Source of the DNA: Trueperaceae bacterium
Lineage (GTDB): Bacteria; Deinococcota; Deinococci; Deinococcales; Trueperaceae
Reading direction: 5' to 3'
Assembly (NCBI GenBank): GCA_030147925.1
Contig: JASBUK010000049.1
Location: 1-48,052, forward strand
Length of the DNA stretch: 48,052 nt
The notes beneath the pieces are model-generated. The model did no database searches and had not been told where the DNA came from. It was given only the letters and a program-made list of their open reading frames with translations. The position numbers and the translations under genes are program-made. This document shows, piece by piece, positions 1 to 48,052 of this stretch. Position 1 is the first letter of the stretch. The number at the start of each line of letters is the position of its first letter.

Positions 1-147
1 AGTAGATGCTGTTTGCTCCGTTCTATCCTTGGGTCGGGTAAAGCTGAAAAGTGTAGGACTGCTAAGCGTAGTTGCTCCGTTGCTGGGTCTTCTGTCATCC
101 CTCAAGACTAGCGTCTTTGGTTTTGATGCGTCAGCCCTGTCCCGCCA

Positions 148-161
148 GGGACATTTGTCCC
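148..161. promoter_or_regulatory. Perfect palindrome upstream of protoglobin gene
   Basis: GGGACATTTGTCCC is a perfect dyad (6-base arms, 2-base centre) lying 34 bases before the protoglobin start. A related, half-degenerate copy (GGGACATATGTC) lies at 958-969 on the far side of the gene. It could be an operator. The preceding TGTCCC at 139-144 could pair with the left arm instead, so an RNA hairpin is also possible. Bases 1-195 otherwise show no gene. Confidence 0.35.
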
Positions 162-195
162 AAAGACTAAAGAATTGCGCTAGACTAAGGACGCC

Positions 196-753
196 GTGAA
201 CGCCGAAGAATTGCTGATAAGGCTCAAAAAGCGTACTCGCTTTCAGTCTTGCCACGAAGTCACCTTGCAAGAGTTGAGCAAGACCATGTGCCCTATTGCC
301 CAGGAAGTGGCCCTGGCCTTTTATGATTATTTAGGGCTTGACGAAGAAACGCACCGGCTAATTTGGGCCGTGCCGGGACGGGTGGAAAGGCTTTATACCA
401 CCTTTGCCAACTGGTATCAGGAGCTTTTTTCTGGCTGTTATGACGCGGCTTATGCTAAGCGCCGTTTCCGTATCGGTCTGGTGCATGCCCGCTTTGGCAT
501 AGGACCACGCTACTTAATTCCGGCTATGGGTATAGTTCAGGAGCTATCTTTAGAACATCTTAGCGAAGTGCTCAAACTTCATCAGACGCTTGAAGCCGTC
601 AAGGCCTTTGAAAAGATCATCACCATAGAAATTGCCCTAATCGAAGAAAGCTATTTGGCTGCGCTCGAGCACGGCCTTAGCTTAGGTCACAACAATATCC
701 CCAGCGCCTTAAAACGAGGCGCCACCGCCCTGTTGCAAGATTTCCAGACGTAA
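196..753 (+). CDS. Single-domain protoglobin (globin-coupled-sensor type heme domain)
   Basis: This 185-residue protein has the size of a lone protoglobin domain with no attached signalling domain. The stretch around residues 93-107 (IGLVHARFGIGPRYL) matches the family motif that carries the proximal heme-ligand histidine, here His97. An N-terminal pre-helix segment and an all-helical body also fit. The expected role is binding O2, NO or CO in the cytoplasm; the physiological function is unknown. The start is GTG with an AAGGA ribosome site 5 bases upstream (186-190). It stands alone with a 660-base gap downstream. I am confident of the fold from the motif and length, and not of the ligand. 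Confidence 0.82.
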   Translation: MNAEELLIRLKKRTRFQSCHEVTLQELSKTMCPIAQEVALAFYDYLGLDEETHRLIWAVPGRVERLYTTFANWYQELFSGCYDAAYAKRRFRIGLVHARFGIGPRYLIPAMGIVQELSLEHLSEVLKLHQTLEAVKAFEKIITIEIALIEESYLAALEHGLSLGHNNIPSALKRGATALLQDFQT

Positions 754-1413
754 AAATTAAGAAGACAAGGAAAAGTTGAAGGCCCTAGCTAAACAGATCA
801 CTACCCAATCCCGATCTGCTCATTAACTCATTCACCAATCCCCTACCCCGCTAAATCGTTATTAGTACTCAAAAACCCCACAGACAATACGCTAAAATAG
901 TTTCGAGACAAAAACATGTTCCCCAAGGCTTTGTCGGCGTCTGCTTAAAAAGCAATAGGGACATATGTCATCTGTCAACGCCAATTCCTCATGCGTAGAA
1001 TCAATCCAGATGAAATTCCTCATGTTTTGAGGGTTCACGCCGGCGAACGACCTTCCTTAAGGCCTTTTTAGGGCTGAGTAGTCTCTAAATTTCTTGCTCT
1101 AGCAAGAGAAATCAAGATTAAGGAGGTACAACGATAAGGAATCAATCGGCTAACACAGCCTCGCCAACCGCGTTAGCAATTATTGCGGCTGGCCAAAGAT
1201 TGCTGTGTGTCTGGTCAAAAGGCTGGCTTTAGAATAAGGCGTGATAAACCTTTTGTATCGAGAAAGGATTTAACCCCGTTATGCCCTTGGCCGGATCGGC
1301 TGCAATTAAATGCTTATAGTTCCGATACTAATCTTGATCTCAGCAATTAACTTAAAGCGCTTTTCAATCCTATGACTTGGGATATCCAGGCAAAACTTGA
1401 ATGAGGATGATAG
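754..1413. other. 660-base intergenic region before ppdK
   Basis: I find no convincing coding sequence here. It holds a second copy of the GGGACAT/TGTC dyad (958-969), a short hairpin and an AAGGAGGT sequence at 1120-1127 that is not followed by a usable start codon, and a long two-part stem-loop at 1153-1208. The last part (1210-1410) is A/T-rich. It may be the regulatory leader of ppdK plus gene remnants. Confidence 0.5.
1091..1208 (+). promoter_or_regulatory. Possible structured leader RNA upstream of ppdK
   Basis: Bases 1092-1107 form TCTTGCT-CT-AGCAAGA, a 7-bp hairpin. A perfect AAGGAGGT follows at 1120-1127. Then comes a nested stem: ACACAGC (1153-1159) pairs with GCTGTGT (1202-1208), and inside it GCCAACCGC (1163-1171) pairs with GCGGCTGGC (1185-1193) with one mismatch, closing a 13-base loop. 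ppdK starts about 200 bases later. The pairings are seen directly; transcription as an RNA is a guess. Confidence 0.3.
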
Positions 1414-4170
1414 ATGATGGCAAAGAAGTGGGTTTATTTATTTAACGAAGTTGAGCAGGCCGAAGCTTACGCCGGCGATTGGGAAAGTGTTCGGGCGCTC
1501 TTAGGTGGCAAAGGCGCGAACCTTGCCGATATGACCCGGATCGGCGTACCCGTACCTCCGGGCTTCACCGTCTCGACCGAAGCCTGTAACGCCTATCTGG
1601 CCGCAGGCGAAACCTTCCCTGAAGGGGTCTGGGAACAAGAACTCGAAGCCCTAAGTAGCATTGAGCAAATGACCGGCAAGAAACTTGGCGACGCCGGCAA
1701 TCCGCTACTTGTCTCCTGTCGCTCGGGAGCGAAATTCTCTATGCCCGGCATGATGGACACCATTCTCAACATCGGCCTCAATGATGAAGTGGCCAAGGGG
1801 CTTATCAAGCAAACGGGCGACGCACGCTTTGTTTATGATTCTTACCGCCGCTTGGTACAAATGTTTGGCAGCGTGGTGCTCGGCGTCCCCGATGAAGTCT
1901 TCGAGGCCGTCATTACCGCCCGCCGCAAACGTGCAAACGTTAATAGCGATTCAGAGTTGAGCGCCGAAGACTGGCAAGGTGTCACTCAGAAATTTAAGGA
2001 GCTGGTACGCACCTATACGGGTAACGACTTCCCCGAAGACCCTTTCGATCAGCTCAAGTTAGCCACCGAAGCGGTCTTTAAATCCTGGAACGGCAAGCGC
2101 GCCTTTGACTACCGCAACGCCGCCGGCATCAGACACGATCTTGGTACGGCGGTAAACATCGTGACCATGGTCTTTGGCAACATGGGTGACGACAGCGCCA
2201 CAGGTGTCGCCATGTCCCGTAACGCCTCAACCGGCGAAATAGAACTCGAAGGTGACTTCTTAATCAACGCCCAGGGTGAGGACGTTGTGGCCGGTATTCG
2301 CCAGACCGAACCAATCAGCCATCTCAAGACCACCATGCCTGAACTCTATAAAGAGTTCGAAGACATCGCCAAGCGCCTGGAAAAACACTATCGCAACATG
2401 CAGGACATGGAATTCACCATCGAGCACGGCAAACTTTGGCTGCTACAAACTCGCGACGGCAAACGCACCGCGCAAGCCGAAGTGCGTATTGCCGCCGATA
2501 TGGTGGAAGAAGGCTTAATTAGTAAAGAAGAGGCCGTAAAACGCGTACAACCCGAGCAAGTGGATTTCTTCTTGCACCCGCAGTTAGACGCCAGGGCCCG
2601 CAAGGAAGCTCAGTTGGTCGCCACGGGCCTAAATGTTTCACCAGGGGCAGCCGTCGGCGTGGTGGCTTTTGACGCCGACACCGCCGAACGCTGGGCCAAA
2701 GAAGAGGGTCGCGCCGTGATTATGGTGCGCCCTGAAACAAAACCTGATGACGTACACGGCATGTTGGCCGCCAAAGGCATTCTGACCAGTCGTGGTGGCC
2801 GCACCAGCCACGCGGCATTAGTAGCGCGCCAGTTCGGTACGCCTGCCGTAGTCGGTGTAAGCGAGCTCGATATCGACTTAGATACTCGTGAAATGACCGT
2901 TGGTGAACTCGTCATCAAGGAAGGCGACTACATTTCGCTCGACGGCAACACCGGCGAGGTTTTCCTTGGTAAACTGCCCACCTTTATACCGGACATGAAC
3001 AATCCTTACCTCCTAAAAGTCCTCAGTTGGGCCGACGAAGTCCGCACGCTAGATGTCTGGGCCAATGCAGATTATCCCAGCGACGCGAAACGCGCCCGCG
3101 AATATGGTGCGCAGGGCTTGGGTCTGGTACGCACCGAGCACATGTTCTTCGAAACCGAACGTCTACCTATCGTCCAGCGGATGATCATGGCCAAGAACAG
3201 CACCGAGCGCAACGAAGCCATCGAGCATCTGCTGCCTATGCAGCGCGGCGATTTTGAAGGCTTATTCAGAGCCATGGACAATCTGCCCGTTATCATCCGC
3301 CTGATTGACCCACCACTGCACGAATTCCTGCCTGCTTACGAAGAGCTGGTTCAGGATTTAGCCGACCTTAAAGTGCGCTTGCAACACTACCACACCATGA
3401 GTGAAATAGACGGAGCCTTGGCAGACATCCGCACCAAGCAACACTATCTCGAAGGCGTCGAAAGCCTGCGCGAGGCCAACCCCATGCTCGGTACGCGTGG
3501 TGTTCGTCTGGGCATCCTCATTCCTGAACTCACCAAGATGCAGGTCCGCGCCATTTTTGAGGCAGCCTGCACCTGCGCTAAAGAAGGCATCACCGTTCAC
3601 CCCGAGGTCATGATTCCACTCACCTCACATGTCAATGAGCTCAAGGTACAGCAAAATGCCTTAGAAGCAGTTGCTAAAGAGGTCATGGAAGAGCAAGGTA
3701 TTACGATCAGCTATAAGTTTGGCACCATGATCGAAATCCCTCGCGCCGCCTTAACCGCCGATGAAATCGCCGATGTGGCCCAGTTCTTCTCCTTTGGCAC
3801 CAACGACTTAACCCAAACAACCTTCGGCATTTCCCGTGACGACGCCGAAGCCGGTTTCTTGGTGGAGTACTTAAATCGGGGCATCTTACCCGACAATCCC
3901 TTTGCCACCATTGACGAGAACGGCGTTGGCAAACTCATGGACTTAGGCGTCAAGCTTGGCCGTGAAACCAGGCCGGACTTAGAAGTCGGTATTTGTGGTG
4001 AGCATGGGGGCGATCCCAAGACCGTTGACTTCTGTCACCGTCTGGGACTCAACTATGTAAGTTGCTCGCCCTTTAGAGTGCCCATTGCTCGCTTAGCCGC
4101 CGCCCACGCCGCCTTGCGCGATAAGCAAAACAACGCCGTGGAAGATAAGGAAGTTATCGCGACAGCCTAA
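1414..4170 (+). CDS. ppdK: Pyruvate, phosphate dikinase
   Basis: PPDK reversibly interconverts pyruvate + ATP + phosphate with PEP + AMP + pyrophosphate in the cytosol, linking glycolysis and gluconeogenesis. The 918 residues cover the whole family: an N-terminal nucleotide-binding domain (GGKGANLADM near residue 31), a central phosphohistidine domain with GGRTSHAALVAR (catalytic His466), and a C-terminal PEP/pyruvate barrel with GICGEHGGDP (Cys861). The usual length is about 875-890, so it is slightly long. The start is ATG 1414 with GAGGA seven bases before; ATG 1417 is an in-frame alternative. It is followed after 26 bases by a small hypothetical gene. No GCTCGAGC octamer occurs in this 2.7-kb gene, although the octamer is common nearby. 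Confidence 0.97.
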   Translation: MMAKKWVYLFNEVEQAEAYAGDWESVRALLGGKGANLADMTRIGVPVPPGFTVSTEACNAYLAAGETFPEGVWEQELEALSSIEQMTGKKLGDAGNPLLVSCRSGAKFSMPGMMDTILNIGLNDEVAKGLIKQTGDARFVYDSYRRLVQMFGSVVLGVPDEVFEAVITARRKRANVNSDSELSAEDWQGVTQKFKELVRTYTGNDFPEDPFDQLKLATEAVFKSWNGKRAFDYRNAAGIRHDLGTAVNIVTMVFGNMGDDSATGVAMSRNASTGEIELEGDFLINAQGEDVVAGIRQTEPISHLKTTMPELYKEFEDIAKRLEKHYRNMQDMEFTIEHGKLWLLQTRDGKRTAQAEVRIAADMVEEGLISKEEAVKRVQPEQVDFFLHPQLDARARKEAQLVATGLNVSPGAAVGVVAFDADTAERWAKEEGRAVIMVRPETKPDDVHGMLAAKGILTSRGGRTSHAALVARQFGTPAVVGVSELDIDLDTREMTVGELVIKEGDYISLDGNTGEVFLGKLPTFIPDMNNPYLLKVLSWADEVRTLDVWANADYPSDAKRAREYGAQGLGLVRTEHMFFETERLPIVQRMIMAKNSTERNEAIEHLLPMQRGDFEGLFRAMDNLPVIIRLIDPPLHEFLPAYEELVQDLADLKVRLQHYHTMSEIDGALADIRTKQHYLEGVESLREANPMLGTRGVRLGILIPELTKMQVRAIFEAACTCAKEGITVHPEVMIPLTSHVNELKVQQNALEAVAKEVMEEQGITISYKFGTMIEIPRAALTADEIADVAQFFSFGTNDLTQTTFGISRDDAEAGFLVEYLNRGILPDNPFATIDENGVGKLMDLGVKLGRETRPDLEVGICGEHGGDPKTVDFCHRLGLNYVSCSPFRVPIARLAAAHAALRDKQNNAVEDKEVIATA

Positions 4171-4196
4171 GCAGGCATGCAGCGGGAGGTCTTAAG

Positions 4197-4658
4197 GTGA
4201 ATGTAGCAGAGCGCCGTCACAAACGTAGCCAGCTTTATAAGCTATTAGCCGCCCTACATGCTGGCCCCTTGGGCTACGCTCTGCTCGACAAAATCAAGAG
4301 CCAGGCAGCGGAACTGCTCGAGCTTTCAGACCTCCCCGAAACCCATCCGGAGCCACCTGCGGATTTGTATAACTGGGCTTATGGCTTTTGTCAGGGCAAT
4401 CCGGACTTAGGCTGCGGCTCAAACCCGCCTTCGACCTGTTTGCCGGCAAAACTATCACAGCTTTCCTATAGCGCCAGCAAAGGAGCCGTCCAGAGGCGAC
4501 TAAGAGAAGTCAGCTATATTGAAGATGAGGTCTTACCTTGTCTGGATATGCTGCTCTCACAAATGAAGGTCGAAGCCTACCGCAGCATTCTCGAATTGAC
4601 CCGGCAAATCGTTATGGCCGACGCCCAACAAGTACGTCATGAGCCTGCGATAAGCTGA
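4197..4658 (+). CDS. Hypothetical protein, helical, cysteine-containing
   Basis: I do not recognise this 153-residue protein. It is soluble and mostly helical, with a central Gly/Pro/Cys-rich stretch (residues about 64-82, FCQGNPDLGCGSNPPSTC) that could be a metal or disulfide site. GTG at 4197 is preceded by GGGAGGT (4184-4190), a good ribosome site at the right distance. It begins 26 bases after ppdK in the same direction, so it is probably co-transcribed with it. Whether it regulates PPDK is unknown; it does not resemble the known DUF299 PPDK regulatory protein. Confidence 0.6.
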   Translation: MNVAERRHKRSQLYKLLAALHAGPLGYALLDKIKSQAAELLELSDLPETHPEPPADLYNWAYGFCQGNPDLGCGSNPPSTCLPAKLSQLSYSASKGAVQRRLREVSYIEDEVLPCLDMLLSQMKVEAYRSILELTRQIVMADAQQVRHEPAIS

Positions 4659-4685
4659 ATCCTACCCGACATTAGCTTAGAGTGC

Positions 4686-5372
4686 ATGAGGCTTAAACTA
4701 AGCCTCATGTTTCCTTTGCGCTCGAGCCTTGTGTCCTTAAGTTTCTGGCGGCGCTTTTTGCAACTCAACTCAGGACTGATGATCTTTGGTCTGGCTATCT
4801 CGCTAATGCTCAAGGCCGGTATTGGCTTAGACCCCTGGTCAGTGTTTCACGAAGGCATGAGCAAACAAACAGGACTGAGCTTTGGGCGCATCACCCAATT
4901 GGTGGGCTTGCTGCTGATTGTCCTTAGCTATCTGCTGCTGCGCAGCAAACCGGGTCTGGGCACGGCGCTAAACATGCTGCTGGTTGGCCCCTGGGTTGAC
5001 TTTTATAGGCTGCAACCCTGGATTCCCGAGGCGCAAGGCTGGCTCTGGGGTATCAGCCAGTTTATGGTCGGCGTCATACTGATTGGTTTGGCCAGCGGTC
5101 TTTACATCGCCGCAAATTTTGGCGCGGGGCCCCGCGACGGCTTTGTTCTGGGTTTGGCGCTCAGGCTAAAGCGTAGTATTCGCCTAAGCCGCGCAGGGCT
5201 CGAGCTCTTGGTGCTAACAGCTGGCTTTTCGCTCGGCGGACCACCCGGACTGGGGACGGTGCTGTTTGCGCTTACTGTCGGTGTGTTTATGCAGTTTTTC
5301 CTAAGGCTGTTTCGCTACCAAGCAAGCGCCCTGCAAACCTCTCAGACAAGCGTTCCCGCGACTGAAACATAG
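4686..5372 (+). CDS. YczE/YyaS-type integral membrane protein
   Basis: This 228-residue protein has about five hydrophobic segments and the features of the YczE/YitT-like family: KAGIGLDPWSVFHEGMS near residue 39-55, a related second half with ANFGAGPRDGFVLGLALR, and an internal repeat pattern (GLDPW / GAGPRDG). Family members are inner-membrane proteins of unknown transport role. ATG 4686 has no clear Shine-Dalgarno, but TAGCTT at 4673-4678 stands 7 bases before it, consistent with a leaderless transcript. ATG 4708 is an alternative start. An R/K-rich region precedes the first membrane segment, and the C-terminus is polar. Confidence 0.75.
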   Translation: MRLKLSLMFPLRSSLVSLSFWRRFLQLNSGLMIFGLAISLMLKAGIGLDPWSVFHEGMSKQTGLSFGRITQLVGLLLIVLSYLLLRSKPGLGTALNMLLVGPWVDFYRLQPWIPEAQGWLWGISQFMVGVILIGLASGLYIAANFGAGPRDGFVLGLALRLKRSIRLSRAGLELLVLTAGFSLGGPPGLGTVLFALTVGVFMQFFLRLFRYQASALQTSQTSVPATET

Positions 5373-5385
5373 CATTTTTAACAAT

Positions 5386-5414
5386 TTGTCCCTTTCGATA
5401 AAAGACGATAAAAT
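5386..5414 (+). promoter_or_regulatory. Promoter giving a leaderless mRNA for the EVE gene
   Basis: TTGTCC at 5386-5391 and TAAAAT at 5409-5414 are separated by exactly 17 bases, a good housekeeping promoter. The -10 box ends only 6 bases before the ATG at 5421, so transcription should start at or next to the A of the start codon. No Shine-Dalgarno is present. Confidence 0.7.
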
Positions 5415-5420
5415 CTTGGC

Positions 5421-5903
5421 ATGCCAAAAGCCGCCAACTACTGGCTGATCAAAAGCGAACCGGATGTCTTTAGCTTTGACGACCTCTTAAATAGCCCGGG
5501 GCAATGCACCCTCTGGGACGGCGTGCGCAATTATCAGGCCCGCAATTATATGCGTGATGGTATGAAGTGTGGCGACAAAGTACTTTTTTATCATTCTAAC
5601 TGCCAGCCACCCGCCGTAGTCGGCATTGCCGAAGTAGTCCGCGAAGCTTACCCCGACCCCAGCCAATTTGACCCGGAAAGCAAATATTTCGACGCCAAGG
5701 CCAGCCCGGAAAAGCCACGTTGGCTGGCGGTGGACGTAAAAGCCTTGAGCAAATTAAAGCGTCCTGTCAGCTTAGCTGCCTTAAAACAAGAACCTGAACT
5801 AGCCGGGCTAAAACTGCTGCAACGGGGCAACCGCCTAAGTGTTATGCCACTTGAGCACAAGGATTTTGTAAAGATTGTAGCTATGGCCGAGCAAAGCCCT
5901 TGA
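5421..5903 (+). CDS. EVE domain-containing protein
   Basis: A single EVE domain of 160 residues: YWLIKSEPDVFSFDDLL at the N-terminus, then TLWDGVRNYQARNYMRDGMKCGDKVLFYHS and VVGIAEVV, all hallmarks of the family. EVE domains belong to the PUA-like fold and are thought to read modified bases in DNA or RNA (for example modified cytosine). The specific ligand here is unknown. The gene has its own strong promoter and appears leaderless. It is monocistronic, with hrcA following after about 150 bases under a separate promoter. Confidence 0.9.
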   Translation: MPKAANYWLIKSEPDVFSFDDLLNSPGQCTLWDGVRNYQARNYMRDGMKCGDKVLFYHSNCQPPAVVGIAEVVREAYPDPSQFDPESKYFDAKASPEKPRWLAVDVKALSKLKRPVSLAALKQEPELAGLKLLQRGNRLSVMPLEHKDFVKIVAMAEQSP

Positions 5904-6019
5904 CTGTGGGAAGCGAGGATTGGGGAATAGGTTTTATATAGCTTTTGCGTTAAACATAACCTCAATCAGAATTGACACACCTTATGCCTATCTCCTCACA
6001 CCGCACTTTTGCAGCATAA

Positions 6020-6046
6020 TTGAAAGCTAAGTTGCCATGCTATAAT
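6020..6046 (+). promoter_or_regulatory. Probable hrcA promoter
   Basis: A perfect TATAAT lies at 6041-6046, with TTGAAA at 6020-6025 (15-base spacer) or ATTGAA one base earlier (16). The -10 ends 9 bases before ATG 6056, which again predicts an almost leaderless mRNA. No CIRCE inverted repeat (TTAGCACTC-N9-GAGTGCTAA) is present here. Confidence 0.6.
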
Positions 6047-6055
6047 TTCACTAGC

Positions 6056-7006
6056 ATGAATGAGCGCAGAGCGCATATTTTGGACCTTGTCACCGAAAAT
6101 TATATTAGCTCGGCTCATCCGGTGCCTTCTGCAGTCATCGCGCAACAACTCCAGGTCAGTAGCGCCACCGTGCGCAATGACTTTAGCATGCTGGAGGAGC
6201 GCGGCTATCTTAAACAACCCCACCCCTCGGCAGGGCGTGTACCAACGCGCCTTAGCTATGATCGTTATGCTCGCAAGTTCATCCCGCCCTTTCCTCTGCC
6301 GCCGGGCCAGCAAGAATTCTTAGCAAGTCGTCTTAAAGGCGTACACGGCGATAATCTATTGCAACAAATCGCCAATGTCACCGCCGAGTTATCGGGTTAT
6401 GCCGTGGTGGTCAGTCTGCCGGCAAGCGATGAGCTTTACGCGCACGAAATTCATTTATCAGCCTTATCAGATTCCAGGGTGCTGGCAGTAATCGTGCTGG
6501 AAAACGGCCTTGTCCGCCAACTGATGCTCGAGCTAAACCCTGCACCCAGCAATGCCACCTTAAACGAAGTCGAGCACAGCTTAAGACAACTCACCTTGCC
6601 AATAACCAAAGTGCCTGTCGCCCTAAAAGACATTGCCAAACGTGTCGAGGCAGAACTCGCCCGCACTTTTTTAGCACTGGCTAAAGCCTGGCCCGCTATG
6701 AATCCGGCAAGGCTCTTTTCGCAAGGGTTGAGCAACGTGCTGGCCGAACCCGAATCTGCCGACCCCAATTTTGTGCGGCGGGTTGTAGAGCATGTAGAAC
6801 AGCCTGGTGCTCAAAAACATCCGACCAATAAAGACGAAGACAACTTGATGATTTTCTTAGAGGAAACCCTGGCCTTAGTATCGGCTCGCTTGAACCTCGG
6901 CTCCAGCCAAGCCGAACTTTTGCTCCTTGGGCCTATGCGCATGCGTTATCCACAGACACTGATGATTGCCCACGGCGTCACCGAACTGGTAGCCAGGCGA
7001 ACTTAG
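6056..7006 (+). CDS. hrcA: Heat-inducible transcription repressor HrcA
   Basis: The N-terminal winged helix matches HrcA (RAHILDLVTENYISSAHPVPS, then SSATVRNDFSMLEERGYL and QPHPSAGRVPT), followed by the GAF-like dimerisation body. HrcA normally represses groESL and dnaK operons by binding CIRCE. I chose ATG 6056 (316 residues) rather than the longer TTG-initiated frame at 6020, because the upstream codons overlap the -35/-10 promoter and MNERRAHILDLV is the normal family start. No chaperone gene is adjacent and there is no CIRCE site upstream, so autoregulation is not evident. The C-terminal half is divergent. The 5'-to-3' neighbours have separate promoters. Confidence 0.88.
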   Translation: MNERRAHILDLVTENYISSAHPVPSAVIAQQLQVSSATVRNDFSMLEERGYLKQPHPSAGRVPTRLSYDRYARKFIPPFPLPPGQQEFLASRLKGVHGDNLLQQIANVTAELSGYAVVVSLPASDELYAHEIHLSALSDSRVLAVIVLENGLVRQLMLELNPAPSNATLNEVEHSLRQLTLPITKVPVALKDIAKRVEAELARTFLALAKAWPAMNPARLFSQGLSNVLAEPESADPNFVRRVVEHVEQPGAQKHPTNKDEDNLMIFLEETLALVSARLNLGSSQAELLLLGPMRMRYPQTLMIAHGVTELVARRT

Positions 7007-7076
7007 TCAGGAAAGCTCGAGCCAAGTAAATCAACTTGCGCCAGTTTTTGTTTGCGACAAAGCTTAGAATAAGCCT

Positions 7077-7760
7077 ATGACTGTCAACATTCTCTTTTTT
7101 GCTCTCTACCGCGAACAAACAGGTACAAAACAGCTTAAGCTTGAACTGATCGAGAGTTTAAGTGTCAGGCAAATCGCCGCGCAACTCGAAGCAAATCACC
7201 CGAATCTAAAGCTCAAAGGGGCTCTTTGCGCTATCAACGAACACTACGCCTCGCCCGAGCAGACCGTACAAGACGGTGATACGCTGGCCTTCTTGCCCCC
7301 TGTCGCTGGAGGTTCGGCAGATGATGCAGATCGGTTTTTTGTCAGCCAGGAGCCGCTTGAGCTAGAAACTTATCAGCAAAATGTAGCCGCGCCTCAGTAT
7401 GGCGCTATCGCCAGTTTTCTGGGTACGGTGCGCTCGCCAAACGCCGGGCAAGACATAGTTTATATCGATTATCAGGGCTACGAAGCAATGATTTTTAAGC
7501 AAATGGAAATAATTACCAAGGAACTGCGAGCTAACTATAGTCTTGGCAAAATTGTCATTGCCCACCGCTTGGGCAGGCTTAAACCCGGTGAGGTTTCTAT
7601 TGCTATCTTTATCTCTTCACAACATCGCCACGAAGCCTTAGAAGCCTGTCATGCCGGTATTGACCGCAGCAAAGAACTCCTGCCCGTATGGAAATATGAA
7701 GTTAGCGATAAAAATACGGCCTGGGTCAAGGGAGTAAGCAGCGCTGGAGACACGCTTTGA
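7077..7760 (+). CDS. MoaD-MoaE fusion, molybdopterin synthase
   Basis: The first ~80 residues are a MoaD-like ubiquitin fold ending in PPVAGG (Gly78-Gly79). Residues ~85-227 are MoaE, with HRLGRLKPGEVSIAIFISSQHR and a PVWKYE active-site lysine motif. Together they convert cPMP to molybdopterin. In free MoaD the Gly-Gly is the C-terminus and is thiocarboxylated; here it is internal and followed by SADDADRF, so cleavage after the glycines is expected, as reported for mycobacterial MoaX. ATG 7077 has TAGAAT at 7065-7070 six bases upstream and no Shine-Dalgarno, so the mRNA is probably leaderless. No other moa gene is in the window. Confidence 0.93.
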   Translation: MTVNILFFALYREQTGTKQLKLELIESLSVRQIAAQLEANHPNLKLKGALCAINEHYASPEQTVQDGDTLAFLPPVAGGSADDADRFFVSQEPLELETYQQNVAAPQYGAIASFLGTVRSPNAGQDIVYIDYQGYEAMIFKQMEIITKELRANYSLGKIVIAHRLGRLKPGEVSIAIFISSQHRHEALEACHAGIDRSKELLPVWKYEVSDKNTAWVKGVSSAGDTL

Positions 7761-8148
7761 ACAGCCGGTCTTGCGACTGTCAGCCAATTATGGCAAAAAT
7801 CTGAGAACTTGCGAATTTTTCACACGCTTGCGCCCAATAACAACCTATTCTGGAGATTATAACGACTCTGCTAGGAGCGTTTGGCTTTGCCAGCAACTTT
7901 GTTAACAGCAGAAGCTCGAGCAGCAAAATTAGGAGTAGCCGGTAAAGAATTTTAGCAGGCGTTTTTAATGACAGATGCGCAGTGACAGAGGGTTATGATA
8001 AGAAGGTGAGTATTACAGATAAAGAGGCGGTGTACCACAAATTGTGCATGACAGTTTATGAACCGCGTAACAGACGCTGTTTGACAGTTTCAATACACAC
8101 AATTTGGGACACCTTCGATAAAGAGGGTGTTAAGGCAACGGCTTAACT
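7761..8148. other. 388-base intergenic region containing an 85-bp repeat
   Basis: I see no gene here. It contains one GCTCGAGC octamer (7914-7921) and a copy of the 85-bp inverted-repeat-bounded element (8029-8113). TTAAG-N7-CTTAA at 8130-8146 could form a small hairpin just before the next start codon. Confidence 0.5.
8029..8113. repeat. 85-bp inverted-repeat-bounded element, copy 1
   Basis: It begins GGTGTACCACAAATTGTG and ends CACAATTTGGGACACC, imperfect inverted repeats of about 16-18 bases. The inner part shares CGTAACAGACGCT and TTTCAATACACACAATTT (one base differing in the former) with copy 2 at 47751-47835, and both copies have the same length. Identity extends a few bases outside (GGC before, TTC after). 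Copy 2 directly precedes a transposase gene, so this may be a solo end or a miniature element derived from that insertion sequence. Confidence 0.75.
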
Positions 8149-9036
8149 ATGGCTAACGATATCTACCTAAGAACCCATGACGGACTGGCGGCTATGGTTT
8201 CGGCTCGAGCCGCCACCCATGTACTAAATAAGGCTCTGAGCGCCGAAGGCCAATCGTCTGATACCATCGACGCTATGCTGATGAGCCAATTATTATTGGG
8301 TCCGGTGCTGGTTGAGCTAGAGGCCGTCTTGCCCCGCAAAGGCTTACAGCGCAACCTGCGACATCTGGCAACAACCATTAAGACGCTTGCTAATACCAAT
8401 GATGACCCTGCTTTGCACGCAAAAACCGAGCAAACTCTGAAAGCTAGTGAAGTTTCTCCAGTAGAAGATGCTGTCAACAAACCCCGGACAAATCCCAGCT
8501 ATGAACTCGAAGACGATCATGATGTCGTTGTGGCGCACCCAGCGCTGTTTTCGATGGCCAAGCAAGAACCAGACCTGGTTCAACCCGATGTCTTTGTTGA
8601 CGAAATTCCAGCAGAACCGCTGCCGGATGTCGCAGTTACGAAACGGGAAACATCTGCACCAGCAAGCGCCTTGGCTGTCGCTATTACCGAGCCGGATGAT
8701 GTGAAACCAGCGCTGACAGCTTCGCAACTGGAAGACGCCATCTTACGCTTTGCGCAAATCGAAGAGGTCAAGCTGGTAGCAGCGATAAAAACCAATGGTG
8801 AAATTATTGCTTCGCGTGGTTCAGGCCTGAACCTTGAGGCTTTGTCGCGCTATGGCGCGCTCGGCCTAAAATTGCTCGGCAAAAGTGGTCATTTGCGCTC
8901 GTATTATCTGGGCCACAGTCGGGGGCAGCTTTTTCTCTTGCCCCTCGGGCAAGACACAATTATGGTTGTCGGTAACCCTGAGCTTAACATCGGGGCGATC
9001 TTTGCGGCTTTATCAATGCTCAAGGAGGAGTTATGA
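8149..9036 (+). CDS. Protein with N-terminal helical module and C-terminal roadblock/LC7-like domain
   Basis: The protein has 295 residues. Residues ~15-65 (SARAATHVLNKAL...VLVELEAVLP) align without gaps with residues ~17-60 of the protein at 11128-13347. Residues ~80-185 are an acidic, Pro/Ala-rich linker. Residues ~190-295 look like a roadblock/LC7 domain: a helix, then EVKLVAAIKTNGEIIASRGS, RSYYLGHSRGQLFLLPL and DTIMVVGNPELNIGAI. Such domains act as small-GTPase partners or scaffolds; no GTPase gene is adjacent. Its stop overlaps the next start by 4 bases (ATGA), so the two are translationally coupled. The assignment rests on pattern recognition; the exact partner is unknown. Confidence 0.65.
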   Translation: MANDIYLRTHDGLAAMVSARAATHVLNKALSAEGQSSDTIDAMLMSQLLLGPVLVELEAVLPRKGLQRNLRHLATTIKTLANTNDDPALHAKTEQTLKASEVSPVEDAVNKPRTNPSYELEDDHDVVVAHPALFSMAKQEPDLVQPDVFVDEIPAEPLPDVAVTKRETSAPASALAVAITEPDDVKPALTASQLEDAILRFAQIEEVKLVAAIKTNGEIIASRGSGLNLEALSRYGALGLKLLGKSGHLRSYYLGHSRGQLFLLPLGQDTIMVVGNPELNIGAIFAALSMLKEEL

Positions 9037-10916
9037 ATCACGGTCTAGTTAAGCTAGCCTTAGCCATCATGCTGAGTTTGGGTGTAGCTTTTGCACAAAC
9101 TCAGGACGCCTTTTTAGAACGCTATGTCCTGGTCATAGAAAACCTTAACGGCAGCGTCAGCTCGCTTGCCGAAGCCAGCGTTCAAAGCTTGGAAAACTTA
9201 GACCGTGCGGCGGCTCGGCTGGGCACACTGGCCGAGGAAACTACCAGCGACAGCCTAATTAGTGGTATGGAAAGCACTTTTGAGAGAGCCCGCGAAGCCA
9301 TTCTCAATCGCAGCGAGACCGACCTTGCCGTACAAGTTGCCGCGCTAAAGGGTGGCTTCCAGCGCCTCGTCTATGAAGCGGCTTTGCGCGCCGCTAGCGC
9401 AGGAGATGCAGCTTTGGCACAAGCCCGCCTGACTCAAATCGCCAGTGATATGGGTCTGTCAGAAACAGCCATCGCCTCACTGACTCGGCCGTTGTCAAGA
9501 AATCAGTTGCAGCTTGTCTTTGAATCCGGTGTCGCCCAGACTATTCGGGACCGTTTGGCGACAGCGGGCAGCCAGGCTGCCACAGATCAATTTGCGGCCT
9601 ACCGCACGCTGGCTTTAGCTTACGGCGCTTTTATTCCAATTCAGGACTCGCCACGAATCGACGAAACCGCAGTAGAAAGTTTTGTAACGGCCATCAATGC
9701 GCTGGTTGCCAACGACAATGAAGGCTTTGCGGCCCAGTTGCAAGTTATTGATGAGCAAATGCTCAAACTGACCCAGATTGATACTGCGGCAGTGGTCGAA
9801 CCTAAAACCGTCGCAGAAACCGCTACAGTGGCGCCAAGTTTGCCGAGCCCTGCGCCGGAGAGTCCGGCAAGCGGCGTTGCACAGACACCTACAGACGTTA
9901 CGGCGGCAGATGAGCAAGTTAGCGCCACAAGTCCGGAAAGTCCGGAGGCCGTGACAAGCCCACCGCCAACACCTTTAGAACCACTAGCGGAAGCAGCCGC
10001 TACCTCCGTCGACCCTGCTCCCACCACGATAATCGACCCGCGCAGTGAAGCGCTGGCCGACTTAGAAGCATCTTTAGCACCTTACCGGCTGAGCCCCGCC
10101 GTGTTGAGCAATCTGAGTAACGACTATCTGGATAATGGCTTTAACGGCACCAATGAGGTCGTTGACGAGCTCTTTGCTACCAGCGCTCGAGCCCTTAGCG
10201 CTCTGGAGCTAAATGACCAGGCCAATGCACGAAAGCTTATAGACGATTTAGGCGATACGTATCAGCGTTTCTTAGCGCCAATTGTCAGCCAGCAAGACGC
10301 CGCGGTACACAGCACCACCACCCGCTTGCTTGACAGTCTTAAAAACAATCTGGCCTTAAGGTCGTCAGACATCGTTGCGCTGATGGGACATATTGACAGC
10401 ATCTCGACTATTTTGCAGGGCGGCAGCCCCGCGGCACTGCACAGGGCCAGCATCACCACCAATCTCTACTGGGCCGGTCTGCCTCGCTTGACCCTGATGA
10501 TTTTGCTGGCCCTTCTGGCGTTTTTGCCGCTACGCCTTTTAAACCTCGCCTTTGGCGGCGGTAATCGTAACTGGCAGTGGATCGGCGCCTCGCTGTTTTT
10601 GCTCTTGTTGCCAATAATCTACGAAGGTCTTAGCTTCCTGGGTTCGCTGACTGCCGAACTGAGCAATATCGACGCCTTTAATGCACTGGCCAGTTTTTCC
10701 ATGTTCCAAAACAGCATCACCCAGGTGGTATGGGTGCTTATAACCGCCATAGCCATCATCTTTGCCAGTGTGGGGCTCTACGGCATTTGCGTCCAGTTTG
10801 GTCTTTTGGGCAGGCGGACAAGCCAGCCGACCACAGCGGCAGCTAGTGCAGCAACGGGCAACACCACCACCGATTTGGACCCCAGCACAGCGGTAGACTG
10901 GGACGAAGAGTTTTAG
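9033..10916 (+). CDS. Signal-peptide-bearing helical protein with C-terminal membrane segments
   Basis: I do not recognise a named family. The 627 residues contain a signal peptide (about 1-21, ending VAFA), a long helical export region (~22-255) rich in Ala/Glu/Leu, a Pro/Thr/Ser/Glu-rich linker (~256-345), a second helical region (~346-480), three hydrophobic segments (~486-507, 520-545, 560-585) and a polar acidic tail ending in DEEF. This suggests a large periplasmic part anchored in the inner membrane with a tail that could meet cytoplasmic partners. AAGGAGGAG stands just before ATG 9033. Its position between two roadblock-like proteins suggests one envelope-associated complex. That link is inference. 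Confidence 0.6.
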   Translation: MNHGLVKLALAIMLSLGVAFAQTQDAFLERYVLVIENLNGSVSSLAEASVQSLENLDRAAARLGTLAEETTSDSLISGMESTFERAREAILNRSETDLAVQVAALKGGFQRLVYEAALRAASAGDAALAQARLTQIASDMGLSETAIASLTRPLSRNQLQLVFESGVAQTIRDRLATAGSQAATDQFAAYRTLALAYGAFIPIQDSPRIDETAVESFVTAINALVANDNEGFAAQLQVIDEQMLKLTQIDTAAVVEPKTVAETATVAPSLPSPAPESPASGVAQTPTDVTAADEQVSATSPESPEAVTSPPPTPLEPLAEAAATSVDPAPTTIIDPRSEALADLEASLAPYRLSPAVLSNLSNDYLDNGFNGTNEVVDELFATSARALSALELNDQANARKLIDDLGDTYQRFLAPIVSQQDAAVHSTTTRLLDSLKNNLALRSSDIVALMGHIDSISTILQGGSPAALHRASITTNLYWAGLPRLTLMILLALLAFLPLRLLNLAFGGGNRNWQWIGASLFLLLLPIIYEGLSFLGSLTAELSNIDAFNALASFSMFQNSITQVVWVLITAIAIIFASVGLYGICVQFGLLGRRTSQPTTAAASAATGNTTTDLDPSTAVDWDEEF

Positions 10917-10974
10917 CGTTTGGACCAGTGTTTTGATTCGGGTCATGACAAGGCCAAACAGCAACCATAGGGAA

Positions 10975-11110
10975 CGTTTCGATGTTATTGACGGTTGTCA
11001 ATAACATCCAAGCAACTAACTGCCGACGCTATCAAGACTGACTGGCGAGTAGAAATAAAAGAAATAAAGGCGGTCAGTATACTGTCAACAAGAATGAAGC
11101 GGGCTATAAC
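10975..11110 (+). repeat. Dyad-promoter repeat, copy A
   Basis: One of three related ~130-base intergenic sequences (the others at 15240-15365 and 39488-39612). It starts with a CGTTTCGATG block, contains a 12-bp dyad (GATGTTATTGAC at 10981-10992, GTCAATAACATC at 10997-11008), then a conserved TGCCGAC and GAGTAGAAATAAA middle. It ends with a promoter: CTGTCA (11082-11087), 17 bases, TATAAC (11105-11110). It points at the coiled-coil roadblock gene whose GTG is at 11128. The dyad carries compensating changes on both arms relative to copy C. Confidence 0.8.
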
Positions 11111-11127
11111 CACAGCAAGGAGGCCAG

Positions 11128-13347
11128 GTGACAAACCCGGTTTATCAAAAGGCCGTTGAAGAACTCGAAGCTCTACTGTCACCGCGTGTCGTCTCCAGAT
11201 CGTTGCAGCAGGGGCTTAAGCAAATTGGCAAAGGGCCTGATGACGTTAACTTGCGCGATATTGAAAATATCCTCAAGTCGCAAATTTACCGTCAGCTCCA
11301 GGCTACCTTGCCTTCGGCCCAGGCCAAAGAGGTCGTTAAAGACATAGTAGAGAAGTTAAAAGCAATTGAGCCCCAAAAGCTAGCTAAGTCAGAAGAGTTC
11401 TCACTTGAGCAGCAAAACCGTGCTCTAAATGAGTTACGGGCTGCCTTGAGACCTTTTAATCTTTACTTTGAATGGCCGGAAACACAAAAACTGCGCTCAC
11501 AGTTAAAGCTGCTTGAAGCCGAGCAAGAAGCCGGGCATGATGCGCATAAGCTGCTTGTTAGTGCCCGGAAACAACTCAAAGAGCTCGAGCAAAAACTGGA
11601 AGATCAACTGGTCACACAAGCTCGTGATCTCAGCGAACTGGAAGCTGCCTTTGCACAGGTCAAGAGACTGGGCGGGCCGAAAGTGCGTCGCTTAGAGAAT
11701 CTCACCGGACAGATTCGTAGCGCCCAGCACAATCGTCAGTTGGCCCCCGCCGAAGTCGAACGGGCACGCAAAATCGCCACCGATTTGCGCAAGCTTTTAG
11801 AATCAAGCGTTGTGGTCGATGATCGCCGTTTGCAAGAAATGCCCAGCAGTACGGCGGTTAACATCGAAACCGATGGCCTGCTTGAAATTGACAACGCTGA
11901 AAACAGCCCCTTTAATATAGATACCGCCGAACTTTCCCCCGAAATCAGCGCCCGTTTGCTGCTGATTGACATTGAAAGCGAACGCCGCGACTTAGCAGAT
12001 TTGGCAACTGAATTTAACAACTTGCTTAACTATAAACCCGAATTAAACGCGCAGTTTGTGCAGCAAAGAGAAACTCTGGACCGACAGACTTCTTTAGGAG
12101 AAGCTTTAGGGCAACTACGCGAGCACTTAGTGCAGGCACAAGGAGATTTACGCCGGGAATTGCAGCTCGAGCTGCGTGAAATTCAGCGCCAATTAAATGC
12201 TATGGATACCCGGATAGACAACGACGAGCTGAGTTTAGCCTTACAGGTATCGCTGGGTATCTTAGAAACAACCATACCGGCATACACCGATGTGCAATAT
12301 TTACGCGATCTTTACCGCTTTACCCGTGAAAGGGAGGTCGAACTTGCCACTGGGTCAGAACAAGCCGCAGCAACTGAGACTGCGCTAAAACAGCAGGAAT
12401 CGGAGGTGCAACGCAGCGAACAAATCGCCGAGCTACACCAGTTGGAAAGCGAACTTCGTCCTTATCAAGGGCTGGACAGTGATAATGTTGTTCGGCTTAA
12501 TGAGCTATTAGCCGCAGCAAGAAAGTTGGTCGATCAGGAACTGCCGGTCGAAAATCTGAGTCAGGGTTGGCTACTCTTAAATAACATCCGCGATACGGTA
12601 ACGCGCCGTGCCGCTGATTTTGAGCCCCGGTTGGACGCCGCTAAAAAAGCTTTTGAACCAATAAGCAAACTCAACAACGAGGATGCCGCGATCGTTAAAC
12701 GCATCTTAGGTCATCTGGAAAGTCAGCGGGAAGTCTTTTACAAGGTCTCCCCCGTGGTGCAAAGTCAACTTGAAGCATCTTTAACTAAGGCAGAAGGCCT
12801 AATAGAGACCCTTAAAGAACAATTTGAAGCCACTCGCTCCATCGCCAATCAACTGGTAAGCAAGAATGTCTTAGACGATATCTTAGGGATTTTTTCAACT
12901 GGCCCCGGCGAAACTAAACAAGTGCTGAAATCAGAACCTTCAGCTGGCGAAACTCCGCCCCTGTATGAGCAAAAGAGCAAAAGCGCAGAGTTTAATAGCT
13001 GGCTAGAGGACTATTTGGCCCAAGACGGCCTAAGTGGCGCAGCTATGTTCAGCAGTAGCGGAGAACTGGTAGCCGGGCGTCTAAAGCTCGAGCCGGTAAA
13101 ACTAAATGATACGCTGGAAAAGCTCGAGCACGACAACCGGAATTTAAGCAAGGAACTTAAGCTGGGAGATATGCGTCTTATGACGGTGGAAACCCCTGGT
13201 CATTTCATCACCACCATCTGGCCAATGCCGCAATACCGCCTGGTGTTCATTCTCGGTAACCCGGTCATTTTCGGCGCTGTTTTACAAAACCTAAGAGAGG
13301 ATTTACCCCGCCTGCGCGGTTTGCTCAGTGGACTTAAACTCGCTTAA
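11128..13347 (+). CDS. Long coiled-coil protein with C-terminal roadblock-like domain
   Basis: The protein has 739 residues. Residues ~17-60 (SPRVVSRSLQQGLKQIGKG...LQATLP) match the N-terminal module of the 8149-9036 protein. Residues ~90-600 are strongly helical with heptad-like Leu/Glu/Gln/Arg repeats, a probable long coiled coil. Residues ~625-739 resemble a roadblock/LC7 domain (LSGAAMFSSSGELVAGRL, then RLVFILGNPVIFGAVL). It has no signal peptide, so it is cytoplasmic. GTG 11128 is preceded by AAGGAGG at 11117-11123. The upstream repeat supplies a promoter. The gene overlaps tsaE by 20 bases. A structural or scaffold role is inferred from architecture only. Confidence 0.7.
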   Translation: MTNPVYQKAVEELEALLSPRVVSRSLQQGLKQIGKGPDDVNLRDIENILKSQIYRQLQATLPSAQAKEVVKDIVEKLKAIEPQKLAKSEEFSLEQQNRALNELRAALRPFNLYFEWPETQKLRSQLKLLEAEQEAGHDAHKLLVSARKQLKELEQKLEDQLVTQARDLSELEAAFAQVKRLGGPKVRRLENLTGQIRSAQHNRQLAPAEVERARKIATDLRKLLESSVVVDDRRLQEMPSSTAVNIETDGLLEIDNAENSPFNIDTAELSPEISARLLLIDIESERRDLADLATEFNNLLNYKPELNAQFVQQRETLDRQTSLGEALGQLREHLVQAQGDLRRELQLELREIQRQLNAMDTRIDNDELSLALQVSLGILETTIPAYTDVQYLRDLYRFTREREVELATGSEQAAATETALKQQESEVQRSEQIAELHQLESELRPYQGLDSDNVVRLNELLAAARKLVDQELPVENLSQGWLLLNNIRDTVTRRAADFEPRLDAAKKAFEPISKLNNEDAAIVKRILGHLESQREVFYKVSPVVQSQLEASLTKAEGLIETLKEQFEATRSIANQLVSKNVLDDILGIFSTGPGETKQVLKSEPSAGETPPLYEQKSKSAEFNSWLEDYLAQDGLSGAAMFSSSGELVAGRLKLEPVKLNDTLEKLEHDNRNLSKELKLGDMRLMTVETPGHFITTIWPMPQYRLVFILGNPVIFGAVLQNLREDLPRLRGLLSGLKLA

Positions 13348-13807
13348 AGACACCCGGCGCTTAGCAGCCATGATTCTTGAGCTTGTCCCTTTAAACGCGC
13401 TGCTAATTTTAAGCGGGCCCTTAGGGGCGGGCAAGACCACCTTAACTCAGCAACTAGGGCTCGAGCTGGGCAGCAAAGCGCATATCAGCAGCCCCAGCTA
13501 TACCCTGATTCACGAGTACCCGACGCCCCGGGGTTTACTGGTGCACATCGATGCCTACCGACTGCCCTCGATAGAGGCCCTGCTGAACCTGGGCTTAGAA
13601 GACTATTTGGATCGCGCTCGTCTGGTGGTAGTGGAATGGGGCGAAGAACTGCAAAAGCATTATCCTGAAGCGTTAGTGCTCGAGCTTGAATTTAAGAACA
13701 ACATGCGCCGGGCCCGCTTGCTAAAAAACGGGCGCGATCTTTTGCCGGGACGCAAGAATAAAATAGAAGGGGAAAGTAAAAAGGGGAAAGTAAAAAGGGG
13801 AAAGTAA
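13328..13807 (+). CDS. tsaE: tRNA t6A37 biosynthesis ATPase TsaE
   Basis: TsaE is the P-loop ATPase that supports the TsaB-TsaD complex in forming threonylcarbamoyl-adenosine at position 37 of tRNA. Visible motifs are the Walker A GPLGAGKTT (~residues 30-38), ISSPSYTLIHEY and the HIDAYRL acidic motif, then VVVEWGE. The GTG start lies inside the end of the previous gene, so translation is coupled. The last ~15 residues (KIEGESKKGKVKRGK) are low-complexity and are encoded by the GGGGAAAGTAAAAA tandem units of the interspersed repeat that follows. The native C-terminus has therefore probably been extended by repeat insertion. tsaB follows. Confidence 0.93.
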   Translation: MDLNSLKDTRRLAAMILELVPLNALLILSGPLGAGKTTLTQQLGLELGSKAHISSPSYTLIHEYPTPRGLLVHIDAYRLPSIEALLNLGLEDYLDRARLVVVEWGEELQKHYPEALVLELEFKNNMRRARLLKNGRDLLPGRKNKIEGESKKGKVKRGK

Positions 13808-13982
13808 TAAAGTGGTTAGTAGAAGATAGAAACTCGGGGTCTTCTATGGCAAGAATCAGACAACTGGAATTTGCTGCTTTTTAACTGCTAACGCTCAAAA
13901 AGAACTCAGTGGGGGAATGCATGGAAAGGTTTTTCCACCCACCACTCACTACAAACCACCAACTACTCACTACTAACCAAAG
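13769..13982 (+). repeat. AG-rich interspersed repeat, copy 1
   Basis: It starts with about three tandem GGGGAAAGTAAAAA units, passes through AAAAAGAACTCAGTGGGGGA at 13899-13918, and ends in a run of CACCACTCACTACAAACCACC-like sequence. The reverse complement of 28676-28945 matches it block by block (AGTAAAAAG-GGAAAGTA, CTGGAATTTG, AAAAAGAACTCAGTGGGGGA, then the CACCACT/ACTACTAAC tail), with the other copy carrying extra internal sequence. The repeat overlaps the 3' end of tsaE. An ORF at 13909-14112 lies mostly in it and is not believed. Confidence 0.75.
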
Positions 13983-14011
13983 AATAGACGACTACCTTTA
14001 TGATGTAGCGG

Positions 14012-14584
14012 ATGGAAGCCAAAGCACAGGTTTATTTAGGAATCGACAGCGCCAGCAGCTACCTGGCTCTGGCATTATGGTCGCAAGACGGCATTCTGGC
14101 CGAGTTCTGTGAGAGTGTAGGCCGTGACCACGCCAAACGCATCATCACGGAGTTGGATACACTCTTAAATCGCAGTGGTATCAAGCGCAGGGAACTTAAA
14201 GGTATCGGCGTGGGCATAGGGCCGGGTTCTTATACCGGTCTGCGCGTTGGCGTCGCTACCGCCAAAGGTTTGGCTAAAGGCTTGTCCATCCCGGTGCAAG
14301 GTGGCAGCAGCCTAGCGGCAATTGCCGCTAGGCAACTCAGCGAAGCTCAGCCCAGGGGCGTTATTACCCTCGACGCCCGGCGGGGCAACGTCTATGCCGG
14401 AGTCTTTTTTCAGCGGGGAAATATGGTTAAACCTGAGACCGAGGTCATGAAGCTCCCTAAAGAAGTTTTGCAGGAGCGCTATCCCGCGCTGCCCTTTTTT
14501 GAGGATGCCGCGCCGGATGCCGGCTATCTTGCCCGGCAAGCTTTAATACCCGACAAAGGGCCGCTAACGCCGCTTTATCTGTGA
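14012..14584 (+). CDS. tsaB: tRNA t6A37 biosynthesis protein TsaB
   Basis: TsaB is the non-catalytic ASKHA-fold partner of TsaD in t6A synthesis. The 190-residue protein has the N-terminal LGIDSASSYLALAL phosphate-like motif, the hallmark GIGVGIGPGSYTGLRVGVATAKGLA, and ITLDARRGNVYAGVF. It is slightly short compared with the usual 220-230 because the C-terminal region is abbreviated. ATG 14012 has TATGAT at 13999-14004 seven bases upstream and no Shine-Dalgarno, so it may be leaderless, independent of tsaE, with the interspersed repeat between them. tsaD is not in the window. Confidence 0.9.
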   Translation: MEAKAQVYLGIDSASSYLALALWSQDGILAEFCESVGRDHAKRIITELDTLLNRSGIKRRELKGIGVGIGPGSYTGLRVGVATAKGLAKGLSIPVQGGSSLAAIAARQLSEAQPRGVITLDARRGNVYAGVFFQRGNMVKPETEVMKLPKEVLQERYPALPFFEDAAPDAGYLARQALIPDKGPLTPLYL

Positions 14585-14600
14585 TGACAAGCCTGTTCTA

Positions 14601-15197
14601 TTACCAGTCCAACACCTTTTCAGTTTCCATCAGGGCTTGCTCGAGCACCGACTTGTCCCCAACCCCCGCAAGGGAACGAACAGCCGCGTCAATCCGTCTG
14701 GCCACGTTATAACCTAGCACCGCATAGACAGAAGGCCTCTCCCCATATGCCTCGCTATAGCTAGCTATAAAAGTCTTAATAGGCTCTAGCTCGACACTCT
14801 CTAGTGAAGTGGATGACAAGGGTGTTCTAGTGAGTAAAACCGTCTCTGTGTTAGTGATAAGTAAGCGCACGTTATCTAGCCACGGTTCCGAACCGACTGC
14901 CACCATGATGTCTATGTTCTCTTGGTTAAGGAGCTCTTGGATAGCTGCTACGCTGTCATCCTTGAGGTCAACTGTGTAGATATAAACGTCAAGACCGCCA
15001 AGATGACCGTTGGAAGTTTCATTCGGGTGGCCGTCTCGCTCTTGGGTAGCTAAGTTAAAACCACGGCGTATTTGACTTTCCTCGGCTGCAGACAAAGCGT
15101 CTGGACTGATGAGCAACGCCACGTTAAAACTGTGCGCCGCGGCGTAGCCAAAAGAAAAAGTGGCTATCATTATCAGGATTGGATAAAACTTAATCAT
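14601..15197 (-). CDS. Shortened periplasmic binding protein-like (type 1 fold) protein
   Basis: The protein has a signal peptide (MIKFYPILIMIATFSFGYAAA) and ~180 mature residues. The start FNVALLISPDALSAAEESQIRRGFNLA and VAAIQELLNQENIDIMVAVGSEP resemble the first lobe of Leu/Ile/Val-binding proteins. The end FIASYSEAYGERPSVYAVLGYNVARRIDAAVRSL resembles their C-terminal part. Normal family length is ~350-400, so the middle is missing. It could be a decayed gene or a reduced binding protein. I prefer ATG 15197 (AAGGA 10 bases away) over GTG 15206. It is divergent from mreB. No permease is adjacent. Confidence 0.55.
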   Translation of the reverse strand: MIKFYPILIMIATFSFGYAAAHSFNVALLISPDALSAAEESQIRRGFNLATQERDGHPNETSNGHLGGLDVYIYTVDLKDDSVAAIQELLNQENIDIMVAVGSEPWLDNVRLLITNTETVLLTRTPLSSTSLESVELEPIKTFIASYSEAYGERPSVYAVLGYNVARRIDAAVRSLAGVGDKSVLEQALMETEKVLDW

Positions 15198-15239
15198 TAA
15201 GTGCACGTCCTTTCTTACACAGCACTAGCAATGTTTAAA

Positions 15240-15365
15240 GAGCGTTTCGGTAGTGTTGGCCGTTGTCAATACCACCCGAACAGCTGCCGACATAGTCAAG
15301 GCTGACTTAAGAGTAGAAAATTAGGCGTTAAGTCTACTGTCAGAGAGAATGAAACGGATTATAAT
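15240..15365 (+). repeat. Dyad-promoter repeat, copy B
   Basis: Related to copies A and C. It starts GAGCGTTTCGG and has a weaker dyad (GGTAGTGTTGGC at 15249-15260, GTCAATACCACC at 15265-15276; one mismatch and two G-T wobbles). It then has GCTGCCGAC, GAGTAGAAAA, and ends CTGTCA (15337-15342), 17 bases, TATAAT (15360-15365), a consensus -10. It faces mreB, whose start is about 170-200 bases downstream, implying a long leader. The rest of 15198-15561 shows no gene. Confidence 0.8.
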
Positions 15366-15561
15366 TTTTTATTCCGCAAACGGTTGCCCCTAAGATAACC
15401 GCTGGTAACGGGCAATTTTACAAGTTACGGCAACAAAGAAAAGTCCTCGCTTTATTCTACTGGTGTTGACCATAAACAAACGGTATACTGCGCTAGTTGC
15501 ATCCGCGCCGTGCTTGGCGTGCGCTTAATTAGTGAAAACTTATTCTCGGGAGAATAAAACC

Positions 15562-16596
15562 GTGTTCAAATTGTGGCAAGAAATCGGCGTGGACTTAGGA
15601 ACGGCAACCGTCCTCATCTATGTAAAAGGTCAAGGAATCATGTTGCGTGAACCCTCAGTCATTGCAATGGTGCGTGATACCGGTGAGGTAAAGGCGGTGG
15701 GTGACGAGGCCTATCGAATGCTGGGGCGCACCCCGGGCAATATTGTGGCGGTCAGGCCTATGCGCGACGGCGTGATTGCCGACTATGACCTGACTGAGAA
15801 AATGCTCAAGGTTTTTGTCAAGAAGGTGATCACCGGTCCTGGCCGATTTTTCAAACCGCATATCATGGTCTGCGTACCTTCGGGCGTCACCGAGGTTGAA
15901 AAACGTGCGGTCTTGCAGGCCACCCGCGAAGTCGGGGCTCGCAAGGCCTTCTTGATTGAGGAACCGTTAGCGGCGGCTATTGGCGCCGGTGTCAACATCG
16001 CCGAACCTACCGGCTCAATGATCGTAGATATTGGCGGCGGCACCATGGATGTGGCTATTATCAGCTTGGGCGGTATTGTCGTTTCCGAATCTCTACGCAT
16101 CGCCGGCAACGAGTTTGACGAGTCAATTATTCGCTATATCCGACACAAGGAAAATCTGCTTATTGGTGACCGCACCGCCGAGGAAGTCAAGATGAAGGTG
16201 GGTGCCGCCATCGTCACCAGCCCCGATGATATTCGTGAGATCGAAGTCCGTGGTCGTGACCTGATAAACGGCTTGCCCAAAACCATTTCGGTAAATACCG
16301 AAGATGTGGTTGAAGCACTTAAAGAACCGCTACAAAAAATTGCCGACGGCGTGCGCCGCGTGCTCGAGCTGGCACCACCGGAGCTTGTCTCCGATGTCAT
16401 TGACCGGGGCATCATCATGACCGGAGGCGGCTCGCTTTTAAGAAACTTTGATGAGTTGCTGCGTCAGACTACCGGTATTCCCGTGGCAGTGGCCGAAAAC
16501 GCTACCGAATGTGTGGCGCTGGGCACCGGGCAAGCACTTGACATGATGCGGGTGCTGCAAGACGCGCTTATTTCCGATACCTTTTTACGGCGTTAG
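15562..16596 (+). CDS. mreB: Rod shape-determining protein MreB
   Basis: MreB is the bacterial actin that polymerises under the inner membrane and guides cell wall synthesis. Motifs are IGVDLGTATVLIYVKG (phosphate 1), SMIVDIGGGTMDVAIISLGG (phosphate 2), and IIMTGGGSLLRNFDELL (adenosine). I chose GTG 15562 because it gives the family-typical MFKLWQEIGVDLGTA and has GGGAG 9 bases upstream; GTG 15532 would add 10 residues with no clear ribosome site. mreC and mreD do not follow, which is unusual; the next gene is an S55 peptidase-like protein and the lpx cluster. Transcription probably begins at the repeat-borne promoter ending at 15365. Confidence 0.96.
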   Translation: MFKLWQEIGVDLGTATVLIYVKGQGIMLREPSVIAMVRDTGEVKAVGDEAYRMLGRTPGNIVAVRPMRDGVIADYDLTEKMLKVFVKKVITGPGRFFKPHIMVCVPSGVTEVEKRAVLQATREVGARKAFLIEEPLAAAIGAGVNIAEPTGSMIVDIGGGTMDVAIISLGGIVVSESLRIAGNEFDESIIRYIRHKENLLIGDRTAEEVKMKVGAAIVTSPDDIREIEVRGRDLINGLPKTISVNTEDVVEALKEPLQKIADGVRRVLELAPPELVSDVIDRGIIMTGGGSLLRNFDELLRQTTGIPVAVAENATECVALGTGQALDMMRVLQDALISDTFLRR

Positions 16597-16631
16597 AGCA
16601 GTCAAAAACCTCGCAGGGCCAGGCCAGGGGG

Positions 16632-16686
16632 TAAAATCAGAATCATGCCACAAGACAGCGTAAGGGGCAACAAGGCAAGCATATGA
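16632..16686 (+). CDS. 13-codon upstream ORF with its own -10 box
   Basis: TAAAAT at 16632-16637 is followed 7 bases later by ATG 16645. This opens a 13-codon frame (MPQDSVRGNKASI) whose TGA (16684-16686) overlaps the ATG of the S55 gene (16683). The arrangement would couple translation of the peptidase to a leaderless leader peptide. The alternative is that the small frame is accidental and the AAGG at 16672-16675 serves as a ribosome site for the main gene. Confidence 0.35.
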
Positions 16687-18371
16687 AAGGGGCGCTGCAT
16701 TATTACTGGCTTTTCGTCATCCTGAGCTTAGCAGGCTTTGCTTTAGGGCAACAAAGCTATCCGCTTGAGCAGCTTACACCCGGTCAAAAAGGCTATGCCG
16801 TCACCGCCGGGCCGGGTAATGTGCTTAAGAGTTTTGATGTTGAGGTATTGGCCCTGCAAAACGATGACGGTTTAGGCTTTCCGCTGGTACTAATTGAGGT
16901 CAGCGGAGAGTTTATCGAGCAGTTTGGCGGCGTGGCGGCAGGCATGAGTGGCAGCCCGGTCTATCTACCCCTGCAAGGCGAAGACGCTCTTTTGGGCGCC
17001 ATTGGTTATACCTTTCCCAACAGTGATTTTCGTCTGGCTTTAGTTACACCCATCGAAGTTATGCGCCGCAACCAGGCATTTTCAACGACCAAGCTCAGTC
17101 CTTTTGGTTTGGAACGTTGGCCCCGCTCAGAGGCCGTAGCGGTGCGCACCCCGCTGCTGTTTTCCGGTCTTTCCGCTCGAGCCAGCGAAAGTCTTGCGGA
17201 ACTTTTTAGCGGCGGCCCCACAGAGCCTTTCCCTGTACAAGCCGGTGGCGTCAGCTCTGCTTTTGATAATGATTATGTGCTCGAGCCGGGCAGTGCCATT
17301 AGCGTGCAAATGGTACGCGGCGACATCACCATTGCCGCAGTTGGCACGGTAACTACTGTAGAAAACGATAAAATTCTGGCTTTTGGTCATCCCCTGCTGG
17401 GCCAAGGAGCGGTATCGTTTGCACTGGCACCCGCTTATATCTCCTATATCGTGGCAAACAAAGTAGTGCCCTTTAAGCTGGCCAACAACGGTCAACGTGT
17501 CTTAGGCAATATCAACCAGGACCGGCCCTATGCCGTCAGTGGCAACCTCGAACAAACACCGGATTTTCTCCCGGTGGCTTTAACTATCAACGGCCCTAAG
17601 GGCAGTGAAACCAAGCGTTTTGAGCTTAGCAACGACGAGCGCTATTATGCGCCTTTATTAGCAGCGGCCAGTCTAGAGGCGCTGGATGAAAACCTAGAGG
17701 GGCGCAGTGGCGGCAGCGCCGAACTCGCCTGGGAAATTAGCTTGAGCGATGGCGACACCGTGCGCGTGCTCGAGCAGGTCTATGACCCAGCTGACATTGC
17801 CACGGCAATTGCCCGGGTGGCGGCGGCTCCGCTGGCTATTTTGGCCGACAACAACTTTGCTAAGCCGGAAATTACACGTCTTAACTTAAATATCAGCTAT
17901 CAGGATAACTTGCGCTATGCCGAAGTTGTCGAGGTGGTCGCCGAAAACGATAACTTAACGGCAGGCGATACCCTCAGTCTTTACGTGCGGCTACAACCCT
18001 ATCGCGCAGAACCCGTCGTTAAGACCATCCAGATACCCTTAGCCGAGGATATCAGCGGTGAACTTAAACTGACTATTCGTGGTGGGTTCGAGCCCGAAGC
18101 AAAAGGTGAAGATGACAATGCCCGCAAAGAACCCATACTGTCTTTTGCAGAGTTGCTGCTGAGCTTAGAAGAGCAGGTACAGGCCAGCGAACTGGTGGTA
18201 GAGACTTTTGTAGACGGCAAGTATCGGCGCTTAGAACGTCTGGCTCTACCCTATCCCATTAGCGGTTCAGAGCTACTGTCTGTTACGGTCTCCGGTATAG
18301 ATAACAATCCGGAGCCAGGCGAGGCCCCGGAAAAGCAAACTACAGCAGAGCAGGAAGACAACAATGAATAA
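16683..18371 (+). CDS. SpoIVB-type (peptidase family S55) domain protein, exported
   Basis: The protein has 562 residues with an N-terminal signal/anchor (~7-22, ending ALG). LTPGQKGYAVTAGPG then FGGVAAGMSGSPVYL (residues ~82-95) gives the S55 serine motif GMSGSP. AVGTVTTVENDKILAFGHPLLG places His236 in the family's FGHP motif. The remainder is a beta-rich C-terminal half ending in a polar, acidic tail. In Bacillus SpoIVB the histidine motif precedes the serine motif; here the serine comes first, as in related exported proteins of Acidobacteria as I recall them. Protease activity is therefore plausible but unproven. Its stop overlaps lpxD by 8 bases, so it belongs to the lipid A operon and may act on envelope assembly. 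Confidence 0.75.
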   Translation: MKGALHYYWLFVILSLAGFALGQQSYPLEQLTPGQKGYAVTAGPGNVLKSFDVEVLALQNDDGLGFPLVLIEVSGEFIEQFGGVAAGMSGSPVYLPLQGEDALLGAIGYTFPNSDFRLALVTPIEVMRRNQAFSTTKLSPFGLERWPRSEAVAVRTPLLFSGLSARASESLAELFSGGPTEPFPVQAGGVSSAFDNDYVLEPGSAISVQMVRGDITIAAVGTVTTVENDKILAFGHPLLGQGAVSFALAPAYISYIVANKVVPFKLANNGQRVLGNINQDRPYAVSGNLEQTPDFLPVALTINGPKGSETKRFELSNDERYYAPLLAAASLEALDENLEGRSGGSAELAWEISLSDGDTVRVLEQVYDPADIATAIARVAAAPLAILADNNFAKPEITRLNLNISYQDNLRYAEVVEVVAENDNLTAGDTLSLYVRLQPYRAEPVVKTIQIPLAEDISGELKLTIRGGFEPEAKGEDDNARKEPILSFAELLLSLEEQVQASELVVETFVDGKYRRLERLALPYPISGSELLSVTVSGIDNNPEPGEAPEKQTTAEQEDNNE

Positions 18372-19374
18372 AGCCTACAACAGCCTAGAACTTGCCACTC
18401 TCCTAAATGGCCACTTAGAGGGCGAAGCGAGACCAGTCACCGGTCTGAGTTCGTTTCAGCAGCCACGCCAGGGAACGGTTGTAGTTGTTAACAATTATGA
18501 GCAAATTGCCGCGCTCGAGCACGCGCCTATCAGTGCTCTTATCATCCCTGAAAGCCTCAAAACAGAGAGTTCCCAGCCGCATATCCAGGTTGGCGACACG
18601 CGCTTAGCCTTAGCAAAACTCAGCGCTATCTTTGCTCCTGAGTTTGGCACGTCGGCAACCGTCAGCCCGCAGGCACAAATTGACCCCAGCGTTAAAATTG
18701 GTCGTGACGTAAATATAGCCCCAGGCGCCATCATCGGCGCTGATAGCGTTATTGGCGACCGTAGTTTCATTGCACCGGGTTGTGTCATCGGCCAGGGGGT
18801 CAGCATGGGTAAGGACTGTGTGCTGCACGCCAACGTCACTATCTATGACGGGGTAGAGCTAGGCTCGGGCGTCATCTTGCACAGTGGTGTGGTAATCGGC
18901 AGCGACGGCTTTGGCTATGCCCTAAACAAGCAAAAAGCCATAAAAATTCATCATCTGGGCAGCGTGGTCATAGCCGACGACGTGGAAATCGGCGCTAATA
19001 GCTGTGTAGATCGCGGCACGCTAAACGCCACCAAGATTGGTGCGCGCACCAAAATCGACAATCTTTGTCAGATTGGTCACAACGTGCAAATTGGCAGCGA
19101 TTGCCTTATTGCTGGCCTGGTAGGCATTGCCGGTAGTACCGTGCTGGGTAATAACGTACAAGTAGGCGGCGGCGCAGGCCTGGCCGATCATCTTGTGGTT
19201 GGCGACGGCGCGCAAATCATCGCCCAGGCCGGTGTCTCAAAAAACATCCCTGCCGGAGAAGTCTGGGGAGGTTATCCGGCTGAACCCTTTAAAAAGTGGA
19301 TGCGCAAACGCTATTTAGTGAGCAAGCTCGAGCAAATCTGGCAGTTTGTAAAAGGAGCCAATAAGCATGATTAG
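18364..19374 (+). CDS. lpxD: UDP-3-O-acylglucosamine N-acyltransferase LpxD
   Basis: LpxD adds the second acyl chain to UDP-3-O-acyl-GlcN in lipid A synthesis, in the cytoplasm. The 336 residues show the N-terminal uridine-binding domain (~1-100), the hexapeptide-repeat left-handed beta helix (I/VG..-type repeats, ~100-300) and a C-terminal helix. IGHNVQIG carries the catalytic histidine at residue 239, the same number as in E. coli. YGYALNK-like SDGFGYA is also present. The start overlaps the S55 gene, with AGGAAG just upstream. Its end overlaps lpxC by 8 bases. Confidence 0.96.
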   Translation: MNKAYNSLELATLLNGHLEGEARPVTGLSSFQQPRQGTVVVVNNYEQIAALEHAPISALIIPESLKTESSQPHIQVGDTRLALAKLSAIFAPEFGTSATVSPQAQIDPSVKIGRDVNIAPGAIIGADSVIGDRSFIAPGCVIGQGVSMGKDCVLHANVTIYDGVELGSGVILHSGVVIGSDGFGYALNKQKAIKIHHLGSVVIADDVEIGANSCVDRGTLNATKIGARTKIDNLCQIGHNVQIGSDCLIAGLVGIAGSTVLGNNVQVGGGAGLADHLVVGDGAQIIAQAGVSKNIPAGEVWGGYPAEPFKKWMRKRYLVSKLEQIWQFVKGANKHD

Positions 19375-20170
19375 CGGTTATGGTTTACACAGCGGTGCTC
19401 CTTGCCGGGTGCATCTTCATCCGAGCGAAGGTGCCGTTCGCTTTCGCCGTGGCAAAACCGAGATTCTTGCACGTTTAGAACAAGTCGTGGAAACAAAACG
19501 CTGCACCACGCTGGGCACCGACAGCGCGCGGGTCAGTTTAGTCGAGCACTTGCTGGCCGCCCTTTATGTCGCTGGCTGGTGGAAAAATCTGGTCATAGAG
19601 GTCAATGCCGACGAGCTACCCATTCTTGACGGTTCGGCGATTTCCTGGTTTGAAATCATCAACACGCTGGGCCAAGCACCGCCAATGCCACCTAGCTGGC
19701 AGCCGGCCGAACCCTTTACTTTGATCATGAGAGAGAGCCGCCTCTCACTTAAACCCACAGCCGCGCCCCTATCGCTAAAGGTAAGTATCGACTTTAAACA
19801 CCCAGCCATCGGCAAACAACAGTGGTCCGGAGAACCGGGTGATTTTCAGCAACTCTTAGCCGCCCGGACCTTTGGCTTTTTAGGAGAGCTTAATACACTG
19901 CGCGCCCAGGGTTTGGCAACCGCAGCCAGCTTAGAAAATGCTATTGTTTTTGACGATGAGGAGGCGGTCCAAACCTTGCACTATCCTGACGAACCGGTAA
20001 GGCACAAAGCCCTCGACGCTATTGGCGACTTGTTTTTATTGGGCCGTCCGCTTAGCGGGGAGTTAAGCATCGAACGTGGCTCGCACAGCACCCACATTGA
20101 ATTTATGCGGGAGTTGCTTGCACAGCAACCTTCTGCTTTAACCACCAGCATGACGAGCAGCGCACAATGA
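19367..20170 (+). CDS. lpxC: UDP-3-O-acyl-N-acetylglucosamine deacetylase LpxC
   Basis: LpxC is the zinc deacetylase that commits precursors to lipid A. At 267 residues it is shorter than the usual ~300. Zinc-ligand positions are visible: EHLLAAL (His61), RHKALDAIGDL (His213 and Asp217) and the later catalytic histidine in GSHSTH (His240). ELPILDGSA is the conserved substrate segment. AAAGGAG precedes ATG 19367. It overlaps both neighbours by a few bases (ATGA with the next gene), so it is part of a compact operon. Confidence 0.94.
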   Translation: MISGYGLHSGAPCRVHLHPSEGAVRFRRGKTEILARLEQVVETKRCTTLGTDSARVSLVEHLLAALYVAGWWKNLVIEVNADELPILDGSAISWFEIINTLGQAPPMPPSWQPAEPFTLIMRESRLSLKPTAAPLSLKVSIDFKHPAIGKQQWSGEPGDFQQLLAARTFGFLGELNTLRAQGLATAASLENAIVFDDEEAVQTLHYPDEPVRHKALDAIGDLFLLGRPLSGELSIERGSHSTHIEFMRELLAQQPSALTTSMTSSAQ

Positions 20171-21144
20171 GGCAGATAAACGTCGCCGTTGTCGGCTATG
20201 GCGTCATGGGTAAACACCATGCCAAAATTTATGCCGCGCTACCGGACGCCAACTTAGTGGCGATAGTAGACCCTGACAAACGTCGCCGCGCCGAGGCCGT
20301 AACGCGTCACGCCCGTCCCGTTTACTCGGACACCACAACCATGCTAAAGCGTGAGCGGATCGAAGCGGTCAGCTTAGCCGCGCCGACCAGCACTCACTTT
20401 GAGTTGGCCAAAGAGCTTTTAGAAGCAGGTATTCATGTCTTAGTGGAAAAACCCGTTGCCACCAGTGTCGCGCACGCGCAGCAATTAGCCGAAATAAGCC
20501 GCCGTTTGGGCCTGGTGTTGCAGGTAGGGCATATCACACGTTTTTACAGCGCCGTGCAGCTTTTAAGCGAACACATCCAGCAGCCTTATCTGCTCGAGGC
20601 GCGGCGGCTCAGCCCCAAGGCCCGCATCAAGGATGTCGGGGTCATACTTGACTTGATGATTCACGACATCGACATCGTGCTGGGCTTGGTCCAAAGCGAA
20701 GTTCGCGACACCAGCGTCGCCGGGCATATTCTCAACGGTAGTCCTTTTGAGGATGTGGCAGCCGCGCAAATCGTCTTTGAGAACGGTTGTATCGCCCGGT
20801 TTCTAGCCAGCCGCGTCGCTCCGGATGCCGAACGCACCCTGGTGGTGGCCGAAACACAACAGACGCTGAGACTTGATTTTGCCAAAGAGCCGCATACCGA
20901 GGTCGGTATCTACCGACCGATTAATGATCCTTCAGGTAACAATCATGTGCAGATGGATCGCACAGTAGTGCACGAGGACAATCCCTTAAGCAAGGAGCTC
21001 GAGCACTTCCTGGGGCGCATCAAGCGCAACACCCCCCCGATTGGCACTCTGGATGATGATTTGCGTTCGCTCGAGCTGGCCACGCGCCTAATAGCCCAAC
21101 TGAAGTCGCAAAGCGCTGCGCCACTGGTTCCTTCACTAGTCTAA
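20167..21144 (+). CDS. Gfo/Idh/MocA family NAD(P)-dependent oxidoreductase in the lpx operon
   Basis: The Rossmann start INVAVVGYGVMGKHHAKIYAALPD, the EKPVA motif (VLVEKPVATS, ~residues 94-103) and the DLMIHDIDIVLGL motif place this 325-residue protein in the family. Members in lpx clusters (GnnA type) oxidise the 3-OH of UDP-GlcNAc as the first step to a 2,3-diamino sugar in lipid A. A GnnB-type aminotransferase, needed for the second step, is not in the window, so the role is uncertain. It begins inside the lpxC stop codon. GCTCGAGC occurs twice near its end (20997 and 21069). Confidence 0.85.
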   Translation: MRQINVAVVGYGVMGKHHAKIYAALPDANLVAIVDPDKRRRAEAVTRHARPVYSDTTTMLKRERIEAVSLAAPTSTHFELAKELLEAGIHVLVEKPVATSVAHAQQLAEISRRLGLVLQVGHITRFYSAVQLLSEHIQQPYLLEARRLSPKARIKDVGVILDLMIHDIDIVLGLVQSEVRDTSVAGHILNGSPFEDVAAAQIVFENGCIARFLASRVAPDAERTLVVAETQQTLRLDFAKEPHTEVGIYRPINDPSGNNHVQMDRTVVHEDNPLSKELEHFLGRIKRNTPPIGTLDDDLRSLELATRLIAQLKSQSAAPLVPSLV

Positions 21145-21179
21145 AGCGCCGTTTTTAACTGTTAGGGTAAACTACCGTC

Positions 21180-21602
21180 ATGAACGCTGTCGATATCCAC
21201 GCAATCTTGCCGCATCGCTATCCGTTTTTGCTGGTGGACGCTTTTGTCTCGCAAGAAGGCGACCGCTTTGAATGCCTAAAGAATGTAAGTCATAACGAAC
21301 CGTTTTTTCAGGGCCACTTTCCCGCCGAGCCGGTGATGCCCGGCGTACTTATCATCGAAGCGCTGGCACAGGCCGCCGCGGTGGGCTTGGCTGTGCGCGA
21401 GAAGCTGGCAGCGGGTCAGATTGGTTACCTAGCGGGCATCGAGGAGGCCAAATTCAAACGCAAGGTCGTCCCTGGCGATCAACTTAGACTCACCGGTAAA
21501 ATCCTGCTCTTCCGGCGGCGTCTGTGCAAGGTTGAGGCCGTGGCCTTAGTAGGCGAAGAAGTGGCTACACAGGCGCAACTTTCCTTTGTCTTTGCCAACT
21601 AA
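21180..21602 (+). CDS. fabZ: 3-hydroxyacyl-[ACP] dehydratase FabZ
   Basis: FabZ dehydrates 3-hydroxyacyl-ACP in fatty acid elongation and competes with LpxA/LpxD for the same acyl-ACP pool. The 140-residue hot-dog protein has LPHRYPFLLVD and the active-site stretch FFQGHFPAEPVMPGVLIIEALAQ, with His46 and Glu60. It lies 35 bases after the oxidoreductase. TAAACT at 21168-21173 is 6 bases before ATG 21180 with no clear ribosome site, so it may be transcribed separately and leaderless inside the cluster. Confidence 0.95.
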   Translation: MNAVDIHAILPHRYPFLLVDAFVSQEGDRFECLKNVSHNEPFFQGHFPAEPVMPGVLIIEALAQAAAVGLAVREKLAAGQIGYLAGIEEAKFKRKVVPGDQLRLTGKILLFRRRLCKVEAVALVGEEVATQAQLSFVFAN

Positions 21603-21610
21603 AGTCAGAT

Positions 21611-22378
21611 ATGCTTAGCAGCTCGAGCACCATTCATCCTTCCGCTATCATCAGCCCCAATGCCCAAGTTGCCGCCGATGTAAAAGTAGGCCCTTTTGTC
21701 GTCATCGAAGAAGACGTGGTGGTTGAGAGTGGCAGTGAGCTGCTCGCCGGCACCATCTTGCAAAGCGGCAGTCGCATTGGCCGAAATTGCCGCCTGGGAC
21801 CCTATGCCACCGTGGCTGGTGAGCCGCTTGATAACAACTTTAAAGGCGAAAAGAGCTACGCCGTTTTAGAGGATCAGGTGGTCTTGCGCGATTTTGCCAC
21901 GGTGCACCGCGCCACCGGTGAAGAGGCCGAAACCCGAGTCGGTAGCGGCAGCCTGCTCATGTCTTATACGCATGTCTCGCATAATGGCCGAATCGGCAAG
22001 CAGGCTACTTTGGTTGGCAGCAAGCTGAGTGGACACTGTCAAATTGGTGATTATGCTTTTATCAGCTATGCCTTTTTGCATCAGTTTTGCCGGGTGGGGG
22101 CCTATGCTCTGCTCGGCGGGCAAAGTTACGCCGCCAAAGACGTTTTGCCCTTTAGCATAGCGCAGGGCAACCCCAGCAAACATTACCGTCTTAATAAGGT
22201 AGGGCTAAGGCGTCGGAGTATCCGTGGAGAACGTTATGACTTGCTCGAGAAGGGCTTCCGCGCTTTCAGGCAGCAAGACTGGCAACAGTTAGCAGAGCTG
22301 GCCCAGGCTAGTGAGGACGTTACAAGCATGCTTAAATTCAAGGCCGAATCTAAGCGCGGCCTCTGTGGTTTTGCTTAA
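21611..22378 (+). CDS. lpxA: Acyl-[ACP]--UDP-N-acetylglucosamine O-acyltransferase LpxA
   Basis: LpxA catalyses the first acylation of lipid A synthesis. The 255 residues contain an N-terminal hexapeptide-repeat beta helix (~1-185) and a helical C-terminal domain. MSYTHVSHNGRIG carries the catalytic histidine (His124; His125 in E. coli), and LHQFCRVGAYALLGGQS, the family's HQF segment, follows. PLDNNFKGEKSY matches the GxPQDxKxxGE-like substrate loop loosely. Its stop codon shares one base with the next gene's start, so translation is coupled. Confidence 0.93.
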   Translation: MLSSSSTIHPSAIISPNAQVAADVKVGPFVVIEEDVVVESGSELLAGTILQSGSRIGRNCRLGPYATVAGEPLDNNFKGEKSYAVLEDQVVLRDFATVHRATGEEAETRVGSGSLLMSYTHVSHNGRIGKQATLVGSKLSGHCQIGDYAFISYAFLHQFCRVGAYALLGGQSYAAKDVLPFSIAQGNPSKHYRLNKVGLRRRSIRGERYDLLEKGFRAFRQQDWQQLAELAQASEDVTSMLKFKAESKRGLCGFA

Positions 22379-23565
22379 TGGAAGCAGTTCTGGTCAGCAA
22401 CGGCCCTGGTGAGCTCTACACCTGGGTCAAGCCCGTTCTTAATGAGTTACGACACCGCGATCCAAATATTAAAATAAGCATCAGCTTAATCCCCTGTCAA
22501 TTTGCCAACGGCAACGAGGCAGAAATTGCCAGAACCTTTGGCGCAGATGTGGTAAGCAGCGCTCAGGATTTCATGCGCTTTTTGAGCAGCAATCGCCTTC
22601 CTGAAGGGCTTGGTGAGAGTCAAGGTTTTGTCCTTAGCTTAGGCGGCAACAGCAACATGGCGCTGAGGCTTGGTAACAAGCTGGCTTATCCGACCTACCG
22701 CTACAGTTTTGAACCATACTGGAATGTCCGCTTTAAGAAGGTCTATGCGCACGATGAGCGTTTGCTGCACAAGCTGCGCCAACGGGGTGCGCCCAGTGAA
22801 AGGATCGAGCTCGTCGGCAATCTTGTAGCCGACGCCGTAGAGCACAGTTCACCGGTTCTAGCCCCAGGAGAGCCGCATCTGCTGCTCATCCCCGGCAGCC
22901 GCGAGCGCATTGCCGTTCATCTGATTCCCTTTATGATCGCTCTGGCTGACGCTCTGGGCCAAAAATTGCCTAGAGCACGCTTTATCTGGCCGGTAAGCCG
23001 TTTGCTCAGCAAAGAAGCTATAAGCGCCGGCATAGCCGGTCAAAATATGGCTACCGCCGACAGCCTGCCCGGACAACTTAAGGGAGATTATGTGCTGACG
23101 CCCAACGGCACAAAGCTCGAGCTGGTAGCCGAAGCAGAACGTTACGCGCATATGTGCAGCGCCGACTTAGCCGTCACCATCCCAGGCACCAATACGCTCG
23201 AGCTGGGCATTGCCGGGGTTCCCAGCATCGTCATTCTGCCGCTTAACAAACCCGAACTTATCCCCCTGGATAACGCCGCTCACTGGCTCGCTTATATTCC
23301 GGGTATCGGCAAACTCTTAAAGAGTCAGGCGGTAAAAAACCTGGCCGCACGCATGGCTGTTTCTCTGCCCAATCGCCTAAGCGCTCAGGATTTGATGACG
23401 GAACTAAAAGGTGAGATCAAGATTGCTGAGCTAGCCGACCAAACCTTGACGATGCTAGCGGACCCGGCTGTACTGGCCCGACAAAGACAGCAACTTTTAG
23501 AAACCATGCCCCGCCCTGGCGCAGCCGCAAAAATGGTGGCAAGCATCATGCGGGATTTTGCTTAA
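22378..23565 (+). CDS. lpxB: Lipid-A-disaccharide synthase-like glycosyltransferase
   Basis: The 395 residues follow the LpxB/GT-B pattern: VLVSNGPGELYTWVKPVLNEL at the N-terminus, LLLIPGSRERIAVHLIPFMIALADAL in the middle, and VTIPGTNTLELGIAGVPSIVILPLNKPELIPL at the nucleotide-sugar-binding end. It is divergent from Proteobacterial LpxB; the N-terminus reads SNGPGELYTW rather than AGExSGD. The position directly after lpxA and before an MsbA-like exporter supports the condensation of UDP-2,3-diacyl-GlcN with lipid X as its role, but a related glycosyltransferase function is possible. GCTCGAGC occurs twice. Confidence 0.8.
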   Translation: MEAVLVSNGPGELYTWVKPVLNELRHRDPNIKISISLIPCQFANGNEAEIARTFGADVVSSAQDFMRFLSSNRLPEGLGESQGFVLSLGGNSNMALRLGNKLAYPTYRYSFEPYWNVRFKKVYAHDERLLHKLRQRGAPSERIELVGNLVADAVEHSSPVLAPGEPHLLLIPGSRERIAVHLIPFMIALADALGQKLPRARFIWPVSRLLSKEAISAGIAGQNMATADSLPGQLKGDYVLTPNGTKLELVAEAERYAHMCSADLAVTIPGTNTLELGIAGVPSIVILPLNKPELIPLDNAAHWLAYIPGIGKLLKSQAVKNLAARMAVSLPNRLSAQDLMTELKGEIKIAELADQTLTMLADPAVLARQRQQLLETMPRPGAAAKMVASIMRDFA

Positions 23566-23574
23566 CAGACACAG

Positions 23575-25242
23575 ATGAAAGCCCCTTCTTTTCCATCCCT
23601 GCTTTTGCCGCGCTCGAGCCTTGCGCTTGCGGGCATGGTCACGGCGGCACTGGGCGCGCTGTTTCGGGTGGCTATAGTACCCTTGCTGGTTCAGCCGCTG
23701 GTTGACCGTGTGTTGGTCCGGGGTGAGTTGACCGCGCTGCCTCAGGTGCTTGCTCTGGGGGCAGTGCTCGTTGTGGCCGGTTCTTTGTCTCTGTGGGCGC
23801 AAGATGCTTTTTTTGGCATAACCGCCGCCCAAGTTAGCGCCCGCTGGCGCGAAGGTGTTTACCGCAACTTGCTCAAGCAAACCCTAGGCCCACAAAGCAG
23901 CAGCGGCGGCCTAGCCAGTCGGCTGCTCACCGATCTTAAAGATATTGAGCTTTATATCCAGTTCGGCTTAGGCAGCTTAGTCGCGGAGTCGCTGACCCTG
24001 CTGGGCATTATAGCCGTGCTTTTTTACAGCAATGGCTCCGCTACCCTTTATCTCTTGCTTATGAGTCTACCGCTACTGCTGACTCTAAGCGCCACAGGTC
24101 GGCGCATCGAGCGTGTCTCACGCCAAACCCAAGCCGGTACCGAAGCCGTGGGTGCGCATATCCAAGAGGGTCTAAGACAGCAGGAAGTAGCCAGGGCTTT
24201 TGGCTTAGAGGCGTTTTTTCTGGGCCGTCTGGCCCCGGTCAACCGTAACACCGAGAAGGCTCAAGGCCGCCGCGCTCTTTGGGCCGGACTGCAAACACCA
24301 CTTACGCAAGTTTTGGGTTTTGCTGCGCTGGCCGTGCTCTTGCTCATCTTGAGCCGTAGCATCGTGGCCGGTGCCATGAGTCTTGGTGAAGTCACTGCCT
24401 ATATCACGCTACTGGCGCTCATTGCCACCCCGGCACAACTCTTGCCCAAGGCTTATGCGCTACTGCAACAGGCGAAGGCCGCCAGTAAACGTCTTCATGA
24501 ATTGCGGCACAAAACGGCGTATGAAGAAAAAACAGATAAAGAACATCTGCTAATGAACAGCAAAACTCCCATTATCGGCCTGGACAAACTCTCCTTTTCT
24601 TATGAGCGGGAACTGGTGTTGGATAAGCTCACGGTAAAGTTTCAGGGCCCTAGACTCATCGCCTTAACCGGAAACAGCGGCACCGGCAAATCCACCTTGT
24701 TAAAGCTCCTGCTAAGGTTACTAAAACCCGGCGAGGGTCGCATCCTTTTGGGTCAACAACCACTAGAAGACTATGCCGAGCAGGACTTGCGCCGGATTAT
24801 TGCCTATGTGCCCCAAGACAGCAGTTTGTTTAGAGCCAGCATCCGAGATAATCTGCTGCTGGGGCGGGATTATTCTGATGTGCAACTGTGGCAAGCACTC
24901 GATGCCGTACAGCTCAGTCAGGCGGTCAAAGCGCTACCAGAACAGCTTGACTACCTTTTGAGCGAGGATGGCACGGGGCTCTCCGGCGGACAACGTCAGC
25001 GTTTAAGCGTGGCCAGGGCGCTCCTAAGCGAGCCAAAGGTTTTGCTTTTAGACGAACCCAGCGCTAATTTAGACGCACTAAGCGAAGCTGTCTTGGTACA
25101 GACACTCAAACAGCAAGCAGCAAAACGCCTGGTTCTGGTAGTGGCGCACCGTCCGGCGCTGATTGCCGCCGCCGAGGAAGTCTATGAGCTTAATAATGAT
25201 GGCGCACTACAAATTTCTCAGCCTAATGAGGTTGGTAATTAA
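23575..25242 (+). CDS. MsbA-like ABC transporter (fused permease-ATPase)
   Basis: Residues ~1-300 hold six membrane segments of the exporter type. Residues ~330-555 form the ATPase with LTGNSGTGKSTLLKLLLRL (Walker A), LSGGQRQRLSVARALL (signature), VLLLDEPSANLD (Walker B) and VVAHRP (H-loop). The location at the end of the lpx operon, 9 bases after the lpxB-like gene, points to flipping lipid A core across the inner membrane. The sequence alone does not distinguish MsbA from other half-size exporters. A strong palindrome follows the stop. Confidence 0.87.
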   Translation: MKAPSFPSLLLPRSSLALAGMVTAALGALFRVAIVPLLVQPLVDRVLVRGELTALPQVLALGAVLVVAGSLSLWAQDAFFGITAAQVSARWREGVYRNLLKQTLGPQSSSGGLASRLLTDLKDIELYIQFGLGSLVAESLTLLGIIAVLFYSNGSATLYLLLMSLPLLLTLSATGRRIERVSRQTQAGTEAVGAHIQEGLRQQEVARAFGLEAFFLGRLAPVNRNTEKAQGRRALWAGLQTPLTQVLGFAALAVLLLILSRSIVAGAMSLGEVTAYITLLALIATPAQLLPKAYALLQQAKAASKRLHELRHKTAYEEKTDKEHLLMNSKTPIIGLDKLSFSYERELVLDKLTVKFQGPRLIALTGNSGTGKSTLLKLLLRLLKPGEGRILLGQQPLEDYAEQDLRRIIAYVPQDSSLFRASIRDNLLLGRDYSDVQLWQALDAVQLSQAVKALPEQLDYLLSEDGTGLSGGQRQRLSVARALLSEPKVLLLDEPSANLDALSEAVLVQTLKQQAAKRLVLVVAHRPALIAAAEEVYELNNDGALQISQPNEVGN

Positions 25243-25256
25243 GCTTAATTGGCAAC
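25231..25256. terminator. Palindrome between convergent genes
   Basis: AATTAAGCTTAATT (25237-25250) is a perfect 14-base palindrome overlapping the end of the exporter gene, flanked by GTTG (25231-25234) and CAAC (25253-25256). The stem could act as a bidirectional terminator between msbA-like and the minus-strand phosphatase gene. There is no T-run, so the call is weak. Confidence 0.3.
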
Positions 25257-25276
25257 TTCAAACATTAAGCAACTCA

Positions 25277-25876
25277 TTACCGGTAAACTTGCCGCACAAA
25301 ATTCATTTCTTTGTCCAGAACCCTGACTTCGCAAAGCTTAAAGTCAGGCAAGGAGATCTCTACAAAAGACGCCAGCTTAAAGCGCCGCCAGAACTCAAAG
25401 GCGTCAATATCGTTGTGCTGGGCAAGCAACAAAGTGATAACGGTGCCATGCGCTACTACGGCGAGATTGCCCTTAGGGTGTTGCCCCAGCACCCCTTTAA
25501 GAGCTTTAGCAAAGCGATCTCTGGCTTGCCAGGCCGTCTCATTGCCCCAGGTGAGCAAATCGGGCTGTGCAAAGAGCTGCTTGACCGCCTGCTCAAACTC
25601 AGCCGGGCTGGCAAAAAAGGGTCCGCCGCTGCGATCATGCTCGAGCAGTCCCGGAGCCAAGAAAAAATCTACACCTAGAGACTTGGCGATGATCTCCCCT
25701 GTTTGGGCGGCCTTGGGCTCCTCGCTGGCAATGATGGTTTTAAGTTCATAAGGTTTAAGCTGCTTGGCCAAAGCCGTGCTTTGCTTGCGCCCAAAGTCAC
25801 TAAGCGTCCATAGTTTAGCCGTTACTTCCGGCTTTATTTCGGGCATAGCATGCTTGATCAGTAGAAGTTTGCGCAT
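25277..25876 (-). CDS. Histidine phosphatase family protein, possible phosphoserine phosphatase
   Basis: The 199-residue protein has the phosphoglycerate-mutase-like fold: LLLIKHAMPEI at the N-terminus with phospho-acceptor His9, and AVVAHGTVITLLL with the second histidine. The usual RHG is KHA, an Arg-to-Lys change in the active-site motif. It is the last gene of serA - class V aminotransferase - this gene, with the aminotransferase TAA abutting its ATG. That order suggests it dephosphorylates phosphoserine, as the metal-independent iPSP of Hydrogenobacter does. Other phosphate ester substrates are possible. Confidence 0.75.
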   Translation of the reverse strand: MRKLLLIKHAMPEIKPEVTAKLWTLSDFGRKQSTALAKQLKPYELKTIIASEEPKAAQTGEIIAKSLGVDFFLAPGLLEHDRSGGPFFASPAEFEQAVKQLFAQPDLLTWGNETAWQARDRFAKALKGVLGQHPKGNLAVVAHGTVITLLLAQHNDIDAFEFWRRFKLASFVEISLPDFKLCEVRVLDKEMNFVRQVYR

Positions 25877-27016
25877 TTATGTTTCGGCAAGAACTTGCAT
25901 GGCCACAGCAACAGCCTGCCCATAAGGAATGTTTTGCCCTAGTTCCCGCAACACGTCTTCTAGAACCGCCACGATGGTCAGGGCATCGTAGGCATCGGCG
26001 TAGCCCAATACCGAAGGTCGAAACAGCACGGGTTTGGCGCGATCCTGTCCACCGGCAATACGCATTCCGCGTTTGCCAAAACCCCTTACAATTGCGGGAG
26101 CTTTTAGACCTTCAGGGGCTCTTAGGGCAGCCACGGCAGGACTAGCGCGTTCGGCATATGGCGCACAAGCCAGCGATTCTGCCGCCGTGATGATTGTGCG
26201 GTTGAGACGATCACGGCGTGCCCACACATTCTCAATTCCTTCTTCAAGAAGCAAGTCAAGCGCGGCGTCAAGCCCGGCAACCAGACTGACCGCCGGGGTA
26301 TAAGTCGTTTGTCCCTGACGTTGCTGCCGCAATTCCTGGTGCAAATCCAGATAAAAGGTCGGGTTGAGCTTATCACTTTTAGCCCAGGCACGCTCCGAAA
26401 GCCAGACAAAGGCAAGTCCCGGCGGTGTCATAACGCCTTTTTGACTACCGGAAACCACGGCGTCCAGACCCCACTCGAGTGGTCTGAGTTCGGCAGCACC
26501 GAGACTGGTCACGCAGTCAACGAGAATAAGTGCTTCCGGCACGAGCTCTCTAGCCACTTTCGCTATCTGCTCCACGTCGTGCAACACTCCGGTCGAGGTC
26601 TCTGAATGAGTGGTCAGCAGCGCTGCAATATCAGGATGCTGTGAGAGCAAGTTAATAAGTTCGTCAGGATCAACCGCTTTACCCCATTCAAGCTCCATGG
26701 AGACAACTTCGTAACCATAGCGTTCGGCCAGCTTGACCCAGCGTTCACCAAACTTCCCGGCGTTAATGCCCAGCACCTTGCCACCACGGGGAACCGTAGC
26801 CAAAAGCGCCGCTTCAAAGCCCGCCGTGCCACTGGAGGTCAGTATCAGCACATCATCGGGAACGAGCGTTAATTTGGCAAGTTTGGCCCTGGCCCGCAAA
26901 AAAATTTCCTTAAAAACTTCGGTGCGGTGGTGAATAATTGGTCGTGCCAACGCCTCTAAAACTTGCGGAGGCACTTCTACTGGTCCTGGGGCCATTAAAC
27001 GCGGTTTATACATCAT
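25877..27016 (-). CDS. Class V aminotransferase (serine/phosphoserine type)
   Basis: The 379-residue PLP enzyme starts YKPRLMAPGPVEVPPQVLEAL and has ILTSSGTAGFEAAL and the Schiff-base lysine in VVSGSQKGVMTPPGLAF (Lys193). It belongs to the alanine-glyoxylate/serine-pyruvate branch of class V, not the canonical SerC subgroup. Located between serA and a histidine-phosphatase gene, it most likely transaminates 3-phosphohydroxypyruvate, giving phosphoserine. A serine-glyoxylate or serine-pyruvate role cannot be excluded. It follows serA by 28 bases. Confidence 0.88.
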   Translation of the reverse strand: MMYKPRLMAPGPVEVPPQVLEALARPIIHHRTEVFKEIFLRARAKLAKLTLVPDDVLILTSSGTAGFEAALLATVPRGGKVLGINAGKFGERWVKLAERYGYEVVSMELEWGKAVDPDELINLLSQHPDIAALLTTHSETSTGVLHDVEQIAKVARELVPEALILVDCVTSLGAAELRPLEWGLDAVVSGSQKGVMTPPGLAFVWLSERAWAKSDKLNPTFYLDLHQELRQQRQGQTTYTPAVSLVAGLDAALDLLLEEGIENVWARRDRLNRTIITAAESLACAPYAERASPAVAALRAPEGLKAPAIVRGFGKRGMRIAGGQDRAKPVLFRPSVLGYADAYDALTIVAVLEDVLRELGQNIPYGQAVAVAMQVLAET

Positions 27017-27044
27017 CTCCCCTTTGCAGAAACCAAAAAAGGCC

Positions 27045-28616
27045 TTACAAACGCACCATCTTAAGGCTGTTAATCACGTCACCCATGTTCCTCAGCATAT
27101 CCAAAATGGCCTCGGGCGGCGTGGCATCGAGCGCCAGCACAAAAAGAGCTAACCCCTCTTCGGCTACTCGCGAGAGCTGCATGCCCGAGATATTAACACC
27201 GGCATCTCCTAGGACCGTACCCACCTTGCCGATGGCCCCGGGCCGATCATAATTGGTGCAAACCAGCATCACGCCTTTAGGCTTTATCTCGATGGGATAG
27301 TGATCGATGCTGACAATACGCGGTTCGTGTCCGAGTACCGTTCCACCAACTGTAACCGTGCCCTCGTTGCTACGGACCATAACTTCGATATGGTTCGTAT
27401 AACCAAGGCTGCGCGAGGCCAGAATCTTTGAGACCCTGATATCTCTTTCTCTGGCAATCGCCGGAGCGTTGATGTAATTTGGGGGTTCGTCCAAAATAGG
27501 CTCCAAAAAGCCTTTGGTAACGGCTACGGCAATCGGGTCGGGGTCTCTGGGGAAATTGCCCGAGAACTCGATTTGCAACTCTCGTACCCGCCCGTGAATA
27601 AGCTGCGCCGCCATTTTGCCAAGCGCCTCGCCTACTTTTAGGTGCTGACCCAATGCCGACATCACCTCGGGCGCCAGCGCCGGGGCATTGACCGCGCCCT
27701 GCGAAAAGTCGCCGCGCAAGGCCAAAACGGTCCGCTTAAGAATCTCCGCGCCCACCCTGGCCTGCGCTTCTTGCGTGTTGGCTCCTAAGTGAGCCGTTAA
27801 GACCACGTCGTCACGGCCTAAAAGCGGATGATCCATCGAAGGCGGCTCGAGCACAAAGACATCCATCCCGGCAGCAAAAATCTTGCCCTTATCAAGCGCC
27901 GCAAAAAGGGCTTCTTCGTCGATAATCCCGCCACGGGCCGCGTTTACAACCACCGCGCCTGTCGGCAAGCAGGCGAGTTCTGCAGTACCAATCATGCCTT
28001 TGGTCTCATCGGTAAGCGGCGTGTGCACCGTTAAAAAGTCGGCTTTGATAAGCATATCTGCTAGCTTGTCAAAAAGTTCGACTTGAAGTTCCTCGGCGCG
28101 ATGCCGGGTAATATAGGGGTCATAGGCCATGACCGTCATACCCAGGGCTTTAGCCCGGCGGCTGACCAGCGAACCAATACGCCCTAATCCTACAATGCCT
28201 AAGCGCGACCCCTTAAGTTCACGACCTAAAAATTTGCGATCCCAGACCCCCTGACGAATCAGCTTATCAGAACGATTCACGCCCCGCGCAGCGCTTAGCA
28301 TGAGGGCAATGGCCAGTTCCGCCGCCGACACATTGTTGGCTTCCGGGGCGTTTAACACCAAAACCCCACGCCTACTGGCCGCCTCAAGATCGATATTGTC
28401 AACGCCAACCCCGCCACGGCCAATCACTTTGAGCTGGCTGGCCGCTTGAATCAGCGCATCATCAACCTGGGTACGGCTGCGGGTGATGATGCCCTCGTAC
28501 TGGTTAACGATTTCTAAGAGTTCCTTGCGGCTTATCCCTGCACGGTAGTCAATTTCCATGTCCGGATAGCTGGCGTCACCTAATTGGATGGTATCGGTCA
28601 CTAAAATTCGAGCCAT
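27045..28616 (-). CDS. serA: D-3-phosphoglycerate dehydrogenase
   Basis: SerA oxidises 3-phosphoglycerate to 3-phosphohydroxypyruvate with NAD, the first step of serine synthesis. The 523-residue long form has the catalytic and nucleotide domains (GRGGVGVDNIDLEAA, LGIVGLGRIGSLVSRRAKALGM, NAARGGIIDEEAL, TAHLGANTQEAQ), an intervening substrate-binding domain (~320-445) and a C-terminal ACT domain (~450-523, VLVCTNYDRPGAIGKVG), usually a serine-feedback site. Upstream on the minus strand TATAGT lies 10 bases before the start. It leads the three-gene operon. Confidence 0.97.
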   Translation of the reverse strand: MARILVTDTIQLGDASYPDMEIDYRAGISRKELLEIVNQYEGIITRSRTQVDDALIQAASQLKVIGRGGVGVDNIDLEAASRRGVLVLNAPEANNVSAAELAIALMLSAARGVNRSDKLIRQGVWDRKFLGRELKGSRLGIVGLGRIGSLVSRRAKALGMTVMAYDPYITRHRAEELQVELFDKLADMLIKADFLTVHTPLTDETKGMIGTAELACLPTGAVVVNAARGGIIDEEALFAALDKGKIFAAGMDVFVLEPPSMDHPLLGRDDVVLTAHLGANTQEAQARVGAEILKRTVLALRGDFSQGAVNAPALAPEVMSALGQHLKVGEALGKMAAQLIHGRVRELQIEFSGNFPRDPDPIAVAVTKGFLEPILDEPPNYINAPAIARERDIRVSKILASRSLGYTNHIEVMVRSNEGTVTVGGTVLGHEPRIVSIDHYPIEIKPKGVMLVCTNYDRPGAIGKVGTVLGDAGVNISGMQLSRVAEEGLALFVLALDATPPEAILDMLRNMGDVINSLKMVRL

Positions 28617-28946
28617 ATGCCGTAGAACTATACCGCAATCTCTGACCGGGGTGCTGTCGTGGCAACTCGTTAGTCATTAGTAGTTGGTAGTTTGTGGTGA
28701 GTGGTGGGTAGGAAAGGCATTTCCATGCATTCCCCCACTGAGTTCTTTTTAATTAGTGGTTAACAATTGACAAATTCCAGGGCAAGGTCACTCCACTCGT
28801 CTCTTTTTGAAAACACCCCGGAGTACAGAATGTGGAGCGAGGAACTAGCTTATCTCTCCGCGCCTCAATCCCCTTTCCAGCTTCTTCTAACTACCTCCTA
28901 CCAACCACTTTCTACTTTCCGCTTTTTACTTTCTACTTGCCTTAAA
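28617..28946. other. 330-base intergenic region filled by a repeat
   Basis: The region between divergently read ends of serA and the lipoprotein gene is almost entirely occupied by the AG/CT-rich interspersed repeat. The only other visible signal is the probable serA promoter region at its left edge. I found no credible gene. Confidence 0.5.
28676..28945 (-). repeat. AG-rich interspersed repeat, copy 2 (inverted relative to copy 1)
   Basis: Read on the minus strand it matches copy 1 (13769-13982) in the same order of blocks, with an extra internal segment of about 60 bases. It is CT-rich on the plus strand, ending in TACCAACCACTTTCTACTTT-like sequence next to the lipoprotein gene's stop codon. 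Both copies abut the 3' end of a gene (tsaE and the lipoprotein), which suggests an insertion preference or a terminal role. Confidence 0.75.
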
Positions 28947-29882
28947 TCACTGATCAAGCGCTGAGACAAAGCCAAATACTTCCCAATCGGGCGGCACTTC
29001 AAAGGTTCCCACACCCAAGACATCCATGCTCAAATTGCCCTGCACCTCTAAAGACGTGGGAATGCCTTCAAAGGCTGCGGCCAAAGCGTCGCGGGCTTGT
29101 GAGCTGAGTCTTTCGACATCCGGATAAAAAAGTAGTTCGGCCCGGCCTGTTCCCTTCGCAGGTACCGGTACCGGCATCATATCTCCGTAGACCAGGGGCT
29201 GGCCGCCAAGCAGTAGCAGCAAGTCGGTGCCATAGAGGAAATAACCGATATCGCCGGGGTTGCTCAGCCTGATGGCAGCACGCAAGACCGGCACACCCGG
29301 CTCGAGCAAAAACGCACCGCTTTGCATTTCATCAAGCCGCAGCAGGGGTGGTGCTACTGTCTCGCTAGCGTAGACTTCACCACTAACCACGGTTTCATGT
29401 CGCAGTCTTTGCACAATAGACTCGGCAGATAAGCTAACTCTGCCCTCCAGACGCAGTGGCACGGCCACGCCAGTAAAAGCCTGGGAGACTGCCCGCACTA
29501 AATCGGGATTGTTTTGCAGGCTGATGGATTCCTTGAGGCTAAGTTGCTGAGTAGCCCCCGGCGCTAACGTTATAGCTGGTAACAATGTTGAGCTGACAGC
29601 CGCTTGCTCACCTAAAAAAAGCTGGTAGTCAATAGTGTCAAGCCTTAGAGGAAGCTCGTTGGGGTTGCTGACACTCAAACCGGCAGTTAGGTTAATAACC
29701 GAACCAGCTCCCGGAGGGTTAAATTTACCCAGCGAGGTCTGAGCAGGCACAAATTCAAAGATTAGTGGCTCGAGCTTAATCCGCATGGTCTGGGCCGCAT
29801 CCCCACCTATGTTGCGTTGTGCGGGTACACAGGCGGCCAACAGCAATATGAGAGCTAAAAATGCCAGGGATAGGGTACGCAC
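28947..29882 (-). CDS. LEA-type lipoprotein (WHy/LEA14-like)
   Basis: The protein has 311 residues with a lipoprotein signal: LALILLLAAC gives lipobox Cys18 after ~17 residues. The body has two copies of a beta-rich pattern with VSNPNELPLRLDTIDYQLFLGEQ, the hallmark of LEA type 2/WHy domains, and a second match at RLSNPGDIGYFLYGTDLLLLLGGQ. LEA proteins are linked to desiccation and osmotic stress. It is predicted to be anchored to the membrane outside the cytoplasm. It follows recG on the minus strand after 77 bases and may be co-transcribed. Confidence 0.85.
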   Translation of the reverse strand: MRTLSLAFLALILLLAACVPAQRNIGGDAAQTMRIKLEPLIFEFVPAQTSLGKFNPPGAGSVINLTAGLSVSNPNELPLRLDTIDYQLFLGEQAAVSSTLLPAITLAPGATQQLSLKESISLQNNPDLVRAVSQAFTGVAVPLRLEGRVSLSAESIVQRLRHETVVSGEVYASETVAPPLLRLDEMQSGAFLLEPGVPVLRAAIRLSNPGDIGYFLYGTDLLLLLGGQPLVYGDMMPVPVPAKGTGRAELLFYPDVERLSSQARDALAAAFEGIPTSLEVQGNLSMDVLGVGTFEVPPDWEVFGFVSALDQ

Positions 29883-29959
29883 ACCCTAGTCTAGCAAAGA
29901 CGAGTTCTTTAGGCCGTAAACAAATGCGCCTTTACCTCCAACTCCTCACACCTCGCTTT

Positions 29960-32437
29960 TTAGATAATCTCCCGAAAACCCAACATCTCGCTGCGGCGAC
30001 GCAGTTCTTCTTTTAGGCGTCTAGCCCAGGCTGCCGCAAGTTTGGGGTCGGCGTCGAGCATCTTTATAGCCAGGGCTCGAGCCTTTTCAATAATGTCGCC
30101 GTCCTGTGCCAGATCACCCAGAATCAAATCCGGCATCCCCGACTGGCGTGTCCCACGCAATTCTCCCGGCCCACGCAACTCCAAATCTTTCTCAGCAATG
30201 ACAAAGCCGTCGCTGTACTTTTCGATAACCGCTAAGCGGTGCTGGGTCTTTTTGCTGCGGTCACCGGCAATAAGAATGCAATAGCTCTCGTGCTCGCCCC
30301 GCCCCACCCGGCCACGGAGTTGGTGCAATTGTGACAGGCCAAAGCGTTCGGCATTTTCAATAATCATCACCGAGGCGTTGGGAATATCCACTCCCACTTC
30401 AATCACCGTCGTAGAAACCAACAGGTCAAATTCATGGCGGCGAAAGCGCTCCATAATCCCGTCTTTTTCTGTCCCCGTCATCTTGCCGTGCAGCATTTCA
30501 ATACGGCAATCTGGCGGCATGAGCGCTTTTAAGTTCTCGAACATCTGCGTGGTGGAAACTATCTCGCTTAGCGCCTCGCTCTCTTCGATCAGCGGCGTCA
30601 CCAGATAGACCTGCCTACTTTCTTTAATCTGCCCCCAGGCAAAACGGTAAACATCACGCCGTTTGCTATCGTTTACCAAGCGAGTGGAGATGGGTTTGCG
30701 TCCGGGCGGCAATTCATCGATAATGCTCAGTTCAAGGTCGCCATAATAAGTCAGCGCCAAACTGCGCGGGATGGGCGTGGCGCTCATCACCAACACATCC
30801 GGTAAGTTGCCCAGCAACTTGCGCCGCTGCTCCACACCAAAACGGTGTTCTTCGTCAATCACCGCTAAACCAAGGTCACGAAAGTCCACGCCTTCCTGAA
30901 TCAGCGCATGGGTACCCACCGCTAAGTCAACCTGCTGTGAAAGCAGTCGGGCTCGAGCCTCGCTGCGCTCTTTTAAGGTCATACCGCCAATTAAGAGTTC
31001 AATATTGACCTCCAGTGGATAGAGGTATTCTCTTAAATTCAGAAAATGCTGACGTGCCAGAATCTCGGTAGGAGCCATCAGTGCCGCTTGATAGCCGTTT
31101 TTTATGGCGATAAAAATAGCCGCCGCCGCCACCGCCGTCTTGCCCGAGCCTACATCACCCTGGAGCAGCCGGGCCATCTGTCGAGGGGTGGACATGTCTG
31201 CCAAAATTTCGTCGAGCGCCCGCTGCTGGGCCGCAGTAAAACTAAAGGGCAAGCTCTCGGTAAAGACCTCAAGATCAGGCTGACGCACTTTAAAATGTTT
31301 GCCCAGCAGGCTAGTATCGCGGTTTAGGAGCACGCGCAGTTCCAAAAACAAAAATTCGTCGAACTTTAAGCGACGCAACGCTCTTTGTAGCAGTTTTTCG
31401 TCACTGGGGAAGTGAACTTCTCGCAAAGCCATGTCAAAGGGAAGGAGTTCATAGCGCTGAAGCACGCTTTTGGGCAAATGATCGGGAAAGACTTTGATGG
31501 CCTCCAGCAAGCGGTAAACCGCCCGGCGGATATAGGCCTGACTGAGTCCTTGGGTACTGGGATAAACACCAACGATGCGCCCAGTGGACAGCGTTTCGCT
31601 GTCGTCATCAATCTCGTGGTGGGCCACATTAATGTCAATTTGACGGCCACGCCGCTTTACCTTGCCCGAAACAATGATGCGCTGACCAGGAAAGAGCTGT
31701 TTTTCCAACCAGGGCTGGTTAAACCACACCGCCGCAAGTTTAGCGCCCAGTTGATCTTCCAAGAAGGCTCTTAACACCACCATACCCCGACGGCTCTTAA
31801 CCGCCTTGCGTCCGGTAATCACACCGGCAACCGTAACCGAGTTTTGATCTTGCAGTCCGGCAAAATAGGGCAAGACCCGGCGGTCTTCATAGCGCCGGGG
31901 ATAGTGATAGAGCAAATCCCGGTAGCTCTTTAAGCCGATTTGCGAAAGTTTTCTGGGTGCCTGAGCGCCCAGATCAATGACTTTTTCGGTGAGTTCACGA
32001 TCCAGCACGCTTAGCTCTACCGCATCACCGCCCTTGACTTTGCCTTGCGGCTCGTTTGAACTTAAATCTTGAGCCTGTGTTTGAGTCTGTGCTGGCAAAC
32101 GCATATCGGCGTCAAGCAGGTCAAGCGCCTGATCAATGCGCAAAGCCCGATCCTGTGGCGCTAAGTCGGCATAGCCCTGCATAAGCTCACGAATATCGGC
32201 AAAGGGCTTGCCCAGTGTGCCGAGCAGTTTCTCTAAGCCACCAACCACGGCATTGTCCTGACAACCACTGCGCAGCTCGAGCTCGAGCGGTTTTCTTAGC
32301 TGCTCACGCAATTCGCTAATACTTGCCACGCTGCTAATTGTATCCGTAAAACAAGCAAAAGGCGCTAGCCGGGTGTTACTTAACCCTTCTTTGCTCCAAA
32401 AAGCGAGACCTTGCGCTACAGACGCCAAGCGGGACAA
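29960..32437 (-). CDS. recG: ATP-dependent DNA helicase RecG
   Basis: RecG remodels stalled replication forks and Holliday junctions. The 825 residues include the OB wedge domain (~165-300), helicase motifs LLQGDVGSGKTAVA (Walker A), DEEHRFGVEQR (DEEH), SATPIPRSLAL, and the C-terminal ERFGLSQLHQLRGRVGRGEHESYC and DLELRGPGELRGTRQSG segments. An N-terminal extension of ~160 residues, helical and partly low-complexity (PAQTQTQAQ), makes it longer than the usual ~690. The TTG start at 32437 has GGGAGAG on the minus strand 6 bases upstream. Confidence 0.97.
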   Translation of the reverse strand: MSRLASVAQGLAFWSKEGLSNTRLAPFACFTDTISSVASISELREQLRKPLELELRSGCQDNAVVGGLEKLLGTLGKPFADIRELMQGYADLAPQDRALRIDQALDLLDADMRLPAQTQTQAQDLSSNEPQGKVKGGDAVELSVLDRELTEKVIDLGAQAPRKLSQIGLKSYRDLLYHYPRRYEDRRVLPYFAGLQDQNSVTVAGVITGRKAVKSRRGMVVLRAFLEDQLGAKLAAVWFNQPWLEKQLFPGQRIIVSGKVKRRGRQIDINVAHHEIDDDSETLSTGRIVGVYPSTQGLSQAYIRRAVYRLLEAIKVFPDHLPKSVLQRYELLPFDMALREVHFPSDEKLLQRALRRLKFDEFLFLELRVLLNRDTSLLGKHFKVRQPDLEVFTESLPFSFTAAQQRALDEILADMSTPRQMARLLQGDVGSGKTAVAAAAIFIAIKNGYQAALMAPTEILARQHFLNLREYLYPLEVNIELLIGGMTLKERSEARARLLSQQVDLAVGTHALIQEGVDFRDLGLAVIDEEHRFGVEQRRKLLGNLPDVLVMSATPIPRSLALTYYGDLELSIIDELPPGRKPISTRLVNDSKRRDVYRFAWGQIKESRQVYLVTPLIEESEALSEIVSTTQMFENLKALMPPDCRIEMLHGKMTGTEKDGIMERFRRHEFDLLVSTTVIEVGVDIPNASVMIIENAERFGLSQLHQLRGRVGRGEHESYCILIAGDRSKKTQHRLAVIEKYSDGFVIAEKDLELRGPGELRGTRQSGMPDLILGDLAQDGDIIEKARALAIKMLDADPKLAAAWARRLKEELRRRSEMLGFREII

Positions 32438-32596
32438 AGGTCTCTCCCTATCTCACTTAGCTCGGCGTTATGCTTAAACCTGCTAGTGCAATTCAGAAAA
32501 ACTTTGTGAAAGGAGGCGATCTTTTGTAGTTGGAGATGCCGTCCTGCTGTCAACTCAAAGCAAACTAAAGATTTTCAGATGAAAGCCGAGGTTAGA

Positions 32597-33826
32597 ATGA
32601 AACGATTACTAGCTCTACTTCTTGTCTCACTGTTCACGCTGGCCGCCGCCCAGGGTCAACTGGAAATATTCTCCTGGTGGGCGGGCGATGAAGGTCCGGC
32701 ACTACAGGCCCTAATTGACCAGTATCAGGGCATGTATCCCGATGTCGAGGTTGAAAACGCTACCGTCACGGGTGGTTCCGGCGTCAATGCCAGGGCCGTT
32801 CTGAAAACCCGCATGCTCGGCGGCGATCCCCCTGACTCCTTCCAGGTTCATGCCGGTCAAGAGCTAATTGGCACCTGGGTCGTGGCCGACCGCATGGAAG
32901 ACTTAACTTTCCTGTACAAAGAACAGGGCTGGCTTGAGAAATATCCTGCAGGTTTGATTGATCTCCTGAGCGCCGAGGATGGTATCTGGAGCGTTCCGGT
33001 AAACATCCACCGCTCCAACGTCATGTGGTACAACCCTGCTAAGATTGCCGAGTTGGGCATAAGTGTGCCAACGACCTGGGATGAATTTTTATCGAGCTGC
33101 TCGAGCGTCCAGGCACAGGGTGTCACCCCGCTGGTCATGGGTGAAAACTGGACTCAGCAACACCTCTGGGAATCGGTCGCTTTAGGCGTCTTGGGCCCCG
33201 ATGACTGGGACGCGCTCTGGAGCGGCGACTTGGCCTTTAACGATCCTAAGTTAATAAAAGTCTGGGATACTTTCGGCGAAGTTCTGGCTTGCACTAATGA
33301 CGATGCCGCCGGTCTGAGCTGGCAGCAGGCCACCGACCGCGTGGTGAGTGGCGAGGCCGCCTTTAACATCATGGGCGACTGGGCCGCAGGCTATATGAGC
33401 ACCACTCTGGGCCTGACCCCGGGCGAAGGTTTTGGTTGGGCGGCGTCTCCCGGCACCGAAGGTGTCTTTATGATGCTCTCGGATTCCTTTGGCCTGCCCA
33501 AAGGAATTGCCAACCGTGACAATACCCTAAACTGGCTGCGTCTTTTAGGCTCGGTCGAAGGTCAGGACATCTTCAATCCGCTTAAAGGCTCGATTGCGCC
33601 GAGTTTTGACAGCGATTTGAGCCGCTACAATGCTTACTCGCAAGCGGCTGCCGCCGACTGGAAGACAAACCGCGTAGTCGGTAGCCTGGTTCATGGTGCC
33701 GCCGCCAAAGAAGCCTTCATGAGCCAGTTTGCCACCGTCCTAGAGATTTACCTAAGCTCTAATAATGCTGGCTCTGCCGCTAACGCCGCGCAGGCGATAG
33801 CCAGTCAAGTGGGCGTGGGTCAGTAG
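32597..33826 (+). CDS. Glucose/mannose-type ABC transporter substrate-binding protein
   Basis: The protein has a signal peptide ([19 protein letters not shown]) and a mature family-1 sugar-binding protein. The stretches [81 protein letters not shown] and [13 protein letters not shown] agree closely with the Thermus thermophilus glucose/mannose-binding protein as I remember it, including ligand-contact tryptophans. ATG 32597 with GAGG five bases upstream is preferred to ATG 32579. Two permease genes follow; no ATPase gene does, so a shared MsmK-like ATPase is presumed to lie elsewhere. Confidence 0.93.
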
Positions 33827-33836
33827 GTTCTATTGG

Positions 33837-33860
33837 TTGGGGTGGCTTTAGTCACCCCAA
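33837..33860 (+). terminator. Hairpin between binding protein and permease genes
   Basis: TTGGGGTG (33837-33844) pairs with CACCCCAA (33853-33860), an 8-bp perfect stem with an 8-base loop and only a short T-containing tail. Such partial terminators between a binding protein and its permeases often reduce permease expression or protect the upstream mRNA. Confidence 0.55.
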
Positions 33861-33870
33861 TTCTATTGTC

Positions 33871-34989
33871 ATGAAACTAAACCGCGACCGCATAACGGCC
33901 ATTTTGATGCTGCTACCCTCGATTATTCTCTTGGGTATCTTTGTTTACGGCTTTATTGGCCAAACCGCCTACACCTCACTCACCGACTGGGGCTTAAACC
34001 CGGCTCAGGCCTTGGCTATTAACCCGGAAATCAAGTTTGTGGGTTTCGATGTTTACCGTGAACTCTTTACTGGTTTTATTGACGTTAGATTCAGGCAAGA
34101 TCTTGTAAACACCTTCTTTTTTACTATCTTTTTTATTACCGGCAGCCTCGGTATCGGCCTGTTGTTGGCCTTTTTGCTGGACCAAAACATCAAAGGAGAA
34201 AACTTTTTCCGCACCATCTTTTTATTCCCCATGTCGCTGTCGTTTATCGTTACCGGCACGGTCTGGCGCTGGTTGCTGCAACCCCGCGGGGGCTTAAATA
34301 CGCTGCCCACGCTCATAGGGCTCGAGCCGGGACAATTCCGCTGGCTGACCAGCCGTCGGCAAATCTGGCAATTTAACTGGCAGGATTTACCCTATTTTAC
34401 CGGACTGCTTGTCGCTGCCATTCTTATTCTTATTACTGTTAACAGCTTCCGGCAAAGCCGAAGGCAGCGGTTAATCATCAGCCTCATATCTTTGATATTG
34501 GTACTAGCCTGGACCTTTAGTGGCGCACGCAGTGTAGAGTTGCTCCCCTACCCAGAAACTCACGGCTTTAACCTGGCGTTTATCGGCATCATCATGGCCG
34601 CAGTCTGGCAGATGTCGGGCTATACCATGGCGCTGTATCTAGCTGGTTTAAGGGGCATACCAGGCGAACTCCGCGAAGCCGCCCGTGTCGATGGCGCCGG
34701 TGAATGGCAGCTTTATCGCTACGTCATTTTGCCGCTACTACAACCCATCACCCTCTCCGCCATGATTATCTTAGGTCACATCAGCCTTAAAATCTTTGAC
34801 CTGATTTTTGCCATGGCCGGAGCCGACAATGCCACAACCGACGTACCCGCACTGCTGATGTACTTAACGACCTTTAGGGGCAATCAGTTCTCTAAGGGTG
34901 CCGCCATCGCCATGGTGCTGCTTATCATGGTCGCCGCTGTGATCATTCCTTATCTGTGGACCAGCCTGCGCAGCGAGGTGAAACGATGA
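33871..34989 (+). CDS. Sugar ABC transporter permease (CUT1, MalF-like)
   Basis: The 372-residue integral membrane protein has the EAA loop [32 protein letters not shown] that docks the ATPase. Between the usual fourth and fifth segments there is an added ~75-residue stretch ([34 protein letters not shown] region), so it has more hydrophobic segments than a typical 300-residue MalF-type subunit. ATG 33871 begins 44 bases after the binding protein. It overlaps the next permease by 4 bases (ATGA). Confidence 0.93.
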
Positions 34990-35822
34990 GCGTAGCAATT
35001 AAACGCCGCCGGGCCAACTGGCGCTGGCTCTACTATTCTCTACTGGGCCTAACAACCCTGTTTTTTCTCGTGCCCGTTTATCTGGTTATCGTCACCAGCC
35101 TAAAAGAACCCGCCACTATCAATCTGGCCACCACCTGGCAGCTTCCCGAAAAGTGGTACTGGCAAAGCTTTGCCGAGGCCTGGATAGCCTTCGCCCCAAA
35201 ATTGCTCAACAGCCTTATCCTGACTGTTAGCGCCACCATCCTCTCGGCTTTGCTGGGCTCGATGAACGGCTATGTCTTGTCCAAATGGCAGTTCCGGGGC
35301 GCTAACATCATTTTCCCACTCATGCTCTTTGGCATGTTTATTCCTTACCAGAGCATCCTGATTCCGCTCTTCCAATTTTTACGCGGCATCGGCCTATACG
35401 GCAGCATCGGCGGCTTGGTCTTAGCACACGTAGTTTACGGCCTGCCTATCACCACTCTGATCTTCCGCAACTACTACGCCGAAATACCCAATGAAATGCT
35501 CGAAGCAGGCAAAATTGACGGCGCCGGCTTTTTCGGCATCTACCGCAGCATCATCTTCCCGCTGTCGATTTCCGGTTTTGTAGTGGTCATCATCTGGCAA
35601 TTTACCCAAATCTGGAATGAATTTCTTTTCGCCGTGACGCTAAGCCGCATCAGCTCTCAACCAATCACCGTGGCCCTGGCCAATTTAGCGGGCGGCGAAG
35701 CTGTCAAATGGAATCTGCCGATGGCCGGCGCTATCTTAGCCGCCTTACCCACCCTACTAATCTATATTCTGCTGGGCCGCTACTTTATTCGTGGTCTGTT
35801 GGCCGGTTCAGTTAAGGGCTGA
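34986..35822 (+). CDS. Sugar ABC transporter permease (CUT1, MalG-like)
   Basis: The 278-residue second permease has six membrane segments and the EAA loop [32 protein letters not shown]. Start ATG 34986 overlaps the stop of the first permease, with GAGGTGA upstream; a longer frame starting at GTG 34956 lies inside the previous gene and is not believed. With the preceding two genes it forms the membrane half of a glucose/mannose-like importer. No ATPase gene follows. Confidence 0.94.
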
Positions 35823-35899
35823 GCAAAGACTGCATATTGTACAAAAAACGCATGGTGTCTTGCGTCTATAGCGGGCCTTCGGTTATGCTCTGATGTGTA

Positions 35900-35927
35900 G
35901 TTATACACACTGCATATTCGTTATACA
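35900..35927 (+). promoter_or_regulatory. Tandem GTTATACA operator-like repeats before an amino acid ABC operon
   Basis: GTTATACA occurs at 35900-35907 and 35920-35927, exactly 20 bases apart, about two helical turns. The decamer ACTGCATATT also occurs twice (35829-35838, 35909-35918). The second TATACA could serve as a -10 element. The arrangement suggests a dimeric regulator; its identity is unknown. AAGGAG precedes the start at 35945. Confidence 0.4.
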
Positions 35928-35944
35928 TTCATAAGGAGAGAACC

Positions 35945-36685
35945 ATGAAAAAATTGCTGTTGCTACTCGCAAGCCTTGTTTTTTCTTTCGGCTTAGCCCA
36001 GGTCGACCTCGGCGGGAGAGTGCTTAAGGTCGGTTCCGACACCACCTATCCGCCCTTTGAAACGGTGAGTGAAAGCGGTGAAATCGTCGGTTTTGATGTC
36101 GATGTCTTAAATGCCATCTGCGAGCGCATCAACTGCGTGGCCGAATTCCAAACTACCGCCTGGGACGGTATCTTTGCCGCACTTGCCGCCGGTGAATTTG
36201 ACATGGTCGTCTCCGGGGTCAGCATTACCGAAGAACGCGACCAAATCGTGGACTTCACTGACCCTTATCTTGTTGTCAGCCAGGCGATTACCGTGCGCGT
36301 CGAAGATGAAGACCTGACCCTTGACGACTTCAAAAACGAAGACTTGACGGTGGGTTCACAAACCGGCACCACCAACGCCTCATTGGCTGAAGAGCTCTTT
36401 GGCCGCGAGAAGGTGCGCCTCTACGACACCTTCAACGCCGCAATGCTGGCACTTATCAATGGTGACGTTGACGGCGTAGTCATTGACAACACTGCTGCTG
36501 ATGCCTTTGTACAGGAATACGCCGGAGAAGTCGTTGTCAATATCAGCGGCATTTTTGGCGATGATCCGCTGGGTCTGGTTGTTCCTGAAGGTGACGAACT
36601 AGTAGACGCCTTAAATGCCGGTCTGGAAATGATCAAAGCCGATGGTACGCTCGACGCTTTAGTAGCTAAGTGGTTTAGCGAATAG
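35945..36685 (+). CDS. Polar amino acid ABC transporter substrate-binding protein
   Basis: The 246-residue protein has a signal peptide ending LA-Q (~residue 19) and a type-2 periplasmic fold: RVLKVGSDTTYPPFETVSESGEIVGFDVDVLNAI, FDMVVSGVSITEERDQIVDFTDPY and GTTNASLAEELF. These match the glutamine/arginine-type (HAAT) family. The ligand cannot be told from the sequence. A strong terminator follows, then a permease gene; the ATPase is not adjacent. Confidence 0.92.
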   Translation: MKKLLLLLASLVFSFGLAQVDLGGRVLKVGSDTTYPPFETVSESGEIVGFDVDVLNAICERINCVAEFQTTAWDGIFAALAAGEFDMVVSGVSITEERDQIVDFTDPYLVVSQAITVRVEDEDLTLDDFKNEDLTVGSQTGTTNASLAEELFGREKVRLYDTFNAAMLALINGDVDGVVIDNTAADAFVQEYAGEVVVNISGIFGDDPLGLVVPEGDELVDALNAGLEMIKADGTLDALVAKWFSE

Positions 36686-36705
36686 TAGAGCTTTTCATAG
36701 TCAAT

Positions 36706-36740
36706 AGAGCCCGGAATCACCGGGCTCTTTCTTTGTTTTA
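36706..36740 (+). terminator. Rho-independent terminator
   Basis: AGAGCCCGG (36706-36714) and CCGGGCTCT (36720-36728) form a perfect 9-bp stem with a 5-base loop, followed by TTCTTTGTTTT. It ends the binding-protein transcript and should separate it, partly or fully, from the permease. Confidence 0.92.
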
Positions 36741-36782
36741 GCCGGGTTGCTTGGGTTAAACTTTGCTCACAAGGAGAGTGAG

Positions 36783-37991
36783 TTGAAGCGTTCAACACAG
36801 TCAGCACAAGGTGCCAAAAAGCTCTTTGGCAAAATTACCCCCAGCTATCTCATCTTGCTGTCGGCGCTGCCTTTTGTAATTTATCTCTTTGTTTCTTCAG
36901 AAGATTATCTGCAAGCCCTAAAATTCATCGCTCCCGGCATCAGCACCACCATCATCGTAGCGGTGCTGGCCTATATCGTTGCCTCAATTCTGGGGCTAAT
37001 ACTGGCCAGTCTGCTTATCCTAAAGCTAAACGAAAGAACGCTTTTGTGGTTTAGCCTGGCCGCTATATTAATGGCGACGCTGAGCGTTTTTTTCTTTAGC
37101 CGTCCTAAGTTGGATTACAGCCTAGTTGGTGAGACCAGTGGTCGTGTAGCTATTGTCAAAGGGACACCGGCACGACTTAGCGATGCTATCAAGGCGGGTA
37201 GCTTTGTCAGCGACACCGAAGAGCCCACGACTCGCCCCGTACGCGGTGTTGACAGTGTTGCTATTGCCTTTGAACGGCTCGAGGCAGGCATAGTCACGGC
37301 AGTCTTTGTTCCCACCGAGCAAGCGCCCGCTGATCTGCCGCTGCTGTGGCGCGTCAGCTTTCTGCCCGACGCTGCCAGAAATCCAGCTATGGGGCTGGCG
37401 GTCTTTGCCGTCATCACCCTGCTGCTGAGTTTTGCCGGCTGGCAAAGCAATCACCATCCGCTGGCTATCTTTGCCGAACTTTATGTCGACATGATGCGGG
37501 GCATTCCCATGCTGGTGATCATTCTCTACGTCGGTTTTCCGCTGCAAGGCGCTATTCGTGATGCCACCGGCGGACTTATCAACATGTCTTTGCTGACCCG
37601 GGGTGTGGTCGGCATCTCTTTGGGCTACGCGGCTTACATGGCGGAAATTTTCCGTGCCGGCATCGAGGCCATTCCCAGGGGTCAGGTTGAGGCCTCGCGC
37701 AGCTTGGGTTTAAGCGGCTGGCAAACCGCCCGTTTTATTGTCTTGCCGCAAGCCTTGCGCATTGTCATCCCGCCGCTGGGTAATGAGTTCATCGCCATGC
37801 TAAAAGACACCTCGCTCTTGTCGGTTATTTCCGTGCGGGACATCACGCAGCGCACCAGAGAATTCTCCGCTTCCACCTTTCAGGTCTTTTCGCCTTTTAA
37901 CACCGTAGCTATCTTGTATATTGCGCTGACGCTGGCCGCCTCCAGCATGGTCAAGTGGCTCGAGCGCCGCCAAAAGCGCACTGCGCGTTAA
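36783..37991 (+). CDS. Amino acid ABC transporter permease with an inserted periplasmic-type domain
   Basis: The 402-residue permease has the HAAT C-terminal core (MMRGIPMLVIILYVGFPLQG, AAYMAEIFRAGIEAIPRGQVEASRSLGLSGWQTARFIVLPQALRIVIPPLGNEF). The N-terminal half carries ~100 extra residues (RPKLDYSLVGETSGRVAIVKGTPARLSD to APADLPLLWRV) between membrane segments. This insert itself resembles a lobe of a type-2 binding protein (VAIVKGT..., AFERLEAGIVTAVFVP). I chose TTG 36783 because AAGGAG sits 5 bases upstream; no ribosome site supports the longer frame at 36747. Confidence 0.88.
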   Translation: MKRSTQSAQGAKKLFGKITPSYLILLSALPFVIYLFVSSEDYLQALKFIAPGISTTIIVAVLAYIVASILGLILASLLILKLNERTLLWFSLAAILMATLSVFFFSRPKLDYSLVGETSGRVAIVKGTPARLSDAIKAGSFVSDTEEPTTRPVRGVDSVAIAFERLEAGIVTAVFVPTEQAPADLPLLWRVSFLPDAARNPAMGLAVFAVITLLLSFAGWQSNHHPLAIFAELYVDMMRGIPMLVIILYVGFPLQGAIRDATGGLINMSLLTRGVVGISLGYAAYMAEIFRAGIEAIPRGQVEASRSLGLSGWQTARFIVLPQALRIVIPPLGNEFIAMLKDTSLLSVISVRDITQRTREFSASTFQVFSPFNTVAILYIALTLAASSMVKWLERRQKRTAR

Positions 37992-38000
37992 CAGTCGGTT

Positions 38001-39092
38001 ATGCCCCAAGCAGAAATCAACTTAGCGGCAATTACGCACAATCTGGCCCGCCTAAAAACATATCTGCAACCACAAACCCAGGTGCTGGCCGCCGTCAAGG
38101 CCAATGCCTACGGTCACGGCAGCATTGCCGTCTCCCGGCATTTGATACAGCAGGGGGTAAGGTGGCTGGGTGTAGCCACCAGTCCAGAAGCCCTGGAGTT
38201 GCGGCAAGCAGGCATTACCAGCAATATTCTTATTTTCAGTCCGGTATTTGAAAACATAAGCGAACTTATCGAGCAAGACATTGCTCTAACTATTACCGAT
38301 GCTCATAGTCTGGAGTTGGCTAACAGGGCGGCTCAGGCAAGTAGCAAAATTGCCAAAGTTCATCTGAAAGTGGATACCGGCATGGGTCGGCTGGGGCTTA
38401 GCAGGCCAGAGGCCGTAAATCTGGCCCAAGCAATAGACCGTAGTCGACATCTTGAACTGGAAGCCGTCTGGACGCATTTTGCCTGCGCCGACGACGACAG
38501 CGATTTTACAGTGCGGCAAATAGCTGCCTTTGATGATTTTTTAGCAGAGCTTGATAACAATAAAATTGCCGTACCCCTTAAACATGCCGCTAATTCTGCG
38601 GCCATCATTGCCTATCCGGAAAGCCAGTTTAACTTAGTGCGCCCCGGTATAGGTCTTTACGGTTATCACTCCAGTGATTTTATTGCCTCTTTAGAATCTC
38701 AGCTAATACCCGCCATGACACTTAGCGCACCCATAACTTTCATCAAGCGGGTAAAGGCAGGCACGACGATTTCTTATGGTGCCAGTTGGCGGGCTAAGCA
38801 GCAAACCACCATCGCCACCGTGCGCTTTGGCTATGCCGATGGTTATCCGCGCCTGCTCAGCAACAGGGCGCAGGTTCTGGTTCGCGGTCAGCGCAAACCC
38901 TTAGTGGGCAAAGTTTGCATGGATCAGCTGATGGTTGACCTTGGTGATATGGATTTAAACGTGGGCGAACGCGTTACGCTGTTTGGCCCCACAGGGCCAA
39001 CCGCAGAGGATTTAGCCAGGCTCTGCGGCACCATTGCCTATGAGATTTTGACCAATGTCAGCGAACGTGTGGCTCGAGCCTTTCGGCAATAA
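38001..39092 (+). CDS. alr: Alanine racemase
   Basis: Alr interconverts L- and D-alanine for peptidoglycan. The 363 residues have the PLP lysine in VLAAVKANAYGHG (Lys33), the second catalytic residue Tyr259 in TTISYGASWRA, and family motifs HLKVDTGMGRLGL and GKVCMDQLMVDLGD. It starts 9 bases after the permease stop with no Shine-Dalgarno, so it is probably translated by coupling or from a leaderless message. It is convergent with a small minus-strand gene 18 bases away. Confidence 0.96.
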   Translation: MPQAEINLAAITHNLARLKTYLQPQTQVLAAVKANAYGHGSIAVSRHLIQQGVRWLGVATSPEALELRQAGITSNILIFSPVFENISELIEQDIALTITDAHSLELANRAAQASSKIAKVHLKVDTGMGRLGLSRPEAVNLAQAIDRSRHLELEAVWTHFACADDDSDFTVRQIAAFDDFLAELDNNKIAVPLKHAANSAAIIAYPESQFNLVRPGIGLYGYHSSDFIASLESQLIPAMTLSAPITFIKRVKAGTTISYGASWRAKQQTTIATVRFGYADGYPRLLSNRAQVLVRGQRKPLVGKVCMDQLMVDLGDMDLNVGERVTLFGPTGPTAEDLARLCGTIAYEILTNVSERVARAFRQ

Positions 39093-39110
39093 GTGCCCCC
39101 TCCACTGCTT

Positions 39111-39347
39111 TTAAGCGCTCATCTCACTGTCTGTGCTCGAGCCACAAGGGGGCCGCTGCCGCCTAAGCTGCTCACGAATCCCAACTGCCTCTGCTAAACC
39201 CTTGCCAATGTGGTTAAGCATCTCGCTTAGACGCAGGCGCTGCTCGGCTTCGGCTTCCTTATAAAGTAGCTGCTCGGTCTGAAGCTGCACATAGCGCAAA
39301 TCCTTGATGAGTCTGTTAATACTGGCGTCACCGGGCCGGTTTTTCAT
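39111..39347 (-). CDS. Small helical hypothetical protein
   Basis: I do not recognise this 78-residue protein. It is rich in Leu, Glu and Arg and predicted to be a helical hairpin (residues ~5-66), ending in a polar tail with GSSTDSEMSA. The start at 39347 is preceded on the minus strand by an excellent AGGAGGGAG ribosome site, which supports a real gene. Confidence 0.6.
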   Translation of the reverse strand: MKNRPGDASINRLIKDLRYVQLQTEQLLYKEAEAEQRLRLSEMLNHIGKGLAEAVGIREQLRRQRPPCGSSTDSEMSA

Positions 39348-39487
39348 AACTCCCTCCTGTTCTTAGCCCCCGAGGTTTGTCTGGCAGTGCCCGTCTTTGC
39401 CCTAACCATAGAAAGCGTTGATATTCTTAACAAGAGACATTCATCCCGTTTCACCCCACTACCCCTGGCAAGATGTAGCATAGTAAA

Positions 39488-39612
39488 GAGCGTTTCGATG
39501 GTATTGACAGTTGTCAATACCATCCGAGCGTTGCCGACGTAGTCGAGACTGAATTGGGAGTAGAAATAAAGGCAGTAAATTTGCTGTCAATCAGAATGAA
39601 ACGGACTAGTAA
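39488..39612 (+). repeat. Dyad-promoter repeat, copy C
   Basis: The best dyad of the three copies: GATGGTATTGACA (39497-39509) and TGTCAATACCATC (39512-39524), 13-bp perfect arms with a 2-base centre. It is followed by TTGCCGACGTAGTC, GAGTAGAAATAAAGGC, then CTGTCA (39584-39589), 17 bases, TAGTAA (39607-39612). It points into the small membrane gene whose GTG is 5 bases after the -10, so the mRNA would be leaderless. The hexamer TAGTAA also stands just before the repeat at 39481-39486. Confidence 0.8.
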
Positions 39613-39617
39613 CTGCA

Positions 39618-39872
39618 GTGATTAGACTGATTCTCATTATCCTTTTGCTGGCGGTTATTTATCTTGGCTACCGCTACTTCTTAAGCCAGGCCATTTCCGA
39701 CTCGGTGAGAGAAGACAGCCACAAACTACGCAAGAACAAGCTCAAAGCAGCTCTAAAAAAACGGGGTCTAAGCGTAGCAGAAGAAGACCTTGAGCTATTT
39801 ATCGGACGGCAGATTTCAGAAGAGGAATTTAAACGGCGAGCCGAAGCCTACAGTAAAAACCTTAAGCGTTAA
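39618..39872 (+). CDS. Small single-pass membrane protein
   Basis: The 84-residue protein has one N-terminal membrane helix (residues ~2-20, IRLILIILLLAVIYLGYRYF) and a charged helical domain with KLKAALKKRGLSVAEEDLELFIGRQISEEEFKRRAEAY. The family is unknown to me. Start GTG 39618 is 5 bases after the -10 of repeat C. It is convergent with the glycogen debranching gene. Confidence 0.65.
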   Translation: MIRLILIILLLAVIYLGYRYFLSQAISDSVREDSHKLRKNKLKAALKKRGLSVAEEDLELFIGRQISEEEFKRRAEAYSKNLKR

Positions 39873-39912
39873 AGCCAATTTAGCAGACTGCATTATCTCA
39901 GATGGATTTAGA

Positions 39913-41895
39913 CTAAGGCGCGACAAAATCATTTTGGTACAACTCGTGCCAGCCCCGCAAAACCTCGGCGACACTCCAGGCCTGCGCAAAACAACCGCGC
40001 GGTTCAAAAGGCGCGTCGCCGTCAAAGATCTCGCTGATAGAACCCAGACCGACATCACGCAAATGATGTGATAGCGGAGTCAAATAAGACCAGGCCAGCG
40101 CGGCGTCACCATAAACCCGGTAGTGAGCGCTCACAAACGGCCCCAGCAACCAAGCCCAAACCGTACCTTGATGATAGGCAGCATCACGCGTCAAACGGTC
40201 ACCGCCATAATGACCCCGATAATCCGGATGTTTAGGCGAGAGGCTGCGTAAGCCCTGAGTCGTATACAGCTCGCGAGCACAGACATCCAGCACGGATTTG
40301 GCCTGTTCGGTGGTTAAGAGCTCAAAAGGCAGCGACAGGGCAAAAAGCTGGTTGGGCCGGAGGCTGCTGTCATTATGCGGCAGTTCCAGGGCATCAATTA
40401 CGTCATAGAGATAGCCGCCGTCTGCATACCAGAAACGCCGCCGGAAGCTTGCTGCCACACGCTCAGCTTTGACATCAAACTGAGCAGCCGTCACAGTTTC
40501 TTTCAGGGTGTTGGCAAAAACACTCATTATCTGCAAAGCACTATGCCAAAGGGCGTTTATCTCCACAGGCTTGCCCGTACGCGGCGTGACTACCCAATCA
40601 TTCACCTTAACATCCATCCAGCTAAGCTGCAAGTCCAGCTCACCGGCATAAAGCAAATCATCTGCGGGGTCCACACAAATCCCATAACGCGTGCCGCGCT
40701 CATGCCAGTTGATAATGTCCAACAGTTTTGGATAAAGCTCTTTAACGAGTTGGTTATCACCAGTGAACAAAAAATACCGATAGATGGCCACGAAATACCA
40801 GAGCGTGGCATCTACAGTATTGTATTCAGGCTCCTCGCCCTCGTCGGGGAAACGGTTGGGTAACATCCCCTGGCTGATGTGTTTGGCAAAGGTACGCAAG
40901 ATGCTGGCCGCTAACTCCGGACGTCCGGTAGCCAAAGCCAGACCGGGCAAAGCAATCATGGTGTCGCGGCCCCAATCGGTAAACCAGGGATAACCGGCAA
41001 TTACGCTCTTGCCCTTTCCGCGCTGCACAATAAACTGATCGGCGACCAAAACCAATTGCCGAATCCAGACCGGAGTGATTGCGGGCAGATCGGCAATCAG
41101 TCGCCGCTGGCGTTCCCGCTCCTGCTCAAGGGCTTTATTAGCACTATGGGCTGCAAGCCTTTCAGTAGTGCAGATAAGAGTAACCGTCTCACCGGGCTTA
41201 AGCTCCACTACAAACGTTCCGGGCTGAAAGAGCCGCTCTTCGTCGGGCAAGCCGCGAAAGGCCTCGACTCGGTGATGCAATATTTCCGTCCAACATTCCT
41301 GGGGCTCAAAGCTGCCTTTATCCAGCAACAATCGGTATGGTCGGCGTCCTTCACCGGCATCAAGCTCCACACCCCCCGGTATTTCCTTTGCTCTGATGGT
41401 GTTTCCTAAAAAACCCTCACTGTGATAGTCACGATAGGTGCAAAGTGGCGTCAGGTTCAGCTTTAACGGTTCACTGGCACGACTAAGCGTATAAGTCAGG
41501 TAGGTCGTGTTTTCACCCTGGGCCATAAAGATGCGTTTTTCCAGCCGGGCATCGGCAAAACTATAGCTCGAGCTCGGGATAAGCCCCTCAAGTTCAAACG
41601 ATTCGAGATGTTTGTATCCCTCTGGAGCCAGCCGCCCATCGGTGTATTCACTGCTACTCAGGGGATAATCCTGAGCACCGTAGCTGACCGCTTCGTCAAC
41701 CTTGGCCACCAATACCGTGCGCCCCAAGGGTGGTCTAAGAGCAGCTAAAAGCAGCGCATGATAACAGCGGCTGTTGGCTCCAGCCAGCGTACCCGAGGCA
41801 AAACCACCGATACCGTTGGTCACCAACCACTCACGCCTTATGGCCTCGTCTGCGCGGCTCAACTCGGCTCGGCCTAAACTTACCGCGTTATTCAT
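39913..41895 (-). CDS. Glycogen debranching enzyme (amylo-alpha-1,6-glucosidase type)
   Basis: The 660-residue protein has an N-terminal beta domain (REWLVTNGIGGFASGTLAGANSRCYHALLLAAL) and a C-terminal (alpha/alpha)6 glucosidase domain with VIAGYPWFTDWGRDTMIALPGLALATGR, NTVDATLWYFVAIYRY and GTVWAWLLGPFV. These are hallmarks of the archaeal-type glycogen debranching family (GH133-like). It would hydrolyse alpha-1,6 branch points of glycogen in the cytoplasm. The start has GGAG 10 bases upstream on the minus strand. Confidence 0.93.
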   Translation of the reverse strand: MNNAVSLGRAELSRADEAIRREWLVTNGIGGFASGTLAGANSRCYHALLLAALRPPLGRTVLVAKVDEAVSYGAQDYPLSSSEYTDGRLAPEGYKHLESFELEGLIPSSSYSFADARLEKRIFMAQGENTTYLTYTLSRASEPLKLNLTPLCTYRDYHSEGFLGNTIRAKEIPGGVELDAGEGRRPYRLLLDKGSFEPQECWTEILHHRVEAFRGLPDEERLFQPGTFVVELKPGETVTLICTTERLAAHSANKALEQERERQRRLIADLPAITPVWIRQLVLVADQFIVQRGKGKSVIAGYPWFTDWGRDTMIALPGLALATGRPELAASILRTFAKHISQGMLPNRFPDEGEEPEYNTVDATLWYFVAIYRYFLFTGDNQLVKELYPKLLDIINWHERGTRYGICVDPADDLLYAGELDLQLSWMDVKVNDWVVTPRTGKPVEINALWHSALQIMSVFANTLKETVTAAQFDVKAERVAASFRRRFWYADGGYLYDVIDALELPHNDSSLRPNQLFALSLPFELLTTEQAKSVLDVCARELYTTQGLRSLSPKHPDYRGHYGGDRLTRDAAYHQGTVWAWLLGPFVSAHYRVYGDAALAWSYLTPLSHHLRDVGLGSISEIFDGDAPFEPRGCFAQAWSVAEVLRGWHELYQNDFVAP

Positions 41896-42308
41896 CTCAG
41901 ATCAGCTCCGAAAAACTAACTTTTGTCAAATATGCCGAATCTTCAAACAGTTTGTTTTCAGGCAGGATACTCAAGGACGGAGAACAAGCCCTGACGTATC
42001 CCAAATTATTTGTATTAAAACTATCACGTACTTATCGATAGCTAAATGTGTGAGGTAGGCGCGAATCTCCGCCACTTCCAGATACTTAGGATGATGTTTG
42101 CCGTAAAAGCAGATGTAATCTACAATGTAGTGCAAGTAGGACTACTCAGTAGGTGTTTCAAGCGGATAGTTCAGCGCACGTCGTTAAGGGAGTTAAGGGA
42201 GGGGGATGTTTTGGGTGAGTACTATTTCCTGGTTTTACGATTCTCATACATGGCAGCATAAACGCTCCCTAGAGGGTTTTATCCGTCTCTTATTACGTGT
42301 AATTACTA
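41896..42308. other. Intergenic region upstream of the cassette
   Basis: About 410 bases without a convincing gene; a 71-codon frame at 42046-42261 has no ribosome site and no recognisable domain. GTTAAGGGAGTTAAGGGAGG at 42181-42200 is a short tandem repeat of GTTAAGGGA. No integron integrase gene is here. The stretch holds no GCTCGAGC. Confidence 0.5.
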
Positions 42309-42309
42309 G

Positions 42310-43249
42310 TTAAACCGCACGCCACATCGCAAACAAAAATAGACACTATGCTTGACTAATGAATCTAAATCTAAACGACAAAGTAGCCATCATTACAGGC
42401 GCAAGCGAAGGCTTAGGAAAAGCAATTGCGCTCAGTCTTTCTCAAGAAGGCGCAAAGGTAGCTATTTCAGCTAGAAGATCCGAGGCACTTAGACAAACCG
42501 CAGAGGAAATTACCTCAATCACAAAACAGCCTGTTCTAACATTTGCTGGTGACATGACAGATGCTACTCAAATTGCAGACTTCATTGAAAAGGTTGTTCA
42601 TGAACTAGGTATGGTACATATTTTAGTCAACAACGTCGGGCAAGCTACTCGAGGAGAGTTACTTTCCCTCAAACAAGAAGATTGGCAGAAAACCTTTGAC
42701 ATCAATTTGCTAAGTGCGGTTAACATCACAACTAAAGTTATCCCTTTAATGCAACGTCAACGCTGGGGTCGAATTATAAATATTTCTGCTTTGTCAGGTA
42801 AAGAGCCAGGTGAAGAATTAGTGGCTTCTAACGTTGTGAAAGCGGGATTGGTTAGCTTTTCAAAAACCTTGGCTCGAGAGTTAGCGCCTGATAATATTCT
42901 TGTGAACTGTGTTTCTCCAGGTTTAATCGAGTCGCCTCAGAATGAACGTTACTTTTCAGCTCCTGAGCGCGAAGAGGTACTTAGTAAAATACCACTTGGT
43001 AGGTTCGGACAACCTGAAGAATTTGCAAACGTTGTAGCCTTCTTATGTTCAGAACAAGCAAGCTATTTAACAGGTGTAAACTTACTTATTGATGGCGGGA
43101 CAAGTCGGGGGTTATGACCTCATTTCTTGTGCCGTTTAACTAAACACTGCATGGGACGCAGAATCGTCCTGTTCAAAATGCAGAAAGGACTTTACATGCT
43201 TCGAATCGTATCATCCGCTCCCTCTTTCTGCGCCCCTGAGTTCAAGCCG
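42310..43249 (+). mobile_element. Integron-type gene cassette carrying an SDR gene
   Basis: The left boundary is GTTAAACCGCAC (42309-42320), a GTTRRRY core site. Just after the SDR stop lies GTGCCGTTTAAC (43129-43140). Its reverse complement, GTTAAACGGCAC, matches the cassette start at 11 of 12 bases. This is what an integron predicts, because the R'' box of a cassette's attC pairs with the R' box formed by its own first bases. The right boundary is the second GTTRRRY site, GTTAGGT (43249-43255). Cleavage after G in both gives a 940-base cassette with one gene in the usual orientation and little non-coding DNA. No integrase is seen. Confidence 0.7.
42359..43117 (+). CDS. SDR family oxidoreductase lacking the catalytic tyrosine
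   Basis: The 252-residue protein is a classical short-chain dehydrogenase by sequence: TGASEGLG (13-20) binds NAD(P), NNVGQ follows, Asn115 in FDINLL and Ser143 in NISALSG are present, and GVNLLIDGGTSRGL ends the fold. The usual YxxxK is SNVVK, with Ser157 in the tyrosine position and Lys161 retained. Either the activity is altered or the protein belongs to a tyrosine-less subgroup. Codon third positions are more A/T-rich than in neighbouring genes, and no GCTCGAGC occurs. TATGCT at 42347-42352 lies 6 bases before ATG, a leaderless arrangement. Confidence 0.88.
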   Translation: MNLNLNDKVAIITGASEGLGKAIALSLSQEGAKVAISARRSEALRQTAEEITSITKQPVLTFAGDMTDATQIADFIEKVVHELGMVHILVNNVGQATRGELLSLKQEDWQKTFDINLLSAVNITTKVIPLMQRQRWGRIINISALSGKEPGEELVASNVVKAGLVSFSKTLARELAPDNILVNCVSPGLIESPQNERYFSAPEREEVLSKIPLGRFGQPEEFANVVAFLCSEQASYLTGVNLLIDGGTSRGL

Positions 43250-43260
43250 TTAGGTGGCAC
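43129..43260 (+). mobile_element. attC-like recombination site
   Basis: The outer boxes are R'' GTTTAAC (43134-43140, RYYYAAC) and R' GTTAGGT (43249-43255, GTTRRRY). The arms extend as GTGCC...TAAC against GTTA...GGCAC. Inside, GGGACGCAGAA (43153-43163) pairs with TTCTGCGCCCC (43226-43236) at 10 of 11 positions. The centre has further small stems such as GTCCT/AGGAC. The total of ~130 bases and imperfect palindromy fit attC sites, which fold as single strands to recombine. Confidence 0.65.
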
Positions 43261-43292
43261 GACGCGTCTCACTGATCTAAGGAGTGAATGTA

Positions 43293-43697
43293 ATGTTCAT
43301 TGTGCTGCTAGTAGTCACATTTGCAATCGCCGTAATCGTTTCGTTCCTGGTCGTCATACTTTTCCGGAAATCAATAGCCACGATCCGACCAAGAATCGTG
43401 GCCGAGGAGATTAGCCGGGCGTGGTCGCGGTATCTTACATTCGCGATCTACGTTGTGGGGGTGTCCGGCGGCGTACGGGTATGGGACCTAGAGAAGTACA
43501 TCACCCCGAGGCCCAAAGAGGCTGAGGCCATAGTGCTTAACGCCGAGCGTTGGACGTTGGAGGTGTACCGCACTGTCATCGGCACCTTACAAAGTATCGC
43601 GTGGATGCTGCTGGTGTTCTTCGTCTTCGCGCTCATTGCGTACGTGATCGTTCGGGGTCTGGAGGCAAGGCATTCGACGCCGCCTGCAGAGAAGTAG
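43293..43697 (+). CDS. Small membrane protein of unknown function, likely second cassette
   Basis: The ~134-residue protein has a strong N-terminal membrane segment (FIVLLVVTFAIAVIVSFLVVILF), a second (YLTFAIYVVGVSGGVRVWDL) and a third near the end (IAWMLLVFFVFALIAYVIVRGL). I do not recognise a family. AAGGAG at 43279-43284 gives ATG 43293 the better spacing than GTG 43284. Its start is ~40 bases after the attC R' site, typical of the next cassette. A matching second attC was not found downstream, so its right boundary is unresolved. Base composition is GC-rich, unlike the SDR gene. Confidence 0.6.
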   Translation: MFIVLLVVTFAIAVIVSFLVVILFRKSIATIRPRIVAEEISRAWSRYLTFAIYVVGVSGGVRVWDLEKYITPRPKEAEAIVLNAERWTLEVYRTVIGTLQSIAWMLLVFFVFALIAYVIVRGLEARHSTPPAEK

Positions 43698-44162
43698 AAG
43701 ATGGTTCGAGGAGTGACGTGCTGGCACGTCATAACAGGAGCCGTGAGATGGACTATAAGAAGCTCGTGATGCTAACGCTGACTTAAATTCTTTGGTTTGG
43801 TAGATCCAAAGGGCTACAAACACATATTAGAGTGTCAAGGTTTTGCTTTTCTATAACCCTGCACTAGAAACACATAAGGTAAGACCTGCTTAACCCCAGT
43901 CAAAGATGCGGACTCACTTAAGGTGTCCAGTTAATAAGGAAGCTAAGCAGGCGCAGCGATGCAAGAAGCATCTATTTTTTGAAGATGCAGGTGTCTAATC
44001 AAGGCGCTACAAGGGATTTGGGCACGTTCTACCGGAAATCTAAAGTAGGCCTAGAACATACCAACTTCAACCGTCAAAGTACCGAAACCTCTGAGCTTGG
44101 GTGTTAAGTGCGTATTTCAGTGAAATCCAGAAGGTGGTTTTTGGATAAGCGAGCAGCTCGCT
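43698..44162. other. 465-base intergenic region with small hairpins
   Basis: No gene seen. TGACGTGC-TG-GCACGTCA (43714-43731) is an 8-bp hairpin just after the membrane-protein gene. GATGC-AAGAA-GCATC followed by TATTTTTT (43958-43980) is a weak terminator candidate. AGGTGTCCAG at 43921 resembles the AGGTGTCC end of the 85-bp element and may be a remnant of a mobile element. GCTTAAC (43888) and GTTAAGT (44103) fit attC core letters, but their flanks do not pair. Confidence 0.4.
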
Positions 44163-45203
44163 TTAGGAGGCCGCCACACTCGGCCTTGACCGCAGCGCTT
44201 CCCGAAAGGTCACCAAGCGCCGCTGCTTTTCATCCCACAACGCTAGCAAGACCGTTTTTAAGCTGCTAAGCAAGGTGAGCTGGGCAACGCGTTGAAATAA
44301 CGGGTTTTCTTCATGACATTGCTGCAAGTTGTAGTTAGGAATGCGCGGGCTTAAATGGTGAATGTGATGAAAGCCTATGTTGCCCGTGAACCATTGCAGT
44401 ATGCTTGGCAACTTGTAATAAGAACTGCCGTGCATGGCGGCTAAGGTGTAATCCCATTGTGGTGTGTGCTCCCAGTAGGTGCGTTCAAACTGATGCTGCA
44501 CGTAGAACAGCCAGGTGCCAACGCTGGCGGCGATGACGATCACCGGTAAGCCGACCATCAGCACGGCACCCAAACCGACAAATGCACTGGCGGCGGCCAA
44601 CCAACCAGCAATCGCTAAATTGGTCCACCAGACCGAGGTTTTCTCGTCAGTAGGCCAGCTTTTCTTTACTCCCACCGGAAGGCGTTGCATAATGATGAAG
44701 TTGATAGCAGGTGCGATGCCAAAAAGGAAAAAGGGGTTACGAAAAACCCGGTAGACAACCCGCTTCCACCAGCGAGCTTGTAGATACTCGGCGACGGTCA
44801 TGGTCCATACATCACCGATGCCACGCTCCTCGAGTTCGGCGTGGTGTGCGTGGTGAATGGCATGCGTCTTGCGCCAAAACTTGTAGGGCACCAGCGTCAA
44901 GAGACCGCTAAGGATACCCACTGCATTGTTGGCACAGCGCGACCTGAAAAACGATCCATGACCACAGTCGTGCTGGATAATAAAGATGCGTACCAGGAAA
45001 CCTGCCGCTGGCACCGCTAACAGCAAGGTCAGCCAGTAGCCAACGCTTAAGCTCAGGTACATCAGCATCAGACTTAAGAACAGCCCGCCAAATGAATTCA
45101 CCACCTGCCACATGCTTTTGCGAAGGTCTGGCTGCTGGTACTTGCGAACCAAGCTTTGCCAGCCTGAATACTCATGGGTCGGGTTTTTCTTTATCTTGCT
45201 CAT
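44163..45203 (-). CDS. Fatty acid desaturase
   Basis: The 346-residue membrane enzyme has the three histidine boxes of acyl-lipid desaturases: HDCGHG, HAIHHAHH and HHIHHL (in FHHIHHLSPRIPNYNLQQCH). These bind the di-iron centre. The N-terminal sequence MSKIKKNPTHEYSGW is preceded by GGAG on the minus strand about 11 bases upstream, so I start at 45203 instead of 45272. It introduces double bonds into membrane fatty acids, often in the cold; a cold shock gene lies close by. The precise regiospecificity is not visible. Confidence 0.93.
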   Translation of the reverse strand: MSKIKKNPTHEYSGWQSLVRKYQQPDLRKSMWQVVNSFGGLFLSLMLMYLSLSVGYWLTLLLAVPAAGFLVRIFIIQHDCGHGSFFRSRCANNAVGILSGLLTLVPYKFWRKTHAIHHAHHAELEERGIGDVWTMTVAEYLQARWWKRVVYRVFRNPFFLFGIAPAINFIIMQRLPVGVKKSWPTDEKTSVWWTNLAIAGWLAAASAFVGLGAVLMVGLPVIVIAASVGTWLFYVQHQFERTYWEHTPQWDYTLAAMHGSSYYKLPSILQWFTGNIGFHHIHHLSPRIPNYNLQQCHEENPLFQRVAQLTLLSSLKTVLLALWDEKQRRLVTFREALRSRPSVAAS

Positions 45204-45840
45204 TTTCTTATTTTCTCCTTCAAAAACCTTACCGGCACTCAAACTTGCAAGCCAAAAAACCAAACCAGGCAATGACAGCTCATAGCAGGCATTTTGTATT
45301 GTGGTCTTAGCAGCCTGTCAAAAATACCCCCCGTTTTAACTCCCGTTTGTCTTGTTGAGCCTACTGTAGGAGAGTTTGTGCCAACTCATCTTCAGACTTC
45401 ACAATGAAGCATATCATAGGTTTACTTTTTTAATTGTTGCGGGGTCGAGCAGAGCTCAGGCTTAAGGGTCGTGTGGGCAGTTGCTCAGGCTCACGCCAGC
45501 AAGCTCGAGCTTTCTAGCAAGGCAGGTGAGCTACGCTATAGTTGGCGCAAAGGGGTGAAGCCTGAACCAGGGTCTGTCTTTGAGTTAGCCGCCTACCTTT
45601 AAAGGCTATAGGTGAATCAGTCCTAAGCAAGAAGAGTCGTCAGGCACAAACAAAAACGCTCAGCGGCAAGGATTTCCCTAAGTCCGAGCTTACTTACATG
45701 TTCACAAGCACTTGTATTCGCACCCTAAAACCCTGTATAGTCAAGTCGTTCCGAAAAAAGCCAATCGACTTTCTCGTAACGCGGGCAATTGCCCAGAAAT
45801 TAATATGCTTCACTATTAGGTTTAGCAGTAAGGGAAAAAC
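45204..45840. promoter_or_regulatory. Divergent intergenic region with csp promoter and leader
   Basis: TTGTAT (45712-45717), 18 bases, TATAGT (45736-45741) is a good promoter for the cold shock gene. The predicted leader is ~90 bases and contains AGTCG/CGACT and the GGGCAATTGCCC palindrome (about 45782-45793), typical of structured cold shock leaders. The remainder, upstream of the desaturase, has one GCTCGAGC (45503-45510) and no gene. Confidence 0.6.
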
Positions 45841-46065
45841 ATGACAACAGGAAAAGTAAAGTGGTTCAACGGTGACAAAGGCTTCGGCTTCATCGAACAA
45901 ACTGACGGTGGCGCAGACGTCTTTGTGCACTTCTCTGCGATTCAAGGCGACGGCTTTCGTAACCTCAACGAAGGTGATGAAGTCGAGTTCAAGGTAGAAC
46001 AGGGCCAAAAAGGTCTTCAGGCTACGAACGTGGTGGTCACCAACGCAGCATCCACACGCTACTAA
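45841..46065 (+). CDS. Cold shock protein (CspA family)
   Basis: The 74-residue OB-fold protein has the RNP motifs KGFGFIEQ and DVFVHFSAI and the start [18 protein letters not shown]. It binds single-stranded RNA/DNA as a chaperone. AAGGG stands 5 bases before ATG 45841. A long leader upstream and a strong terminator downstream make a single-gene transcript. Confidence 0.97.
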
Positions 46066-46086
46066 GATTATTTCAAATCTTTGGAC

Positions 46087-46113
46087 CGCCCAGTTTAGGC
46101 TGGGCGTTTTTTT
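46087..46113 (+). terminator. Rho-independent terminator of csp
   Basis: CGCCCAG (46087-46093) and CTGGGCG (46100-46106) form a 7-bp stem with a 6-base loop, followed by TTTTTTT. It lies just after the cold shock gene. Confidence 0.93.
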
Positions 46114-46164
46114 GATCTGCACGACTCAGTAGCTCTGTATTTGCTTGCGCGAGGAGAAGTCAGG

Positions 46165-46308
46165 GTGGACGTAAAGCTTAACACTGAAAAAAGGTTGACC
46201 GCCGAGACCTCGTCTGAGAACGCTAAGCGCCTACATTTGGAAGCTTTATTTCGTAAAACAAACCGCCCGGCCTGGCTCGTGACGCCAGAGATAGAAGAGC
46301 TGCGTTAG
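46165..46308 (+). pseudogene. rpoD: 5' part of RpoD (region 1.1) ending in an in-frame amber codon
   Basis: GTG 46165, with GAGGAG 8 bases upstream, opens 47 codons ending at TAG (46306-46308). The same frame continues without other stops into the sigma factor body. The codons around the stop (PAWLVTPEIEELR, then [19 protein letters not shown]) read as sigma-70 region 1.1, whose family pattern is L..G.EQG.LT..EI...L. The gene therefore appears to be one RpoD interrupted by a single nonsense codon. A sequencing error, a real mutation or suppression are all possible. Confidence 0.75.
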
Positions 46309-46410
46309 CTAGGTCGAGAACAAGGCTGGCTCAAGCGCGAAACGATTAGTCTCGGCCTCAATAAGACGCTCGAGGCCGAAGGATTATACCAAGACGGGCA
46401 TCTTGATTAT

Positions 46411-47466
46411 TTGATGGCGGCCATAGCCGCTGAGGGAACGAAGATCATCAACCTCGATAGAACTGACCTGCTAAAAGAATCGACCGATGACGCTCAGGCT
46501 GATCGCGAAGCGCTAGAAGCCGAGGCGGAAGCCGCAGCCGAAAGCGTCATCATTACCGACCCCGTGCGCCAATACCTTCAAGAGATCGGTCAGGTTGCAC
46601 TTCTCAAACTCGAGGAGGAAATCGCACTCGCTCGACGTATCGAAGAAGGCAACGCCGCTGCCGCACGTCTAGTAGCTGAAAACGGTCTTGCTGAAAGGAG
46701 CAGACGCGGCTTGAAGCGAGTGGTGGAAGATGGCGAATTGGCGCGTGAGCAGCTCATTGAAGCCAACTTGCGTCTGGTGGTCTCCATCGCTAAAAAGTAT
46801 GCTCAGCGCGGCATGAGTTTTCTCGACCTCATCCAGGAAGGCAATTTTGGGCTAATGCGTGCTGTCGAGAAGTTCGAATATCGGCGTGGCTACAAATTCT
46901 CCACCTACGCCACCTGGTGGATTCGGCAGGCCGTCAACCGTGCCCTAGCGGATCAATCTCGCACCATTCGGCTTCCGGTGCATATGGTGGAGCAGGTCAA
47001 TAAGCTAAAACGCACCACCGCCCAACTTCATCAGGAGCTGGGTCGTGAACCAAGCTACGCTGAGATTGCTCATGCTATGGGCCCTGACTGGCAGGCTGAG
47101 AAGGTCGAAGAAATCCTTACACTCACTAGAGGAACTATGTCTCTCGAGACGCCGATTGGCGACGAAGGCGATTCGGTTTATGGAGATTTTCTTGAAGATG
47201 ACAGCATTGCCTCGCCGGTAGAGCTGATCAGTCAAACCTTGCTCGCCGAGGGGATCGAAAGGGCGCTCGGGAAACTCACCGAACGCGAGGCTATGGTGCT
47301 CAAGTTGCGTAAAGGGCTCATCGACGGGCGCGAGTATACGCTCGAAGAGGTTGGTAAGCACTTCGGGGTAACCCGGGAACGCATCCGCCAGATCGAAAAT
47401 AAGGCCTTAAGAAAACTCAAATACCACGAGACCCGTAGTCGCAGCTTGCGCGACTTCTTGGAGTAA
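46411..47466 (+). CDS. rpoD: RNA polymerase sigma factor RpoD (sigma A), possible restart form
   Basis: The 351-residue body has sigma-70 regions 1.2 ([12 protein letters not shown]), 2 ([60 protein letters not shown]), 3 ([13 protein letters not shown]) and 4 ([63 protein letters not shown]). The region 4 segment including KGLIDGRE resembles the Thermus/Deinococcus protein. TTG 46411 / ATG 46414 lie 34 codons after the in-frame TAG and have no clear Shine-Dalgarno, so a restart here would be inefficient. Downstream no further disruption is seen. Confidence 0.93.
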
Positions 47467-47565
47467 TACCAAATCAATCTAACGGTGTCGTAGTTCGAAT
47501 CATCTTAAGGATACGCTCCCGCGAGCGGTTTTAATGTCACAGACATTAAAACGTCACTTTGGTAT
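47466..47565. repeat. 100-bp palindromic element overlapping the rpoD stop
   Basis: ATACCAAA (47466-47473) and TTTGGTAT (47558-47565) are perfect 8-base terminal inverted repeats. Inside is TTTTAATGTC-ACA-GACATTAAAA (47529-47551), a 10-bp perfect hairpin, and CGCTC-CCGC-GAGCG near 47514-47527. The left end contributes the last base of the rpoD stop TAA. It looks like a small miniature element; no second copy was noticed in this window. Confidence 0.55.
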
Positions 47566-47842
47566 AAGGTGTCCACTTACCACCCTGAATTTGTTCCTGC
47601 ATTGCAAGAGTGACAACTTTACTGCCCTCACTCCCGAACACCCATGAGGTTCCATTGTCAATAGTAGTAGAGAAGGTCATCGGTATGAGCAGTTAACCAT
47701 TGCCTGAATCAATTGGCAGGAGTACAAGGGGCAGTTGCTAAAAAAGCGGCGGTGTACCACAAATTGTGTATTGCGATTCACGAATTGTGTAACAGACGCT
47801 ATTTCAAAATTTCAATACACACAATTTGGGACACCTTCAGAT
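47467..47842. other. Intergenic region between rpoD and transposase
   Basis: Contains the 100-bp element and the 85-bp element described separately. The part at 47570-47750 shows no gene. AGGTGTCCAC at 47568 resembles the 85-bp element end and may be another remnant. Confidence 0.45.
47751..47835. repeat. 85-bp inverted-repeat-bounded element, copy 2
   Basis: It has the same length, ends and internal blocks as copy 1 (8029-8113). It lies 8 bases before the ATG of a transposase. It may be the left end of that insertion sequence with an internal repeat of the terminal sequence, or a miniature element next to it. Confidence 0.75.
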
Positions 47843-48052
47843 ATGAGCTTTTGTGACCTTGAGCGACTGCGAGCTGAGCTTGACCTTGGCGTGAACGCTT
47901 TTCTAAAGGTAACGGCTTTGTCTAAAAGCAGCTACTATCGCAAGAAACGAGCGGCAACCCGAACGGTCAAAGCTCAGCAGCGTGAGACTTTGAAACGGGT
48001 AGTGAAGGCACTGTGTGAAAAACACCCCTGTCTGGGCTACCGTTCCATTCAT
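47843..48052 (+). CDS. Transposase, IS3-like second frame, partial (runs off the end)
   Basis: From ATG 47843 seventy codons are open to the end of the window. The start MSFCDLERLRAEL and FLKVTALSKSSYYRKKR followed by RVVKALCEKHPCLGYRSIH matches the N-terminal HTH_21 region of IS3-family OrfB-type transposases, whose hallmark is a p.yGyR.i segment. The catalytic DDE part would lie beyond the window. Near-identical terminal sequences at 8029 and 47751 support mobility. Confidence 0.75.
   Translation, partial: MSFCDLERLRAELDLGVNAFLKVTALSKSSYYRKKRAATRTVKAQQRETLKRVVKALCEKHPCLGYRSIH

Follow-up and report, generated by a model that had tools for sequence, protein, structure and literature searches.

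The window analyzed here, which is the complete 48,052-base contig C112 of a draft genome of 2.98 Mb in 151 contigs, very probably carries what is left, next to attI, of a degenerate chromosomal integron. The host belongs to the Deinococcota and probably to the Trueperaceae. At the sequence level, the boundaries of a first cassette, a family of attC sites shared with other contigs, a relic of an integron integrase gene (intI), an intact integrase (IntI) elsewhere in the genome, and a relic of an insertion sequence can all be seen. The initial annotation had proposed that a Deinococcota chromosome harbors an integron cassette complete with attC site, and the attC family, the R'/R'' tests, and the intact IntI of the same genome bear this out. 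The features of the locus are collected in Table 1.

Table 1. Integron-related features in the window
Feature	Position	Strand	Description
intI pseudogene, N-terminal fragment	42010..42162	-	in-frame TAG; points away from the cassettes
putative attI region	42163..42309	+	from the intI relic to the GTTAAAC box of cassette 1; cut G^TT 42309/42310
cassette 1, 940 bp	42310..43249	+	TT of GTTAAAC to G of GTTAGGT
short-chain dehydrogenase/reductase (SDR) gene, 252 aa	42359..43117	+	PF13561 E 4e-61, PF00106 E 3e-53
cassette 1 attC	43134..43255	+	R'' GTTTAAC, L'' CTGCATGGGACGCAGAA, L' TTCTGCGCCCCTGAG, spacer TTCAAGCC, R' GTTAGGT
cassette 2 remainder, 3' end and attC lost	43250..43686	+	follows the attC of cassette 1 and opens with TTAGGTGGCAC
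cassette 2 ORF, 137 aa	43284..43697	+	apparently a membrane protein
IS1111/IS110-type relic, noncoding, without transposase	43687..44003	+	apparently replaces the cassette 2 attC

Cassette boundaries and integrase genes

The first cassette is delimited by two complementary boxes. The sequence GTTAAACCGCAC at 42309 and the sequence GTGCCGTTTAAC at 43129 pair at 11 of 12 positions, so that the reverse complement of the latter, GTTAAACGGCAC, agrees with GTTAAACCGCAC at 11 of 12. Both the positions and the degree of match had been annotated correctly. We scanned the window for 12-mers beginning with GTT and complementary at 11 or more positions to a downstream 12-mer ending in RYYYAAC, at a distance of 200 to 2500 bases. 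The 42309/43129 pair was the only one in the 48 kb (it recurs on the opposite strand), and each of 20 shuffles gave none. In the test of circular origin, where the start of a cassette is compared with its own R'', cassette 1 therefore scores 11 of 12. The GTTRRRY box that had been placed at 43249 is present there as GTTAGGT. Another exact copy of GTTAAACCGCAC, at C35:15906, falls within an ordinary coding sequence and was put down to chance.

Immediately upstream of the cassette 1 start, and divergent from it as in a standard integron, lies a nonfunctional relic of intI. The family model TIGR02249 matched 42019–42153 on the minus strand (E 5e-6, with one TAG), and a tblastn search of a 501-base target, with the genome's intact IntI as the query, aligned 51 aa at 57% identity (E 1e-17); the relic encodes residues 10–60 of that protein. 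The earlier statement that no integrase was in view was thus wrong. With a divergent relic that ends ∼150 bases short of it, the GTT box at 42309 most simply marks the end of attI.

These observations bear on a further suggestion of the initial annotation, namely, that IntI inserted a lone cassette into a secondary GTT site other than attI. IntI can use secondary sites, and no intact integrase is found on the window contig, both of which would suit such an event. However, it is made quite improbable by the intI relic a short way upstream, which faces away from the cassette as integrase genes of integrons typically do, and by the start of a second cassette directly next to the first, which single secondary insertions do not yield. 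Because the relic adjoins the SDR cassette and diverges from it, we regard that cassette instead as the attI-side member of an integron in decay.

A search of the genome for intI, which had been recommended as a check, yielded an intact gene and a truncated copy. The intact IntI opens contig C63 (C63:1–938; 312 aa, 455 bits against TIGR02249, whose cut-off is 265). C63 breaks off at the start of intI, and the array belonging to this integrase thus lies outside the contig. C124 opens with the same intI sequence (C124:1–275), truncated after ∼90 codons. The two contigs start with identical intI sequence, and the upstream part common to them (attI and array) is absent from the assembly. In a tree of 82 IntI proteins, the C63 IntI groups (100/99) with those of Meiothermus luteus, Chloroflexota, and cyanobacteria of the Leptolyngbya type. 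Broken integron-integrase-like genes (L115, L114, L116, and L117) occur in several other genera of the family (G008, G020, G009, and G021). Those of G009, G020, and G021 are IntI fragments 57–80% identical to the C63 IntI over 50–84 aa; the G008 copy, at just 33% identity, is possibly not an IntI.

The SDR gene, its attC site, and related sites in the genome

The gene carried by cassette 1 stands apart from its surroundings. Its third-position G+C is 0.312, versus 0.52–0.63 in the neighboring genes, in agreement with the annotated A/T richness, and the contrast with the adjoining cassette 2 ORF (0.70) is sharp. The absence of GCTCGAGC from the SDR region had also been pointed out. It is uninformative, because the 43 copies of GCTCGAGC in the 48-kb window lead one to expect only ∼0.8 in 940 bp. 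When the SDR protein is aligned to solved SDRs, SNVVK occupies the YxxxK position of classical members; the tyrosine is missing too in 6jh7, the closest solved structure. The protein is probably an accessory reductase. Its best-ranked plasmid matches reach at most about 42% identity, and no counterpart above 42% was found among 39 family genomes. For each of the flanking proteins, only two of the 39 had a strong match, one of the two being the window's own genome. The initial annotation had named, as the outcome that would tell against a cassette, an attC model without a match together with an SDR gene conserved between both flanks. What we found is an attC model that matches and an SDR whose identity does not exceed 42% in the 39 genomes.

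The cassette 1 attC has R'' and R' boxes, an L''/L' stem, and unpaired spacers, as expected of an attC site, and its outer complementarity reaches 43129–43260. Inside the R boxes, the stem reads CT[G]CA(T)GGG[A]CGCAGAA / TTCTGCGCCC(C)TGAG. In a hand-written, structure-aware stem scan, the site scored 15.5. Just one other window site exceeded the cut-off of 8, with a score of 9.0, and the maximum among 40 one-strand shuffles was 15.0. The palindrome of ∼130 bases described earlier holds only in part: as a whole, its 132 bases have no folding advantage over shuffled sequence, 23 of 200 shuffles being as good (z −1.3 for the bottom strand), and the signal is carried by the attC-specific structure of its ends.

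A covariance model had likewise been recommended as a check. Our model R2 was built from 18 aligned attC sites in integron loci of other organisms, which were located by IntI similarity, and it comprises the R and L stems with natural loops. Across both strands of the window, its best match was 43134–43255, on the plus strand only, in the orientation expected from the intI relic; the match is weak (12.6 bits, E 0.14; next 8.9 bits), and in the whole-genome search the same site has E 8.35. Its main departures from R2 are a long loop and the pairing of the R boxes, the latter because the R' box of a linear array is part of the cassette that follows. An earlier short-loop model, R1, missed the site, probably owing to the site's ∼70-base loop, and was replaced by R2. 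An Rfam scan of 41800–44300 gave no match, and the hairpin is thus not accounted for by any curated RNA family. R2 by itself does not establish the window attC; sequence similarity to other sites of the same genome does.

Three such similarities were found, to C1:11392–11494 (72%, E 2e-8), to C42:5148–5203 (79%, E 1e-6), and to C116:61788–61817 (93%, E 4e-6). Near matches to the R' end on C52, C116, and others numbered nine versus seven in the control and were dropped. In the whole-genome survey, 150 of 783 first-look candidates were scored, and its totals are lower bounds. The search for further attC sites, again one of the recommended checks, located at least those on C42 (three), C44, C83, C1, and C116. 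R2 matched C42:5725–5816 (E 3e-6), C83:30574–30632 (E 0.0017), C42:6558–6687 (E 0.003), and C44:10816–10874 (E 0.006); weak matches on C8, C132, and C145 were not counted.

Products encoded by cassettes at these sites include NUDIX, AAA kinase, CMD, GNAT, DUF5680, DUF6036, and YoeB proteins. On C42, three tandem attC sites (5145–5261, 5725–5816, and 6558–6687) separate small ORFs, the NUDIX protein, and the AAA-domain kinase. On C44, the CMD-family gene is followed by an attC that overlaps its stop codon and then by the GNAT gene; the DUF5680 gene on C83 and the YoeB toxin gene on C116 each lie 3' of an attC. The end of C116 (L023 864–1381) has YoeB-type toxin and apparent antitoxin genes directly after an interrupted attC, likely a toxin–antitoxin cassette, and a LexA-like gene just beyond the pair. 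Three other cassettes also passed the R'/R'' test, on C42 (11/11 and 12/12) and C1 (9/9), with the pairs GTTGGGCGGCC/GGCCGCCCAAC, GTTGGGCCGCAG/CTGCGGCCCAAC, and GTTAAGCGT/ACGCTTAAC.

With this family in hand, an ordinary horizontally acquired SDR gene next to a chance inverted repeat, with no integron involved, is scarcely credible: SDR genes are very common, the whole hairpin is not unusual, and the best shuffle nearly equals its stem score, but homologous sites stand at other cassette ends in the genome, the 11/12 boundary complement is unique, an intI relic adjoins it, and the attC family and intI genes of the same genome already contradict such an origin.

The second cassette and the IS1111-type relic

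The GTTAGGT box that closes the cassette 1 attC opens a second cassette. The likelier start of its ORF is the ATG at 43293, behind AAGGAG. The product has no Pfam or NCBIfam match, and none in plasmids or viral contigs. No R'' complementary to the cassette 2 start (GTGCCACCTAAC) and no R2 match occur downstream, and a search of 43698–44160 found no attC for this cassette. The relic of an insertion sequence has apparently taken the place of that site.

The relic is 77% identical to C1:9844–10128, a stretch downstream of an IS110-family transposase (PF01548, PF02371), and its first 94 bases are 96% identical to C1:12161–12254, which comes after the R'' of the DUF6036 cassette. An R''-like box appears to precede the C1 element, whose far end seems to lie at TATCAAGGCG, directly against the CTGCATGGGACGC of an attC. 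On C1, around L027 4256–5495, an IS110/IS1111-type element is inserted in an attC. In IS1111-type elements, the noncoding region follows the transposase, and some members target attC (PMC11187229). Like the IS1111-attC elements ISKpn4 and ISPst6 (PMC11187229), the element of this genome has an IS110/IS1111-type transposase with a downstream noncoding region and is inserted at one attC end (on C1 and probably on C116); unlike them, it is a new element in another phylum, and its relic in the window lacks the transposase. Of the three hallmarks of IS1111-attC elements, namely, a DEDD transposase, a downstream noncoding region, and insertion in attC, the C1 copy shows all and the window relic the noncoding part only. 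Judged from its sequence, this element seems to be one that targets attC, in a phylum new for such elements.

It could be argued that the locus is simply an IS1111/IS110-type transposon with cargo, the hairpin being part of the insertion sequence, since an IS1111-type relic is present at 43687–44003 and a related transposase adjoins an attC-like half on C1. This has next to no chance of being correct: the IS sequence lies downstream of cassette 2 rather than at the cassette 1 attC, the intact attC sites of the C42 array have no IS nearby, and, because the element interrupts attC sites at C1 and probably C116, attC would be its target and not a part of it.

A decayed integron in Deinococcota

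The evidence favors the attI-proximal part of a degenerate integron, and the following history would account for it. An integron integrase would have inserted circular cassettes at attI beside its own gene, each by recombination between attI and the folded bottom strand of the cassette's attC. The resulting order would have been intI, attI, cassette 1 (SDR, attC 43134–43255), and cassette 2 (the 137-aa ORF). Afterward, intI may have decayed to a stump of 51 codons with a stop, and an attC-targeting IS1111-type element may have entered the cassette 2 attC, which a later partial deletion would have removed too. We infer from the present arrangement that recombination made the array, and likewise the order of decay and any mobility today. 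Since the genome retains an intact IntI on C63 and cassettes with related attC sites, the surviving cassette could conceivably still be excised in trans.

It is useful to contrast this locus with known systems. It shares with sedentary chromosomal integrons a chromosomal intI, tandem cassettes of accessory genes, and sequence shared among several attC sites of one genome. However, few attC sites were found here, over several contigs, the window intI is a pseudogene, and the C124 copy is truncated. CALINs are clusters of attC sites lacking an integrase, for which IntegronFinder 2 by default asks two attC sites (PMC9024848). As in a CALIN, cassettes and attC occur without a functional integrase adjoining, but only one attC is left at the window locus, which falls short of the two or more without intI that define a CALIN, and the integrase relic is still recognizable. 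A further comparison is with the integrons of Meiothermus luteus (L034) and of G039 (L113, in the same order), whose nearly identical IntI proteins are 64–66% identical to the C63 IntI. The near identity of these two proteins brings Thermaceae into the order of the window's genome and so points to Deinococcota as its phylum. There, R1 attC matches lie beside a full-length intI match (L034 3372–3431, E 0.001; L113 818–874, E 2e-6, the L113 attC being in the R1 training set). Thus, intI adjoins recognizable attC sites in these two loci, whereas in the window it is a stump. Integrons therefore occur in more than one Deinococcota family.

This kind of system is already known; what is unusual is its host group. 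Integrons are best known from Proteobacteria. In a partial literature search, from which we claim no first report, we found no description of an integron for Deinococcota (Truepera, Meiothermus, Thermus, and Deinococcus). Deinococci are not mentioned in the text of the IntegronFinder 2 survey or in the archaeal integron paper, and one Thermus paper applies the term "integron" to a prophage with attL/attR.

The SDR without the usual catalytic tyrosine and the apparent membrane protein of cassette 2 are candidates for functional tests. More broadly, we tentatively entertain the possibility that integrons are old residents of this family, in which the integrase was repeatedly lost, one IntI shuffles scattered cassettes in trans, and attC-targeting IS1111-type elements are the main agent of decay. 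The relics in the window and on C124 and the IntI fragments of G009, G020, and G021 are the losses that would fit such a history. The locus itself is a clear example of integron decay. Overall, a Deinococcota genome with an intact IntI, a decayed intI–cassette locus, and several cassette sites extends the range of integrons.
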